Source: a virus
DNA length: 43,461 bases
IMG/VR virus record: IMGVR_UViG_3300006920_000080
Coordinates: 1-43,461 of that record
Direction: 5' to 3' (one strand)
The stretch's first letter is position 1; every line of letters starts with the position of its first letter. The notes under the pieces were generated by a model. It did not search any database. It saw nothing but the letters and a program-made list of their open reading frames with translations, and was not told the origin of the DNA. The translations under genes and the position numbers were made by a program. Positions 1 through 43,461 of this stretch are shown here, one piece after another.

Positions 1-250
1 AAGCCACTGTCTCACGCTTCGTTAGGCGCTCGCTGTCGTGTTTTATTTGTGTGCCTAATGATCCGTGTTCCATGTAGTGTTTTGCCTCGTCAATAGTGAA
101 TGAGCCGCCTTTAAAGTTAAATGTAATGCCGTCTTTGCTAAGTAGGCCGTTTGGCAGCGTTAGCGGCGCATCTAGCTTATTATCATTTCTTCGTAAAATC
201 GCGTTAATCCACATTTCTTTATGATCGTTATTTGTCACAATATTTTTCAT
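1..250 (-). CDS. Partial hypothetical early protein, cut by window edge
   Basis: Minus-strand gene starting at 250 and running off the left edge (83 codons visible). It begins MKNIVTNNDHKEMWINAI and has no recognisable domain. The start is set by AAGGAG eight bases upstream and by a full early-type promoter (276-304). The upstream minus-strand HD gene ends in a terminator at 305-330, so this is a separate transcription unit. Function unknown. Confidence 0.8.
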   Translation of the reverse strand, partial: MKNIVTNNDHKEMWINAILRRNDNKLDAPLTLPNGLLSKDGITFNFKGGSFTIDEAKHYMEHGSLGTQIKHDSERLTKRETVA

Positions 251-275
251 TTCGTTTCTCCTTGTTGTTTCATCT

Positions 276-304
276 AATCTAAAACATTAATCTATTACAG
301 TCAA
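276..304 (-). promoter_or_regulatory. Early-class promoter for the gene at 1-250
   Basis: Read on the minus strand: -35 TTGACT (299-304), 17-nt spacer, -10 TAGATT (276-281). An AGATTAAT element (286-293) lies in the spacer, and a second partial copy overlaps the -10 box. It belongs to the repeated early promoter/operator family of this genome. Confidence 0.65.
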
Positions 305-330
305 TAAAAAAGCAGAATTATTTTCCTGCT
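305..330 (-). terminator. Intrinsic terminator after the HD gene
   Basis: On the minus strand, an AGCAG/CTGCT stem (311-315 with 326-330) with a 10-nt loop is followed by a run of six T (305-310). It lies 28 bases past the HD-domain stop and ends just before the next early promoter. The stem is short. Confidence 0.55.
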
Positions 331-357
331 TGATTATTGGGCTTATGGCATCCGAAC

Positions 358-873
358 CTATGAAACAGAATAGTAACTATCAACTATACATTTTGCCTGC
401 ATGCAAAGGTCTTTGTCCCCGCAATTCAAAACCTCAAGAAGCTTTTTCTTCTCTGCCATATAAACTTTCGAAAAATCTTTATCGAACTCTTCTATACTTT
501 TGCTGTTATCTATTAAGTCTGCAAGCTTAATGGTATGAACTGGTGGCAACCCCTTTGCAAGATGCTGGCGATCAATCTCTTTTCTAGTCGCTCTGTTTCC
601 GTCCTCTGGCTTTGAAAGATCTGTTAAGCCATCCACAAAAATAGCAACTATATCTCCAAATTCTCTTTTAATATCTTCAATGGTTGTATCGGTATCTTCT
701 ACAGTATCATGCAATAGCGCTGCCGCTATCATGTACTCACTAACACCAGCTCTCCCACGAATAAGGTTAGCAACTGCTATAGGGTGGTTAACATAAGGCT
801 CACCAGTATATTTTCTAACTTGCCCTTTATGCGCCTTTGTGGCAAATATTAAAGCCCTCTCTTCTAAAGTCAT
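358..873 (-). CDS. Small HD-domain alarmone ((p)ppGpp) hydrolase-like protein
   Basis: 171 aa. Nearly the whole protein matches the HD hydrolase domain of the RelA/SpoT and Mesh1 families: an H30-P31 motif, the metal-binding H55-D56 followed by TVEDT, and a KLAD motif (D119). There is no synthetase, TGS or ACT domain, so it resembles a stand-alone small alarmone hydrolase. By family, these remove the 3'-pyrophosphate of (p)ppGpp, possibly also related nucleotides. SD AAGGAG precedes the start by 8 nt. No promoter lies directly upstream; the nearest same-strand promoter is at 1783-1810, beyond tRNA-Trp and the structured RNA region, so gene and RNA are probably co-transcribed. A phage could use it to block a stringent or toxSAS-type response; that role is inference. 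Confidence 0.85.
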   Translation of the reverse strand: MTLEERALIFATKAHKGQVRKYTGEPYVNHPIAVANLIRGRAGVSEYMIAAALLHDTVEDTDTTIEDIKREFGDIVAIFVDGLTDLSKPEDGNRATRKEIDRQHLAKGLPPVHTIKLADLIDNSKSIEEFDKDFSKVYMAEKKKLLEVLNCGDKDLCMQAKCIVDSYYSVS

Positions 874-925
874 AATGAACTCCTTGGTAATTTTTATTGC
901 TGTCTACTGTGCTAATTAAAGCGTC

Positions 926-1068
926 GAAAGGGAGGTCGTAGTACCTACATCCTTTCCTTTAGGTTAACACCTAATTCTTATTCGCCATGATGCATCTAAT
1001 AAGTTAGCTAAGCCTTTCGATAACTTACGTAAGTTTGCAACCCTACGCACATAACACCATGCGAATAA
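926..1068 (-). other. Highly folded leader between tRNA-Trp and the HD gene
   Basis: Stems seen directly: GAAAGG/CCTTTC (926-931 with 951-956) enclosing AGGT/ACCT (933-936 with 943-946); TTAGGT/ACCTAA with a TAAC loop (959-974); TAAGTT/AACTTA (1000-1005 with 1022-1027); a perfect 14-nt palindrome AACTTACGTAAGTT (1022-1035) that competes with it; and TTATTCGC/GCGAATAA (978-985 with 1061-1068) closing the multiloop. It could be the 3' domain of the large RNA or a control leader for the HD gene. Confidence 0.45.
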
Positions 1069-1077
1069 AAACTAAAT

Positions 1078-1151
1078 TGGCACGCCGAGAAGGAATCGAA
1101 CCTTCGTTAACGGTTTTGGAAACCGCTGTTCTACCATTGAACTACCGACAT
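1078..1151 (-). tRNA. tRNA-Trp (anticodon CCA)
   Basis: Full cloverleaf on the minus strand. The acceptor stem ATGTCGG/TCGGCGT pairs at all seven positions (three G-U). The D stem is GTTC/GAAC, the anticodon stem is GCGGT/ACCGT with loop TTCCAAA (anticodon CCA), and the T stem is GAAGG/CCTTC with loop TTCGATT. The discriminator is G, as usual for tRNA-Trp, and the 3' CCA is encoded (1078-1080). It has no promoter of its own nearby and lies within the transcript from 1783-1810. Confidence 0.93.
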
Positions 1152-1221
1152 ACATATTAAACCTTGTCGCTTCACAGCGTTACAGGCTTTACTTTCACCG
1201 CGCCACATGGAGCGAAGATAT

Positions 1222-1231
1222 ATCACCTCCT
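1222..1231 (-). other. Perfect anti-SD complement without a usable start codon
   Basis: The minus strand reads AGGAGGTGAT, a 10-nt perfect complement to the conserved 3' end of 16S rRNA (ATCACCTCCT). The nearest ATG is 17 nt past the GGAGG core and opens only a 25-codon frame that stops inside the tRNA. It may be a structural part of the RNA, a decoy or chance. Confidence 0.4.
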
Positions 1232-1309
1232 ATTATGAAGATGTAAAGCACATTATAGCCAAGATCAGCAGAATAAATATCACACTTATTAGCAAGGTTA
1301 TTTCGATAT

Positions 1310-1412
1310 GCTTTGAATTGACTGCTTATTGTCGGGATACGAACCGCTTTTAGCTTCGCGGTGCTATGTTATTGGTGCTTATCTCCAATCCCTAAAACAG
1401 TCAAATCAAAAC
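1310..1412 (-). repeat. Structured hairpin unit A
   Basis: On the minus strand, 1398-1412 pairs with 1310-1324 across 15 positions with one G-U and one mismatch. Inside lie GGGAT/ATCCC (1388-1392 with 1334-1338) and ACCGC/GCGGT (1358-1362 with 1343-1347). The outer half of the helix and its flank (GGGTGTTTT before, TTCAAAGCATA after) are shared with unit B. Confidence 0.6.
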
Positions 1413-1567
1413 ACCCTACCGTTTTACAAGAGTAGGAGCTTGCATACTGTAGCCGCATATGAAACGGACGCCCATTTTTAGCGAAGTCACTCTATTAAGC
1501 TGTTTCCTCGGTCAGCCCTACCGTACCACACTACGCAGTGGATGCGATTCCTTGTCGAGAATTCTAT

Positions 1568-1620
1568 GCTTTGAATTGATAGCTTCGACGGGGTTTATTC
1601 CTCCACTATCAATTAAAAAC
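1568..1620 (-). repeat. Structured hairpin unit B
   Basis: On the minus strand, 1606-1620 pairs with 1568-1582 over 15 positions with one G-U and one mismatch, enclosing a 23-nt loop. Compared with unit A, the outer helix is conserved while two inner base pairs change together (C-G to U-A and U-A to A-U). That is compensatory change between two copies inside one sequence and argues for a conserved RNA fold. Confidence 0.6.
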
Positions 1621-1782
1621 ACCCTTCTTTTATGCGCGCACTTGGAGAAGGAAACCAAGATATGAGGGACAAAATTACTAAAAACCCTGCGCTGGACGAT
1701 TTACTTATATTGCCGACAATCATTATGGTGAAAGGAGGTCGCCACTGGTTGTCTGCATCGCATCGCCCTAAGACACAAATCA

Positions 1783-1810
1783 ATATTAATCTATATGGAA
1801 ATAATTGCAA
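1783..1810 (-). promoter_or_regulatory. Early-class promoter for the structured RNA, tRNA and HD gene
   Basis: Minus strand: -35 TTGCAA (1805-1810), 16-nt spacer, -10 TAATAT (1783-1788), with the AGATTAAT element overlapping the -10. It starts three bases past the holin stop. Transcription would start near 1776 and run leftwards into noncoding sequence, which supports an RNA product. Confidence 0.7.
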
Positions 1811-1813
1811 GCA

Positions 1814-2305
1814 CTATTCAAAAATATTTTTACTTCCTGTGATTGCGCTTGTCACTTTGTTGCCACCACCGCGCTTTTCCATCGTGCGGCCAATAGACCA
1901 AGTGGCACATATACCGCCCCATGCATACCAGAAGTCACTAGGCAAGTCAGCAAGTGGTGATGTATCGAACTCAGCGCCAAAGCCATTAGCTATGCGGCCG
2001 ATTAAAGGAAACACTACATAGTTGATGCCGATAAACACCAAGCCCATGTAGACCACTGTAGGGCGCGCACGCTTGGTGTAGCTGTCACCTTGGTTCATTT
2101 CGGCAACCACTATGGCACTCTTTGCTGCCATTTCTTTGTTGGCGCTTTCATCGGCCGACTTCATCCGCTCGGTAACAATTTTCTCTATCTCTATTTTTAG
2201 CGCCGCTTTCTCGTCTGGAGTCTCGATAAACTTATCGACAACATTGCCAATGGAATCAATTATCCCGCCGCCAGCACTCGAAAATATCTTTGAAATGAAG
2301 TTCAT
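1814..2305 (-). CDS. Holin, three-TM gene-transfer-agent type
   Basis: 163 aa. N-terminal amphipathic segment (SKIFSSAGGGIIDSIGNVVDK), a charged coiled-coil stretch at residues 25-75, then hydrophobic segments around 82-103 (PTVVYMGLVFIGINYVVFPL) and 125-140 (FWYAWGGICATWSIG). This organisation matches the 'Holin of 3TMs, for gene-transfer release' family (PF11351). It would make inner-membrane holes that time lysis and release the M15 endolysin encoded at 39664. It is on the opposite strand from, and far from, that endolysin in this window. The start follows GAGGG. No clear promoter was found; the upstream region is the origin-like element. Confidence 0.75.
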   Translation of the reverse strand: MNFISKIFSSAGGGIIDSIGNVVDKFIETPDEKAALKIEIEKIVTERMKSADESANKEMAAKSAIVVAEMNQGDSYTKRARPTVVYMGLVFIGINYVVFPLIGRIANGFGAEFDTSPLADLPSDFWYAWGGICATWSIGRTMEKRGGGNKVTSAITGSKNIFE

Positions 2306-2339
2306 AACCTAACCCTCAATCGTTGTTTTGAGCCTAAAT

Positions 2340-2712
2340 AGTACCTTAAATGTTAAGCAAAAACGCTGTTTGCTGAGAAAAACACCCACTTGCTTAGGTT
2401 TGCTTAGAAAATCTTCAACAAAATAAACAGGGGGAAATAGAAGAATAATAGTATATATATCATATAGTTATATATATTATATTATACTAATATATATAAT
2501 ATATTACGTTTGCTTAACCTACCCCCTATTCCATTTTTTACCAGTATACTTTTTGTACTATTCATGGATGGTCAGAGAGGCGTTATGGTTAAGCAGTTAA
2601 GCAAATCAAGAATTTTGAGCTTAACTTGATGATTTTCATAAGAAAAAAGGTGCTTAACATTTTCTAAGCAAATTTAAGCAGACTAAGCGTTTGATACTTT
2701 GATCTAAGCGCC
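2340..2712. repeat. Origin-like element L: TGCTTA repeats around an AT-rich tract
   Basis: About a dozen copies of TGCTTA(A/G) or close variants occur in both orientations: 2353, 2371 (TGCTGAG), 2391, 2401, 2511, 2589, 2597, 2618, 2651, 2664, 2674, 2683 and 2704. They surround an almost pure A/T tract at 2450-2506 made of TATATA runs. Iterated short sites next to a melting-prone tract are typical of a replication origin. A partly inverted second copy lies at 27180-27700. The element occupies the region between the leftward holin and the rightward structural promoter. Confidence 0.6.
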
Positions 2713-2719
2713 CTATAAT
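2691..2719 (+). promoter_or_regulatory. Strong sigma70-type promoter for the neck/tail operon
   Basis: TTGATA (2691-2696), 17-nt spacer, perfect TATAAT (2714-2719), 29 bases before the leader-peptide start. It lacks the AGATTAAT element of the early promoters. The -35 region and spacer overlap the last TGCTTA-type repeats, so an origin-binding protein could also affect this promoter. Confidence 0.8.
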
Positions 2720-2748
2720 TGAGTCAAACAAACACGAGGATTTTAATC

Positions 2749-2832
2749 ATGGCAGACCAACAACCAAAACCAAACGCTGGCGGACTCGGTTTCGTTAAGC
2801 TACCTAAGAAGATCAAGAAGCCATCAAAATGA
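2749..2832 (+). CDS. 27-aa basic leader peptide
   Basis: Very small gene, first in the neck/tail operon. It starts after CACGAGGA and overlaps the next gene through ATGA (2829-2832), so it may couple translation of the membrane protein. The peptide begins MADQQPKPNAGG and ends with a lysine-rich tail (KLPKKIKKPSK). Length and the strong promoter suggest it is really translated; function unknown. Confidence 0.6.
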   Translation: MADQQPKPNAGGLGFVKLPKKIKKPSK

Positions 2833-3299
2833 TGAAGCCGTGGGCTCAGTTAGCATTCTTTGTCTTGCTGTCGAACGTCGTACACGTTTCTTTGATTCTT
2901 GTTGGCGAGAGTATAGGCAGCAATGCGTTTGTCTTTCTAGGGCTCGCTGTGGCGTTCTGGTTCTGTGTTTTTATTCTTGTCTCTCCTGCTGACTCTGCTA
3001 CTACCGGACATAAGCTGTTAACGCTTACTTGTGCCGCTGGTGCATTGTATTGCTTGACCGCTACGGTTGCGGCAACATGGGCGGATCGATATTTGTTTGC
3101 ATGGTACGTTTACTCGCCGCTGTACGATAACTTCTACACGGTCATGCAAACGCTGACAGCATTAGAAATACTTAGCATATTCGCTAACACGGCGGCACGA
3201 ATGGGACGCATAGGTGGTGCTATAGATGGATTTATTGATAACGTTTATAGCGCTACTATTGGGCGTGCATACAATATACTTAGTCATAAAGGGCTTTAA
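2829..3299 (+). CDS. Membrane protein with about four TM segments
   Basis: 156 aa, very hydrophobic. Segments lie near residues 5-27, 31-52, 63-85 and 104-122, with a short cytosol-like tail. I recognise no family. It is the first full-size gene after the strong promoter and overlaps the leader peptide by ATGA. It precedes the head-tail connector gene by three bases. Expression with the virion genes suggests a membrane role late in infection (lysis, superinfection exclusion or assembly), but nothing in the sequence decides this. Confidence 0.75.
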   Translation: MMKPWAQLAFFVLLSNVVHVSLILVGESIGSNAFVFLGLAVAFWFCVFILVSPADSATTGHKLLTLTCAAGALYCLTATVAATWADRYLFAWYVYSPLYDNFYTVMQTLTALEILSIFANTAARMGRIGGAIDGFIDNVYSATIGRAYNILSHKGL

Positions 3300-3302
3300 G
3301 AA

Positions 3303-3680
3303 ATGGCAGCGACAATCACGGTTGAAGAAGTCAAAGCGTTCGTAGGCACTGGATCTACGCCTGACTTTGCTATTCAAGGTCTAATCGATACGGCTAATGG
3401 TGCGGACGCTTGCCTTGATGGTTTAGGCTTAACCGACGATCAAGTTAAATCAGCTAAGCTTTATTTCGTTGCTTACCAGTTGACAGCCTCAAGCCGTGGA
3501 GACGTTACAAGCGAGTCTACCAAGGCGGGCGCAAGTCGTTCTTATTCTGGCGCTACCGGCATAGACGGGAATGGTTATGGGCAAACGCTACAACTAATGG
3601 CAGGCGGTCAATGTTTGATTAGTCAGCTAGGCAATCAATACAGCGCGTTCTTTGACGTTATCGTGGTAAATAATGCCTAG
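3303..3680 (+). CDS. Putative head-tail connector (adaptor) protein
   Basis: 125 aa. The N-terminal helical half (VEEVKAFVGTGSTPDFAIQGLIDTANGADACLDGLGLTDDQ region) and glycine/serine-rich middle resemble adaptor proteins that sit below the portal (DUF4054 or HK97 gp6-like in position). It is the first of the neck genes and overlaps the next gene by eight bases. The assignment rests on order (adaptor, closure, gp10-like, terminator, tube) and fold-type resemblance, not a diagnostic motif. Confidence 0.6.
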   Translation: MAATITVEEVKAFVGTGSTPDFAIQGLIDTANGADACLDGLGLTDDQVKSAKLYFVAYQLTASSRGDVTSESTKAGASRSYSGATGIDGNGYGQTLQLMAGGQCLISQLGNQYSAFFDVIVVNNA

Positions 3681-4020
3681 TCCGTTTGATGGTATGGCCG
3701 TTTACAAAATGACCGTGTATGGTTACACAGTGGATAATTACGGGCAAAAGACGTACACCGTTAAAGGCGTTATAGCTTGCGAGTACGAACAAGGCGGCGA
3801 TATGCAGCGTGACGAAAGCGGCACCGAGTTTGTGCCGATGAGTACGTTCTATCCTGTTGAGTCTGACATTGTTATTAAGCGTGGCGACTTTGTTGCGCTT
3901 GGTGATACTAGCCTAGAATTAGATCCTGTTGTTGCCGGTGGCGAGACCGTTAAAAAGGTTTCTAATGCTGGCAATGATTATTTCGACTGGGGAACAGAAA
4001 CGGTTGTTTATACGGGGTAG
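3673..4020 (+). CDS. Putative head-closure (stopper) protein
   Basis: 115 aa, mostly beta-strand with a conserved-looking core (ESDIVIKRGDFVALGD) typical of small barrel neck proteins. It lies between the adaptor and the HK97 gp10-like gene, where head-closure proteins are normally encoded. It overlaps the upstream gene by eight bases and is followed by only three bases before the next start. Function is inferred from position. Confidence 0.5.
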   Translation: MPSPFDGMAVYKMTVYGYTVDNYGQKTYTVKGVIACEYEQGGDMQRDESGTEFVPMSTFYPVESDIVIKRGDFVALGDTSLELDPVVAGGETVKKVSNAGNDYFDWGTETVVYTG

Positions 4021-4023
4021 GTT

Positions 4024-4401
4024 ATGGGAGTTAAGATAGACAAGCGAAAGATTCAAGAAGTATCAGACAAAGCGAACTCATTCTTAGTTGGCGTACATGA
4101 CAGGGTTACAAAAAAATCATTGACCTCTGCAATAATTCAAGCGGGGGCTTATGCCTCTATATTGACGCCAGTAGATACAGGAAACCTTCTAGGATCTCAG
4201 CATAGAATACCTATTACAGAAACTATTGATGGCTGGTCTACAGGGATAGAATACACAGCAAACTACGCCATAAATGTTCATAACTATGGGCCAAAGAATT
4301 TTAAGAAGGTAGGAGCAATGAACCTATTCTTGAAGAAAGGCTTTGAAGATAACATTCCTGAGCTTAGACAGATAATCATAGACGGATATAAAGTAAAATG
4401 A
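4024..4401 (+). CDS. HK97 gp10-like tail completion protein
   Basis: 125 aa. It has the pattern of the HK97-gp10 family: N-terminal helix with basic residues, A-x-x-x-x-x-PVDTGNLL (TPVDTGNLLGS near residue 56) and a later YA-x-x-V-H-x-Y/G stretch (NYAINVHNYGPKN). Members join tails to heads. It overlaps the tail terminator gene by four bases (ATGA), which suggests coupled translation. Confidence 0.8.
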   Translation: MGVKIDKRKIQEVSDKANSFLVGVHDRVTKKSLTSAIIQAGAYASILTPVDTGNLLGSQHRIPITETIDGWSTGIEYTANYAINVHNYGPKNFKKVGAMNLFLKKGFEDNIPELRQIIIDGYKVK

Positions 4402-4778
4402 TTTTAGATGAGCTGTACGACCATATTGTTTCAAGCGGTATCGTTGATAGTTATGTTAAGCGGCTATTGCACGCGAGCGATGGGGACGAACTATTTCAAC
4501 AAGCGCCAAAGTTTATGCTTATTCGTCCAGACGGTGGACCAAAAGTAGAAGACATCCAAGGATTTCCGGTATTCCGTGTTGCTCTTGGTGGGCGCTCATC
4601 TAACATGGTGGCAATCTATAACGACGCACAAAGCATTATCAATTTCGTGAATGCTAACCGTGTAAGTGGTTCAATTTTTAATATAGTGGTATTATCTGAT
4701 GTATCGCCGGCATTTCCGATGTCTGATGATAGGATTTATTTCGAAATAAATTTACAGGTTTTCCAAAATAGAGGGTAA
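4398..4778 (+). CDS. Putative tail terminator protein
   Basis: 126 aa, acidic N-terminal helix (MILDELYDHIVSSGIVDSYV) then beta-rich C-terminal half ending in FEINLQVFQNRG, as in small terminators that cap the tail tube. Position between the gp10-like gene and the tube gene is the standard place for a terminator. Starts at the ATGA overlap with its upstream neighbour. No diagnostic motif; assigned by size, composition and order. Confidence 0.6.
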   Translation: MILDELYDHIVSSGIVDSYVKRLLHASDGDELFQQAPKFMLIRPDGGPKVEDIQGFPVFRVALGGRSSNMVAIYNDAQSIINFVNANRVSGSIFNIVVLSDVSPAFPMSDDRIYFEINLQVFQNRG

Positions 4779-4783
4779 TACTT

Positions 4784-5245
4784 ATGGCTATTGATGGTGG
4801 CTACACAGGTAATGAGGTCGCATTTGAGATCTCTTACGACCAATCAAAGACAGTTATTCCGACGGATTTTGTTCGTGTGGCTGCTGTTCGTAATAAAGAG
4901 TTCGGTGTTGAATGGGAAGATGTAGACGCTACGGCCGATACTTCGGAAGGTCAATTCCGCGAGTACCTAGCTACGTTTAAATCGTTTCCTGTTACGCTTT
5001 CCGGCGTGTCTCGCGTAGAAGAGTCAGCAAATCAGAAAGAAATGGAATCGTTTATTATTAACCCTGCGAACAATACGCCGCGCGGTTGGGCTAAGTTTAC
5101 GCGCCCTGTTGCAGATGGCACGCTTCGTACTTACACATTCCCTTGCTTTTTCAGTAACTACAAAATGACGGCTCAATATGATGGCGTTGTTGAATGGAAT
5201 ACTGATGCTAAGGCGACGGGCAACGTAACGATTGTTGATATTTAA
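4784..5245 (+). CDS. Major tail tube protein
   Basis: 153 aa, beta-rich, starting MAIDGGYTGNEVAFEISYD. Size, a glycine-rich N-terminal arm and position just after the terminator and before the tail assembly and tape-measure genes fit the tube subunit that polymerises around the tape measure. No sheath gene follows, which supports a non-contractile tail. Codon use matches other highly expressed virion genes here. Confidence 0.75.
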   Translation: MAIDGGYTGNEVAFEISYDQSKTVIPTDFVRVAAVRNKEFGVEWEDVDATADTSEGQFREYLATFKSFPVTLSGVSRVEESANQKEMESFIINPANNTPRGWAKFTRPVADGTLRTYTFPCFFSNYKMTAQYDGVVEWNTDAKATGNVTIVDI

Positions 5246-5255
5246 GGGGTAATGA

Positions 5256-5600
5256 ATGGCTACTTTAACGACTAATGCAGTATCAAGCACAGCGGCAACG
5301 GTAGTATCTATCGATACACTTGGCGCAGATGACACGCTAACCTTTACAGGCAGCATGTATTTAATTCTGTCTAATGACACGGGCGGCTCATTGTCACCTG
5401 TTTTAACTGGCGACACGGCAACCACTACCGATGTTCAAGGTTTGGGTATTATTAGCTTAACTGGCGGATCTGATATTTTTGGCGCTATTGCTGACGGCAC
5501 TGAAAAGATGCTTAAACTTAGTGTTATTCAAAAATATCTAGATGGAACCGTGACTATATCGGGCGGAACAGGTTTAACGGCTCGCTTGATTAAGGTGTAA
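5256..5600 (+). CDS. Small tail-associated virion protein
   Basis: 114 aa, rich in Thr, Ser, Gly and Val with alternating hydrophobic residues; a single beta-sandwich such as a decoration domain is likely. It starts after AAGGGG, ten bases past the tube gene, and is probably co-translated. It could decorate the tail tube or head. No family recognised. Confidence 0.6.
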   Translation: MATLTTNAVSSTAATVVSIDTLGADDTLTFTGSMYLILSNDTGGSLSPVLTGDTATTTDVQGLGIISLTGGSDIFGAIADGTEKMLKLSVIQKYLDGTVTISGGTGLTARLIKV

Positions 5601-5603
5601 GTT

Positions 5604-6203
5604 ATGCGTAAGCACGTCAATGAGCACATTGGCGAGCTGGCAATTCATGCAGGGGGACGTGATTTCGTATTTCGTCCCCTTTTTTGTAGGGTTGCAGAGC
5701 TTGGTTCGCCTAGAGAAATAAACAACTTAGTTAATGAATCACAGGTTTCTGGTTGGGACGGATTTGTTGCGTCTTACCAAACTCTTATCACTCTTGCCGA
5801 TGACGATCATACGGACGAAGATTTGGAATGGTTGCTTGGTCGGTTCTTCATTGAAGAAGGCCATGGACTTCAATACGAGGCTGGACAAGTAGACTTTGAG
5901 AATATCCATATACTTGGGTCAAAGATTATTCGTGACGCCACCATAGGCCGCCCAAGTAAGCGAGACATGGCAAAGGCTAAATCGTCAAAGCCATCTAGAG
6001 AATTTGATCCTGCTGAATTTGTAGCGATTGGTGATGCGCACCTAGGTGGCGTTAACTGGTGGAATAAAACCATGATAGAATTGCAAAAAGCCTGCAAAGC
6101 TAAAACGGCAGACGGCAAAGAAGAAGATCCAATCACACATGAAGACGCTACTAGATTGTTTGACTACATCGACAAGCGCAAAGCTGAAAAAGGGGTTAAG
6201 TAG
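5604..6203 (+). CDS. Tail assembly chaperone-like protein
   Basis: 199 aa. Encoded between the tube and the tape measure, where siphoviruses place the chaperone. The N-terminal beta part (HAGGRDFVFRPLFCRVAELG) is followed by helices and a charged C-terminal part, similar to proteins annotated DUF6246; that family name is from memory. I see no slippery heptamer producing a second long form. Its stop TAG overlaps the GTG start of the tape measure, so the two are translationally coupled. Confidence 0.6.
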   Translation: MRKHVNEHIGELAIHAGGRDFVFRPLFCRVAELGSPREINNLVNESQVSGWDGFVASYQTLITLADDDHTDEDLEWLLGRFFIEEGHGLQYEAGQVDFENIHILGSKIIRDATIGRPSKRDMAKAKSSKPSREFDPAEFVAIGDAHLGGVNWWNKTMIELQKACKAKTADGKEEDPITHEDATRLFDYIDKRKAEKGVK

Positions 6204-8545
6204 TGGCGAACGAAAATTTAGGCACAATATCCTACACGGTTGATGCTAAGACTAAGCCTTTATTGGACGCAAACAAACAGATAGACGCTTCTTTAAATAC
6301 CGTAGAAAAGGGCTTTATTGCTACCGGTGCGGCCTCTACCAAGTTTGACGCTCAGCTAACAAAAACGGCTGTTGGTGTTAAGCGGTCAGGTGAAGCAATG
6401 CGACGCATGAAAGGCCAAGCGCAAAACCTTGGTTTCCAGTTACAGGATATCGCGGTACAGGCTCAAATGGGCACTAACTCGCTTGTTATCCTTGGTCAGC
6501 AGGGTTCACAAATCCTTGGTGCGTTCGGTGCTACTGGTGCGCTTGCTGGTGCCGCTTTGGCAATCGGTGCTGCTTTGGCTGGTGTAGCGTCCAAGGCTTT
6601 AGGAGCTGGTGAAGCAACGAAGGACTATAAGAACGAGCTTGAGCTTCTACAGCAAACAGTAAAAGTCACTGATGATGGCATAACTCAGTTCTCAGATGGA
6701 TTTGCAAAGCTTGCTGCTGAACGACCAGAAATAGCAGTTTCTAAACTTAACAGTGAACTTAGTCGATCAGACTCCATACTTAAAATCGTATCTAACGATG
6801 CATCTACACTTGTTGATGACTTTGCAAATTTCAGCACTAGCGCGGCAAGAAACGAGCTTGATACGTTTGGTTCCGATATTGCTAATATCGTAAAAGAGAC
6901 AACACCATTAACGACCGGACAATTATTCAAGTCTGCGTTTACTAGCTCTGCTGTTCGCCCATACAATGAAATAAGAGACGCTGTTAGTAACCTAATGGAT
7001 GAGTTTAGCTTAACGCGAGATCAGGCCGCTGGACTATCTGTTGCCCTGTCTAATGTCAACACCCCCAAAGGCGTTATAGAGGCGTCAAAGGTTATATCTG
7101 AGCTGGCTTCTAGTTCGGAAAACTCAAACGTCAAGCTGGATAAGCTAAACGTAAAAATGTTTGAGCTTGGCGAGCGTGCAAAAAACCTTGTTCAATCACA
7201 AGAGTCTTTAAATTCCGCTTTATCTGGAATAGAGAGTGTTGGAGATAAGTCAGAGAAGGCAATAGAGAAGAATAAAGAGGCTATGGCAGGTGCGGCCGCC
7301 GCTGCAATAGACCTACAGCAAAAAATACTAATCACAAAAACCGCGATGGAAGACGGCGAAGAGGCTGCGATCCGTCAATCGGTTGCGCTCAGTCTTGGAT
7401 CTCAGGTTTCAGAAGAGCTTAAAGGCAAGGTGGCTGATTTAGCTGTTGAATACTACAATCTGACTCAGGCGCAAAAAGAATCAACCAAGATACAGCGAGA
7501 GCAAGAGACGGCCAATAAGAACGCTCAGAAGCTTGCTGACGATGCTAGGTCTGCAAACCTATCTGATATTGATCAAATAAATCAAAAGGCTCAGGCGCAG
7601 CGTGATTTAATCAATGCTAGCACTGAGTTAAACGCTTTACAGAAAAGCCAAGCAATAGGCGATATAAATCAGCAAGAACAAGGAGAAGTAAATAAAGCAA
7701 CCTTTGGCACGGATGACGAAAGTAATATTGCCTTACAGAACGGTCTAAACATTACAAAGGAAATGGCCGATCAAGTACAAGAACTTGATAACCGAATGAT
7801 GGATTTGGGCACGACAATAAATGACACCCTTGTCGGTTCAGCTCTAACCTTTGGCGACACGATAGGTAGCGCGTTTGCTTCTGCTATTGCTAATGGTGAC
7901 ACGTTAAACGAGACGTTTAAAAACATCGCTGGCACGATAGCCCAGCAAGTACTAGGGCAATTGATTAGCGTTGGCGTTCAGTACGGCATTAACGCAGCGT
8001 TAAAATCTGGTGCTGATGCGACAATGGCAGCCTCTTCTGTTGCAGCGACTATAGCGGCGACGGTTGCTGGTGTTGCTTCTGCTACCACTCTTGCGGCGGC
8101 TTATGCTCCTGCTGCTGCGGCGGCTTCTGTTGCGACTGCTGGCGGTGCGGCTGCTGCTGGTACGGCTGGACTTGTTACGGCTTACTCTACCTCTAACGCT
8201 TTATCGTTGGCAGGCGGACGCTTAAACGGCGGTGCGGTATCACCAAACAGTGCCTACCAAGTTACCGAGAATGGCGCGCCGGAAATGCTAACGGTTGGCG
8301 GTAAAAATATTCTGATGACCGGTAGCCAAGGTGGGACGGTTACGAGCAACAAGGATTTGACCAGTGGAGGAAGTGGCGGGACTACGGTTATCATCAATAA
8401 CAATGCGAGCGGTACGGAGGCAACCAGCACTACTAGCAATGTTGACGGTAAAGAAGTGATTAACATCGTGGTAGCTAACATTAACAGCCGAGGCAAGATA
8501 CACAAAGCCATGACGAACACGACCACGGCCAATAATAAGACGTAA
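6203..8545 (+). CDS. Tail tape measure protein
   Basis: 780 aa from a GTG start overlapping the upstream stop. It has long helical, Ala/Gln/Glu/Lys-rich stretches (residues 1-80 and 290-520), a hydrophobic Gly/Ala segment near 103-134 (LGAFGATGALAGAALAIGAALAG) and a second Ala-rich hydrophobic domain near 590-670, then a Gly/Thr/Asn-rich tail. This is typical of tape measures that set tail length and may help membrane penetration. At about 1.5 A per residue it would give a tail near 115 nm. It is followed by a strong terminator. Confidence 0.9.
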   Translation: MANENLGTISYTVDAKTKPLLDANKQIDASLNTVEKGFIATGAASTKFDAQLTKTAVGVKRSGEAMRRMKGQAQNLGFQLQDIAVQAQMGTNSLVILGQQGSQILGAFGATGALAGAALAIGAALAGVASKALGAGEATKDYKNELELLQQTVKVTDDGITQFSDGFAKLAAERPEIAVSKLNSELSRSDSILKIVSNDASTLVDDFANFSTSAARNELDTFGSDIANIVKETTPLTTGQLFKSAFTSSAVRPYNEIRDAVSNLMDEFSLTRDQAAGLSVALSNVNTPKGVIEASKVISELASSSENSNVKLDKLNVKMFELGERAKNLVQSQESLNSALSGIESVGDKSEKAIEKNKEAMAGAAAAAIDLQQKILITKTAMEDGEEAAIRQSVALSLGSQVSEELKGKVADLAVEYYNLTQAQKESTKIQREQETANKNAQKLADDARSANLSDIDQINQKAQAQRDLINASTELNALQKSQAIGDINQQEQGEVNKATFGTDDESNIALQNGLNITKEMADQVQELDNRMMDLGTTINDTLVGSALTFGDTIGSAFASAIANGDTLNETFKNIAGTIAQQVLGQLISVGVQYGINAALKSGADATMAASSVAATIAATVAGVASATTLAAAYAPAAAAASVATAGGAAAAGTAGLVTAYSTSNALSLAGGRLNGGAVSPNSAYQVTENGAPEMLTVGGKNILMTGSQGGTVTSNKDLTSGGSGGTTVIINNNASGTEATSTTSNVDGKEVINIVVANINSRGKIHKAMTNTTTANNKT

Positions 8546-8572
8546 AAAAAGCCCCTTATGGGGCTTTTTTTA
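8545..8572. terminator. Bidirectional terminator between tape measure and 8578 gene
   Basis: AGCCCC/GGGGCT stem with TTAT loop, flanked by A and T runs on both sides (8544-8571), so it should stop transcription from both the tape measure (plus) and the minus-strand gene at 8578-8955. Confidence 0.9.
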
Positions 8573-8577
8573 ATTAG

Positions 8578-8955
8578 TTAACAGCCAGCGAACGCATCTG
8601 AGTGACCTAGCGACATTCTTAGCTTATCTTCCAGCTCTAGGTTTCGCTTATCCGATGTGGCCATATATCTTTCAAGTTCTTCAATTCTTTTATTGGCCAT
8701 ATCGTAAAAACCTAAATTCAAAACTTTATCTCTGAATTTTTGCAGTGGAGCTGATCCATTCCAAGTGCATGAAATAGACCCATGAGACCCGTTTTCAGTT
8801 GATCCTTCAAACACTTGCTGTAAGACGTATTCAACAACTTCGTCTTGACATGATAGGGACTGTAAAAAATCAAGCGTTTCCTCTGGCGACATAGCTTCAA
8901 GTAATTCATTTGGATCTTCTACTGTGATAGTTACTTTTGCATTTTCAATCTTCAT
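8578..8955 (-). CDS. Hypothetical early protein inserted in the tail operon
   Basis: 125 aa, acidic. N-terminal MKIENAKVTITVEDPNELL suggests a short beta-alpha unit, and the C-terminal third (ANKRIEELERYMATSDKRNLELEDKL) predicts a coiled coil. It has its own early promoter (8984-9012), SD AAGGAG and shared terminator, and lies antisense to the tail genes. This layout is that of an independently expressed insert (moron). Function unknown. Confidence 0.75.
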   Translation of the reverse strand: MKIENAKVTITVEDPNELLEAMSPEETLDFLQSLSCQDEVVEYVLQQVFEGSTENGSHGSISCTWNGSAPLQKFRDKVLNLGFYDMANKRIEELERYMATSDKRNLELEDKLRMSLGHSDAFAGC

Positions 8956-8983
8956 TTCTTCTCTCCTTCGTTTAAGTAAACTA

Positions 8984-9012
8984 ACATTAATCTATATACA
9001 AACCCATTGCAA
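8984..9012 (-). promoter_or_regulatory. Early-class promoter for the 8578-8955 gene
   Basis: Minus strand: TTGCAA (9007-9012), 17-nt spacer, TAATGT (8984-8989), with TAGATTAATGTT spanning the -10. Followed by AAGGAG before the start. Confidence 0.8.
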
Positions 9013-9032
9013 TACTTTTCTCATCTTTTATT

Positions 9033-9041
9033 TGATACAAT
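9033..9041 (+). promoter_or_regulatory. Extended -10 promoter restarting the tail operon
   Basis: TGATACAAT (TG at 9033-9034, TACAAT at 9036-9041) with no good -35 box. It lies 28 bases before the 9069 start. A new start is needed here because the terminator at 8545-8572 cuts off the upstream operon. Confidence 0.5.
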
Positions 9042-9068
9042 GACGAAAACACTCTCAAGGGCGTAAAT

Positions 9069-9548
9069 ATGGCCGACATAGATTTCCCGTCTACACTTCG
9101 AGGCGCGATACAAAGCACGAAAAGCACAGCACAAGCGGCAGGCTTTAATGAGTCTAGCCCCGCTGCTGGTGCTTCGTACACGCAAGCATTCACGACAGAC
9201 CAGCCGACGTTCATTAGCTTTGACCTAAAATTTAACGTCAATCAGGCTATGTATTTTGACGCATGGGCAAGAGCTAACAAGATATTCAATAGCGGCCTGT
9301 ATTTCAATATGGATTTTGGCGACGAGTACGGCATAACCACTCAAGAAGTACGCTTTGTTTCGGCAGGTGTCCCAACAATGGCGCAGAATGGATTCGTTAC
9401 GAGTTATCAAGGCTGTCAGGTGATTTGCAAGGTTTACGATAAACCAGACGCGGACTTTATTGTTTCGTTCTTCGAAGTTTACGGAGGCGATTTAGATCAA
9501 CTAAGCCAGCTTGATATTATGATTAACCAAAACTGGCCGGAGGTGTAG
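9069..9548 (+). CDS. Minor tail protein
   Basis: 159 aa. First gene after the tape measure in the tail-tip block, in the place of lambda gpM. The sequence is beta-rich with aromatic residues (FISFDLKFNVNQAMYFDAWARANK) and an acidic C terminus. I do not recognise a precise family. It is followed after four bases by the DUF1833 gene. Confidence 0.6.
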   Translation: MADIDFPSTLRGAIQSTKSTAQAAGFNESSPAAGASYTQAFTTDQPTFISFDLKFNVNQAMYFDAWARANKIFNSGLYFNMDFGDEYGITTQEVRFVSAGVPTMAQNGFVTSYQGCQVICKVYDKPDADFIVSFFEVYGGDLDQLSQLDIMINQNWPEV

Positions 9549-9552
9549 AATT

Positions 9553-10071
9553 ATGGCAGCCGACTTAGACAGCTTAATAGCCAAGTACCGCAACGAAAAG
9601 CCAGTAGAGCCAATCGTGTGGCCTACAATCGAGATCTATAACGAAACCACAGGCGTTTTCCGCTTCGTTCGTGACTATGCCGATAAAACGTTCACCATAG
9701 AATCAGGAGCCGATAGAAACGCTGGTGAGTCCGTAGAGTTTAAGGCGATAGGATTCAGTGCGCCTAGTCCGTCGCAAGGTTCGGAGCCAAGCGTCACTAT
9801 TAACGTGACATTGCAGCGCGTCGGGTCAGAAATGAAAGCACAGCTTAAAAAACTGCGCGGGTTCTTATCGTTCAACCCTGCATATTTTGTCTGGCGTGAA
9901 TACATTTCGACTGACACTAGCGCGCCGGTATCAGTTTATTATTTGTATGTGAAAAGCATTACCATGGACTCAGGCGCAATTACCATTGTAGCCTCTGATG
10001 AAAACCCATTAGCACAGCCTGTATCATCCATTGCAACCGTAGGGCGTTTCCCTGCTTTGGCGGATCTATGA
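9553..10071 (+). CDS. DUF1833-like minor tail (tip) protein
   Basis: 172 aa. Pattern of the DUF1833 tail family: N-terminal IEIYNETTGVFRFVRDYADKTF, a VEFKAIGFSAPSPSQ segment, then VTLQRVG and a C-terminal beta part ending in ASDENPLAQPV. In position it is the counterpart of lambda gpL, in the tail tip ahead of the NlpC/P60 peptidase. Overlaps the next gene by four bases (ATGA). Confidence 0.7.
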   Translation: MAADLDSLIAKYRNEKPVEPIVWPTIEIYNETTGVFRFVRDYADKTFTIESGADRNAGESVEFKAIGFSAPSPSQGSEPSVTINVTLQRVGSEMKAQLKKLRGFLSFNPAYFVWREYISTDTSAPVSVYYLYVKSITMDSGAITIVASDENPLAQPVSSIATVGRFPALADL

Positions 10072-10442
10072 CACACGACGAATTTATTAATGCCGTCATC
10101 GGTAAGCCTTGGGTAAATCGTGCTGACGGAATGAACGAGTTTGATTGCTGGGGTTTGGTGGTTGCGTATTATCGCGAGGTGCTAGGTATCACGATACCGG
10201 TTTACCTTGGCGGCGACATACAAAGTGGATACTTAGAAGAAATCGATTCTGGACGCTGGAAAGAAGGCCAAGGAATCGTTTTCATGTGCTTTCTTGATGG
10301 TGTTCCAGCGCATTGCGGCTTAGCGTTTGGTGGTAAAGTCTTACACGCCCACGGTTGGAAAGGCTTCGGGCAAGTAACCATGCAGCCACTTAGAAAAGTA
10401 CAACGCTTATTTAAGGATGTAAAAATATATGTTTATTGTTAA
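10068..10442 (+). CDS. NlpC/P60 cysteine peptidase, tail tip
   Basis: 124 aa. Catalytic signature of NlpC/P60 (C40) enzymes: FDCWGL with Cys27, PAHCGL with His82 and a third polar residue at His93 or His95 (LHAHG). These enzymes cut peptidoglycan stem peptides; the tail-tip homologue of lambda gpK helps DNA entry or tail assembly. The next gene starts inside its last codons (14-base overlap), as for gpK/gpI/gpJ-type blocks. Confidence 0.85.
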   Translation: MTHDEFINAVIGKPWVNRADGMNEFDCWGLVVAYYREVLGITIPVYLGGDIQSGYLEEIDSGRWKEGQGIVFMCFLDGVPAHCGLAFGGKVLHAHGWKGFGQVTMQPLRKVQRLFKDVKIYVYC

Positions 10443-13047
10443 ACGCCATCCAATCGGTGAAAAAGAACTAATGCACGCCGCACCTAATCGCGCCGTCATT
10501 GAATATCTTACGGATTATGACGACCAGCGAGATATGGAGGTTGATGTTTATCTAAATGGCGGTGAGCTGCTATCTAAGGGAGATTATAAGCGCGTCTTGA
10601 AAGAAGGCGACATCTTGACGTTATCCTACCGTCCGTCAGGCGTTGAAGTAGTGGTGTATGCCGTTATAGCTATCGTCGCTGCGTTGGTGCTTGTTTCTTT
10701 AGTTCCTAAGCCAGAAACGCCAAACGTCGTCGGGGAAACATCTTCAAGCCCTAATAACTTAGTGTCAGGTCAAAGCAACAAAGTTCGTAAATATGAGGCA
10801 ATACCTAATATATATGGTCGCGTTCGGTCGTATCCTGATCTAATAGGTAACCCAATACCAGAATGGAACACAAACACTAAACAGGTAAGAGAGGTTTTTT
10901 TAATCGGTGAGGGTGAATATCAAATAAATGCTATACGTGACTCCGATACAAACATATCAGAGATCGCGAATTCAACCGCCACAGTATACCCGCCAAACAC
11001 CTATCCTTCCGACCTAAAGCGTGTAGGGTTTCTTGATGGTATTAGCGATGAGGAAATGCTTGCCCCTGATGATGCAAGCTTGGTTTGGTCTGGTAATGCA
11101 AAGCATGAGAATGTAGGAATATCCGTAGGGTTTAGCGGTCTAACTTACATGAACTTTACGGGGTCAAATTCTGTTACGTTGGATTTCAAATATGCACTAA
11201 ACCCAACACTAGACTGGAATAATGTTATTTTTGACGTTGGTGAGTCGGTATCTATTGAAGGGACAGCTTCGAATAACGGCGTCAAAACCGTTTCCTCTAC
11301 ATCTGTACTTGCTGGCGTTATGACAATAAACTTTGTAGAAGCTACCGTAGCAGAAAGCGCAGGAACTTCCGGCCTTATTTCGTCGGTGAGGGACTACATA
11401 TTGGCTCTTGGAACTACCACTGTAGGCGATGATTTAGATATAGGTTATGGAAGCGAGATAAAAACCTCTGCTTTTGGTAATTTTGGCGCTGATGGTTACG
11501 CCGTGGGTGGTGGTGATACTTACATCATATTGCAGTATGACGAATCAGGCGGAACAGGCGTATCGACCGCTACAACCATAGAGAAAATAACAGGAACAGG
11601 TGCCGTCAATACCATTGGGCCATACGTTATGCCAAACGAAGCGGAGCAGGTATGGTTTAACGTGGTTGCCAATAGCGGCTTACAAAGTAATGACGGCGGT
11701 ACTATTTCTGTAAGCGCGATAGTTTACGTTCAAAGAATAGACAGCTTCGGCGCTGATGTTGGCGCACCTATTTCTAGTACTGTTACGCTGACAGGACAAT
11801 CAAGTAAAAAACTTGGATCTACGGTTAAAGTTGTAGGTATTGGTGGCTCAAGAGTGAAGGTTTACGCTAACAGAACAACAGGCACTTACACGGGAGCGGC
11901 TATACAGACAATTGCGCTAGAAGAGGTTTTCACTGTCAATGATTACTCAGGTGCTAACTTTGGCGACGTAACTGTAATTGATGTTATAACAACGTCATCA
12001 AAGACGGAATCCACCTCAAGCCGTAAAATAAACGTTGACGTTACTAGAAAGCTTAACGGTGTCGCTACCACAAATTTCGCTGATGCGGTAAAAGATTTGA
12101 TCGTTAACAAGGGGAATCGTCCAGAGTCAGAGATCGATTTGGTTGGGCTCTATGAAATCTCTGACAGTCTGACCGACGATCTAAAAGAGTTTTCGTTTAC
12201 CTTTGATGACAAAAATATCTCTCTTGCACAGGCTGTACAAACTGTTTGCAACGTGGCGAGAGTGAATGTGTACCGTGATGGTCAAATGTGGCGTTTCAAC
12301 CGCGAAGAGGCTAAGCCGAGAACCTACGTTTTTAATCGCAGGAACTTAGCGAGCGGCGACAATCAGAAATACACGCAAAGCGTTCGACTACCAAATGATT
12401 ATGATTCTGTTTCGCTACGCTACTATAATCGAGATATAGAGAGCTTTGATGAGGTGCTAATTCGCATCGACTCAGGAACCCAATCTTTTATTGTCGGCGA
12501 AGATGGTGCACGACCTTACGAGCTTGAGCTTGCTGGATGTTCAAACTACGCTCAGGCGCTGAACAGAGCAAACCTAGAGGCGCGTAAAATAGTTTATTTA
12601 AGGAGAGGCGTTGAGGATGTGGCGCTTATTGATGCGGGTAACGTTGACATTGGTGACCGTGTTGCATGGTGCGATATTTACGACGGCGAGACAATGGACG
12701 GTGAAATTGTCGGACAGGATGGCTCTACCCTCTACACAAGCGAAGAAATCGTATTAGAAGACGGAGTCACGTATTATGCGATGATTACCGATCAAGACGG
12801 GCAGGCAATGACACCGGTAGAGGTTGCCGCGGTAGTTGGTAACTCTAAAGCGTTTACAGCCACTCTTGCTGGTGATGTGCTTATTGCTGATAATTACCTA
12901 GTACAAGCAGGATCTAAATACATCATCGGCTCAGTGGATGACATAGATGATACAGATTACAGTGTAGTTTCTCGCGGCGGCAATGAAAATGGTCGTATCA
13001 GTATAGAGCTGGTACAATACTCAGATAATATATACGAGGCTGACTAA
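10429..13047 (+). CDS. TipJ-family tail tip / host specificity protein
   Basis: 872 aa. The N-terminal part (residues 1-65) is a small domain like the lambda gpI region, followed by a hydrophobic segment (VVVYAVIAIVAALVLVSLV, about 74-92), a Pro/Ser/Asn linker, and the gpJ-like hub domains (YGRVRSYPDLI; AVQTVCNVARVNVYRDGQMWRF; IDAGNVDIGDRVAWCDI). This matches TipJ proteins that build the tail tip and position receptor-binding parts. It may combine roles split between gpI and gpJ in lambda. Its stop overlaps the start of the next fibre gene. Confidence 0.85.
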   Translation: MFIVKRHPIGEKELMHAAPNRAVIEYLTDYDDQRDMEVDVYLNGGELLSKGDYKRVLKEGDILTLSYRPSGVEVVVYAVIAIVAALVLVSLVPKPETPNVVGETSSSPNNLVSGQSNKVRKYEAIPNIYGRVRSYPDLIGNPIPEWNTNTKQVREVFLIGEGEYQINAIRDSDTNISEIANSTATVYPPNTYPSDLKRVGFLDGISDEEMLAPDDASLVWSGNAKHENVGISVGFSGLTYMNFTGSNSVTLDFKYALNPTLDWNNVIFDVGESVSIEGTASNNGVKTVSSTSVLAGVMTINFVEATVAESAGTSGLISSVRDYILALGTTTVGDDLDIGYGSEIKTSAFGNFGADGYAVGGGDTYIILQYDESGGTGVSTATTIEKITGTGAVNTIGPYVMPNEAEQVWFNVVANSGLQSNDGGTISVSAIVYVQRIDSFGADVGAPISSTVTLTGQSSKKLGSTVKVVGIGGSRVKVYANRTTGTYTGAAIQTIALEEVFTVNDYSGANFGDVTVIDVITTSSKTESTSSRKINVDVTRKLNGVATTNFADAVKDLIVNKGNRPESEIDLVGLYEISDSLTDDLKEFSFTFDDKNISLAQAVQTVCNVARVNVYRDGQMWRFNREEAKPRTYVFNRRNLASGDNQKYTQSVRLPNDYDSVSLRYYNRDIESFDEVLIRIDSGTQSFIVGEDGARPYELELAGCSNYAQALNRANLEARKIVYLRRGVEDVALIDAGNVDIGDRVAWCDIYDGETMDGEIVGQDGSTLYTSEEIVLEDGVTYYAMITDQDGQAMTPVEVAAVVGNSKAFTATLAGDVLIADNYLVQAGSKYIIGSVDDIDDTDYSVVSRGGNENGRISIELVQYSDNIYEAD

Positions 13048-13754
13048 TGGCTATTAATGATCCAACAGACTTAACAGCGAATCCGCTTGGAACAAAGAAT
13101 CTTTATGTTGGCGCTAGAAATGCCAGCGATTTAGATAAGATTGTAAATGGAACGGCTGATTGGTATGTAAACCGATTCGGCAACAATATCCGATCAATGG
13201 CAAGCTTGACTAACCTATATGATCAATTTCAAGTATCATTTGCTGCGCTTCAAGCTCAGTTTTCAGTTGAATTTCAAACAACTTTAGACGATTTTAACAC
13301 CGACTCACAAACGGTTTTAAACGCTTTTAGCGCTAACGGAACTCAAGCAATAACTGATTTTAACACTAGCGCAGACGAAGCTTTTGCAAGAATCGGCGCT
13401 TTTGACAATACTGGTGAATGGGTAACGGCAACCGCTTATGTAACAAATCAGTTATGGCAAGATCCTAGCGATTTGACTTGGTATCTTGTGCTGATGGATT
13501 ACACTTCCGGCGCCAACGTTGCGGCCGACATAGCAAGCGGAAATGTCGCTATATTCTCAAGCTCGGTATACAACTACAGTTACGTTTTCATAAATGACGT
13601 ACTTGGTGATAAAATAACATTCGGATCAGATTTCGATGATGTTGACGCTTACGATTTACTGCTTGGTAAAGTGTATGGCGGTACAGCAACAGCGGCAGAA
13701 ATAAACGTTTCAAGTAGAGTAAATAACCAACTTGGCATTATTGCGGGAGCATAA
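13047..13754 (+). CDS. Tail fibre protein
   Basis: 235 aa. N-terminal tip-attachment-like region, then heptad-like repeats around residues 60-115 with regularly spaced Phe (FQVSF..LQAQFSVEF..TLDDF), suggesting a trimeric coiled coil. After that comes an aromatic module (GEWVTATAYVTNQLWQ and WYLVL) like small carbohydrate-binding units. Likely part of the receptor-binding fibre. Starts at the stop of the TipJ gene. Confidence 0.65.
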   Translation: MAINDPTDLTANPLGTKNLYVGARNASDLDKIVNGTADWYVNRFGNNIRSMASLTNLYDQFQVSFAALQAQFSVEFQTTLDDFNTDSQTVLNAFSANGTQAITDFNTSADEAFARIGAFDNTGEWVTATAYVTNQLWQDPSDLTWYLVLMDYTSGANVAADIASGNVAIFSSSVYNYSYVFINDVLGDKITFGSDFDDVDAYDLLLGKVYGGTATAAEINVSSRVNNQLGIIAGA

Positions 13755-13757
13755 TAA

Positions 13758-14573
13758 ATGGCAACTTTAACAGATATCGTAAAGGCAAAGGCAGGAATTA
13801 ACGCCGTTATTGGAGATCCTAATTATTTAGGGTATTGGGCAGATTTGACGGGATCGGTATTGCTTGGTCAAATTGTTAGTCGCGACGGTGATTTTTGGCA
13901 GGCTGTAGAACTTATTGCAGACGTAACAGCTAGCACGCCTACCGTTTCTAATGATTCTTGGTTTAAGCGTCAAGACGCTGTTTTTGATTTTACTGTAAGT
14001 CAATACGCTGTCGGCAACCCTGCTATTGTTAGTTATATCTATAAAAACCGATCAATTAGCTCTATTGAGTATTTTATATGGCCTGCCACTGGTCAGGTTT
14101 TTGCAACTAATGGCGCTACGGGTACGTTTAGTGATCCTCTTGATTTTGATCCTGCTACTGGTGTTGATAGCGGAATAACAGGCACGCTATCTCAGGTTAA
14201 CTCGGTGTTACCGTCAAGCATACCAAAAACCTTTACAAGTACGGCTCAGTTGATATCGCAAGGTGGTTTGGTCACTGTGGCGCATGGGTTATTAGATGCT
14301 AATGGAAGTGCGATTGTTCCTTTTCACGTAGATGCATTTATTGTGTGCACGACGGCAGAGAATGGCTTTTCTATTGGCGATAGGCAGAAGGCTAACTTAC
14401 AGTCATCGGATGCCGGAACTACTAGAATATCGACTATTTATTATGATGACACTGATATATCTATTCGTTATCCGAACACTACGCAAGCATTTCTATCCGG
14501 TAATAAAGCTGATGGCAATGGCGTAGTTCTTACTAACGCAAATTGGGAGCTGTATTTAACAGCGTGGTATTGA
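13758..14573 (+). CDS. Distal tail fibre / receptor-binding protein
   Basis: 271 aa, beta-rich, acidic. It opens with a short aromatic module (YWADLTGSVLLGQIVSRDG and FWQAVELI) related in style to the one in the preceding fibre gene, then a Thr/Ser/Gly-rich stretch and a compact C-terminal domain ending in NWELYLTAWY. It is the last large tail gene and is a good candidate for the host-binding tip. No enzymatic motif seen. Confidence 0.6.
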   Translation: MATLTDIVKAKAGINAVIGDPNYLGYWADLTGSVLLGQIVSRDGDFWQAVELIADVTASTPTVSNDSWFKRQDAVFDFTVSQYAVGNPAIVSYIYKNRSISSIEYFIWPATGQVFATNGATGTFSDPLDFDPATGVDSGITGTLSQVNSVLPSSIPKTFTSTAQLISQGGLVTVAHGLLDANGSAIVPFHVDAFIVCTTAENGFSIGDRQKANLQSSDAGTTRISTIYYDDTDISIRYPNTTQAFLSGNKADGNGVVLTNANWELYLTAWY

Positions 14574-14575
14574 TT

Positions 14576-14773
14576 ATGAAATATTACATATCAAGCTTAA
14601 ACGGTGGGTATTTAGTTTCAGTTGAATCGGATAGTCAGATGTTAAAAATATTTCCTGATGGACTGAAAGAGATTAGCGCCGACACGGCAAAAGAATTTTC
14701 ATTATATTCTGGCTCTCATAATTACTCATATAATGAAAAGACTAAAACTGTAAGATGGTCTGAGAAAAATTAA
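14576..14773 (+). CDS. Small hypothetical protein after the fibre
   Basis: 65 aa (MKYYISSLNGGYLVSVES...). The ATG at 14576, two bases past the fibre stop, is chosen over an earlier ATG at 14543 inside the fibre gene. It may be a fibre chaperone by position, but the sequence gives no proof. Last gene of the tail operon, before a terminator. Confidence 0.55.
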   Translation: MKYYISSLNGGYLVSVESDSQMLKIFPDGLKEISADTAKEFSLYSGSHNYSYNEKTKTVRWSEKN

Positions 14774-14796
14774 ATAATACTCACTGCGAAATAAAC

Positions 14797-14824
14797 AAAG
14801 CCCCTATAAAGGGGCTTTTTTTTC
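14797..14824. terminator. Bidirectional terminator closing the tail operon
   Basis: AAAGCCCC/GGGGCTTT with TATAAA loop, then T run on plus. It sits between convergent genes and also contains the stop codon of the minus-strand lipoprotein gene (14804-14806). Confidence 0.9.
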
Positions 14825-15040
14825 CGTGCAATCTATCGACGTACTGCTTTTCGTTTCATCCTCGGTAAACGATATGTTTACTTTTCCTTTATAAACACCA
14901 CAATACTCTTCGGCCATCTTGGTATTAATTTCAACCAAATCTTGAACGGTTGTTACCCCTTTCGATTTTCCACCCATTGATTCACAACCTGTTAAGCTTA
15001 CAATGGTTAACGATAACGATAACAATAATAACTTATTCAT
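14804..15040 (-). CDS. Small lipoprotein
   Basis: 78 aa from the ATG at 15040 (SD GAGG). The signal peptide MNKLLLLSLSLTIVSLTGC ends in a clear lipobox (LTGC, Cys19), followed by Gly/Ser/Lys and a short helical, acidic C-terminal domain with two more Cys. Likely an outer- or inner-membrane lipoprotein made early. Superinfection exclusion or envelope change is possible; an Rz1-type spanin is less likely because there is no proline-rich part and no Rz partner. The C terminus is encoded inside the terminator hairpin. Confidence 0.75.
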   Translation of the reverse strand: MNKLLLLSLSLTIVSLTGCESMGGKSKGVTTVQDLVEINTKMAEEYCGVYKGKVNISFTEDETKSSTSIDCTEKKAPL

Positions 15041-15051
15041 TTTGCTTACCT

Positions 15052-15594
15052 CTATTTTAGTTTTGCTATTTGTGACTCTGTTAGCTTGCCTGTTTCGCTT
15101 TCGCACTTGGCAATTATTTGCTCAATAGTCCATCCGTTTTCCATGGCAACTTTCATTTGTGGTAATGCTGACATAAAATCGTCTTCTGGGAACATTTTCG
15201 CTGCTGGTGGCTCTAGGTATTCGACAAAGTAAGGCACTGTCTTTTGTCGTGATTCCCGCAAGATTGTCTTATGACCTTTCTTGTCTATGTGTGACAGTGC
15301 TTTGATACGTATACCGCCAGCCTCTTTACCGGCCCACTTAACTGATGGATCACAATAAATACACGCTGACCGACCTACCCATTTACTAGAGTCTTTACCC
15401 CAGCACTCAGCAAGCACACGGCGCATACCAAGTGACGGCTTCCACGGCTTCCCGTTGTCGCCCTTAAAGCTTACGGTTACTGGTTGGTCAGTGTTTGTGA
15501 CATTCACCGCGGTAACCGTGACAATGGTTTCTCCGCCCAAATCTAACGCATTTAATTGATCAGATTTCGCTTGTAATGTTGCTGAAATATCCAT
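15052..15594 (-). CDS. Recombination-associated protein, partner of the exonuclease
   Basis: 180 aa, starting at 15594 where TGATG joins it to the exonuclease stop. It contains a DNA-binding-like beta domain (VSFKGDNGKPWKPSLGMRRVLAECWG, WVGRSACIYCDPSVKW) and a C-terminal helix pair (WTIEQIIAKCESETGKLTESQIAKL). Proteins of this shape are often encoded next to RecE-like exonucleases. A role in annealing or end processing is inference. Confidence 0.6.
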   Translation of the reverse strand: MDISATLQAKSDQLNALDLGGETIVTVTAVNVTNTDQPVTVSFKGDNGKPWKPSLGMRRVLAECWGKDSSKWVGRSACIYCDPSVKWAGKEAGGIRIKALSHIDKKGHKTILRESRQKTVPYFVEYLEPPAAKMFPEDDFMSALPQMKVAMENGWTIEQIIAKCESETGKLTESQIAKLK

Positions 15595-16502
15595 CAAAAA
15601 ATCTCCTCTGATTCGTTGTTATCTAGCTCGTAAACTACCCAATTCGGAACACTAATTTCAGCGTCTTCATCTAGGTAATTCGGCCATTCATTTTTCTCTG
15701 AGCACTCTTTATAAATCAAAAGCGCCTCGTTAAACTTCATTTCGCCCATCAAGATCGAACCGGCATCGGCAGTATAAACCTTGCTGCCCCACGGCGCCTT
15801 TTCTTCGATTGCGTTGTACTTAAAAGAAAGATCGCAACCTGTCAGTAGTTTGTAAATGTGCGAGTAATACGCTGCCGAAATGTAGTAGCCATAGCTTCCG
15901 ATAGCTCGCGTAAAGGCTTCTTTGCGTGCGTCTTGGCACTTTTTAGCGTCTAGGCTGATATCAGTCATTCCGGTAATTCGGTCAAACTTGCACTTCATCA
16001 AAACGCCTGTAACTGGGCATTCAATGAAAGCACACAACTCGCTAAAGCCGTCTTGCATGTAGATTGCCATTGCTGTCTTATTGCGCTTTACGCTTCGGTA
16101 CATGCCGCGCAAGTTGTCAACTTCTGACTTGATAAAGACAAACTGTGATCCGTCGCCCGTAGAATTACCGTCCGTATCCTTGGTGCTTTTTTGCGCTACC
16201 AGTTGCTTATAGTCCTTCTGGCGACGATCTGGAATATCTTCTGCAAGCACGTATTGCTCTTTGAAGTATGCAGGCTCAAGCACCGCGGCATGGATTGCGC
16301 TTCCTATTTCCATTGCTCTAGTGCGCTCGAAACTGTCTGAGGCATAATGCGCTGGTGAGCGTAGAATGTTTTTAACGCCCGTTGAACTTAACCCTTCGTA
16401 TGCGTGATAGTCATCGTTTGACATTCCTACCACGAAACAACCAGCGCGCGCCTTTTCGATTGTTAGGTCTGCGTGGTTGATGATTTTTGATTGTGGGATC
16501 AT
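15594..16502 (-). CDS. RecE-like PD-(D/E)XK exonuclease
   Basis: 302 aa. Pattern of the YqaJ/RecE (exonuclease VIII, DUF3799) group: early LSSTGVKNILRSPAHY, then GSAIHAAVLEP, a metal-binding Asp in KCKFDRI and the nuclease core SLDAKKC (D-x-K), with a later Tyr-rich helix (YGYYISAAYYSHIY). It would degrade one strand from dsDNA ends to feed single-strand annealing during replication or recombination. SD AAGGGG; overlaps the upstream gene by ATGA. Confidence 0.85.
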   Translation of the reverse strand: MIPQSKIINHADLTIEKARAGCFVVGMSNDDYHAYEGLSSTGVKNILRSPAHYASDSFERTRAMEIGSAIHAAVLEPAYFKEQYVLAEDIPDRRQKDYKQLVAQKSTKDTDGNSTGDGSQFVFIKSEVDNLRGMYRSVKRNKTAMAIYMQDGFSELCAFIECPVTGVLMKCKFDRITGMTDISLDAKKCQDARKEAFTRAIGSYGYYISAAYYSHIYKLLTGCDLSFKYNAIEEKAPWGSKVYTADAGSILMGEMKFNEALLIYKECSEKNEWPNYLDEDAEISVPNWVVYELDNNESEEIF

Positions 16503-16759
16503 GATTCGCCCCTTGCTTTGGCTAGTGTTTTAATTGAATTTTCTAGTCTAGCCCTTGTGCTTGCACCAACTGTATTACTTAGTGATATATGATGCTTGTC
16601 ACGCAAATCATCTAGTAATGATGATAGGCAATAATATAGCTCGTTTCTTTGTTCAAGTAAGACCCTACCTAAAACCTTAACCTCACTAATATCATGCTCG
16701 TAAGTCAATACCATTTCCGCATTGAATAGATTCCCGTTCTTATCAGCTATTACAGTCAT
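16499..16759 (-). CDS. Hypothetical early protein ahead of the exonuclease
   Basis: 86 aa (MTVIADKNGNLFNAEMVL...). The start at 16759 has AAGGAGAAGG directly upstream; an ATG farther up at 16792 would overlap the promoter -10. Mixed beta then helix-rich; the C terminus looks basic. First gene of the exonuclease operon. No family recognised. Confidence 0.7.
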   Translation of the reverse strand: MTVIADKNGNLFNAEMVLTYEHDISEVKVLGRVLLEQRNELYYCLSSLLDDLRDKHHISLSNTVGASTRARLENSIKTLAKARGES

Positions 16760-16788
16760 TTCCTTCTCCTTATTAATTAAGATAACCA

Positions 16789-16817
16789 ACATTAATCTAT
16801 TAGTATTAGCTTTGCAA
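16789..16817 (-). promoter_or_regulatory. Early-class promoter for the exonuclease operon
   Basis: Minus strand: TTGCAA (16812-16817), 17-nt spacer, TAATGT (16789-16794), TAGATTAATGTT over the -10. The -35 box lies inside the last codons of the VRR-NUC gene. Confidence 0.8.
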
Positions 16818-17252
16818 GTAATAATTTACAGCAATTTTAAATTGATCGAATCCCCAACAAATGCAGGCAAACGCGCCTCGATCTGCATGGTAATTTAGAA
16901 ACAGTTTTTCGTTATCCGATGGCACACCGTGAAACTTTGCTTTCATTTCGATGACGGCGTACGGATAAGTTTTCGTCTGGTGCAATAGAATCAAATCAGA
17001 GACGCCAGACGAGCGCCCTGCTTCATTCATTCGTTTCTGGTAGCGCAATGCACCGCCTGTAATTTTACCCGCCTTAGTCGCGCCCTGAGTCTCGTTTGGC
17101 ACATAGAAAAGCGCCTGCTTTAGTTCTGGATGATGCGTGATAAAGTCTTGGTAAGCATCTATCTGTTCGCCCATTTCAGACTTAGGACTCTTGCGGCCTT
17201 TTGGCATTTCGCGATAAATGCGTACATCTTTATGCAGATTCTTGAAGGTCAT
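16806..17252 (-). CDS. VRR-NUC domain nuclease
   Basis: 148 aa from the ATG at 17252, which overlaps the helicase 3' end. Core of the VRR-NUC (PD-(D/E)XK) fold: GALRYQKRMNEAGRSSGVSDLILL gives the GxPD-like Asp, then YAVIEMKAKFH gives E-x-K. These act as structure-specific or Holliday-type nucleases. Coupling to the helicase (overlapping genes) suggests they work on the same DNA substrate. Confidence 0.85.
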   Translation of the reverse strand: MTFKNLHKDVRIYREMPKGRKSPKSEMGEQIDAYQDFITHHPELKQALFYVPNETQGATKAGKITGGALRYQKRMNEAGRSSGVSDLILLHQTKTYPYAVIEMKAKFHGVPSDNEKLFLNYHADRGAFACICWGFDQFKIAVNYYLQS

Positions 17253-19125
17253 CCTCACACTCCCTGCCGCTTCTAAATAATCTACGGCCAATAATGAATT
17301 TGTTTTTGTCGTTTTTACGCACCGTTATGTGTGTTGGCATGTTAAAGATGGCCGCATTCTTTACGATGTTAGGCGCACCCATGTTACGCAGCTTAAATTG
17401 CCAGTCTGAGCCAGTCGCATAAATCTTGACGAACGTATTAAACCAGATCTTTTTGCTTTGCTCGCTGCCGTCTAAATGGAAATAAAGTTGTGGCACGCCT
17501 AAATCTGGATCGTGTTCGACTAGATGAAACTTTACGATAACGCCTTTTTGATTTTTGGCAAGCTCAAGCGTCATTTTCTGTACTGATCGATATTCATCGT
17601 CGCGGTACGCTCGATTGATTAGCGCTTTGTTTGGATCTGCCAGCATCTTTTCACAGACTCGACACGTTTGTGCTGTCACGGCGTTCTGTGTGCGTCTAAT
17701 CACGCCTTGCACATGCTCTACGCATTGATCGTCGCGGCATTCGTTATACTGCCAGTAATGCAAGCATCTATCGCCTGCCGAGTCGTGACTAATACACCGT
17801 TGAGCGTATGCGCCGTTCTCAAACTCGCACAAAGGACAGCGTTTTGTTTCGCCTTCCTTCTTTGCTCTTTCAAGCTTAGCTTCTTGCACTTCCATATTGT
17901 CGTCAAGCAAATGGCCTAGACGCTCAACCACGCCTGCAAAGTCATCGATGATAGCGAACGGCTTGCGACTTCTGGCTAATAATGTCTTTCTCAATTCTGC
18001 CGTGGTGCCTTCTGCGTTGTATAAGCCTTTGTCTTCACCTTCTAAATATCCGCGCAATACTCGACCTATCGACTGCTCAAAGAAAGTGCGTGAAGCAACG
18101 GGGCGCATGAATACCAAGTATTCCCAGTTGAGAACCGACCAACCAGTGGTAGCAATGGCGACGTTTACAAAGTATTTGATGCGGCCAGTCTTAGAGCCTT
18201 CTAACGCGTCGGCACGCTCTTTATCTGTACTGCTATCGGTAACAATGGCAATCTCTTCTGATAGCGCCCCAGCCTCTTCTAATCCGTATTTTACTTGCTT
18301 AGTGTGTATCTTGGATCCACAGAATATAAGACAGCTACCTTTCATGGTTTGCGCTTTGTAATGCACCTCTTTGCAAATGCTTAGCGTCTTCTGATATTCA
18401 CCTTGCAGGATGACGTTCATTTCATCCTCTGAATACGTGCCGCCGCTACCCTCGTTTTCATTGATCGGCAGAGTGCTAAAATCAATGTCATTTTCTTTGT
18501 CATCGAAGTGGCCGAATTTATAATCAAGCACCCACCCCTGTTCGATTTGATGACTCAAGCTTATTGGCGTTTTTAGTTGCGCCTTGAAAAACCCTTGCTT
18601 CATCAAGTGTTCATTGTCACGGTAAGGCGTGCCAGTTAGTCCGACCACCTGTAATAGTGGATTAAGCGCCAAGAAGTGGTTATAAATCTTGCCAGCCGTC
18701 GATTCTGGATTGGTAAAATCAAACGTATGGACCTCATCGACGATAAGAAGCGCCACTTTCATTTCGTTAAACGGGTGCGAGTCTAAAGCGTTTGCAAGCG
18801 TCTTTCTCATGGCGAAAATAGGATTAAATCGATGGCCTTTTTGACCGAGTGAAGCCGCAAAGATAGAGTTTGTCATTCCGTATTCTGTAGCCTCGTCGCT
18901 GCTTTGTTGCGTCAACTCGCCTTGGTGGCTTAAGCAGATTACCTTGCCATGCTTTTTTTCATGCGGTATCAAGCCTTTCGCTAGATCCGCAATCATCAAG
19001 GTTTTACCAGATGAAACAGAAAGCTCCATTAAGAAAGCGCTACTTTCTTTTTTTATGAACGCCCCCCGCATGTGCGCCCGTGCCTCGTCGTTTGATTCTC
19101 GTTGGTAGTCTCGTAGGGTTTTCAT
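17230..19125 (-). CDS. DEAD-like superfamily 2 DNA helicase with Cys-rich zinc region
   Basis: 631 aa. Walker A SVSSGKT (36-42), DEVH box (130-133), LTGTP motif III (163-167) and a C-terminal QSIGRVLRG arginine-finger motif place it in the restriction-type SF2 (ResIII-like) helicases. Around residue 435 begins a Cys-rich part (CPLCEFENGAYAQRC, then paired Cys and CRVCEKM) that should bind zinc. It is likely the replicative or recombination helicase of the minus-strand early operon. Overlaps ASCH upstream and VRR-NUC downstream. Confidence 0.88.
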   Translation of the reverse strand: MKTLRDYQRESNDEARAHMRGAFIKKESSAFLMELSVSSGKTLMIADLAKGLIPHEKKHGKVICLSHQGELTQQSSDEATEYGMTNSIFAASLGQKGHRFNPIFAMRKTLANALDSHPFNEMKVALLIVDEVHTFDFTNPESTAGKIYNHFLALNPLLQVVGLTGTPYRDNEHLMKQGFFKAQLKTPISLSHQIEQGWVLDYKFGHFDDKENDIDFSTLPINENEGSGGTYSEDEMNVILQGEYQKTLSICKEVHYKAQTMKGSCLIFCGSKIHTKQVKYGLEEAGALSEEIAIVTDSSTDKERADALEGSKTGRIKYFVNVAIATTGWSVLNWEYLVFMRPVASRTFFEQSIGRVLRGYLEGEDKGLYNAEGTTAELRKTLLARSRKPFAIIDDFAGVVERLGHLLDDNMEVQEAKLERAKKEGETKRCPLCEFENGAYAQRCISHDSAGDRCLHYWQYNECRDDQCVEHVQGVIRRTQNAVTAQTCRVCEKMLADPNKALINRAYRDDEYRSVQKMTLELAKNQKGVIVKFHLVEHDPDLGVPQLYFHLDGSEQSKKIWFNTFVKIYATGSDWQFKLRNMGAPNIVKNAAIFNMPTHITVRKNDKNKFIIGRRLFRSGRECEDDLQESA

Positions 19126-19403
19126 CGGTTCACCTCAATAATTTTTCCCAGTCTTAAAATGTATACTGGTTCGTCTGGTGGTGCACCCCATTCAATAATC
19201 CCTAGAGATCTAGTTACGCTCTTTAGTTCGATAATCATTGTAGGTGCTGTTTTTGAGTATCCGTTCCTAAAGTGAATAACGTCGTATTGTTTATTTAGAC
19301 GATTAATCCAGTACGGTTTAATTTCTCGGTACTCTTCTTTCTTTTCGCCGCTGGCTATCATGTCGAACCACTGCTTTTTTAGTGTCATATGTAATACTTT
19401 CAT
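19122..19403 (-). CDS. ASCH domain protein
   Basis: 93 aa. It begins VLHMTLKKQWFDMIASGEKKEEYREIKPYW, with the K-x-E-Y/R-x-x-K pattern of small phage ASCH proteins. ASCH folds are related to PUA and bind RNA or nucleotides; some act as small nucleases or hydrolases. It overlaps the helicase by four bases and the gene before it by four. Confidence 0.8.
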   Translation of the reverse strand: MKVLHMTLKKQWFDMIASGEKKEEYREIKPYWINRLNKQYDVIHFRNGYSKTAPTMIIELKSVTRSLGIIEWGAPPDEPVYILRLGKIIEVNR

Positions 19404-19798
19404 GCTCTCGCCTCAATCTTAACGCCCTTGTAAATGCCGCTGTATTGGCCGTCTTTTACTTGCTGGTTTTTGATCAGTCCGTTTCCGTAGAGTTCGAGGA
19501 AGTCGGATTCTGTCACTTTTAGGCTGTTAATTGTTCCGCCTCTATTTTTCGAGTCACTAATAATGTCATCGACTATGAATTCTAAGGTGCTCTTTTTTTT
19601 AGCTCTCTTGCTTTCGACTAGCTCCCCTAAGGTGTAGGCCTTTACTCTTGCTGATAGTAGCGGGTTAAAATTCCTGCTCCATAAATATTGATCAAATGAC
19701 ATTACGTCACCATCTGGGTATTCTAGTCCGACAACTAAAACACTTGTAACTCCTGATACTGAACGAACACCATCCCACAAATACCATTTTTCTAACAT
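19400..19798 (-). CDS. Hypothetical early protein, first in helicase operon
   Basis: 132 aa. Start chosen at the second ATG (19798), seven bases after AAGGAG; the ATG at 19804 touches the SD. The C-terminal third (SKNRGGTINSLKVTESDFLELYGNGLI) looks like a small winged-helix or KH-like unit. No family recognised. Confidence 0.65.
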   Translation of the reverse strand: MLEKWYLWDGVRSVSGVTSVLVVGLEYPDGDVMSFDQYLWSRNFNPLLSARVKAYTLGELVESKRAKKKSTLEFIVDDIISDSKNRGGTINSLKVTESDFLELYGNGLIKNQQVKDGQYSGIYKGVKIEARA

Positions 19799-19817
19799 TT
19801 TCATTCTCCTTCAAATA

Positions 19818-19870
19818 TTGCTTGCCTGTTCGATAAGATTAATACTATTATATGAAAACCAACTAAGCAA
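19818..19870. promoter_or_regulatory. Face-to-face early promoters sharing one ATTAAT core
   Basis: Plus: TTGCTT (19818-19823), 16-nt spacer, TAATAC (19840-19845), or TTGCCT (19822) with an 18-nt spacer and TATTAT (19846-19851). Minus: TTGCTT (19865-19870), 17-nt spacer, TAGTAT (19842-19847). The -10 regions overlap at AGATTAATACT, so one bound protein could control both the helicase and primase operons. Confidence 0.65.
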
Positions 19871-19882
19871 GGAGAAAATTAA

Positions 19883-20125
19883 ATGAATTGCATAGAGTGT
19901 AAAAGACAGGTGAATTTCATGTGGCACACCGGAAAAGGGTTTGTTTGCGGGTCGTGCTTAATACCAACTATACAAGGGGAAACCGATCTTGAAGGCTTTC
20001 AAATGATACGCGAGGCTTATCAAGATCAGTTTAGCGTCGGCATATCCGCATCACAGCCGATCAGCACCTTTCGACCAGTATTGGAGGCTATGGAAAAATT
20101 TATCAATCAGTCAAGGAGTATTTGA
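19883..20125 (+). CDS. Small zinc-binding protein
   Basis: 80 aa. Two CxxC pairs (CIEC at 3-6, CGSC at 22-25) form a treble-clef or zinc-ribbon-like knuckle; the rest is helical. First gene of the primase operon, after AAGGAG. Likely nucleic-acid binding or an adaptor. Confidence 0.7.
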   Translation: MNCIECKRQVNFMWHTGKGFVCGSCLIPTIQGETDLEGFQMIREAYQDQFSVGISASQPISTFRPVLEAMEKFINQSRSI

Positions 20126-20126
20126 A

Positions 20127-20555
20127 ATGATATTTAAAGAAAGCGTTATAGAAAAAATTAAAATGAAAGTTAAAGGCTTTGCTGTAACTGAGTTTCCTAA
20201 AAAGTTAGAGGTATCAGTCGTACATGATACGCCCCCGTTTATGAATAATCGATGCCAGTTTAACGCGGTAAACATGGTTAGAGCAAAAAAAGCTGTAGCC
20301 GTTGTTGAGTGTGTTTTAATTGATAGCGATGGATGCACCGCGCACTACATAAACATGCTTGAAGATGGGTCTTACGTAGATTATACGCTTGGCTGGTCAT
20401 GGTCTGGCGGTGATTATAGATTCTCTAGATTCGTTCATGAGAATGAATACGGCACAATAAATGCCTCGCTTGGTAATCTAAAGAGCAGGCTAACAAAGGG
20501 ATTTATTGGAAATAAAGCAAAGCTGTTTAATATCAATAAATGGGATCTGTGCTAA
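20127..20555 (+). CDS. Hypothetical early protein
   Basis: 142 aa, basic, starting MIFKESVIEKIKMKVKGFAV. Contains a conserved-looking YTLGWSWSGGDYRFSRF core. It lies between the zinc protein and the primase and shares TAATG with the primase start, so it is co-translated with replication genes. Function unknown. Confidence 0.7.
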   Translation: MIFKESVIEKIKMKVKGFAVTEFPKKLEVSVVHDTPPFMNNRCQFNAVNMVRAKKAVAVVECVLIDSDGCTAHYINMLEDGSYVDYTLGWSWSGGDYRFSRFVHENEYGTINASLGNLKSRLTKGFIGNKAKLFNINKWDLC

Positions 20556-21370
20556 TGCTTGCTACAAACGAGATAACCACAGAGCAACTTCTTGATAGTG
20601 TCGATATAGTCGAGATTGTTAGGGAGCATGTAGAGATCAAGAAAAGCGGCAAAAACTGGCATGGCTTATGCCCGATACACAGCGAGAAATCACCTAGTTT
20701 TACAGTGCAAGAAAGCAAGCAGTTCTTTTATTGCTTTGGCTGTGGTGCCAGTGGGTCGGCTGTTGACTTCCTTATGCAAGTCTATCGCATAGAAATGCGC
20801 GAGGCTTTCGATATGCTTAGGGAACGCATCGGCTATTCACCAAGCCAGCAACGAGAAGCGGCACCGGTACGCTTAACCGACAAAGGAGAGTCGGCGAAAA
20901 TGGTGCGTGATAATGCCGAAATAGAAAAGCCGTATTTTTTTAATGAATATGGAATCGTAGCGCCCATTCACTACGTTTATAGTGGTCAGGCAGTCGTTAC
21001 ATTGTCGGCACATGGCAAGCCTACTGATTTCATTAAGGAAAAAGACTTTCGTAGCGGGAAATTGACAGACGAAGGTATATGTATTCTAGGCCAACATTCA
21101 CAGAAATTATGTATTGTTACTGACTACATTGATGCTACCTATTTGCGTCAAAAGCTAGATGCGTCAATAATGATCGTCTTTTGCGGTCATCCTGCGCGCC
21201 TAGTATGGGCGGTAGATTACTGCAAAAAACAGTACGGAAATGATATTGCAGTCGCGGTTCCGAACATTTGGGATCACGTAAAATTTACAGAGTGTTTAGA
21301 TGTGCCGGTAATGATTCCGCCAATGGAAGGTTACTGGTGCGAAAAATCAATGAGGCAGGAGGTTTTATGA
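20555..21370 (+). CDS. CHC2 zinc-finger primase-like protein
   Basis: 271 aa. Start at 20555 in TAATG; an ATG 15 bases earlier is less likely. Zinc finger C39-P-I-H42 ... C60-F-G-C63 as in DnaG primases, with the following GSAVDFLMQ helix. The C-terminal half aligns in layout with a TOPRIM domain but the key Glu and DxD are replaced (IVTDYIDA; VPNIWD), so catalysis may be lost or moved. With the DUF3987 helicase it probably forms the phage primase-helicase system. Confidence 0.8.
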   Translation: MLATNEITTEQLLDSVDIVEIVREHVEIKKSGKNWHGLCPIHSEKSPSFTVQESKQFFYCFGCGASGSAVDFLMQVYRIEMREAFDMLRERIGYSPSQQREAAPVRLTDKGESAKMVRDNAEIEKPYFFNEYGIVAPIHYVYSGQAVVTLSAHGKPTDFIKEKDFRSGKLTDEGICILGQHSQKLCIVTDYIDATYLRQKLDASIMIVFCGHPARLVWAVDYCKKQYGNDIAVAVPNIWDHVKFTECLDVPVMIPPMEGYWCEKSMRQEVL

Positions 21371-21825
21371 AAAGTATAAAATATAGGCAGTATCTTAAAG
21401 AGTCTCTTCATTATAACGGTGTTTGTTTTCACTACTGGGGATATATTGACGGCGCGTTTATTAGTCCTGTTGGGAGAAATGAATGCGTTGTTGAAAGCGA
21501 GCAATTCACCGGCCTAAAAGATTCAGAAGGCGTTGATATTTACGAGGGCGATATTGTTTCTAAATACGGTAAAGACACATCATCTAAGGAGTATCAAGAG
21601 TGGTGCGATAATACTATTTATACAGAAGATGGTTTTGATGAAAAGCTAGAAGCTGCTATCCCGATAGTTAAGGAAAATACAGATATTGTTACGATGGAAA
21701 GATTTCCTTGCTACTGGCTTAAAAATGAAACCTTTGGTTATGAAGGTGATGATCTTCAATGGCATGGAGAATACTCTGTAATAGGCAACATCCACCAAAA
21801 CCCAGAACTATTAACTAAGGACTAA
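21367..21825 (+). CDS. YopX family protein
   Basis: 152 aa from the ATGA overlap at 21367 (SD GGAGG). It has the YopX core QFTGLKDSEGVDIYEGDIV and the C-terminal VIGNIHQNPELL. YopX proteins are common small phage proteins of unknown activity, likely oligomeric. Co-translated with primase. Confidence 0.85.
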   Translation: MKSIKYRQYLKESLHYNGVCFHYWGYIDGAFISPVGRNECVVESEQFTGLKDSEGVDIYEGDIVSKYGKDTSSKEYQEWCDNTIYTEDGFDEKLEAAIPIVKENTDIVTMERFPCYWLKNETFGYEGDDLQWHGEYSVIGNIHQNPELLTKD

Positions 21826-21826
21826 C

Positions 21827-23467
21827 ATGCCAGACTACACACAAGAACAAATCGCGCAACTATTACAAGAAGAAATGGCCTTAAACGGGAATGATATTTT
21901 CAGAGGCGCGGCGGTTTTGGCGTCGAAAATATTAGTGCCGATTCAGCAGATTCTAGCGCCACATAAAAACAATATGGATTTAGGCCGTTCAGCGGTTGAG
22001 CATTTGCCGCCTAACCATTGGCCACAAATTCGACACGACTTAATAGGAGAGGAGCAAGCATACACAGCAATCAAGATTCACCAGCCAAAATTAATGATCG
22101 GTAAGATGTCTGAGGCGATTTCTAAGACGATTCAGTTTCCAGTTAATACAATCTTTGCTCATGCGCTCGGTTGCGTCGCTAGTGCCGCTGTGTGGAATTT
22201 CACGTACAAGATTGACTCAAGCTTTCGTCAAGAGTCAGGCAGCCCGATAAACATCTTTGTTTGCAGTAGCCAGCCGCCAAGCACTGGTAAATCAGGGGTG
22301 CACAAATATCTTTCGCAACAGTCTGCGCTATCATTTAAGAAAACAAACACCAGCCGAGCGATGAAACAGGCATCGACGATGAAGGAGATCGAGGAGTTAG
22401 AAGCAAGAAGCAAGAAAGATAACGCCCTTAGCGAACAGAACGAAATGAAGCTTTACGAGCTAAAACTTGAGCTGCCAAGCTTGGGGCAAATTAGCCCGAT
22501 GATTTCCGATGCAACACCGGAGGCATTAGAGAAAGCAGCCATCGATCACGGCGGAATCGTTAACGTATTGTCAGCTGAGGCTGAATCAATCACTGTGCCT
22601 ATTGGTGGGTTATACAGCGACAAAGGCTCTAACATGGGGCTTATATTGTCTCTATGGGATAACGAAATGGTGTGTGTAAAACGCTCTAGTCGTGTTGGCT
22701 TTAACGGCTTGGTGAAAGGCTGTTTCGCGGTACTTGCTCAAGACCCTGCTATCGATGCGATCTTGCAAGCTGGCCTACTTGGTCGAGGCATTGCAGAGCG
22801 TTTTTTGCTGGTAAAAGAACCTGACATGCTTGGCTATCGTGACCCAAAGCAGAAAATACCGATGGATCAAGCTATTCAATCCGAATACGACGGCATGATA
22901 GATAACGTCATCAATGCAGACGAAACGGAGCTCGTTATCAACCATGAATGTTATGAAAGCATTCTCGATAAGATGTGCGAATACGAGTCTGAAATGAAAG
23001 CGGACGGCCTGTTTGGTAATAACATGTTGCGCGGATTCGTCGGAAAGGCAGACAAGCAGATTTGCAAGTTGGCCTGCATTCTTCATATCTCGGAAGAATG
23101 GAAGCTACACGGCAAACGTAAAAAAACAGTGTCAGCCAAGCATGTAGGCATTGCAATCGAAATCTTTGATCAGTTTAAGAAAGGCATTCTTGATATTACC
23201 GAGAACAAAGGAATCGCCGGCGATGCTGCATTGATCAAGGCGACTTATGACGCTTTGCATTATGCCAAGTACGAAAACAAGCATAAGAGCTCGAAAATAG
23301 AGCTTCGAAAATTCACGACGCTTTCACCTGTTTGCAAGGCAAGTAGCGTGTTTAAGACGACGCCAAATATTACGGACAACCTAAGAGAAAACATCATACC
23401 GGCATTGGTTGCGCTTGGTGTGTGCGCGTTTGACGGAAAGACGATCTACATAAACCCCAACTTTTAA
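21827..23467 (+). CDS. DUF3987 (YfjI-like) ATPase / helicase
   Basis: 546 aa. Walker A QPPSTGKSGVHK (residues 149-160) and the overall order of the DUF3987 family, found in phage primase-helicase and mobile-element replication proteins. It should work with the CHC2 primase to unwind the origin or fork. A hydrophobic segment before the Walker loop (VNTIFAHALGCVASAAVW) is buried in the fold, not a membrane anchor. Confidence 0.8.
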   Translation: MPDYTQEQIAQLLQEEMALNGNDIFRGAAVLASKILVPIQQILAPHKNNMDLGRSAVEHLPPNHWPQIRHDLIGEEQAYTAIKIHQPKLMIGKMSEAISKTIQFPVNTIFAHALGCVASAAVWNFTYKIDSSFRQESGSPINIFVCSSQPPSTGKSGVHKYLSQQSALSFKKTNTSRAMKQASTMKEIEELEARSKKDNALSEQNEMKLYELKLELPSLGQISPMISDATPEALEKAAIDHGGIVNVLSAEAESITVPIGGLYSDKGSNMGLILSLWDNEMVCVKRSSRVGFNGLVKGCFAVLAQDPAIDAILQAGLLGRGIAERFLLVKEPDMLGYRDPKQKIPMDQAIQSEYDGMIDNVINADETELVINHECYESILDKMCEYESEMKADGLFGNNMLRGFVGKADKQICKLACILHISEEWKLHGKRKKTVSAKHVGIAIEIFDQFKKGILDITENKGIAGDAALIKATYDALHYAKYENKHKSSKIELRKFTTLSPVCKASSVFKTTPNITDNLRENIIPALVALGVCAFDGKTIYINPNF

Positions 23468-23484
23468 ATTAATTAAAATAGTTG

Positions 23485-23513
23485 TTGCAATGGGTGAGTG
23501 ATTAAATTAATCT
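23485..23513 (+). promoter_or_regulatory. Early-class promoter for the small-gene cluster
   Basis: TTGCAA (23485-23490), 17-nt spacer, TAATCT (23508-23513) with ATTAATC overlapping the -10. The SD GAGGAGAAAG follows before the 23543 start. Confidence 0.8.
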
Positions 23514-23542
23514 TAATGCATCAACTAATGAGGAGAAAGGAA

Positions 23543-23767
23543 ATGGCCGATAAGTACGAGGAATTAAAAAAAATACACGCTCGAGCAATGGATTCACATG
23601 TTCATATTGACAGCGAGGAATTCAAGGCGCTATCAGCTATGGTTATGATTAATGATCAGACGGATGTGGATTACGACATAGAAAAAATTCACAGCGTGCT
23701 AGACCAGATAGCGATCAAGTGCTTAGGGTTTAGCGGATGGATAGAAGCTTATCACAATATAGATTAA
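23543..23767 (+). CDS. Hypothetical early protein
   Basis: 74 aa (MADKYEELKKIHARAMDSH...). The start at 23543 has the GAGGAGAAAGG SD; an ATG upstream at 23498 would lie inside the promoter. Acidic and helical. First of a chain of small genes. Confidence 0.7.
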   Translation: MADKYEELKKIHARAMDSHVHIDSEEFKALSAMVMINDQTDVDYDIEKIHSVLDQIAIKCLGFSGWIEAYHNID

Positions 23768-23787
23768 CGAATATTAGGAGAAAGGAA

Positions 23788-23973
23788 ATGCAAATTCTTG
23801 ATAGATGGACTCCAGCCTCAGAAGAGGAGTGTTTTGCAAAGTGGGAGGATAGAGAGGTATGGAATATCATTCATTACATTGGATTTATCGATCAAGGGCA
23901 CTGGTTTAGATTTGCAGAAAAAGATCTGGTTGTTGGCGGTAATCACATAGAATTTAAAAGGATTGAAAAATAA
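23788..23973 (+). CDS. Hypothetical early protein
   Basis: 61 aa (MQILDRWTPASEEECFAKW...), start set by AGGAGAAAGG at 23776-23785. Rich in Trp and acidic residues. Its stop overlaps the next ATG (TAATG). Function unknown. Confidence 0.65.
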   Translation: MQILDRWTPASEEECFAKWEDREVWNIIHYIGFIDQGHWFRFAEKDLVVGGNHIEFKRIEK

Positions 23974-24188
23974 TGATCTTCCCCTACACTCACAACAACC
24001 TTGGCGACCTAGAGGTAATGGTCACTGACTACGACAAAGAAAACGACATCATGGATTTTATGGTGACGGACGAATCAGGCGAGGAGGTGGATTATAAAGC
24101 CTTCGAGCAGGATTTGATTAAAACAGCTAAAGCGCTGCGGGATGATTCCGAGGCGCAACAGAAATTTGAGGATTTGAAGCATGCTTAG
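23973..24188 (+). CDS. Hypothetical acidic early protein
   Basis: 71 aa, strongly acidic (DYDKENDIMDFMVTDESGEEVD), helical C terminus. Starts at TAATG with its upstream neighbour and overlaps the next gene by eight bases. Function unknown. Confidence 0.65.
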   Translation: MIFPYTHNNLGDLEVMVTDYDKENDIMDFMVTDESGEEVDYKAFEQDLIKTAKALRDDSEAQQKFEDLKHA

Positions 24189-24381
24189 ATCAGATGCTAT
24201 TAAGATGATGCAATACGCGATTGATAGAGCCAATCAAAAAAATGAAACTCTTTTGACAAATGAGTTTATTGCTTGGTGCGATCATATTGACTGTCTTCAA
24301 GAGTCTTTAAACAATGTTCATGGAATAGATATAAACGTACAAATTATTAACAACGAATATCAAATTGGAGAAACAAAATGA
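24181..24381 (+). CDS. Hypothetical early protein ending in GETK
   Basis: 66 aa. The last codons (GETK stop) are written by GGAGAAACAAAATGA, which at the same time gives the SD and ATGA start of the next gene. Function unknown. Confidence 0.65.
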   Translation: MLRSDAIKMMQYAIDRANQKNETLLTNEFIAWCDHIDCLQESLNNVHGIDINVQIINNEYQIGETK

Positions 24382-24623
24382 AGCAACAAGCTTGGGATAA
24401 GATGAGCGACAACGAAAAGGGCGAGTATTTAAACGGTGAAAGGGCGATTGTTAAAACGCAGGTAGCAATGGACGGAAATTCAAGAGTTGGAGATAATTCG
24501 CCTGCGTTTTTGATTTACTTTGTAGAGCGCGGCGGAGTAACTACAGGTAAGGCTAGATCGCTTATTGAGGCCGCCACTCAAGACGACGAAACTATAAAGC
24601 AATTGATTGGAGAAACAAAATGA
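24378..24623 (+). CDS. Hypothetical early protein ending in GETK
   Basis: 81 aa (MKQQAWDKMSDNEKGEYLNG...). Same coupling sequence at its 3' end as the gene before, ending IGETK. Basic C-terminal half. Function unknown. Confidence 0.65.
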   Translation: MKQQAWDKMSDNEKGEYLNGERAIVKTQVAMDGNSRVGDNSPAFLIYFVERGGVTTGKARSLIEAATQDDETIKQLIGETK

Positions 24624-24820
24624 ACCTAAACTTTTTATCAAAATGTGAACAGCCTCGTGAAGACGACATCATTATCGGACTTGCTATTGTGCCGCGCGAT
24701 GAAGGTAAAAAACGTTGGGCGCTACCGAATCGCCAGCATACGAAAAGTAAAACACGCGCCATCTATGTTGCGGAAAAGATCAACAAGATTATGATGGCGA
24801 ATCAGGGGATGTTTAAATGA
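24620..24820 (+). CDS. Hypothetical basic early protein
   Basis: 66 aa, basic (RALPN-type loop, HTKSKTRAIYVAEKINKI). Four-base ATGA overlaps at both ends place it in the same translated chain. Function unknown. Confidence 0.6.
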   Translation: MNLNFLSKCEQPREDDIIIGLAIVPRDEGKKRWALPNRQHTKSKTRAIYVAEKINKIMMANQGMFK

Positions 24821-25044
24821 ATTATGTTCACTATAGCGACATTAAAAAAGAGCAAGATTTTCTTGAAGAAGCAAAATCGTATTTTACGCACAACAACAAA
24901 GATACTTATACGGCTGGTGAAATAGAGAAAGGTGCATTTTTCGCCTATAAATGGGGCGCTGATAACGATTCTATTCTCATTTTTAAAATAGACAAATACT
25001 TCGAACCGACTGTTTACGGCAACGCTTTGGATGGTGACAAATGA
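24817..25044 (+). CDS. Hypothetical early protein
   Basis: 75 aa, starts at ATGA overlap. Contains YFTHNNKDTYTAGEIEKGAFF, a typical small helix-hairpin shape. Function unknown. Confidence 0.6.
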   Translation: MNYVHYSDIKKEQDFLEEAKSYFTHNNKDTYTAGEIEKGAFFAYKWGADNDSILIFKIDKYFEPTVYGNALDGDK

Positions 25045-25601
25045 GCCGCCATCGTAAACCCAACAGCCAATTCAAGCGCGCCAAGGTGATGATCGAGTCC
25101 AACTTGCACAAACACGCGGTGGTTTTTACGGTGTCACTTGGGCGCTCTTATTTCGTTAATCGCATGCACCCAGAGCGCAAGACGTGCGTGCAACCTATGA
25201 CGGAAGCTTTGTTTGATCCTGATACGGCGATGTTTAACAAGATTAAGCTCGACTGGAAATTTTACCCCGTCGTCGCACTTAAAGATGCGTTTGGCAATTT
25301 CGACAAGCAATACGTTCATGATGTGGGTTACACGCTGACAAATGTTAGCTGGACTCAGGCCATTGAAGACGCGCTTACTTGCGCTAACAAGTACATGGGC
25401 AAGGTTACGCCTAAATTCCGCATGAATTGTGCCTTGGTCTTTTGTTCGGCTAAAACGCCAATGACGGTAGAAAAGATTGAGGAGATCATAAGCATGGACA
25501 AAAACTTCTACATTTGGGATGAAGGACGAGAAATTCGCACGCAAGAAGAAATTGACGCGGACGGATTGGAATTGATGAAGCGACTGGAGGCGGTGGCATG
25601 A
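25041..25601 (+). CDS. Hypothetical early protein, largest of the small-gene cluster
   Basis: 186 aa, basic N terminus (MSRHRKPNSQFKRAKVM) and a hydrophobic middle (WKFYPVVALKDAFG). Ends with an acidic helix (QEEIDADGLELMKRLEAV). No motif I recognise. Overlaps both neighbours by four bases. Confidence 0.65.
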   Translation: MSRHRKPNSQFKRAKVMIESNLHKHAVVFTVSLGRSYFVNRMHPERKTCVQPMTEALFDPDTAMFNKIKLDWKFYPVVALKDAFGNFDKQYVHDVGYTLTNVSWTQAIEDALTCANKYMGKVTPKFRMNCALVFCSAKTPMTVEKIEEIISMDKNFYIWDEGREIRTQEEIDADGLELMKRLEAVA

Positions 25602-26056
25602 TTATTAATGCGGAAGACTACAAGCCAAAAGAAAAAGGTATCAGTGACTTTTATAGTTGGAACCTTTATCGGTGGTTAAAGAAGCAAGAGAAAAGCAGCC
25701 GTGGTGCGGTAAGAATTTATGATTCTGGTTCAGAATATAAGTCTATCTATATTGGCGTTAAAGAATCGCACGGAAGTGTTTGTGCGGTCAATCTGAGAAC
25801 TCTCTGTAGTGGCTCCAGTCGTGGGCACTTTCCATTGGTTGGGTGTTTTATTGGCAGTAATAAATGGAAAGATATCACAGAAGAGTTCTATTCTGAATAT
25901 GAAAGAATTGGCGTTTGCGCTATTCATGGTGACTTTGCACATGAGTTTACATACATAGGTGATGGGGTTGATCGAAGGATGTGTAAATATTGCGGAAAAA
26001 TAGAAAAGAAAGTTATAACCATGGTTGAGCGGGTAGATTGGGAGGCAGTTACCTAG
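25598..26056 (+). CDS. Hypothetical protein with C-terminal zinc ribbon
   Basis: 152 aa. The last 45 residues hold C-A-I-H ... H-E-F ... CKYCGK, which could bind zinc. The N-terminal part has YSWNLYRWLKKQEKSSRGAVRI. Last gene of the chain before a strong terminator. Function unknown. Confidence 0.65.
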   Translation: MIINAEDYKPKEKGISDFYSWNLYRWLKKQEKSSRGAVRIYDSGSEYKSIYIGVKESHGSVCAVNLRTLCSGSSRGHFPLVGCFIGSNKWKDITEEFYSEYERIGVCAIHGDFAHEFTYIGDGVDRRMCKYCGKIEKKVITMVERVDWEAVT

Positions 26057-26071
26057 ATCGTAAAAATACAT

Positions 26072-26094
26072 AGAGGCTTCGGCCTCTTTTTTTT
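26072..26094 (+). terminator. Intrinsic terminator of the small-gene cluster
   Basis: AGAGGC TTCG GCCTCT hairpin (26072-26087) with a UUCG tetraloop and eight T residues, 15 bases after the 25598-26056 stop. Confidence 0.9.
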
Positions 26095-26108
26095 ATTTAA
26101 AAGAATGC

Positions 26109-26137
26109 TTGCTAAGATTAATGTAATAGATTAATAT
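26109..26137 (+). promoter_or_regulatory. Early-class promoter with two GATTAAT elements
   Basis: TTGCTA (26109-26114), 17-nt spacer, TAATAT (26132-26137). AGATTAAT occurs twice, in the spacer (26115-26122) and over the -10 (26128-26135), 13 bases apart; the two placements are the ones seen singly at other early promoters. Confidence 0.8.
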
Positions 26138-26175
26138 ACCCACATCGAAACGAAACAAACAACGGAGCAAACAAC

Positions 26176-26331
26176 ATGAAAACAATTAAACTAATTGAAC
26201 AAGACGGAAACCGTAGTGTAGGCATATTTCAAGAGGTTAATGGTTCGTTTTTAGCAATGACTTACACAGAGTCTAAAAACTTCAAATCAATCAAAGCGGC
26301 TGAGAAATTCCTTGCCAAGAGAGGGTTTTGA
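26176..26331 (+). CDS. Hypothetical early protein, 51 aa
   Basis: Small gene (MKTIKLIEQDGNRSVGIF...) after CGGAG. Beta hairpin then helix (NFKSIKAAEKFLAKRG). The next gene starts only two bases downstream. Function unknown. Confidence 0.65.
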   Translation: MKTIKLIEQDGNRSVGIFQEVNGSFLAMTYTESKNFKSIKAAEKFLAKRGF

Positions 26332-26333
26332 TT

Positions 26334-26513
26334 GTGTCATCAACCTCTCTTGAAAGAGCTATTCGTGAAGGTGATTCGAAATTCGTTATACTGACTAATG
26401 TCTATAAGGAGTTTGAAAAAGGCAATATCAGCAAGGCTGAGGCGGTTAATGTACTTGGAAGCTCCTACAAAAACACCGTAATGATGTGGGAAAAGCCTAC
26501 CGCACTAGATTGA
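26334..26513 (+). CDS. Hypothetical early protein, 59 aa
   Basis: Starts at GTG 26334 after GAGAGGG; a TTG at 26328 is another possible start. Small helical protein (LERAIREGDSKFVILTNVYKEFEKG...). Function unknown. Confidence 0.55.
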   Translation: MSSTSLERAIREGDSKFVILTNVYKEFEKGNISKAEAVNVLGSSYKNTVMMWEKPTALD

Positions 26514-26534
26514 GGGTTTTTATTGCCTGTCAAA

Positions 26535-26543
26535 TGCTATAAT
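26535..26543 (+). promoter_or_regulatory. Extended -10 promoter of the AP2 gene
   Basis: TGCTATAAT: TG at 26535-26536 and a perfect TATAAT at 26538-26543, with a poor -35. It is of a different kind from the early cassettes around it and places a folded leader between start site and gene. Confidence 0.6.
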
Positions 26544-26547
26544 GATT

Positions 26548-26597
26548 ATGCGGATAGGGCGGCCACCCGAAAAGCTACTTGTCACAGTCTTCCGCAT
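26548..26597 (+). other. Folded leader of the AP2 gene with a lambda-cos-like dodecamer
   Basis: ATGCGGA (26548-26554) pairs with TCCGCAT (26591-26597). Inside it lies GGGCGGCCACCC (26558-26569), which matches the lambda cohesive-end sequence GGGCGGCGACCT at 10 of 12 bases and can form its own GGG/CCC stem. A regulatory leader is the simple reading; a packaging site is a weaker alternative. Confidence 0.4.
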
Positions 26598-26629
26598 CCA
26601 TTATGACAGCTTTGACAAGAGTAAATATC

Positions 26630-27046
26630 ATGCAACCACACCATAATAGCCCATACATTACGTTGAGCAAAAAGATAGGCGTATTCTACAGCAGTCATTC
26701 AAGATCATGGGCGGCACAAATTCGCGTTTGCGGCCAGACTAAATTGTTAGGCTTCTTTATATCGGAGGCCGTCGCGATTAACACCAGAATCAAAGCAGAG
26801 ATTAAATATGGTTATCGTGTCTGCCATGGCATAACAGGAATTTCAGCAGCAGAAAGAGAGAAGCGAGAAAAACTTGTCTTGAGCGAAGTGAACGAATGCG
26901 GTTACAAGAACATCCTTTGGGACAAGCATAAAAGAAAATGGCTGGTTCGGCAGCACATCAATGGTAAGCGCATCAGGTTAGGTTGTTTTAGATACCTTGA
27001 TGACGAGATAATGGAAAGAATCAAAGCAGAACGAAAAAAGTATTGA
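26630..27046 (+). CDS. AP2-like DNA-binding protein (two repeats)
   Basis: 138 aa from the ATG at 26630 (AAGAG nine bases upstream); a TTG at 26579 and an ATG at 26603 lie upstream. Two AP2-type units are visible: GVFYSSHSRSWAAQIRVCG (residue 14 on) and GYKNILWDKHKRKWLVRQHI near 90, both with the strand-strand-helix pattern and basic faces. In phages such domains often accompany HNH nucleases; here no nuclease motif is present, so a DNA-binding regulator is likely. It is a candidate regulator for the genome-wide promoter elements. Confidence 0.65.
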   Translation: MQPHHNSPYITLSKKIGVFYSSHSRSWAAQIRVCGQTKLLGFFISEAVAINTRIKAEIKYGYRVCHGITGISAAEREKREKLVLSEVNECGYKNILWDKHKRKWLVRQHINGKRIRLGCFRYLDDEIMERIKAERKKY

Positions 27047-27055
27047 TAAAACTAG

Positions 27056-27077
27056 CCCTCTTTTGAGGGTTTTTTTA
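27056..27077 (+). terminator. Intrinsic terminator after the AP2 gene
   Basis: CCCTC TTTT GAGGG hairpin (27056-27069) followed by seven T, ten bases after the AP2 stop. Confidence 0.88.
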
Positions 27078-27179
27078 TACCTTGAATTCATACAATGCAA
27101 ACACCACCACCAAATACCACTAAAACATCACCTGACACACCTACAAGGTTGATTCGCCCTAAATTCATCGCAATATACA

Positions 27180-27700
27180 TGGTGCAGCTTAGGCGGCCTT
27201 AAAACGCCTTAGAATAGATTACTCCTATTTTTACCTGTTTAAGCAGGAAAAACACACAAAACTTCATACAAATCATATACTTAAAAGATGAGAATCATTC
27301 TTGCTTAACATTGCTGAAGCGAAAACGAGGTTTGCTTAGAGTTGCTTAAACAGTCACAGCCCAATGGTGGCGCGGGTTTCAGAGGTTTATCGACGATTCT
27401 GCTGAAGCCCACCCTAGAGACTCTTATACTATCTATAAATATCCACACTAAAAAACCACCCTATAACCAATAATTAATCTATGAAATAAAAAAGAGGCAC
27501 TAGGAAACCCTTCAGCAGTTAAGCAAAAAGGAAAATATAGGGGTAAGTAGTAAGTATATATATAATATAATATATATAAGTATATGATATATATACATAT
27601 TATTATTATTACCCTAGTAGTTGTTGAGAATGGTTCGTGTTGAACATTTTCTAAGCAACCTTCAGCAAACACCACTTTTTCTCAGCAAAACAACTATTTT
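27180..27700. repeat. Origin-like element R, largely inverted copy of element L
   Basis: No gene is supported in 27078-27795. TGCTTA(A/G) or TGCTGA sites lie at 27239, 27302, 27312, 27333, 27343, 27400, 27511, 27519, 27651, 27661 and 27681, around an A/T tract at 27556-27610. On the minus strand it aligns with element L: TGCTGAGAAAAA, TTGCTTAGAAAATNTTCAAC, the TATATATCATATA core and an ACNTACCCC segment recur in order. AACATTTTCTAAGCAA is exact at 27643-27658 and 2656-2671. A second replication origin or a pair of binding sites is likely. Confidence 0.6.
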
Positions 27701-27730
27701 TAGGCAAAAACAGACTTTTTATGATTTTGG

Positions 27731-27759
27731 TTGCACTCAATTACTATATAGATTAATAT
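27731..27759 (+). promoter_or_regulatory. Early-class promoter for 27796 and following genes
   Basis: TTGCAC (27731-27736), 17-nt spacer, TAATAT (27754-27759), with TAGATTAAT over the -10 and a second ATTAAT at 27772-27777. Confidence 0.8.
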
Positions 27760-27795
27760 GAACTATATTAAATTAATCATACGAAGAGGTAGAAA

Positions 27796-28086
27796 ATGCC
27801 ATACAGTTCAAAAGAAGTCGTCAATAGTTCAATCGAATCTAGACTGAAATTTTACAATGAAGTCATTGAGAAAGGTTTTGCGACCGTCTTGATGCGAGAT
27901 CGACACACACACGCAGAAATGGAAATCGTTTGTACCGCTACTGACTCTGACGAACGCGCCATGCCGCAGTATCAGATTCTTGGTAATGGCGGCTTAGGTA
28001 AGCTTGTTTGCGATACCGGTTCGCTCTCTGTTCGTTGGGATAAGCATTTCAAGGGTAAGCTGTTTACGTTTAAGTTGGTGAAATAA
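27796..28086 (+). CDS. Hypothetical early protein
   Basis: 96 aa (MPYSSKEVVNSSIESRLKFYNEVI...), with a beta-rich second half (MEIVCTATDSDERAMPQYQI). Starts after AGAGGT. First gene of the unit that leads into the terminase genes. Function unknown. Confidence 0.65.
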   Translation: MPYSSKEVVNSSIESRLKFYNEVIEKGFATVLMRDRHTHAEMEIVCTATDSDERAMPQYQILGNGGLGKLVCDTGSLSVRWDKHFKGKLFTFKLVK

Positions 28087-28087
28087 T

Positions 28088-28357
28088 ATGCTTTACCACT
28101 TAGGGCGAGCGATAAATCATACAATCAATAAGAAGGGCAAACCTAAATTGATTGGACTCGCCGAGGCTTACGATCAATACAAACTAAACCAATCCGGCAC
28201 GCTACCACCCGTCGGATGCAATCTGGTTATCATTGTTGATGGCCATGAAGTGACAGCCAAACGCACAGGCTATATTGCCAACCGTGGCGATATGCTAGAA
28301 TATGAACTATTAGATGGGTCGCTTATTAGCGGTTTATTCAGTTGGAGATATTTATGA
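28088..28357 (+). CDS. Hypothetical early protein
   Basis: 89 aa, basic N terminus, then VDGHEVTAKRTGYIANRGDMLEYELLDG, which looks like a small beta barrel (SH3-like). Starts one base after the upstream stop. Overlaps the next gene by ATGA. Function unknown. Confidence 0.65.
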   Translation: MLYHLGRAINHTINKKGKPKLIGLAEAYDQYKLNQSGTLPPVGCNLVIIVDGHEVTAKRTGYIANRGDMLEYELLDGSLISGLFSWRYL

Positions 28358-28545
28358 GCGATATTAAAAAAGGCGCACTGGTTAAGGCTTGGGATGATGG
28401 CAGAGATGCTTTTATTATAGGTCGATACATTAGCATGGATGGTGACGGGCAACACTTAGTTAGAGCCGCAACCCATTTGTGGGCAGATAACGTAATCGAA
28501 ATCCCCGCCGACCTAGCAAATCAATTAGAGGATTTGGGAAAATGA
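28354..28545 (+). CDS. Hypothetical small barrel-like protein
   Basis: 63 aa (MSDIKKGALVKAWDDGRDAFIIGRYI...). The start at the ATGA overlap is preferred to an ATG 12 bases upstream. Beta-rich with WADNVIEIPADLA near the end. Function unknown. Confidence 0.65.
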   Translation: MSDIKKGALVKAWDDGRDAFIIGRYISMDGDGQHLVRAATHLWADNVIEIPADLANQLEDLGK

Positions 28546-28571
28546 AAACCGACGAATGGGAAGACCGATAA
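28542..28571 (+). other. Possible nine-codon linking peptide
   Basis: ATGAAAACC... encodes MKTDEWEDR and stops at TAA, sharing ATGA with the gene before and TAATG with the gene after. It may carry ribosomes across the junction, or be chance. Confidence 0.3.
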
Positions 28572-28738
28572 TGAAAAAGATTGTGAAATTTACCGTACTA
28601 ACAGAAATGGACGAATCACAATACGAGGGCGGCATTCTAGAATTGGTTGCTGACGCTCTTATCAATGCGGGACTAGATGTTAATTATGTTTCATCGGTCG
28701 AATTAGATGATAACGGCGACGAGATTATTAAGGGGTAG
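28571..28738 (+). CDS. Small hypothetical protein before terminase
   Basis: 55 aa (MKKIVKFTVLTEMDESQYEGG...). Start at 28571 (GGAAG eight bases upstream). Alpha-beta fold, acidic end. Function unknown. Confidence 0.6.
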   Translation: MKKIVKFTVLTEMDESQYEGGILELVADALINAGLDVNYVSSVELDDNGDEIIKG

Positions 28739-28741
28739 ATG

Positions 28742-29143
28742 ATGGCAGACCTAACGGACAAACAGCGTAGGTTCGTTGAGGAGTATTGTTCGAACGGGTT
28801 CAATGCAACCAAAGCAGCAACCACTGCTGGATACTCTGAAAAGACGGCAAAACAGATGGGCTGTGAGAACCTATCAAAACCTGACGTACAAGAAGAAATA
28901 CAGAAATTCATGAGCAAAGCGACAGATAAAGCACTTGTGACTGTAGACGAGCTTGTACAGATGCTTTTAAGAGAAGCTGAATACTTTGGTGAGGGTGCGA
29001 GCCATTCAGCCCGTATAGCGGCTGTGAAGACGCTTACCGATTACACTGGCGGCTTCGATAGGAATAAACAGACTTTAAATCACACTTCTAGCGATGGTAG
29101 TTTTGGCAAGTCCCTTGATGATTTCTATGGTGAGACAGAATAA
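28742..29143 (+). CDS. terS: Terminase small subunit
   Basis: 133 aa from the second ATG at 28742 (AAGGGG six bases upstream). Classic Terminase_2 pattern: LTDKQRRFVEEYCSNGFNATKAATTAGYSEKTAKQMGCENLSKPDVQ gives the helix-turn-helix DNA-binding domain, followed by a helical oligomerisation domain. It recognises packaging sites and recruits the large subunit. The large subunit is separated from it by an inserted homing-endonuclease-like gene. Confidence 0.9.
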   Translation: MADLTDKQRRFVEEYCSNGFNATKAATTAGYSEKTAKQMGCENLSKPDVQEEIQKFMSKATDKALVTVDELVQMLLREAEYFGEGASHSARIAAVKTLTDYTGGFDRNKQTLNHTSSDGSFGKSLDDFYGETE

Positions 29144-29147
29144 ATAA

Positions 29148-29156
29148 TGGTATAAT
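29148..29156 (+). promoter_or_regulatory. Extended -10 promoter of the homing-endonuclease-like gene
   Basis: TGGTATAAT (TG 29148-29149, TATAAT 29151-29156) between the terS stop and the insert, 31 bases before its start. No good -35. It may also help express terL, which lost its direct link to terS. Confidence 0.55.
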
Positions 29157-29187
29157 TTATCTCATGAAATAAACAGTGAGGTATATT

Positions 29188-29859
29188 ATGCTTACAGGAA
29201 GGCCGCATAGCACAAGATACAAAGTTGGCGATATTGTAAAGTCTAGGGAATGGGGTGATTTTGAGATAGTTGAGATTGAGCATGCAAGGAGGATATTGTG
29301 CCGATCAGTTGAAACTGGTTATGAGATATATAAGCAGGCTTCACATATAGACATTGGGTCAATAAAAGATCCGTACCATCCATCCATACTTGGAGTCGCA
29401 TTTCTTGGATCTGGTAAATACAATTCAGTGAATAGAAAGCCGGCATACCAGAAGTGGAAAAACATGCTAACTAGGTGTTATGACGTTAGATATCAAGTTA
29501 GAAATCCTACCTACTTCAACTGTAAAGTTTGTGATGAATGGCTTAACTTTCAGAATTTTGCAGAGTGGTGCGAAATAGAGGGATATAGCGGCCAGTCTGG
29601 AATCGAACTAGACAAAGACATAAAAATAAAAGGTAACAAGATATATAGTCCAGAAGCTTGTATGTTTGTGACTAGAAAAGAAAACCACGATGAAGCTCAT
29701 TGCTACAATAGAACTTTAATGTCACCAGAAGGTGAGGTTGTTGAGATATACAATATATCCGATTTCGCAAAACAGAACGGATTGAATCAATCCCACTTGT
29801 CAGCAGTATTCTTAGGCAGAAGAAATAAACATAAAGGATGGACTCGTGTATCAACTTAA
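29188..29859 (+). CDS. Homing-endonuclease-like protein (NUMOD-type end)
   Basis: 223 aa from the ATG at 29188 (SD GAGG); a GTG at 29176 is less likely. Middle region YQKWKNMLTRCYDVRYQV ... CKVCDEWLNFQNFAEWC ... GIELDKDIKIKGNKIYSPEACMFV is typical of phage HNH-associated proteins, and the C terminus EIYNISDFAKQNGLNQSHLSAVFLGRRNKHKGW matches NUMOD/IENR1-type DNA-binding modules. A full HNH metal site is not obvious. Low GC relative to its neighbours and insertion between terS and terL are marks of a mobile element. Confidence 0.75.
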   Translation: MLTGRPHSTRYKVGDIVKSREWGDFEIVEIEHARRILCRSVETGYEIYKQASHIDIGSIKDPYHPSILGVAFLGSGKYNSVNRKPAYQKWKNMLTRCYDVRYQVRNPTYFNCKVCDEWLNFQNFAEWCEIEGYSGQSGIELDKDIKIKGNKIYSPEACMFVTRKENHDEAHCYNRTLMSPEGEVVEIYNISDFAKQNGLNQSHLSAVFLGRRNKHKGWTRVST

Positions 29860-31186
29860 CGAAAACCTTCGTGATTTCTGGCGTACACGAAAGCCCTATA
29901 AGTTATTGAAAGGCGGAAGATTTTCGGGCAAAACTCAGGACGCTGGCGGTATGGCGGCATTCCTTGCGCGAAACTATTCGCTGAAATTCCTATGTATTCG
30001 CCAGTTTCAAAACCGTATCGCCGATTCTGTTTACACAGTAATAAAAGAGAAGATTGAAGCAGCCGGCTGGACTGATGAGTTTGACATAGGAAAGTCAACC
30101 ATTAGGCATAAAGGCACCGGTAGCGAGTTCCTATTTTACGGCATAGCGAGGAACATAACAGACATCAAGGGAACGGAAGGTGTTGATATATGCTGGATAG
30201 AGGAAGGCGAAGGGTTAACGGAAGAGCAGTGGATGGTTATAGATCCGACGATTCGTAAAGAGGGCGCGGAAACATGGCTGCTTTGGAATCCTCAACACCA
30301 TACTGATTTCGTTCAATCTAAGCTACCAAGGCTTCTTGGTGATGACGCCATAATAAGACATATAAACTATGAAGAGAATAGGTTTCTAAGTGAGTCAGCG
30401 CGTGCAAAGGCGGAGCGTTTAAAATCAGTAGACTACGAAATGTGGCGCCATATCTACTTGGGCGAACCGCTAAATGATGATGACCAAGTAATAATTAAAC
30501 TATCTTGGGTAATGGCCGCAATAGGATTCGACCTCGAACCATCGGGCAAACGGGTGATTGGCTATGACGTGGCAGACGAGGGCGACGATGACAACGCTAT
30601 CGTGAAAGCTCACGGTTCGCGCGTGTACGGGTGCGACGCTTGGAATAAGGGCGACGTAATAGAATCGGCTAGGAAGGTGTACGCTGTTGCACAATCGGAA
30701 GGTGCAGAGATAGTGTTCGACTCAATCGGCGTAGGTGCAGGATCTAAGGCTGAGTTTAGGCAGTTAGCGCAAAATGAGTATCGAACTATTGTTGCTACCG
30801 GCTTTAACGCTGGCGGATCTGTCAGTCGTCCTGATTCGGTGTATAAGGAAGGCAAGACTAATAAGGATCACTTTTCTAATATCAAGGCTCAAGCATGGTT
30901 TACCCTTGCTGACAGGTTTTACAATACCTATCGTGCTGCGGTGTATGGTGACGAGTTTAGTGTTGACGAGTTGATCAGTATTGACCCTGATTTGCCACAC
31001 CTAGAAGAGTTGAAGTTTGAGTTGACCGCGCCCCGTCGAGAGTATGACGGAAACATGCGAGTCAAGGTCGAGTCTAAGAAGGACATGAAGAAGCGAGGCA
31101 TTAAGTCACCTAACATTGCTGACGCTTTGGTTATGTGTTTTGTGCCAGATAGTACGGGCGGATTTACTAATTTGTTTGGGAGATAG
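29846..31186 (+). CDS. terL: Terminase large subunit
   Basis: 446 aa from a GTG start at 29846 (AAAGGA seven bases upstream). Walker A GGRFSGKTQ (23-31), Walker B DICWIEEGE near 114-122, and the nuclease domain with GYDVADEGDDDNA, DSIGVG and a late Asp (IADALV). It belongs to the Terminase_3 (PBSX-like) group. It packages DNA into the head and cuts concatemers. Its first 14 bases, including start and SD, lie in the end of the inserted homing-endonuclease-like gene. Confidence 0.93.
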   Translation: MYQLNENLRDFWRTRKPYKLLKGGRFSGKTQDAGGMAAFLARNYSLKFLCIRQFQNRIADSVYTVIKEKIEAAGWTDEFDIGKSTIRHKGTGSEFLFYGIARNITDIKGTEGVDICWIEEGEGLTEEQWMVIDPTIRKEGAETWLLWNPQHHTDFVQSKLPRLLGDDAIIRHINYEENRFLSESARAKAERLKSVDYEMWRHIYLGEPLNDDDQVIIKLSWVMAAIGFDLEPSGKRVIGYDVADEGDDDNAIVKAHGSRVYGCDAWNKGDVIESARKVYAVAQSEGAEIVFDSIGVGAGSKAEFRQLAQNEYRTIVATGFNAGGSVSRPDSVYKEGKTNKDHFSNIKAQAWFTLADRFYNTYRAAVYGDEFSVDELISIDPDLPHLEELKFELTAPRREYDGNMRVKVESKKDMKKRGIKSPNIADALVMCFVPDSTGGFTNLFGR

Positions 31187-31190
31187 TGGA

Positions 31191-31358
31191 ATGATATATA
31201 GGATTAAAATAAGCTATTACTTAGTCACTCTTTGTGGTGCTGGATTAAAGGCAGCATGGAGGGAGTCTGATCTTTTTGCAGAAACAAATAACCCATACCA
31301 TCATGTTAACCAGAGTCGTAAATACTGGATAGAGAGATATAAAACCCCCACTGCTTAG
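31191..31358 (+). CDS. Hypothetical small protein after terL
   Basis: 55 aa (MIYRIKISYYLVTLCGAGLKAAW...). Start at 31191 with GGGAG upstream. Small; the first half is hydrophobic. Its stop lies inside a terminator hairpin. Function unknown. Confidence 0.55.
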   Translation: MIYRIKISYYLVTLCGAGLKAAWRESDLFAETNNPYHHVNQSRKYWIERYKTPTA

Positions 31359-31368
31359 GTGGGGTTTT
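31342..31368. terminator. Bidirectional terminator after terL operon
   Basis: CCCCAC/GTGGGG stem (31346-31351 with 31359-31364), flanked by A and T runs. It serves the terL operon and the convergent minus-strand gene that ends at 31373. Confidence 0.85.
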
Positions 31369-31372
31369 GTTG

Positions 31373-31558
31373 TTAGTCGTACAGTCCGGCCATATATAGA
31401 GATCCTAGCATTAGGATTCCCCAGAGCATATTGCCCACAATTCGACCTGTTAAATACGCTTCTGTCTTACCCTCTAATCGCACCATTTTTGGTGAATACG
31501 CCACTCTGGTTATGGTTTGAATTACTATCCAAGCCGTTATAAAAAATATCCAGGTCAT
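31373..31558 (-). CDS. Small membrane protein
   Basis: 61 aa from the ATG at 31558 (SD GAGGAGAG). Two hydrophobic segments, WIFFITAWIVIQTITRVAY and IVGNMLWGILMLGSLYMAGL, with a charged loop. Likely an inner-membrane early protein, perhaps superinfection exclusion. Own early promoter. Confidence 0.7.
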   Translation of the reverse strand: MTWIFFITAWIVIQTITRVAYSPKMVRLEGKTEAYLTGRIVGNMLWGILMLGSLYMAGLYD

Positions 31559-31584
31559 AAGCTCTCTCCTCATTAAGAGCTATA

Positions 31585-31613
31585 AGATTAATACACACAA
31601 CACCACATAGCAA
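31585..31613 (-). promoter_or_regulatory. Early-class promoter for the 31373-31558 gene
   Basis: Minus strand: TTGCTA (31608-31613), 17-nt spacer, TAATCT (31585-31590), with GTATTAATCT across the -10. Confidence 0.75.
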
Positions 31614-31637
31614 CACCTAAATAAATTAATTCTTTTC

Positions 31638-31666
31638 TTGCTTATGGTTAGGGTATAGGTTAGATT
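31638..31666 (+). promoter_or_regulatory. Early-class promoter for the 31693 cluster
   Basis: TTGCTT (31638-31643), 17-nt spacer, TAGATT (31661-31666) with TAGATTAATGTT starting at the -10. It is divergent from the minus promoter 25 bases away. SD GAGGAGAAAG follows. Confidence 0.8.
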
Positions 31667-31692
31667 AATGTTAAATCAATGAGGAGAAAGTT

Positions 31693-31953
31693 ATGAGTGA
31701 ATTAAAAGTGACTAAAGGTGAGTGGAGAGTTGATTACAGCACATACTCAACTGGCTTGGGAGTTGTTAGCGATAAAGGCGGACGAGAAATACACTGGACA
31801 CTAATAACGCCAGAAACAGAAGCCAACGCACACCTAATCGCAGCCTCGCCTGATATGTACGCGATGCTTGAGGAATTATCTAAAGATCAAGAGTATCACT
31901 GGGCTAAGGATATTAACGACCTACTAACTAAAGCGCGAGGAGAAACAAAATGA
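31693..31953 (+). CDS. Hypothetical phage protein of the GPW/ANAHLIAASP type
   Basis: 86 aa. Pattern KGEWRVDYST ... ETEANAHLIAASPDMYAMLEEL, a common small phage protein family of unknown role. The 3' end uses GGAGAAACAAAATGA, giving GETK and the start of the next gene. Confidence 0.75.
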   Translation: MSELKVTKGEWRVDYSTYSTGLGVVSDKGGREIHWTLITPETEANAHLIAASPDMYAMLEELSKDQEYHWAKDINDLLTKARGETK

Positions 31954-32099
31954 TCGATCTTGAGATTCTATTTCGCGTGCTTGTTATAAGCTTTGCTATT
32001 ATTGGTATGCTTTGCGTAGGTGGCTTCTTTGTAGCGCTAGGCATATTCATACGCCAAGGCAAAGGCGGCTTAAAAGAGTTTTTTAAGGAGGAGTGGTAA
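31950..32099 (+). CDS. Small membrane protein, 49 aa
   Basis: Starts at the ATGA overlap. One long hydrophobic segment (VLVISFAIIGMLCVGGFFVALGIF region) then a basic/acidic tail. Too short for most gene finders; strong coupling to the upstream gene supports it. Confidence 0.65.
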   Translation: MIDLEILFRVLVISFAIIGMLCVGGFFVALGIFIRQGKGGLKEFFKEEW

Positions 32100-32100
32100 T

Positions 32101-32331
32101 ATGGATAATTTTGAAGTTAATGAAAGAGCGCAAATTCTATCCGACACTATGACACCATACGCATTAGCTAGACGTATCATTGAGCTGGAAGATGATCGCA
32201 ACAAAACAAAAGCCGATGCGGTGCGGGAGGAAATAGAATACATAAAATCAAATAGGCCTCATTGGTATTTAAGTGTCGAATACGAAATGATGATGAATCG
32301 ACTAAACAAACTAGAACGAGGCGAGCTATGA
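32101..32331 (+). CDS. Hypothetical helical protein
   Basis: 76 aa, charged and helical (ARRIIELEDDRNKTKADAVREEIEYI), probably coiled coil. Preceded by AAGGAGGAG, a near-perfect SD that lies inside the gene before. Function unknown. Confidence 0.7.
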   Translation: MDNFEVNERAQILSDTMTPYALARRIIELEDDRNKTKADAVREEIEYIKSNRPHWYLSVEYEMMMNRLNKLERGEL

Positions 32332-32507
32332 GTATGAGATACGCAAAAACAAAAGGTCAGCTAAATAAGAGAATTGATAACCGGATATACAAACCTAGAC
32401 GTGAGGCAATGGGTTCTTTTAATGATCAACTAGAGCAAGCCCTGAGAATTATGCCATACCTTGTAGATGGAACTTTTAAAAATAAAGCCAAAGAGGATAA
32501 GAAGTGA
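32328..32507 (+). CDS. Hypothetical basic protein
   Basis: 59 aa from the ATGA overlap at 32328 (MSMRYAKTKGQLNKRIDN...), strongly basic, possibly nucleic-acid binding. Next gene begins GTGA at its stop. Function unknown. Confidence 0.6.
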   Translation: MSMRYAKTKGQLNKRIDNRIYKPRREAMGSFNDQLEQALRIMPYLVDGTFKNKAKEDKK

Positions 32508-32752
32508 TCCTCCCTATCCTATTCGAAATGTGCATGCAGCTTGGCAACTACGCCGAGAATACCATGCGAGACTGGCAATATGGCGAGGCGACACAGCAAC
32601 TTGTTGAGCGTACGGACGGTGATAATCAGTTGTTACGTGTCACTTTTGAGGCGGTGCGTAATGGCCGAGAGTTAACCGTTGAATCTAAAGAGTTCGCTAT
32701 TCTTGCGTTTAAAGATGGCGTGCAAATGAAGTGCTTGAGTGAGGTTTTATGA
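32504..32752 (+). CDS. Hypothetical protein
   Basis: 82 aa with GTG start in a GTGA overlap. Helical N terminus (ILPILFEMCMQLGNYAENTM) then a beta part (LLRVTFEAVRNGRELTVESKEF). Function unknown. Confidence 0.6.
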   Translation: MILPILFEMCMQLGNYAENTMRDWQYGEATQQLVERTDGDNQLLRVTFEAVRNGRELTVESKEFAILAFKDGVQMKCLSEVL

Positions 32753-32901
32753 TATATGCGTTTTTTAGTTTTCTTGTTCTATCGATTATATTGCTGTGCA
32801 ACTGCGATAATATTGATAGAGAGGAATATTTTGAATACTCAATAATTACCACTATTTGCATATTCTTAACCGTTTTCTTTTGCATTGGATCGCTACAGTA
32901 A
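32749..32901 (+). CDS. Small membrane protein, 50 aa
   Basis: Starts at ATGA overlap (SD GAGG). Two hydrophobic segments (AFFSFLVLSIILLC and IITTICIFLTVFFCIG) separated by an acidic loop. Last gene of this cluster. Function unknown. Confidence 0.6.
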   Translation: MIYAFFSFLVLSIILLCNCDNIDREEYFEYSIITTICIFLTVFFCIGSLQ

Positions 32902-32942
32902 AAGATAGCAACTAGCACAAAAAAACCAACCGCGCTACAATT

Positions 32943-32972
32943 AAGCCCATACACATACAGATGGGCTTTTTC
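32943..32972 (+). terminator. Terminator-like hairpin directly before the portal start
   Basis: AAGCCCAT/ATGGGCTT stem (32943-32950 with 32961-32968) with a 10-nt loop and T5. It touches the portal ATG at 32973. It either ends the preceding cluster or controls portal expression. A TACAAT box at 32936-32941 could start transcription just before it. Confidence 0.65.
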
Positions 32973-34385
32973 ATGTCTAGAAGAAACAGACGCACTAGCG
33001 GCGTGACAGCTAACACGGCTCCAAACCCTAAGCTTACTGAGGCCGTTAACCACTACTTTGCAGCCAATGACAGCCGGAACACGCTAAGGCAGCAAATGGC
33101 GCTTGCTAGTATCGACACTAAGCACCCGCAATGCTGGAATGATTACGGCTATCCTGTTAATCCATGCTTTACTGATTTCTTTACGGCATACAAGCGCTCA
33201 GGCTTGGGTAAGGCTGGCGTAGAGGTTATGGTCGATAAGTGCTGGCAGTCATGGCCTTGGGTGCGTACCGTTGAGGATCGCAAATCTAAGGAAACGGCAT
33301 GGGAGCGCGCATTCTACAAGCTGGCAAACCGTTTAGACTTGTGGGCTAACTCTAAAATGCTTGATACCCGTCAAAGTGTCGGCCGTTATGCTGGCTTTTT
33401 GATGGTCGTTGCCGACAGTAAAGCATGGGATCAAGAGATTACCGGTAAGCTGTCAGAGAATGCCGTTAAACAAATTATTCCATTATACGAGTCTCAGCTT
33501 GAAGTTGAGGATACCTACCAGAACGAGAAAGAGGAAAATTACGGCCTACCTAAAACCTACATGTACAACGAATCTGCATTAGGCGACAGTAACCCAGACT
33601 CAGTGCGCAAAGTAACCGTACACGAAAGCCGTGTGATTATTTGGGCGGACGGTGCTAGTGGTAACAGCATTTACGGCACATCCAAACTTGAAGCAGGACT
33701 AAACAACCTAATCAACATCGAAAAGATTGATGGTGCAGGCGGTGAAGGTTTTTGGAAGAATGCGCGTACACCTTTAAATCTTGAACTGGATAAAGAAGCA
33801 GATGTTAACTCACTAGCTCAAATGTATGGATGCGAGCCAAAAGATTTAGCCGCTAAGATTGCCGAAAAACTAGGCGATATGAATAAAGGCTTTGATAACT
33901 CGTTCATGATGAAGGGTATGACAGCCACGCCTATGGTCGCCACGCTGCCAGATCCAGAAAAGTTTTTAGACTCTAACAAACGTTCGTTTGCCGCATCGGT
34001 CAAAACGCCACTTACCATCCTTGAAGGCAACCAATCAGGCAACCAAGCAAGCCAAGAGAACGGCGACACACTAGACCAGCAAGCCGAGTCAAGACGCGCC
34101 AACGAGATAGACCGCTTTATCAAGAAGTTTATTAAGTGGCTCGAAAAGTACGGCGTTATTGCAAAAAGCGAACAGTATTTCATTTACTGGGATTCTTTGC
34201 TTGAGCCATCTAAAGGCGAGAAGCTGGACAATGCCACCAAGATGATTGATGGTAATCAGAAAGCACTTGGTACTGGTGTCGTTTACTTTACCGTTGATGA
34301 AGTGCGAGAGGCTGCGGGTTACGATCCGTTAACGCCGGAAGAGTCTATCAGGGAAGAAGATATTGACGTTGTGGTTGAAGAGTAA
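32973..34385 (+). CDS. Portal protein, DUF1073 family
   Basis: 470 aa from the ATG at 32973; an ATG at 32961 within the hairpin would add four residues. Neither has an SD, which is unusual here. It has the DUF1073 portal organisation: an early YP(V)NPCFTDFFTAYKRSGLGKAGVEVMVDKCW region, VTVHESRVIIWADG, LEGNQSGNQASQENGD and a C-terminal helical crown part. The dodecameric portal is the DNA gate of the head and binds terminase, then neck proteins. Confidence 0.85.
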   Translation: MSRRNRRTSGVTANTAPNPKLTEAVNHYFAANDSRNTLRQQMALASIDTKHPQCWNDYGYPVNPCFTDFFTAYKRSGLGKAGVEVMVDKCWQSWPWVRTVEDRKSKETAWERAFYKLANRLDLWANSKMLDTRQSVGRYAGFLMVVADSKAWDQEITGKLSENAVKQIIPLYESQLEVEDTYQNEKEENYGLPKTYMYNESALGDSNPDSVRKVTVHESRVIIWADGASGNSIYGTSKLEAGLNNLINIEKIDGAGGEGFWKNARTPLNLELDKEADVNSLAQMYGCEPKDLAAKIAEKLGDMNKGFDNSFMMKGMTATPMVATLPDPEKFLDSNKRSFAASVKTPLTILEGNQSGNQASQENGDTLDQQAESRRANEIDRFIKKFIKWLEKYGVIAKSEQYFIYWDSLLEPSKGEKLDNATKMIDGNQKALGTGVVYFTVDEVREAAGYDPLTPEESIREEDIDVVVEE

Positions 34386-34390
34386 AATAA

Positions 34391-34413
34391 AGCCCTCGTT
34401 ATGAGGGCTTTTT
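34391..34413. terminator. Bidirectional terminator after the portal gene
   Basis: AGCCCTC gttat GAGGGCT hairpin (34391-34409) with T5 on plus and an A/T-rich flank on the other side. It also holds the stop codon of the convergent minus-strand gene (34399-34401). Confidence 0.85.
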
Positions 34414-34761
34414 ACTAATTAGTTTTTGAAGTTTCCGCCATTGCCCGTCTTTTCTTTTGTATATCTGGTCGGAAGAAAAAGACCCATATTTTTTATCGAA
34501 AAGCGTTCTCTTGAAATCTCTGTGAGTTTCTGGAAACCCATAACAAAGCGAGCCAACTAGATAGATAATAGGTAACAACAGTATCATTACGGCCCGCCCC
34601 CAAATACTGATATTGTAATGAACAATACCTGATTCTTCTTTTATATATGCGTTAACAACAACAAAAGGCCAGCGACCACGATTTGCGAACTCTTTGTTCC
34701 ATTCGCGAATGCTTATTTTGTAGTACTTCCCTTCCGGTTTCTTGTATACATATTCACTCAT
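34399..34761 (-). CDS. Early protein with one TM segment
   Basis: 120 aa from 34761 (ATGA overlap with the gene before). N-terminal soluble part with YVYKKPEGKYYKI, one hydrophobic segment (AVMILLLPIIYLVGSLCYG), then a basic tail ending KKPS, encoded in the terminator. Last gene of a three-gene minus-strand unit. Function unknown. Confidence 0.65.
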   Translation of the reverse strand: MSEYVYKKPEGKYYKISIREWNKEFANRGRWPFVVVNAYIKEESGIVHYNISIWGRAVMILLLPIIYLVGSLCYGFPETHRDFKRTLFDKKYGSFSSDQIYKRKDGQWRKLQKLISKKPS

Positions 34762-34946
34762 AATTCTTTCACCTTGTCGATTGCGGCTTGTAGTTGGGCG
34801 GTCGTGCATTTTTCATCAATATTTATTGAAAATGCATCTTCACAATTATCAGGAGAAAAGCATATTGAATTGCCGCTTTTAAATTCATAGTCTATGCCAC
34901 GATCAACCGCCAGCCCGACGAGTTCTTTTATTAGTTCGGTGGTCAT
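34758..34946 (-). CDS. Hypothetical early protein, 62 aa
   Basis: Small alpha-beta protein (MTTELIKELVGLAVDRGIDYEF...), four-base overlaps on both sides. Function unknown. Confidence 0.65.
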   Translation of the reverse strand: MTTELIKELVGLAVDRGIDYEFKSGNSICFSPDNCEDAFSINIDEKCTTAQLQAAIDKVKEL

Positions 34947-35182
34947 TTTTTAGCCCTCGCCAATGCGCATTCGGTTTCTCTTCTTGTTGTCATATTAAGT
35001 AATAAAAATGCTTGGTATAAATCTAATTCACTTGTATTCGCATCTAGCCTTAAATAAGATAGCCCTATCATCTTTTGACCATTTTCTATTTCCTCCATGC
35101 TAAGAGCTGATCTATCTTGTGTTGATCTAAAGAATTCAGCGCATCGATCTTTAAATTCTTCAAAGTTTATTTGTTCTGACAT
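34943..35182 (-). CDS. Hypothetical early protein, 79 aa
   Basis: Helical, charged (MSEQINFEEFKDRCAEFF...). First gene of the minus-strand unit, with SD GAGGGG and an early-class promoter. Function unknown. Confidence 0.7.
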   Translation of the reverse strand: MSEQINFEEFKDRCAEFFRSTQDRSALSMEEIENGQKMIGLSYLRLDANTSELDLYQAFLLLNMTTRRETECALARAKK

Positions 35183-35207
35183 AACTTTCCCCTCATTAGT
35201 TAACCTA

Positions 35208-35236
35208 ACATTAATCTATAACAAAAGACTTGGCAA
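35208..35236 (-). promoter_or_regulatory. Early-class promoter for the 34399-35182 unit
   Basis: Minus strand: TTGCCA (35231-35236), 17-nt spacer, TAATGT (35208-35213), TAGATTAATGTT over the -10. Confidence 0.8.
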
Positions 35237-35244
35237 CCTTTATT

Positions 35245-35253
35245 TGCTATTAT
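35245..35253 (+). promoter_or_regulatory. Possible extended -10 promoter for the MuF-like gene
   Basis: TGCTATTAT (TG 35245-35246, TATTAT 35248-35253), 27 bases before the 35281 start; the portal terminator upstream makes a new promoter here likely. The -35 is poor. Confidence 0.4.
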
Positions 35254-35280
35254 TTATCTATTCCACTGGAGACACCAATT

Positions 35281-36237
35281 ATGGCGATGAACGGCAAACC
35301 TATTTTACCGAATAACCCCAAGGCACCTACGCAGACAATAGGTATTAATAACACGGCCGACAAGAAGCTCAAGGCGTCCATGAGGCGAGTACAAAATCAG
35401 GTGCTTGCATTGATGAACAGAATACCTAAAGAGCGTGTGGCGGCCGATCAGGCGGGTATCATCTTTAATGCCGAGGCAACGTATAAGTACATGGTCACGC
35501 CCGCATTACTCGGACAAATGCCAAGTGATATAGGCCGCATCATCGAGCAGCAATTGATGGAGAATGGCAACTATGATTGGTACATGTATGAAGCTGTGCA
35601 GTCGTCAAGCGATACGGGGGCAGCTGCCGAGGTGGTAAACCTGCAAGCGCAAACTACACCAATCGAGTACCCAGTGACCGTGCAAAGCGCGATACTTGCG
35701 GCGCCACATCAAGCGCGTGTGGCACTGGCAAAGGCTCGCGTGTTCGAGGAAATGCAAAACCTATCATCCGAAATGAAAACCAACCTGTCACGCATACTTT
35801 CCGACGGCATGACTAACGGTGATAGTCCGCGTGTGATAGCTAGGCAGATATACAACACGATTGGCCTGCCTGAATGGAACGACAAGTCAGATAAGGCGTC
35901 TTATGCTCGATCCCTTCGCATTGCACGTACTGAGATAAACGAGTCACACAGACGCGCTAAGAAAGGTGAGAGGCAGCAAGCGAGACAGATAGGATTGAAT
36001 ATTGGGGTTATGCATTTGTCTGCTTTGAAGTCGAATACCCGTAAATGGCACGCTAGACGGCATGGCTGGGTAGGTACAGAGAAAGAAGAGGCTGATTGGT
36101 TTGATCGTGACGGCAACAAAATTTCGTGCCAGTGCGGAACTATAGCGGCGGTATTGAATGATGAAGGCAAAGTCAGATCCGAAAACTTCCTTAAACAAGT
36201 GGATATGCAAAAAACTAAATATTTCTCCTTGCAATAA
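35281..36237 (+). CDS. MuF-like minor head protein
   Basis: 318 aa from the ATG at 35281 (SD GGAG); an upstream in-frame TTG would lie in the promoter. Pattern of the phage Mu F / SPP1 gp7 group: helical N-terminal part, then SLRIARTEINESHRRAKKGERQQARQ and a C-terminal block TRKWHARRHG ... CQCG with conserved His/Cys. Such proteins join the portal during head assembly and may be ejected with DNA. It ends in LQ with the next promoter -35 inside its last codons. Confidence 0.8.
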   Translation: MAMNGKPILPNNPKAPTQTIGINNTADKKLKASMRRVQNQVLALMNRIPKERVAADQAGIIFNAEATYKYMVTPALLGQMPSDIGRIIEQQLMENGNYDWYMYEAVQSSSDTGAAAEVVNLQAQTTPIEYPVTVQSAILAAPHQARVALAKARVFEEMQNLSSEMKTNLSRILSDGMTNGDSPRVIARQIYNTIGLPEWNDKSDKASYARSLRIARTEINESHRRAKKGERQQARQIGLNIGVMHLSALKSNTRKWHARRHGWVGTEKEEADWFDRDGNKISCQCGTIAAVLNDEGKVRSENFLKQVDMQKTKYFSLQ

Positions 36238-36257
36238 GATTAATACTTGATTAGTAT
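36229..36257 (+). promoter_or_regulatory. Early-class promoter for 36290 and SSB unit
   Basis: TTGCAA (36229-36234, in the stop region of the MuF-like gene), 17-nt spacer, TAGTAT (36252-36257). AGATTAAT lies in the spacer (36237-36244) as at 26115. SD GAGGAGAAAAGG follows. Confidence 0.78.
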
Positions 36258-36289
36258 GAGCTGACATTAACGAGTGAGGAGAAAAGGTT

Positions 36290-36514
36290 ATGACAGTTCA
36301 TCAGGTTGAAGAATTTTATGTTCATATTGATTATGCTAAAGGCTCTATTGATACCTCAACAAAAATGAACATTAGACAGACCGCAGAAAGAGAAGGGTTC
36401 GAAGTTGAATTTCAACCTGATTATCTTATTGTTGACAATATAGACTCAGAAGATATAGCGGAAAATCTTAATGACGAAATCAGAATGTACATTAGCCAAG
36501 GTGCATCAAAATGA
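36290..36514 (+). CDS. Hypothetical early protein
   Basis: 74 aa, acidic, beta-alpha-beta-alpha like (EEFYVHIDYAKGSIDTSTKMNIRQTAEREG ... DYLIVDNIDSEDIAENL). Ferredoxin-like small fold possible. Overlaps next gene by ATGA. Confidence 0.65.
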   Translation: MTVHQVEEFYVHIDYAKGSIDTSTKMNIRQTAEREGFEVEFQPDYLIVDNIDSEDIAENLNDEIRMYISQGASK

Positions 36515-37248
36515 ACAGACAACAAGCGTTAGAAAAGTCATTCTTAGAGTTTAAGGAATGGCCTTATAAAGACCACGAAGCAATGATAGTCAGCACAGAA
36601 TCAAATTCGTACTGGGGTTCTGGTAGATTCGATAGTATTGGAGCAGTTAACCCAGAAATTAGAGTTATGATGAAGTCTAGCTGGATGGAAGTTTCGACCA
36701 AACAAGACTGGCTAGATGCCAAGGCGAGCAAGGATAAAAATATGATTGATTGGAATAATGCGCCTGAGGGTGCGACTCATTATTTTAAAGGCGGAGCTTG
36801 CCACCATTCGCATTGGTGCAATAGTAAGGGTGAGCTTTTTGTTGAAAAATACCCAGAAGACGGATGGCAAAAAGACACAGGATTTAAATACCCGCTAAAA
36901 GATCTTGAATATGTTAAACGCCCAACCGAGCAGCCCTACATACCGCAAGTTGGGGAGTGGTGTAAAGTCTTTGGCGGTGTTTATGGTTCCGACGAAATGC
37001 AGTGGTCGCAAAAAGAGGTAATGGCGATTAAAGAAGGGCGGGTTTTAGCGGAAAGCACGACTCATTCTGGTGTATATAGATTTTATTCTAACGGTGAATT
37101 CCGCCCAATCAAAACCGAGCGGGATAAGTTTATAGAAATGGCTACGGTGGACTATTTGGAAATGGTAGGCTCGGACGCAGTAAATTCTAAATGGTTCGCT
37201 CGTATCTTTGGTGCTATGTTTGATGCGGGATACAATAAAAATGATTGA
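36511..37248 (+). CDS. Hypothetical phage protein with WNNAPEGATHY segment
   Basis: 245 aa. A repeat-like aromatic core (DWNNAPEGATHYFKGG ... WCNSKGELFVEKYPEDGW) of the kind found in many small phage proteins, and a C-terminal helix with RDKFIEMATVDYLEM. Role unknown; likely early, given its promoter. Overlaps the following gene by eight bases. Confidence 0.65.
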   Translation: MNRQQALEKSFLEFKEWPYKDHEAMIVSTESNSYWGSGRFDSIGAVNPEIRVMMKSSWMEVSTKQDWLDAKASKDKNMIDWNNAPEGATHYFKGGACHHSHWCNSKGELFVEKYPEDGWQKDTGFKYPLKDLEYVKRPTEQPYIPQVGEWCKVFGGVYGSDEMQWSQKEVMAIKEGRVLAESTTHSGVYRFYSNGEFRPIKTERDKFIEMATVDYLEMVGSDAVNSKWFARIFGAMFDAGYNKND

Positions 37249-37387
37249 CCCATGCAAAGAATGCAAGCGCCGAGAAGTTAAATCAGGTGTGGCGTTTGAC
37301 TACTGTAATAAGAAAGAAACCATAACGCCTCTTGCGATCATGCAAGAGGATTCTAAAAACATTACGTGCTTTGAGGTGAAGGAATGA
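37241..37387 (+). CDS. Small cysteine-rich protein, 48 aa
   Basis: Starts inside the end of the gene before and shares ATGA with the next. Four Cys (PCKECKRRE, YCNKK, TCFEV) could bind zinc. Missed by a 60-residue cutoff but well coupled. Function unknown. Confidence 0.6.
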   Translation: MIDPCKECKRREVKSGVAFDYCNKKETITPLAIMQEDSKNITCFEVKE

Positions 37388-37593
37388 AGTTATTGATTAA
37401 GGCTTTTGATTGGCTGATGAAGCCAATAACAACCCTTACCATTTTAATGTGGGCATGCTATGTAGCGTCTTATTTTATTGATAATAAAGCGGGAAGCTTG
37501 GTTTTCATTCTATTGGGCGTGTTTATTGGCGTAATAACATTGGCGACAATCGCAATCATTCAAGCAATCAAAGAAAGTAAGGAAATAAAATGA
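37384..37593 (+). CDS. Membrane protein with two TM segments
   Basis: 69 aa: hydrophobic parts PITTLTILMWACYVASYF and LVFILLGVFIGVITLATIAII, short basic ends. Overlaps both neighbours by four bases. Function unknown. Confidence 0.7.
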   Translation: MKLLIKAFDWLMKPITTLTILMWACYVASYFIDNKAGSLVFILLGVFIGVITLATIAIIQAIKESKEIK

Positions 37594-37850
37594 GCGAACC
37601 TATCCAGTACAAAATCACTACCCTAGACGACATCTTAAAGATACCTAGTGATCGCATTGAGGTGATGCTTTCTGATCTGATTCCTCACATTAAGAAAATG
37701 TCCGCTACAAAGGAGCTAATTTCTAGCTTACTTCCAGAAGGCGAAAATATCGACGAGGCCTTTCAGCTTGGAGCGCTAACGTGGATCGATGACGGAAAAA
37801 CGGACGTAACAACCAATATTACAGTTAAAATGAAAGAAGAAGGTAAGTAG
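37590..37850 (+). CDS. Hypothetical early protein before SSB
   Basis: 86 aa, helical (TLDDILKIPSDRIEVMLSDLIPHIKKM...). One base before the SSB start; the pair may be co-translated. Function unknown. Confidence 0.65.
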   Translation: MSEPIQYKITTLDDILKIPSDRIEVMLSDLIPHIKKMSATKELISSLLPEGENIDEAFQLGALTWIDDGKTDVTTNITVKMKEEGK

Positions 37851-37851
37851 T

Positions 37852-38451
37852 ATGTCAGTATCAATCACAAGTAAACTAAACAAGCCAGCTAACGAATTTG
37901 CAGCGGGTGAAAGTGTAGGTTTTGGACTTCGACTAGGCCAGCAATATTTCGACCCAAAAACAAAGACAAAGGATTGGACTAATTACCAAGCGGTTATATT
38001 TGCGAAGGCACCCGCTCAGATTGAGTTCTATCGACAAAACTTAGTAGAGGGTGCGGTTGTTGCGGTATCTGGCAAAGAGCAAAAGATCGACGTATACGAC
38101 GGCGCAAACGGCCAAGTGATTACAATCGAAATTCTTAACGCCTCGCTTGATAATGTTTTTAATCTTGGTGGTCAAGCTCCACAGAAACCAGCACAACCAG
38201 CACCAACCCAACAAGGCGGCTTCAATCAGGCACCAGCACCACAAGCAAAACCTCAGTCATTTGGTAGTTTTGGTGCGGCTCCATCGCCAGCGCCAGCACC
38301 AGTAGCAACATGGGAAGGTGTTACCATTATTGGTGATGCCGCGGCGAAAGGTGCAACTATCGAACAGATCAAAGCGCATCCTGATGTTGTGGGTGATGTT
38401 CAAAAAGCTATCAGTCTTGGTTACGTTGAAGATTTGAGCATTCCATTTTGA
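37852..38451 (+). CDS. ssb: Single-stranded DNA-binding protein
   Basis: 199 aa. N-terminal OB-fold-like domain (residues 1-105, KDWTNYQAVIFAKAPAQIEFYRQNLVEGAVVAVSGKEQKIDVYDG), a Pro/Gln/Ala/Gly-rich linker, a short extra helical domain (WEGVTIIGDAAAKGATIEQIKAHPD) and the tip DLSIPF that matches the SSB tail used to bind host repair and replication partners. It lies far from the primase and helicase genes, in an early cassette between head genes. Confidence 0.88.
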   Translation: MSVSITSKLNKPANEFAAGESVGFGLRLGQQYFDPKTKTKDWTNYQAVIFAKAPAQIEFYRQNLVEGAVVAVSGKEQKIDVYDGANGQVITIEILNASLDNVFNLGGQAPQKPAQPAPTQQGGFNQAPAPQAKPQSFGSFGAAPSPAPAPVATWEGVTIIGDAAAKGATIEQIKAHPDVVGDVQKAISLGYVEDLSIPF

Positions 38452-38528
38452 TCCTCATGGCGTTATGCCTAACCCACGAACAGGCTTGGATGCAGCTTAG
38501 ATTGCTTGGTCGAGTTCTTTAAATACAA

Positions 38529-38551
38529 ACCCTCCTAGTGAGGGTTTTTTA
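38529..38551 (+). terminator. Intrinsic terminator after SSB
   Basis: ACCCTC ctagt GAGGGT hairpin (38529-38545) followed by T6. Confidence 0.88.
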
Positions 38552-38555
38552 ATGC

Positions 38556-38583
38556 TTGCAATAGTCACCCTTTGTGGTACATT
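38556..38583 (+). promoter_or_regulatory. Early-class promoter for the 38609 gene
   Basis: TTGCAA (38556-38561), 16-nt spacer, TACATT (38578-38583), with ACATTAATCT overlapping and running past the -10. Weaker match than the others in the set. Confidence 0.55.
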
Positions 38584-38608
38584 AATCTTTCTATTAAAGG
38601 AAAATATT

Positions 38609-38896
38609 ATGAGCAAAGAAATAGTAATGAATGGGCCAGCGTCTTTTTCAATGTCAGTGTTTATAACAAATGATGAAACAGGCCAGAATGCAAAAGTAGA
38701 CTTTTCACTTGGTCATTTTGAATACCCAACAAAAGAAAAGGTTTCCGAGAAAGTGGCATCTGTAATTGACGCGGTTAATGATAGCGGAACTACTGGATTT
38801 CGATTGATGACAAAAGAAGAGGCTTTTAATCATCTTTGCGCCGAGGAGTACGGAGTTAGACTAGCTTGCCCGAATGGTGATTGGGATAATATTTAA
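38609..38896 (+). CDS. Hypothetical early protein
   Basis: 95 aa from the ATG at 38609 (SD AAAGGA); ATG at 38552 lies before the promoter. Beta-rich first half (SFSMSVFITNDETGQNAKVDFSLG), helical end. Alone between two terminators, so it is a one-gene early cassette. Function unknown. Confidence 0.65.
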   Translation: MSKEIVMNGPASFSMSVFITNDETGQNAKVDFSLGHFEYPTKEKVSEKVASVIDAVNDSGTTGFRLMTKEEAFNHLCAEEYGVRLACPNGDWDNI

Positions 38897-38911
38897 CTGA
38901 CTAAACAAAAG

Positions 38912-38934
38912 CCGCTCAAGTAGCGGATTTTTTA
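38912..38934 (+). terminator. Intrinsic terminator after the 38609 gene
   Basis: CCGCT caagt AGCGG hairpin (38912-38926) and a T run. The T run continues into the -35 of the next promoter. Confidence 0.8.
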
Positions 38935-38959
38935 CATCTACCAAAAAACGCGCTATCAT
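38931..38959 (+). promoter_or_regulatory. Promoter for the lysis/capsid operon
   Basis: TTTACA (38931-38936), 17-nt spacer, TATCAT (38954-38959). It lacks AGATTAAT. The bases before the -10 read CGCGC, as in CGCGCTACAAT before the portal gene. Confidence 0.65.
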
Positions 38960-38989
38960 TCACCAAACTAATGACATAAGCGCGCCTCA

Positions 38990-39667
38990 ATGATTGAAAT
39001 TATACCGCTATTAAATTTTGTAAAGGATTACCCGTGGTTTACGCCATTGATTGCGGCGCTTGCTATCCTTGCTGCTATCACGTTTATGCCCAAGATGGTG
39101 ATGCTTTCTTTGTCGAATACTAGAAGCATTCATAACATGATGAGCGTCGTTTTAGCGTCAAGCAAGCCATCTAAGGCAGCGTTAAAAGCAGAGCAAAAGG
39201 CGAACGATGAGTTAGACTTCCTCGTTAAGTCTTACGGCATGGACAGGGCTTACATCGGCTTATTCCATAACGGTGTTACTTCTTTCGGCGGCATACACAG
39301 ACAAAGCATGTACGTTAAGGCGGAAGGGTCTAGCGGTAAGCACCCTAGAGTCACCGCACGCCTTTCTGGTGTTCCGTTGTCTATATATGGCAGCTGGCTT
39401 TACAGCATGGATGCAGAAAGAGAAATATGCGTTGATGACATACGAAGGGTGCAAGCAGACATACCAGAAGCTTACCCGATGTTTGAAAGGTACAGCGTTA
39501 AATCAATATACATCCTACCTCTAATAAATACAGTTACAGGGATAGATGGATGTGCCTTTATTGAGTATTGCAGCGAAAACAGAACGCTAACAAGCATAGA
39601 GCTTGACCAGATAAGATTGAGAACACAAGCCATTTACACGAAATTGCATGAGGCGAATAATGTATGA
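38990..39667 (+). CDS. Membrane-anchored GAF-like protein next to endolysin
   Basis: 225 aa. One N-terminal TM (PWFTPLIAALAILAAITFMP, about 15-34), a charged helical stalk (50-75), then an alpha-beta domain with AYIGLFHNGVTSFGG ... VKSIYILPLINTVTGIDGCAFIEYCSENRTLTSIELDQIRL that looks like a GAF-type sensor fold. It overlaps the M15 endolysin by four bases. A role in sensing or in lysis timing is possible; it is not a typical holin or spanin. Confidence 0.65.
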   Translation: MIEIIPLLNFVKDYPWFTPLIAALAILAAITFMPKMVMLSLSNTRSIHNMMSVVLASSKPSKAALKAEQKANDELDFLVKSYGMDRAYIGLFHNGVTSFGGIHRQSMYVKAEGSSGKHPRVTARLSGVPLSIYGSWLYSMDAEREICVDDIRRVQADIPEAYPMFERYSVKSIYILPLINTVTGIDGCAFIEYCSENRTLTSIELDQIRLRTQAIYTKLHEANNV

Positions 39668-40023
39668 TCGATAAACTAAGCAAGCACTTTTCCAGATCCG
39701 AGTTCGCGTGTAAGTGTGGGTGCGGATTCGCTACTGTTGACGTTAAGCTACTGGATATTCTCGAAGTGGTTCGCGTTCATTTTGGTAGACCAGTCACCAT
39801 AAATTCAGCGTGTCGATGTGAGTCGCACAATGCTAAAATAGGCGGTGCTAAGGGAAGTAAGCACAAAGAAGGCATTGCGGCTGACATTGTAGTTAAAGAT
39901 GTTTCACCGGAAAAGGTGCATGGCTTTTTAACTGGCTATTTGTGCGGTGAGGGCGGTTTAGGCAAGTACAACACATTCACACACGTAGATTCGCGGGTAA
40001 CGCCTGCAAGATGGGGTAACTAA
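39664..40023 (+). CDS. M15 peptidase endolysin
   Basis: 119 aa. Zinc site and catalytic residues of D-Ala-D-Ala-type M15_3 peptidases: GSKHKEGIAADI (His67, Asp74) and THVDSR (His107, Asp109). It should cut peptidoglycan peptides at lysis. No signal peptide, so it depends on a holin (1814-2305). Next gene starts in its stop TAATG. Confidence 0.85.
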   Translation: MIDKLSKHFSRSEFACKCGCGFATVDVKLLDILEVVRVHFGRPVTINSACRCESHNAKIGGAKGSKHKEGIAADIVVKDVSPEKVHGFLTGYLCGEGGLGKYNTFTHVDSRVTPARWGN

Positions 40024-41348
40024 TGTCTAAAGAACTATTGCAAATACCGCTCACGATTAACGCCTCTATGGTGCGTCGTGAAATGGTCGATGGTGCGGAT
40101 TGCATCATTATTAATTCAGCAACCTTGCCAGATAACATCGTTATGAATGGCGGGTTGTATCCTGCCGAGGAAATAGCAAATTCGTTTGCAACGCTTGAGC
40201 GCGTCCTTGCCCCTGTCGGCCATCCAGAAAAGGACGGCAAATACATAAGCGCCAATGATCCTTATGCTATCCATAACTTTGACGTGGGCGCATACGTTGC
40301 CAATGTAGAGCGTAAAAACGGCAAGGTTTACCACGACACGATTATCAACATCGATGTGGCAAATCAGACTGAGCGCGGCCGTGAAATGCTTGAGGCAATC
40401 GGCAACATGGAGAAGAACGGCGTTCCGATCCATACAAGCACCGGCGTCTTACTTGAGCGTGAAATCCTTGATAAGCCACAAATGAACGCTGCCGAGATCG
40501 AATACACTTGGATTGCTCGCAATATGAAGTTTGATCATAACGCTATGCTGCCTAATCAGATCGGTGCGGCAACACCAGAGCAAGGCGTTGGCATGCTGGT
40601 TAATACTGCTGACGTTAACCTAGCGAGCTTTGAAGGCAACGAAGATTACGAGGATGAATCGTTAGATTCTTTGCTTGGCGACTTGCGAGATATGCTAAAA
40701 GATAAGATCGCTCAAACCGAGATTGGCGCAAAGTACATTTACATTGCCGAAATCTTTGACCGTGCGGTTGTGTACGAGGTCACGCGCGACGACAACACAG
40801 ACGATTATTACCGTGTTGAATACGCGATCCTTGATGGTGAAGTTCAGCTTGGCACCGAGAAAGAAAAAGTAAAACGCCGCTTCTCATGGGCAACAAATAA
40901 GCTGAAAACATTCATCAAAAACATGGGGTTTGCAAAGCCCATTCAAGAGACTTATAATGAAACGGTTACAAATTCAAACTCAAACGAGGGTTCAGAAATG
41001 ACACCAGAAGAGAAAGCGGCCTTTGCTGCCGACATTACTAAGCAGGTGGTAGGCAATGCTGACTTACTTAAAGTCATTGCTGATACCGTTAAAGGTGCCG
41101 TTCAGCCAATCGCTGACAGCATGACAAAACTAGAAGCCAATGCACAAACTGCCGAAAAAGCAGAACGCGCACCGCTTGAAGCTAAAGCAGAAGCCAAAGG
41201 CTTATCTGCTGACGAAATTAAATCGATGTCTACTAACGCATTAAAAGTTGCGTTCGGCGCTGACATTGAAGGTTCTGCAACGTATCTTGCTGGTGGTGAG
41301 CCTCAAGTAAATGCAGACGAATCCGAATTCTCACGCGAGCTACCATAA
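40023..41348 (+). CDS. DUF2213 head maturation protease with scaffold tail
   Basis: 441 aa. DUF2213 N-terminal part (residues 1-200: VMNGGLYPAEEIANSFATLERVLAPVGHPEKDGKYISAND and STGVLLER), an acidic linker, and from residue 326 a helical acidic segment (TPEEKAAFAADITKQVVGNADLLKVIADTVKG) like a scaffold. It sits before the decoration and major capsid genes as in related phages. Likely it forms the inner core and cleaves during prohead maturation. Confidence 0.8.
   Translation: MSKELLQIPLTINASMVRREMVDGADCIIINSATLPDNIVMNGGLYPAEEIANSFATLERVLAPVGHPEKDGKYISANDPYAIHNFDVGAYVANVERKNGKVYHDTIINIDVANQTERGREMLEAIGNMEKNGVPIHTSTGVLLEREILDKPQMNAAEIEYTWIARNMKFDHNAMLPNQIGAATPEQGVGMLVNTADVNLASFEGNEDYEDESLDSLLGDLRDMLKDKIAQTEIGAKYIYIAEIFDRAVVYEVTRDDNTDDYYRVEYAILDGEVQLGTEKEKVKRRFSWATNKLKTFIKNMGFAKPIQETYNETVTNSNSNEGSEMTPEEKAAFAADITKQVVGNADLLKVIADTVKGAVQPIADSMTKLEANAQTAEKAERAPLEAKAEAKGLSADEIKSMSTNALKVAFGADIEGSATYLAGGEPQVNADESEFSRELP
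40998..41348 (+). CDS. Possible nested scaffold protein (internal start)
   Basis: An in-frame ATG at 40998 has GAGGG seven bases upstream and would make a 116-aa scaffold from the C-terminal part of the DUF2213 gene, as lambda Nu3 is made inside C. The upstream 20 codons (NSNSNEG region) look like a linker. Inference from SD and domain border. Confidence 0.45.
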   Translation: MTPEEKAAFAADITKQVVGNADLLKVIADTVKGAVQPIADSMTKLEANAQTAEKAERAPLEAKAEAKGLSADEIKSMSTNALKVAFGADIEGSATYLAGGEPQVNADESEFSRELP

Positions 41349-41362
41349 GAGGGTATTAGATT

Positions 41363-41794
41363 ATGGCTACCAATGTAATTTTTCGTGGCTCCGTTGAAAA
41401 CAACAAGCCAACACAGACAGAAGCAAAAGCAGCGGCAGCAACATTGCCCGGCACTTTGCTATCTAAAGTCGCTGGCGTGTTCACGGCTTATAACACTGAC
41501 GGCGCAGGCGCAGGCGTAAAACTTTACGTTGCAGACTTAAACTTCTTGCAGCAAGGCTCTACTACTGACACTTGGGCATCCGGTGACACTATGGTTGCTT
41601 TCGAACCAGAAGGCAATGACCGTTACAATATGCTTGTTGCTACAGGCCAAACGATCTCAGCGGTTGATACACCACTTGCTGCTGACGGTGCTGGCTTATT
41701 GCGTATCGGTGTTGTTGGTACTGATGACATTATCTGTTATTCAGACGAAGTTATCACAACCACAGCAACTACGCTTGTCGCAGTTAAATTTTAA
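41363..41794 (+). CDS. Putative capsid decoration (cement) protein
   Basis: 143 aa, small beta-rich protein (LPGTLLSKVAGVFTAYNTDGAG ... DTMVAFEPEGNDRYNML) between protease/scaffold and major capsid protein, the usual place for lambda gpD-like cement. It would stabilise the expanded head. SD GAGGG. Confidence 0.65.
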   Translation: MATNVIFRGSVENNKPTQTEAKAAAATLPGTLLSKVAGVFTAYNTDGAGAGVKLYVADLNFLQQGSTTDTWASGDTMVAFEPEGNDRYNMLVATGQTISAVDTPLAADGAGLLRIGVVGTDDIICYSDEVITTTATTLVAVKF

Positions 41795-41808
41795 GAGGGT
41801 AAACAACT

Positions 41809-42852
41809 ATGTACGGATTTGATGAAGCAAAAGGGTTGTTTGCAAATAGCCAATCAAGCCTTTCAAACGTAAAGAAACAGTGGGGCGAAGTTCAAGCGCG
41901 CCGCGAGTTCTTCAACAACTACGAGAAAAGCATTGCCAAGATGTCAGGCAACGCAGCGGCAACTATCCCGCGTGATGTGTATATCGAGTTTGATAATATC
42001 ACCAAAGAAATCATGCGTAATGACGAAGGCGACGTTCTATTAAATGACTTGCTACCGTTGGCACGCTCGGTTGATATTGGCAAGATCGAATATAAATACC
42101 GTAAAGCATCTGATTCTGGTAACGCAAAAACCACTTTGAGTGGTCAGACTGTCGTTACTATGGACAAAACGCAATACTCGTATGACTCTGCAATCGTGCC
42201 AGTTCAGCAAGACGGCTTTGGTCGTGAATGGCGTGAACTAGCAGGCCAACGCTCAGAAGGCTTTGACGCATTGTTTGATGATCAGCGTAACTCTGTTAAA
42301 GCGACTCGTCGCGAACAGGTTGACTACATCTTCAATGGTAATACTGACATTGAGTTTAACGGCGCTACTTGGGCTGGTTTAAAAGCTGACTCACGAGTTG
42401 TACAAAGCACACTTAGCGTTGATTTGTCTTCTGGTGCAGTTACAGCCGACAACGTACGTAAAGAGTTCCGCGCTCAACGTGACGCACTACGAATTACCAA
42501 CAACGTTATGGGTCAAGTCACTATCTACGTTTCTCGTGAAATCATGAGCAACCTAGAGCGCTACTTCTCTGATAATGACGCTGGCTTCGGCACTATGCTT
42601 GACGCTGTCCGCGCTCTTAACGGTATCGCAGCGGTAAAAGAAACGGCTTTGCTAACTGGTAACGAAATCCTAGCGATGGTATTGGATAGCTCCGTTATCC
42701 GTCCAGTAGTTGGCATGGGTGTTTCTACTATCCCAGTTCAGCGATCTAACCCTTTCGACGCTCACAACTTCATTACTTGGGGTGCCATGGGTATTCAAGT
42801 TATGCAGGATTACGCAGGTCGTTCTGGTGTTCTTTACGCAACTACAGCGTAG
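41809..42852 (+). CDS. Major capsid protein, DUF2184 family
   Basis: 347 aa. Typical DUF2184 capsid: MYGFDEAKGLF start, AATIPRDVYIEFDNITKEIM, FGREWRELAGQRSEGFDALFDDQR and a C-terminal PVQRSNPFDAHNFITWGAMGIQVMQDY. The HK97 fold is expected. SD GAGGG at the 3' end of the decoration gene spacer. A strong UUCG terminator follows, typical after the most abundant virion protein. Confidence 0.9.
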   Translation: MYGFDEAKGLFANSQSSLSNVKKQWGEVQARREFFNNYEKSIAKMSGNAAATIPRDVYIEFDNITKEIMRNDEGDVLLNDLLPLARSVDIGKIEYKYRKASDSGNAKTTLSGQTVVTMDKTQYSYDSAIVPVQQDGFGREWRELAGQRSEGFDALFDDQRNSVKATRREQVDYIFNGNTDIEFNGATWAGLKADSRVVQSTLSVDLSSGAVTADNVRKEFRAQRDALRITNNVMGQVTIYVSREIMSNLERYFSDNDAGFGTMLDAVRALNGIAAVKETALLTGNEILAMVLDSSVIRPVVGMGVSTIPVQRSNPFDAHNFITWGAMGIQVMQDYAGRSGVLYATTA

Positions 42853-42876
42853 TAACACTCTAAGGCATTAGCCGAC

Positions 42877-42904
42877 AAAGGGGAGCTTCGGCTCCCCTTT
42901 TTAT
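42877..42904 (+). terminator. Strong terminator after the major capsid gene
   Basis: AAAGGGGAGC TTCG GCTCCCCTTT hairpin (42877-42900), 10-bp stem and UUCG tetraloop, then T run. It may leak to reduce downstream expression relative to capsid. Confidence 0.9.
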
Positions 42905-42919
42905 TGTGAGGAAAAGATA

Positions 42920-43216
42920 ATGTATACACGTAAAGTAATGGATAGAAACTGTTTCTATCATGTAGGCGGAAAGCTGCAAGAGCTTGAAATCGGTACAGTC
43001 ATTGAAACTGCATCGCCTGATTTATTCGGGGCTAAAGCGGTAACGGTTGGACAGGTTGAGCTCGAAGTCGCTAGTCCAGAAATTGAAGAGTCTGGATCTA
43101 ATGAAGAGGCGGATTTACGCGCGTTCATCCTTGATAAAACAGGGCAAGAAGCAGGCGGGAATTCTAAAATGTCAACATTGCGTAAACGCGCTAAATCATT
43201 GGGATGGGGTGAATAA
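42920..43216 (+). CDS. Head protein with C-terminal HeH/LEM-like motif
   Basis: 98 aa. N-terminal beta part (FYHVGGKLQELEIGTVIE) and a C-terminal small helix-extended-helix unit (LRAFILDKTGQEAGGNSKMSTLRKRAKSLGW), a DNA- or protein-binding fold found in several phage head completion proteins. Its stop overlaps the next start (TAATG). Confidence 0.65.
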   Translation: MYTRKVMDRNCFYHVGGKLQELEIGTVIETASPDLFGAKAVTVGQVELEVASPEIEESGSNEEADLRAFILDKTGQEAGGNSKMSTLRKRAKSLGWGE

Positions 43217-43461
43217 TGGCTAATCAATATAACTTTCTTACTGCTGAGGGCGATAAATTTATTCCCATTGCCGGTGGAGAATATGAAATCCAAGAAATGA
43301 GCGCCTCTTATAGTACCGGACAATGCTACTTGCAGTTTTATGATGCGCAGTTTGCACCGGTGACACCAACAGCGGGAACGGTTACGTTTAAGGCTTCACC
43401 TTTTGCGGCCGATCAATGGCTAGGCTCGTCAAATGGATCTGATACCATCGATGCCACTACG
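43216..43461 (+). CDS. Partial virion protein, cut by right window edge
   Basis: 82 codons seen (MANQYNFLTAEGDKFIPIAGG...), beta-rich, ending at a codon border with no stop. By position a small head or head-tail protein between the major capsid region and the connector genes that appear at 3303. It does not continue sensibly into base 1. Confidence 0.7.
   Translation, partial: MANQYNFLTAEGDKFIPIAGGEYEIQEMSASYSTGQCYLQFYDAQFAPVTPTAGTVTFKASPFAADQWLGSSNGSDTIDATT

Follow-up and report, generated by a model that had tools for sequence, protein, structure and literature searches.

A candidate modular structured RNA with an internal tRNA-Trp in a phage genome and a structured module found in its relatives

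Introduction

Large noncoding RNAs have been described in several phages and prophages. In particular, GOLLD, for which ribosome binding has been reported from pull-downs, sometimes holds tRNAs in a variable linker, and ROOL, a large RNA of phages and prophages, is found near tRNA islands and contains pseudoknots (PMC12286853). In the vibriophage ICP1, an abundant RNA of about 800 nt devoid of ORFs maps to where the lysis cluster begins (PMC7567579).

The locus considered here belongs to a stretch of viral DNA of 43,461 nt, analysed as a whole and referred to as the window. The most economical reading of the locus, as far as sequence comparison goes, is a dedicated noncoding transcription unit that keeps its core and exchanges its tRNAs and structured modules.

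A putative noncoding transcription unit with an internal tRNA

An ORF-poor stretch of about 890 nt occupies positions 890-1778 of the minus strand, between a holin gene (1814-2305; Pfam GTA_holin_3TM) and an HD-domain gene (Table 1). The longest sense ORF of the stretch encodes 46 amino acids, and no reading frame is common to it and its two homologues, described below, whose longest ORFs are 42 and 56 amino acids; on these grounds a coding region was rejected. The tRNA-Trp is the sole ARAGORN call in the window, where the program found no tmRNA gene.

The promoter preceding the stretch is a member of a class. The motif TNTAGATTAATRTT occurs at seven sites of the window with at most one mismatch, where chance predicts 0.25 sites and not one of 100 shuffled sequences attains seven. 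The sites, with core TATAGATTAATRTT, lie at 283, 1782, 8983, 16788, 27747, 31659 and 35207. Six of them precede, by about 30-45 nt, an ATG equipped with a ribosome-binding site; unlike these, the copy at 1782-1795 heads a noncoding stretch. At the opposite end, a hairpin followed by a T run similar to that of the window is present 3′ of the RNA in both homologues.

These results agree with the original prediction, which had described about 890 nt without credible genes, containing tRNA-Trp, placed downstream of an early phage promoter and running into an alarmone hydrolase: the promoter is real as a motif class, both tRNA searches recover the tRNA, and the gene reached by the stretch has an HD_4 domain. 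As a separate observation, the AT-rich intergenic region at 2354-2672 holds five of the eight copies of TTTGCTTA in the window, in both orientations, and these are possible operator or origin iterons.

Table 1. Positions of the features discussed; coordinates refer to the window unless a locus (L number) is given.
Feature	Position	Strand	Basis
Promoter TTGCAA-N16-TAATAT; core TATAGATTAATATT at 1782-1795	1782-1810	minus	motif class; kept in both homologues
5′ leader block, 157 nt	1622-1778	minus	86% and 88% identical to the two homologues; compensatory changes
Variable module A, predicted long helix framed by GGGUGUUUU ... CAAAGCAUA	1565-1624	minus	inverted repeat I2, direct repeats D1, D3
Linker between modules A and B, predicted hairpins	1417-1564	minus	fold; not conserved in homologues
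Variable module B, frame as in A, different interior	1307-1416	minus	inverted repeat I1, direct repeats D1, D3; fold
Invariant 22-nt hairpin CAUCUUCAUAAUAGGAGGUGAU	1222-1243	minus	identical in all three phages, surroundings diverge
Conserved block of a hairpin and, after it, a helix with GUGA (GNRA) tetraloop cap	1152-1221	minus	compensatory pairs
tRNA-Trp, anticodon CCA, CCA end encoded	1078-1151	minus	ARAGORN; Rfam tRNA 61.7 bits
3′ helix UUAUUCG.../...CGAAUAA around third variable module	970-1075	minus	z -4.4; helix kept, contents differ
3′ extension, two hairpins, ending at AUUACCAAGG	890-969	minus	window-specific; absent from both homologues
HD-domain (alarmone-hydrolase-like) gene	358-873	minus	Pfam HD_4, E=1.5e-18
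Terminator-like hairpin and T run, end of transcription unit	310-331	minus	predicted from sequence
K copies	L034 1087-1190; L035 1328-1427, 1645-1779; L050 2967-3068; also L053-L064, L066-L073		
Second K-like copies	L057 2762-2879; L064 2845-2963; L072 1749-1866		

Conservation in related phages

A search with the major capsid protein brought up two related IMG/VR contigs, G001 and G002, and the element is present in both. Thus, the search for homologues in phage genomes that had been proposed for this stretch did find related contigs carrying it, with compensatory changes. Promoter, leader, 22-nt hairpin, GUGA-capped helix, tRNA slot and 3′ helix are common to the three phages, and the conserved blocks of the window are 74-92% identical to those of the homologues. 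The DNA of the capsid gene is 83% and 79% identical to that of the window in the two homologues. With the leader at 86-88% identity, the noncoding blocks are roughly as conserved as a structural gene; in these three sequences leader conservation is at the level of the capsid gene and not clearly above it.

Elsewhere, the capsid protein and the 22-nt hairpin retrieved no prophage relatives from the GTDB genomes, and a distant BLASTN search for homologues in named phages and plasmids gave tRNA or marginal matches only. One pattern match (L040) was rejected as a chance occurrence inside a coding sequence.

The surroundings of the element bear on the possibility that it is a regulatory 5′ leader, i.e. 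a riboswitch or attenuator, of the HD-domain hydrolase gene downstream. In the window the RNA does run straight into this gene, which has a ribosome-binding site, and the terminator is found only after the gene. However, both homologues are without the hydrolase 3′ of the RNA, yet RNA and terminator remain. In G002 the element has the same place, beside the holin gene, and a small ORF is found where the window has the hydrolase; in G001 the gene upstream of the RNA is replaced by a different one with the RNA kept, and a hairpin with a T run lies directly 3′ of it. As the gene is not conserved together with the RNA, the leader hypothesis was rejected and we give it hardly any credence; the RNA is independent of it, and the hydrolase, to judge from the three contigs, is an accessory add-on of the window phage, outside the conserved element.

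Structure of the conserved core

The prediction had spoken of many stems, and folding statistics uphold this for some parts of the RNA and not for others. The 3′ helix block folds better than shuffled sequences (z -4.4), and so does the block 1152-1243, with z -2.2 in the window and -4.6 and -3.9 in the homologues. In contrast, the whole RNA of the window folds just slightly better than its shuffles (z -1.72, 2 of 20), and the leader no better (z -0.3). Folding energy alone is weak evidence for the window RNA.

Comparison of the three sequences adds to this. In the RNAalifold consensus, the leader and the hairpin block each contain five pairs with compensatory changes, such as CUUGG/CCAAG replaced by CUCGG/CCGAG and AGGG/CCCU by AAGG/CCUU. 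In a named structure 92% of the cells pair, against 37-49% when the partners are slid. The observed score and pairs are, however, reached by 43-48 of 500 controls with shuffled 3′ letters (score: 43 of 500); the covariation of the core is thin because there are only two core homologues. Taken together, the evidence from the alignment is consistent with the core structure rather than overwhelming.

The leader contains the helices GGGCGAU/AUCGUCC, AGGG/CCCU and CUUGG/CCAAG. We infer a pseudoknot in which the CCUUCU loop of the CUUGG hairpin would pair with a conserved downstream AGAAGG, and a second contact between the hairpin loop ACCUCCU of the window and G002 and an AGGAGGU; both are complementary, without covariation.

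Within the 22-nt hairpin, the segment AGGAGGUGAU (1222-1231) is a perfect complement of the 16S rRNA 3′ tail, and AGGAGGTGAT occurs once in the window against 0.02 expected. Against a contact with the ribosome through this segment, the fold prediction places AGGAGGUGAU in a paired region. A leader peptide behind it was considered and rejected: an ATG lies 17 nt away in two of the phages and is absent in the third.

Exchange of tRNAs and modules

Between the conserved blocks the three phages differ. The tRNA slot holds tRNA-Trp in the window and in G002, and tRNA-Asn with tRNA-Met in G001. The module stretches measure 378, 250 and 205 nt and, at 60-66% identity, have no meaningful alignment. 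In the window two of the modules share the frame GGGUGUUUU/CAAAGCAUA and a third is located inside the 3′ helix. The homologues put other modules in these places: that of module A is taken by a different module in both, and one of the replacing modules has a T-arm-like hairpin, GAGGUUCGAAUCCUC. In both homologues, the 3′ helix encloses a module named K instead of the third module of the window.

Such heterogeneity could be taken for debris without function, left by recombination of tRNA genes and mobile segments, as the middle modules cannot be aligned between relatives and G001 has a T-arm-like hairpin without a full tRNA. Conservation of the blocks at capsid level, compensatory changes, the kept promoter and terminator and the invariant 22-nt hairpin all argue against debris, which we consider highly improbable. 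Rather, the exchanges in the relatives suggest a tRNA transcript with structured modules that would fold separately and be exchangeable. The claim that the stretch may be a new large phage RNA is consequently retained in part: the two homologues and their compensatory changes support a conserved, structured RNA that has an early-class promoter of its own and a tRNA inside, but the relatives suggest modules folding separately.

Further observations concern sequences shared with more distant phages. Exact copies of the G002 hairpin UCACUCCCGUAAGGAGUG are present in 12 IMG/VR contigs (loci L042-L052 and L037), including Shewanella phage 1/40. In several contigs a long helix comes after it and surrounds a variable module, and in several tRNAs or T-arm-like hairpins adjoin it; locus L050 holds both UCACUCCCGUAAGGAGUG and K, and in L047 and L048 the hairpin coincides in part with the 3′ terminus of an ORF (last codons DSLP-stop). 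For the long helix after the CACUCCCGUAAGGAGUG hairpin, statistical support is mixed, being strong in about half of the loci. Shewanella phage 1/40 (L038 1830-3300; KJ018211.1, about 43018-44488) has an ORF-poor stretch of about 1.4 kb, adjoined by two tRNAs and a pseudo-tRNA, which shares the UCACUCCCGUAAGGAGUG hairpin and the short motifs GUCUUAGGG and CAUAAAAG with the window family and is a possible distant relative of it. Salicola phage CGphi29 (NC_020844.1, L041 8240-9046) has an unannotated gap of about 800 nt ahead of the terminase genes; sequences resembling a promoter and a terminator were recognised there by eye, and the gap possibly encodes another large phage RNA.

The K module

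K occupies the 3′ helix of both homologues and, in addition, the 5′ place of G002. A covariance model (R1) finds one copy in G001 and two in G002, at 63-74 bits. K is absent from the window, where the best R1 match, with filters off, is partial and scores 7.8 bits. Its consensus is GUGGUGAAUGCGCAGGCUGAUGCGC-[variable]-GCCGGAGAUCAGCACCGGCCACCAC, with a length of about 80-220 nt. Specifically, the outer helix P1 encloses a first hairpin whose loop reads GGCUGA, then the variable stems, and lastly a hairpin that abuts P1; the loop of this last hairpin, UCAGC, is complementary to GCUGA, which makes K a kissing-loop RNA. By analogy, the order of the parts and the loop-loop contact resemble the tRNA cloverleaf.

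On 15 sequences 98.7% of the cells pair, and changes on both sides are found at 13 of 21 pairs, the kissing pairs included; no shuffle reaches the pairing or the covariation value. On 25 distinct sequences both sides change at 15 of 16 stem pairs, in an alignment fitted to the model. By this covariation, the K of the homologues is a real structured RNA.

BLASTN finds K in at least 229 phage records, including phages of Klebsiella, E. coli and Pseudomonas, Yersinia PY54, P1, D3 and HK620, and in 827 of 5,426 E. coli genomes (about 15%), many of these matches covering only the 5′ third of K. None of the 40 listed E. coli places is annotated, and some of the phage places overlap a hypothetical-protein call. 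Over 478 kb, matches of the K model are confined to phage noncoding regions; there is none in the rnaC/rnaD region of T4. K matches no family of Rfam 15, and a literature search, whose coverage excluded most subscription journals, found no paper describing it. A compact and strongly covarying motif present in the model phages P1, HK620 and D3 and in that many E. coli genomes makes the role of non-tRNA RNAs in the tRNA regions of phages a question that can be addressed in laboratory strains.

K often adjoins tRNAs on the same strand. It lies beside tRNA-Asn/Thr in P1 (69,820-69,915), and its distance is 6-8 nt to the tRNA-Ser of D6 and 13 nt to the tRNA-Phe of phiEt88; in L050 it occupies the place where L051 has tRNA-Ser and tRNA-Arg. 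In HK620 (16,097-16,185) K is located between pR′ and tQ. Two side observations belong here. Shorter second K-like copies of 21-25 bits, with GGCUAA replacing GGCUGA, are found in the P1-like phages P1, D6 and Ro157c2YLVW; and Klebsiella phage P01 (OR387546.1, L055 790-3930) has about 3.1 kb without annotated ORF containing K, an STnc100 match and tRNA-Met.

The position of modules where sister phages have tRNAs, together with the intact tRNA-Trp, would suit a plain phage tRNA operon, in which the stems are leader and spacer guiding RNase P/E processing or guarding the ends, and just the tRNA functions. This explanation is improbable in our view, as the core survives the change of tRNA identity from Trp to Asn and Met, and K is also found without tRNA nearby, a tRNA being present within 1 kb at only 10 of 22 K loci.

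Proposed function and comparison with known RNAs

On the comparisons made here, the element of the window is probably (about 0.55) a dedicated noncoding, modular structured RNA from which tRNA-Trp would be cut. Transcription would start near 1776 from the early-type promoter of the phage, as one unit. The RNA would then fold into the conserved core, made of leader, invariant 22-nt hairpin, GNRA-capped helix and 3′ helix, and this core would bear the tRNA slot and helix-framed sites whose structured modules are swapped between related phages. Following excision of tRNA-Trp, presumably by host enzymes, the remaining core and modules would persist as a stable structured RNA, which might act on the translation apparatus during infection by contacting the 30S subunit via AGGAGGUGAU and/or by a tRNA-like shape. 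What suggests this last step is the tRNA company and the invariant segment that perfectly complements the 16S tail (expected count 0.02), and we propose it tentatively, at clearly less than even odds.

A bolder idea, argued by analogy and unlikely as it stands, is that the RNA of the window and those of its sisters serve as a chassis presenting exchangeable tRNAs and tRNA-shaped modules. K would be a widespread undescribed family of such modules, its junction plan and loop-loop contact being like those of a tRNA elbow, and might target ribosomes or proteins that handle tRNAs, for instance by acting as a decoy where phage defences attack tRNAs.

Among the known RNAs, GOLLD is like the window RNA a large noncoding phage RNA near tRNAs, the window having its tRNA-Trp inside, and ROOL shares size, occurrence in phages and prophages and tRNA neighbourhood. 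The element could thus be an ornate RNA of their kind, that is, a single large RNA that self-assembles as a multimer or cage and has its tRNA placed in a variable linker; its size, internal tRNA, conserved and variable regions and many hairpins fit the descriptions (PMC12286853). Nevertheless, cmscan of the window and the homologues against Rfam 15 (gathering, E<=1) found no GOLLD, ROOL or other non-tRNA family, the sole extra match in the window being antisense to the tRNA and far below its gathering score. Dedicated searches gave no match at E<=10 for GOLLD (RF02032) and none at E<=10 for ROOL (RF03087), the latter result being weak alone as the control also gave no match. Membership in either class is consequently rejected, and the earlier statement that no class could be assigned from sequence was right. 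Moreover, GOLLD has a universally conserved 3′ region and a less conserved 5′ one, whereas the window conserves blocks at both ends and in the centre, namely 5′ leader, central hairpin block and 3′ helix. A self-assembling RNA of this kind is therefore a rather poor candidate, and the preferred modular RNA, judged by these searches, is a new class among the known large tRNA-associated phage RNAs.

The RNA of ICP1, likened to that of the window by description, is similar in length and ORF-less; it lies in a lysis cluster, as the window RNA adjoins a holin gene, but ICP1 has no tRNAs. The STnc100/PasD prophage sRNAs (RF02076) are comparable as structured prophage RNAs, have no match in the window or the homologues, and in one copy share an ORF-free region, that of Klebsiella phage P01, with K and a tRNA. 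Finally, the stable RNAs C and D of T4 (rnaC and rnaD) are non-tRNA stable RNAs in a phage tRNA cluster; at about 120-140 nt each they are far from the size of the window RNA, and their comparison with the core is by description. T4 rnaC (L065 1409-1547, minus strand) ends in the T-arm-like hairpin GGGUUCGAAUCCC, a tRNA-like character comparable to modules of the window family. The element may be seen as a large-RNA counterpart of RNAs C and D, which would work like GOLLD and ROOL without belonging to them; its architecture would be related to that of all these RNAs and built from exchangeable parts.
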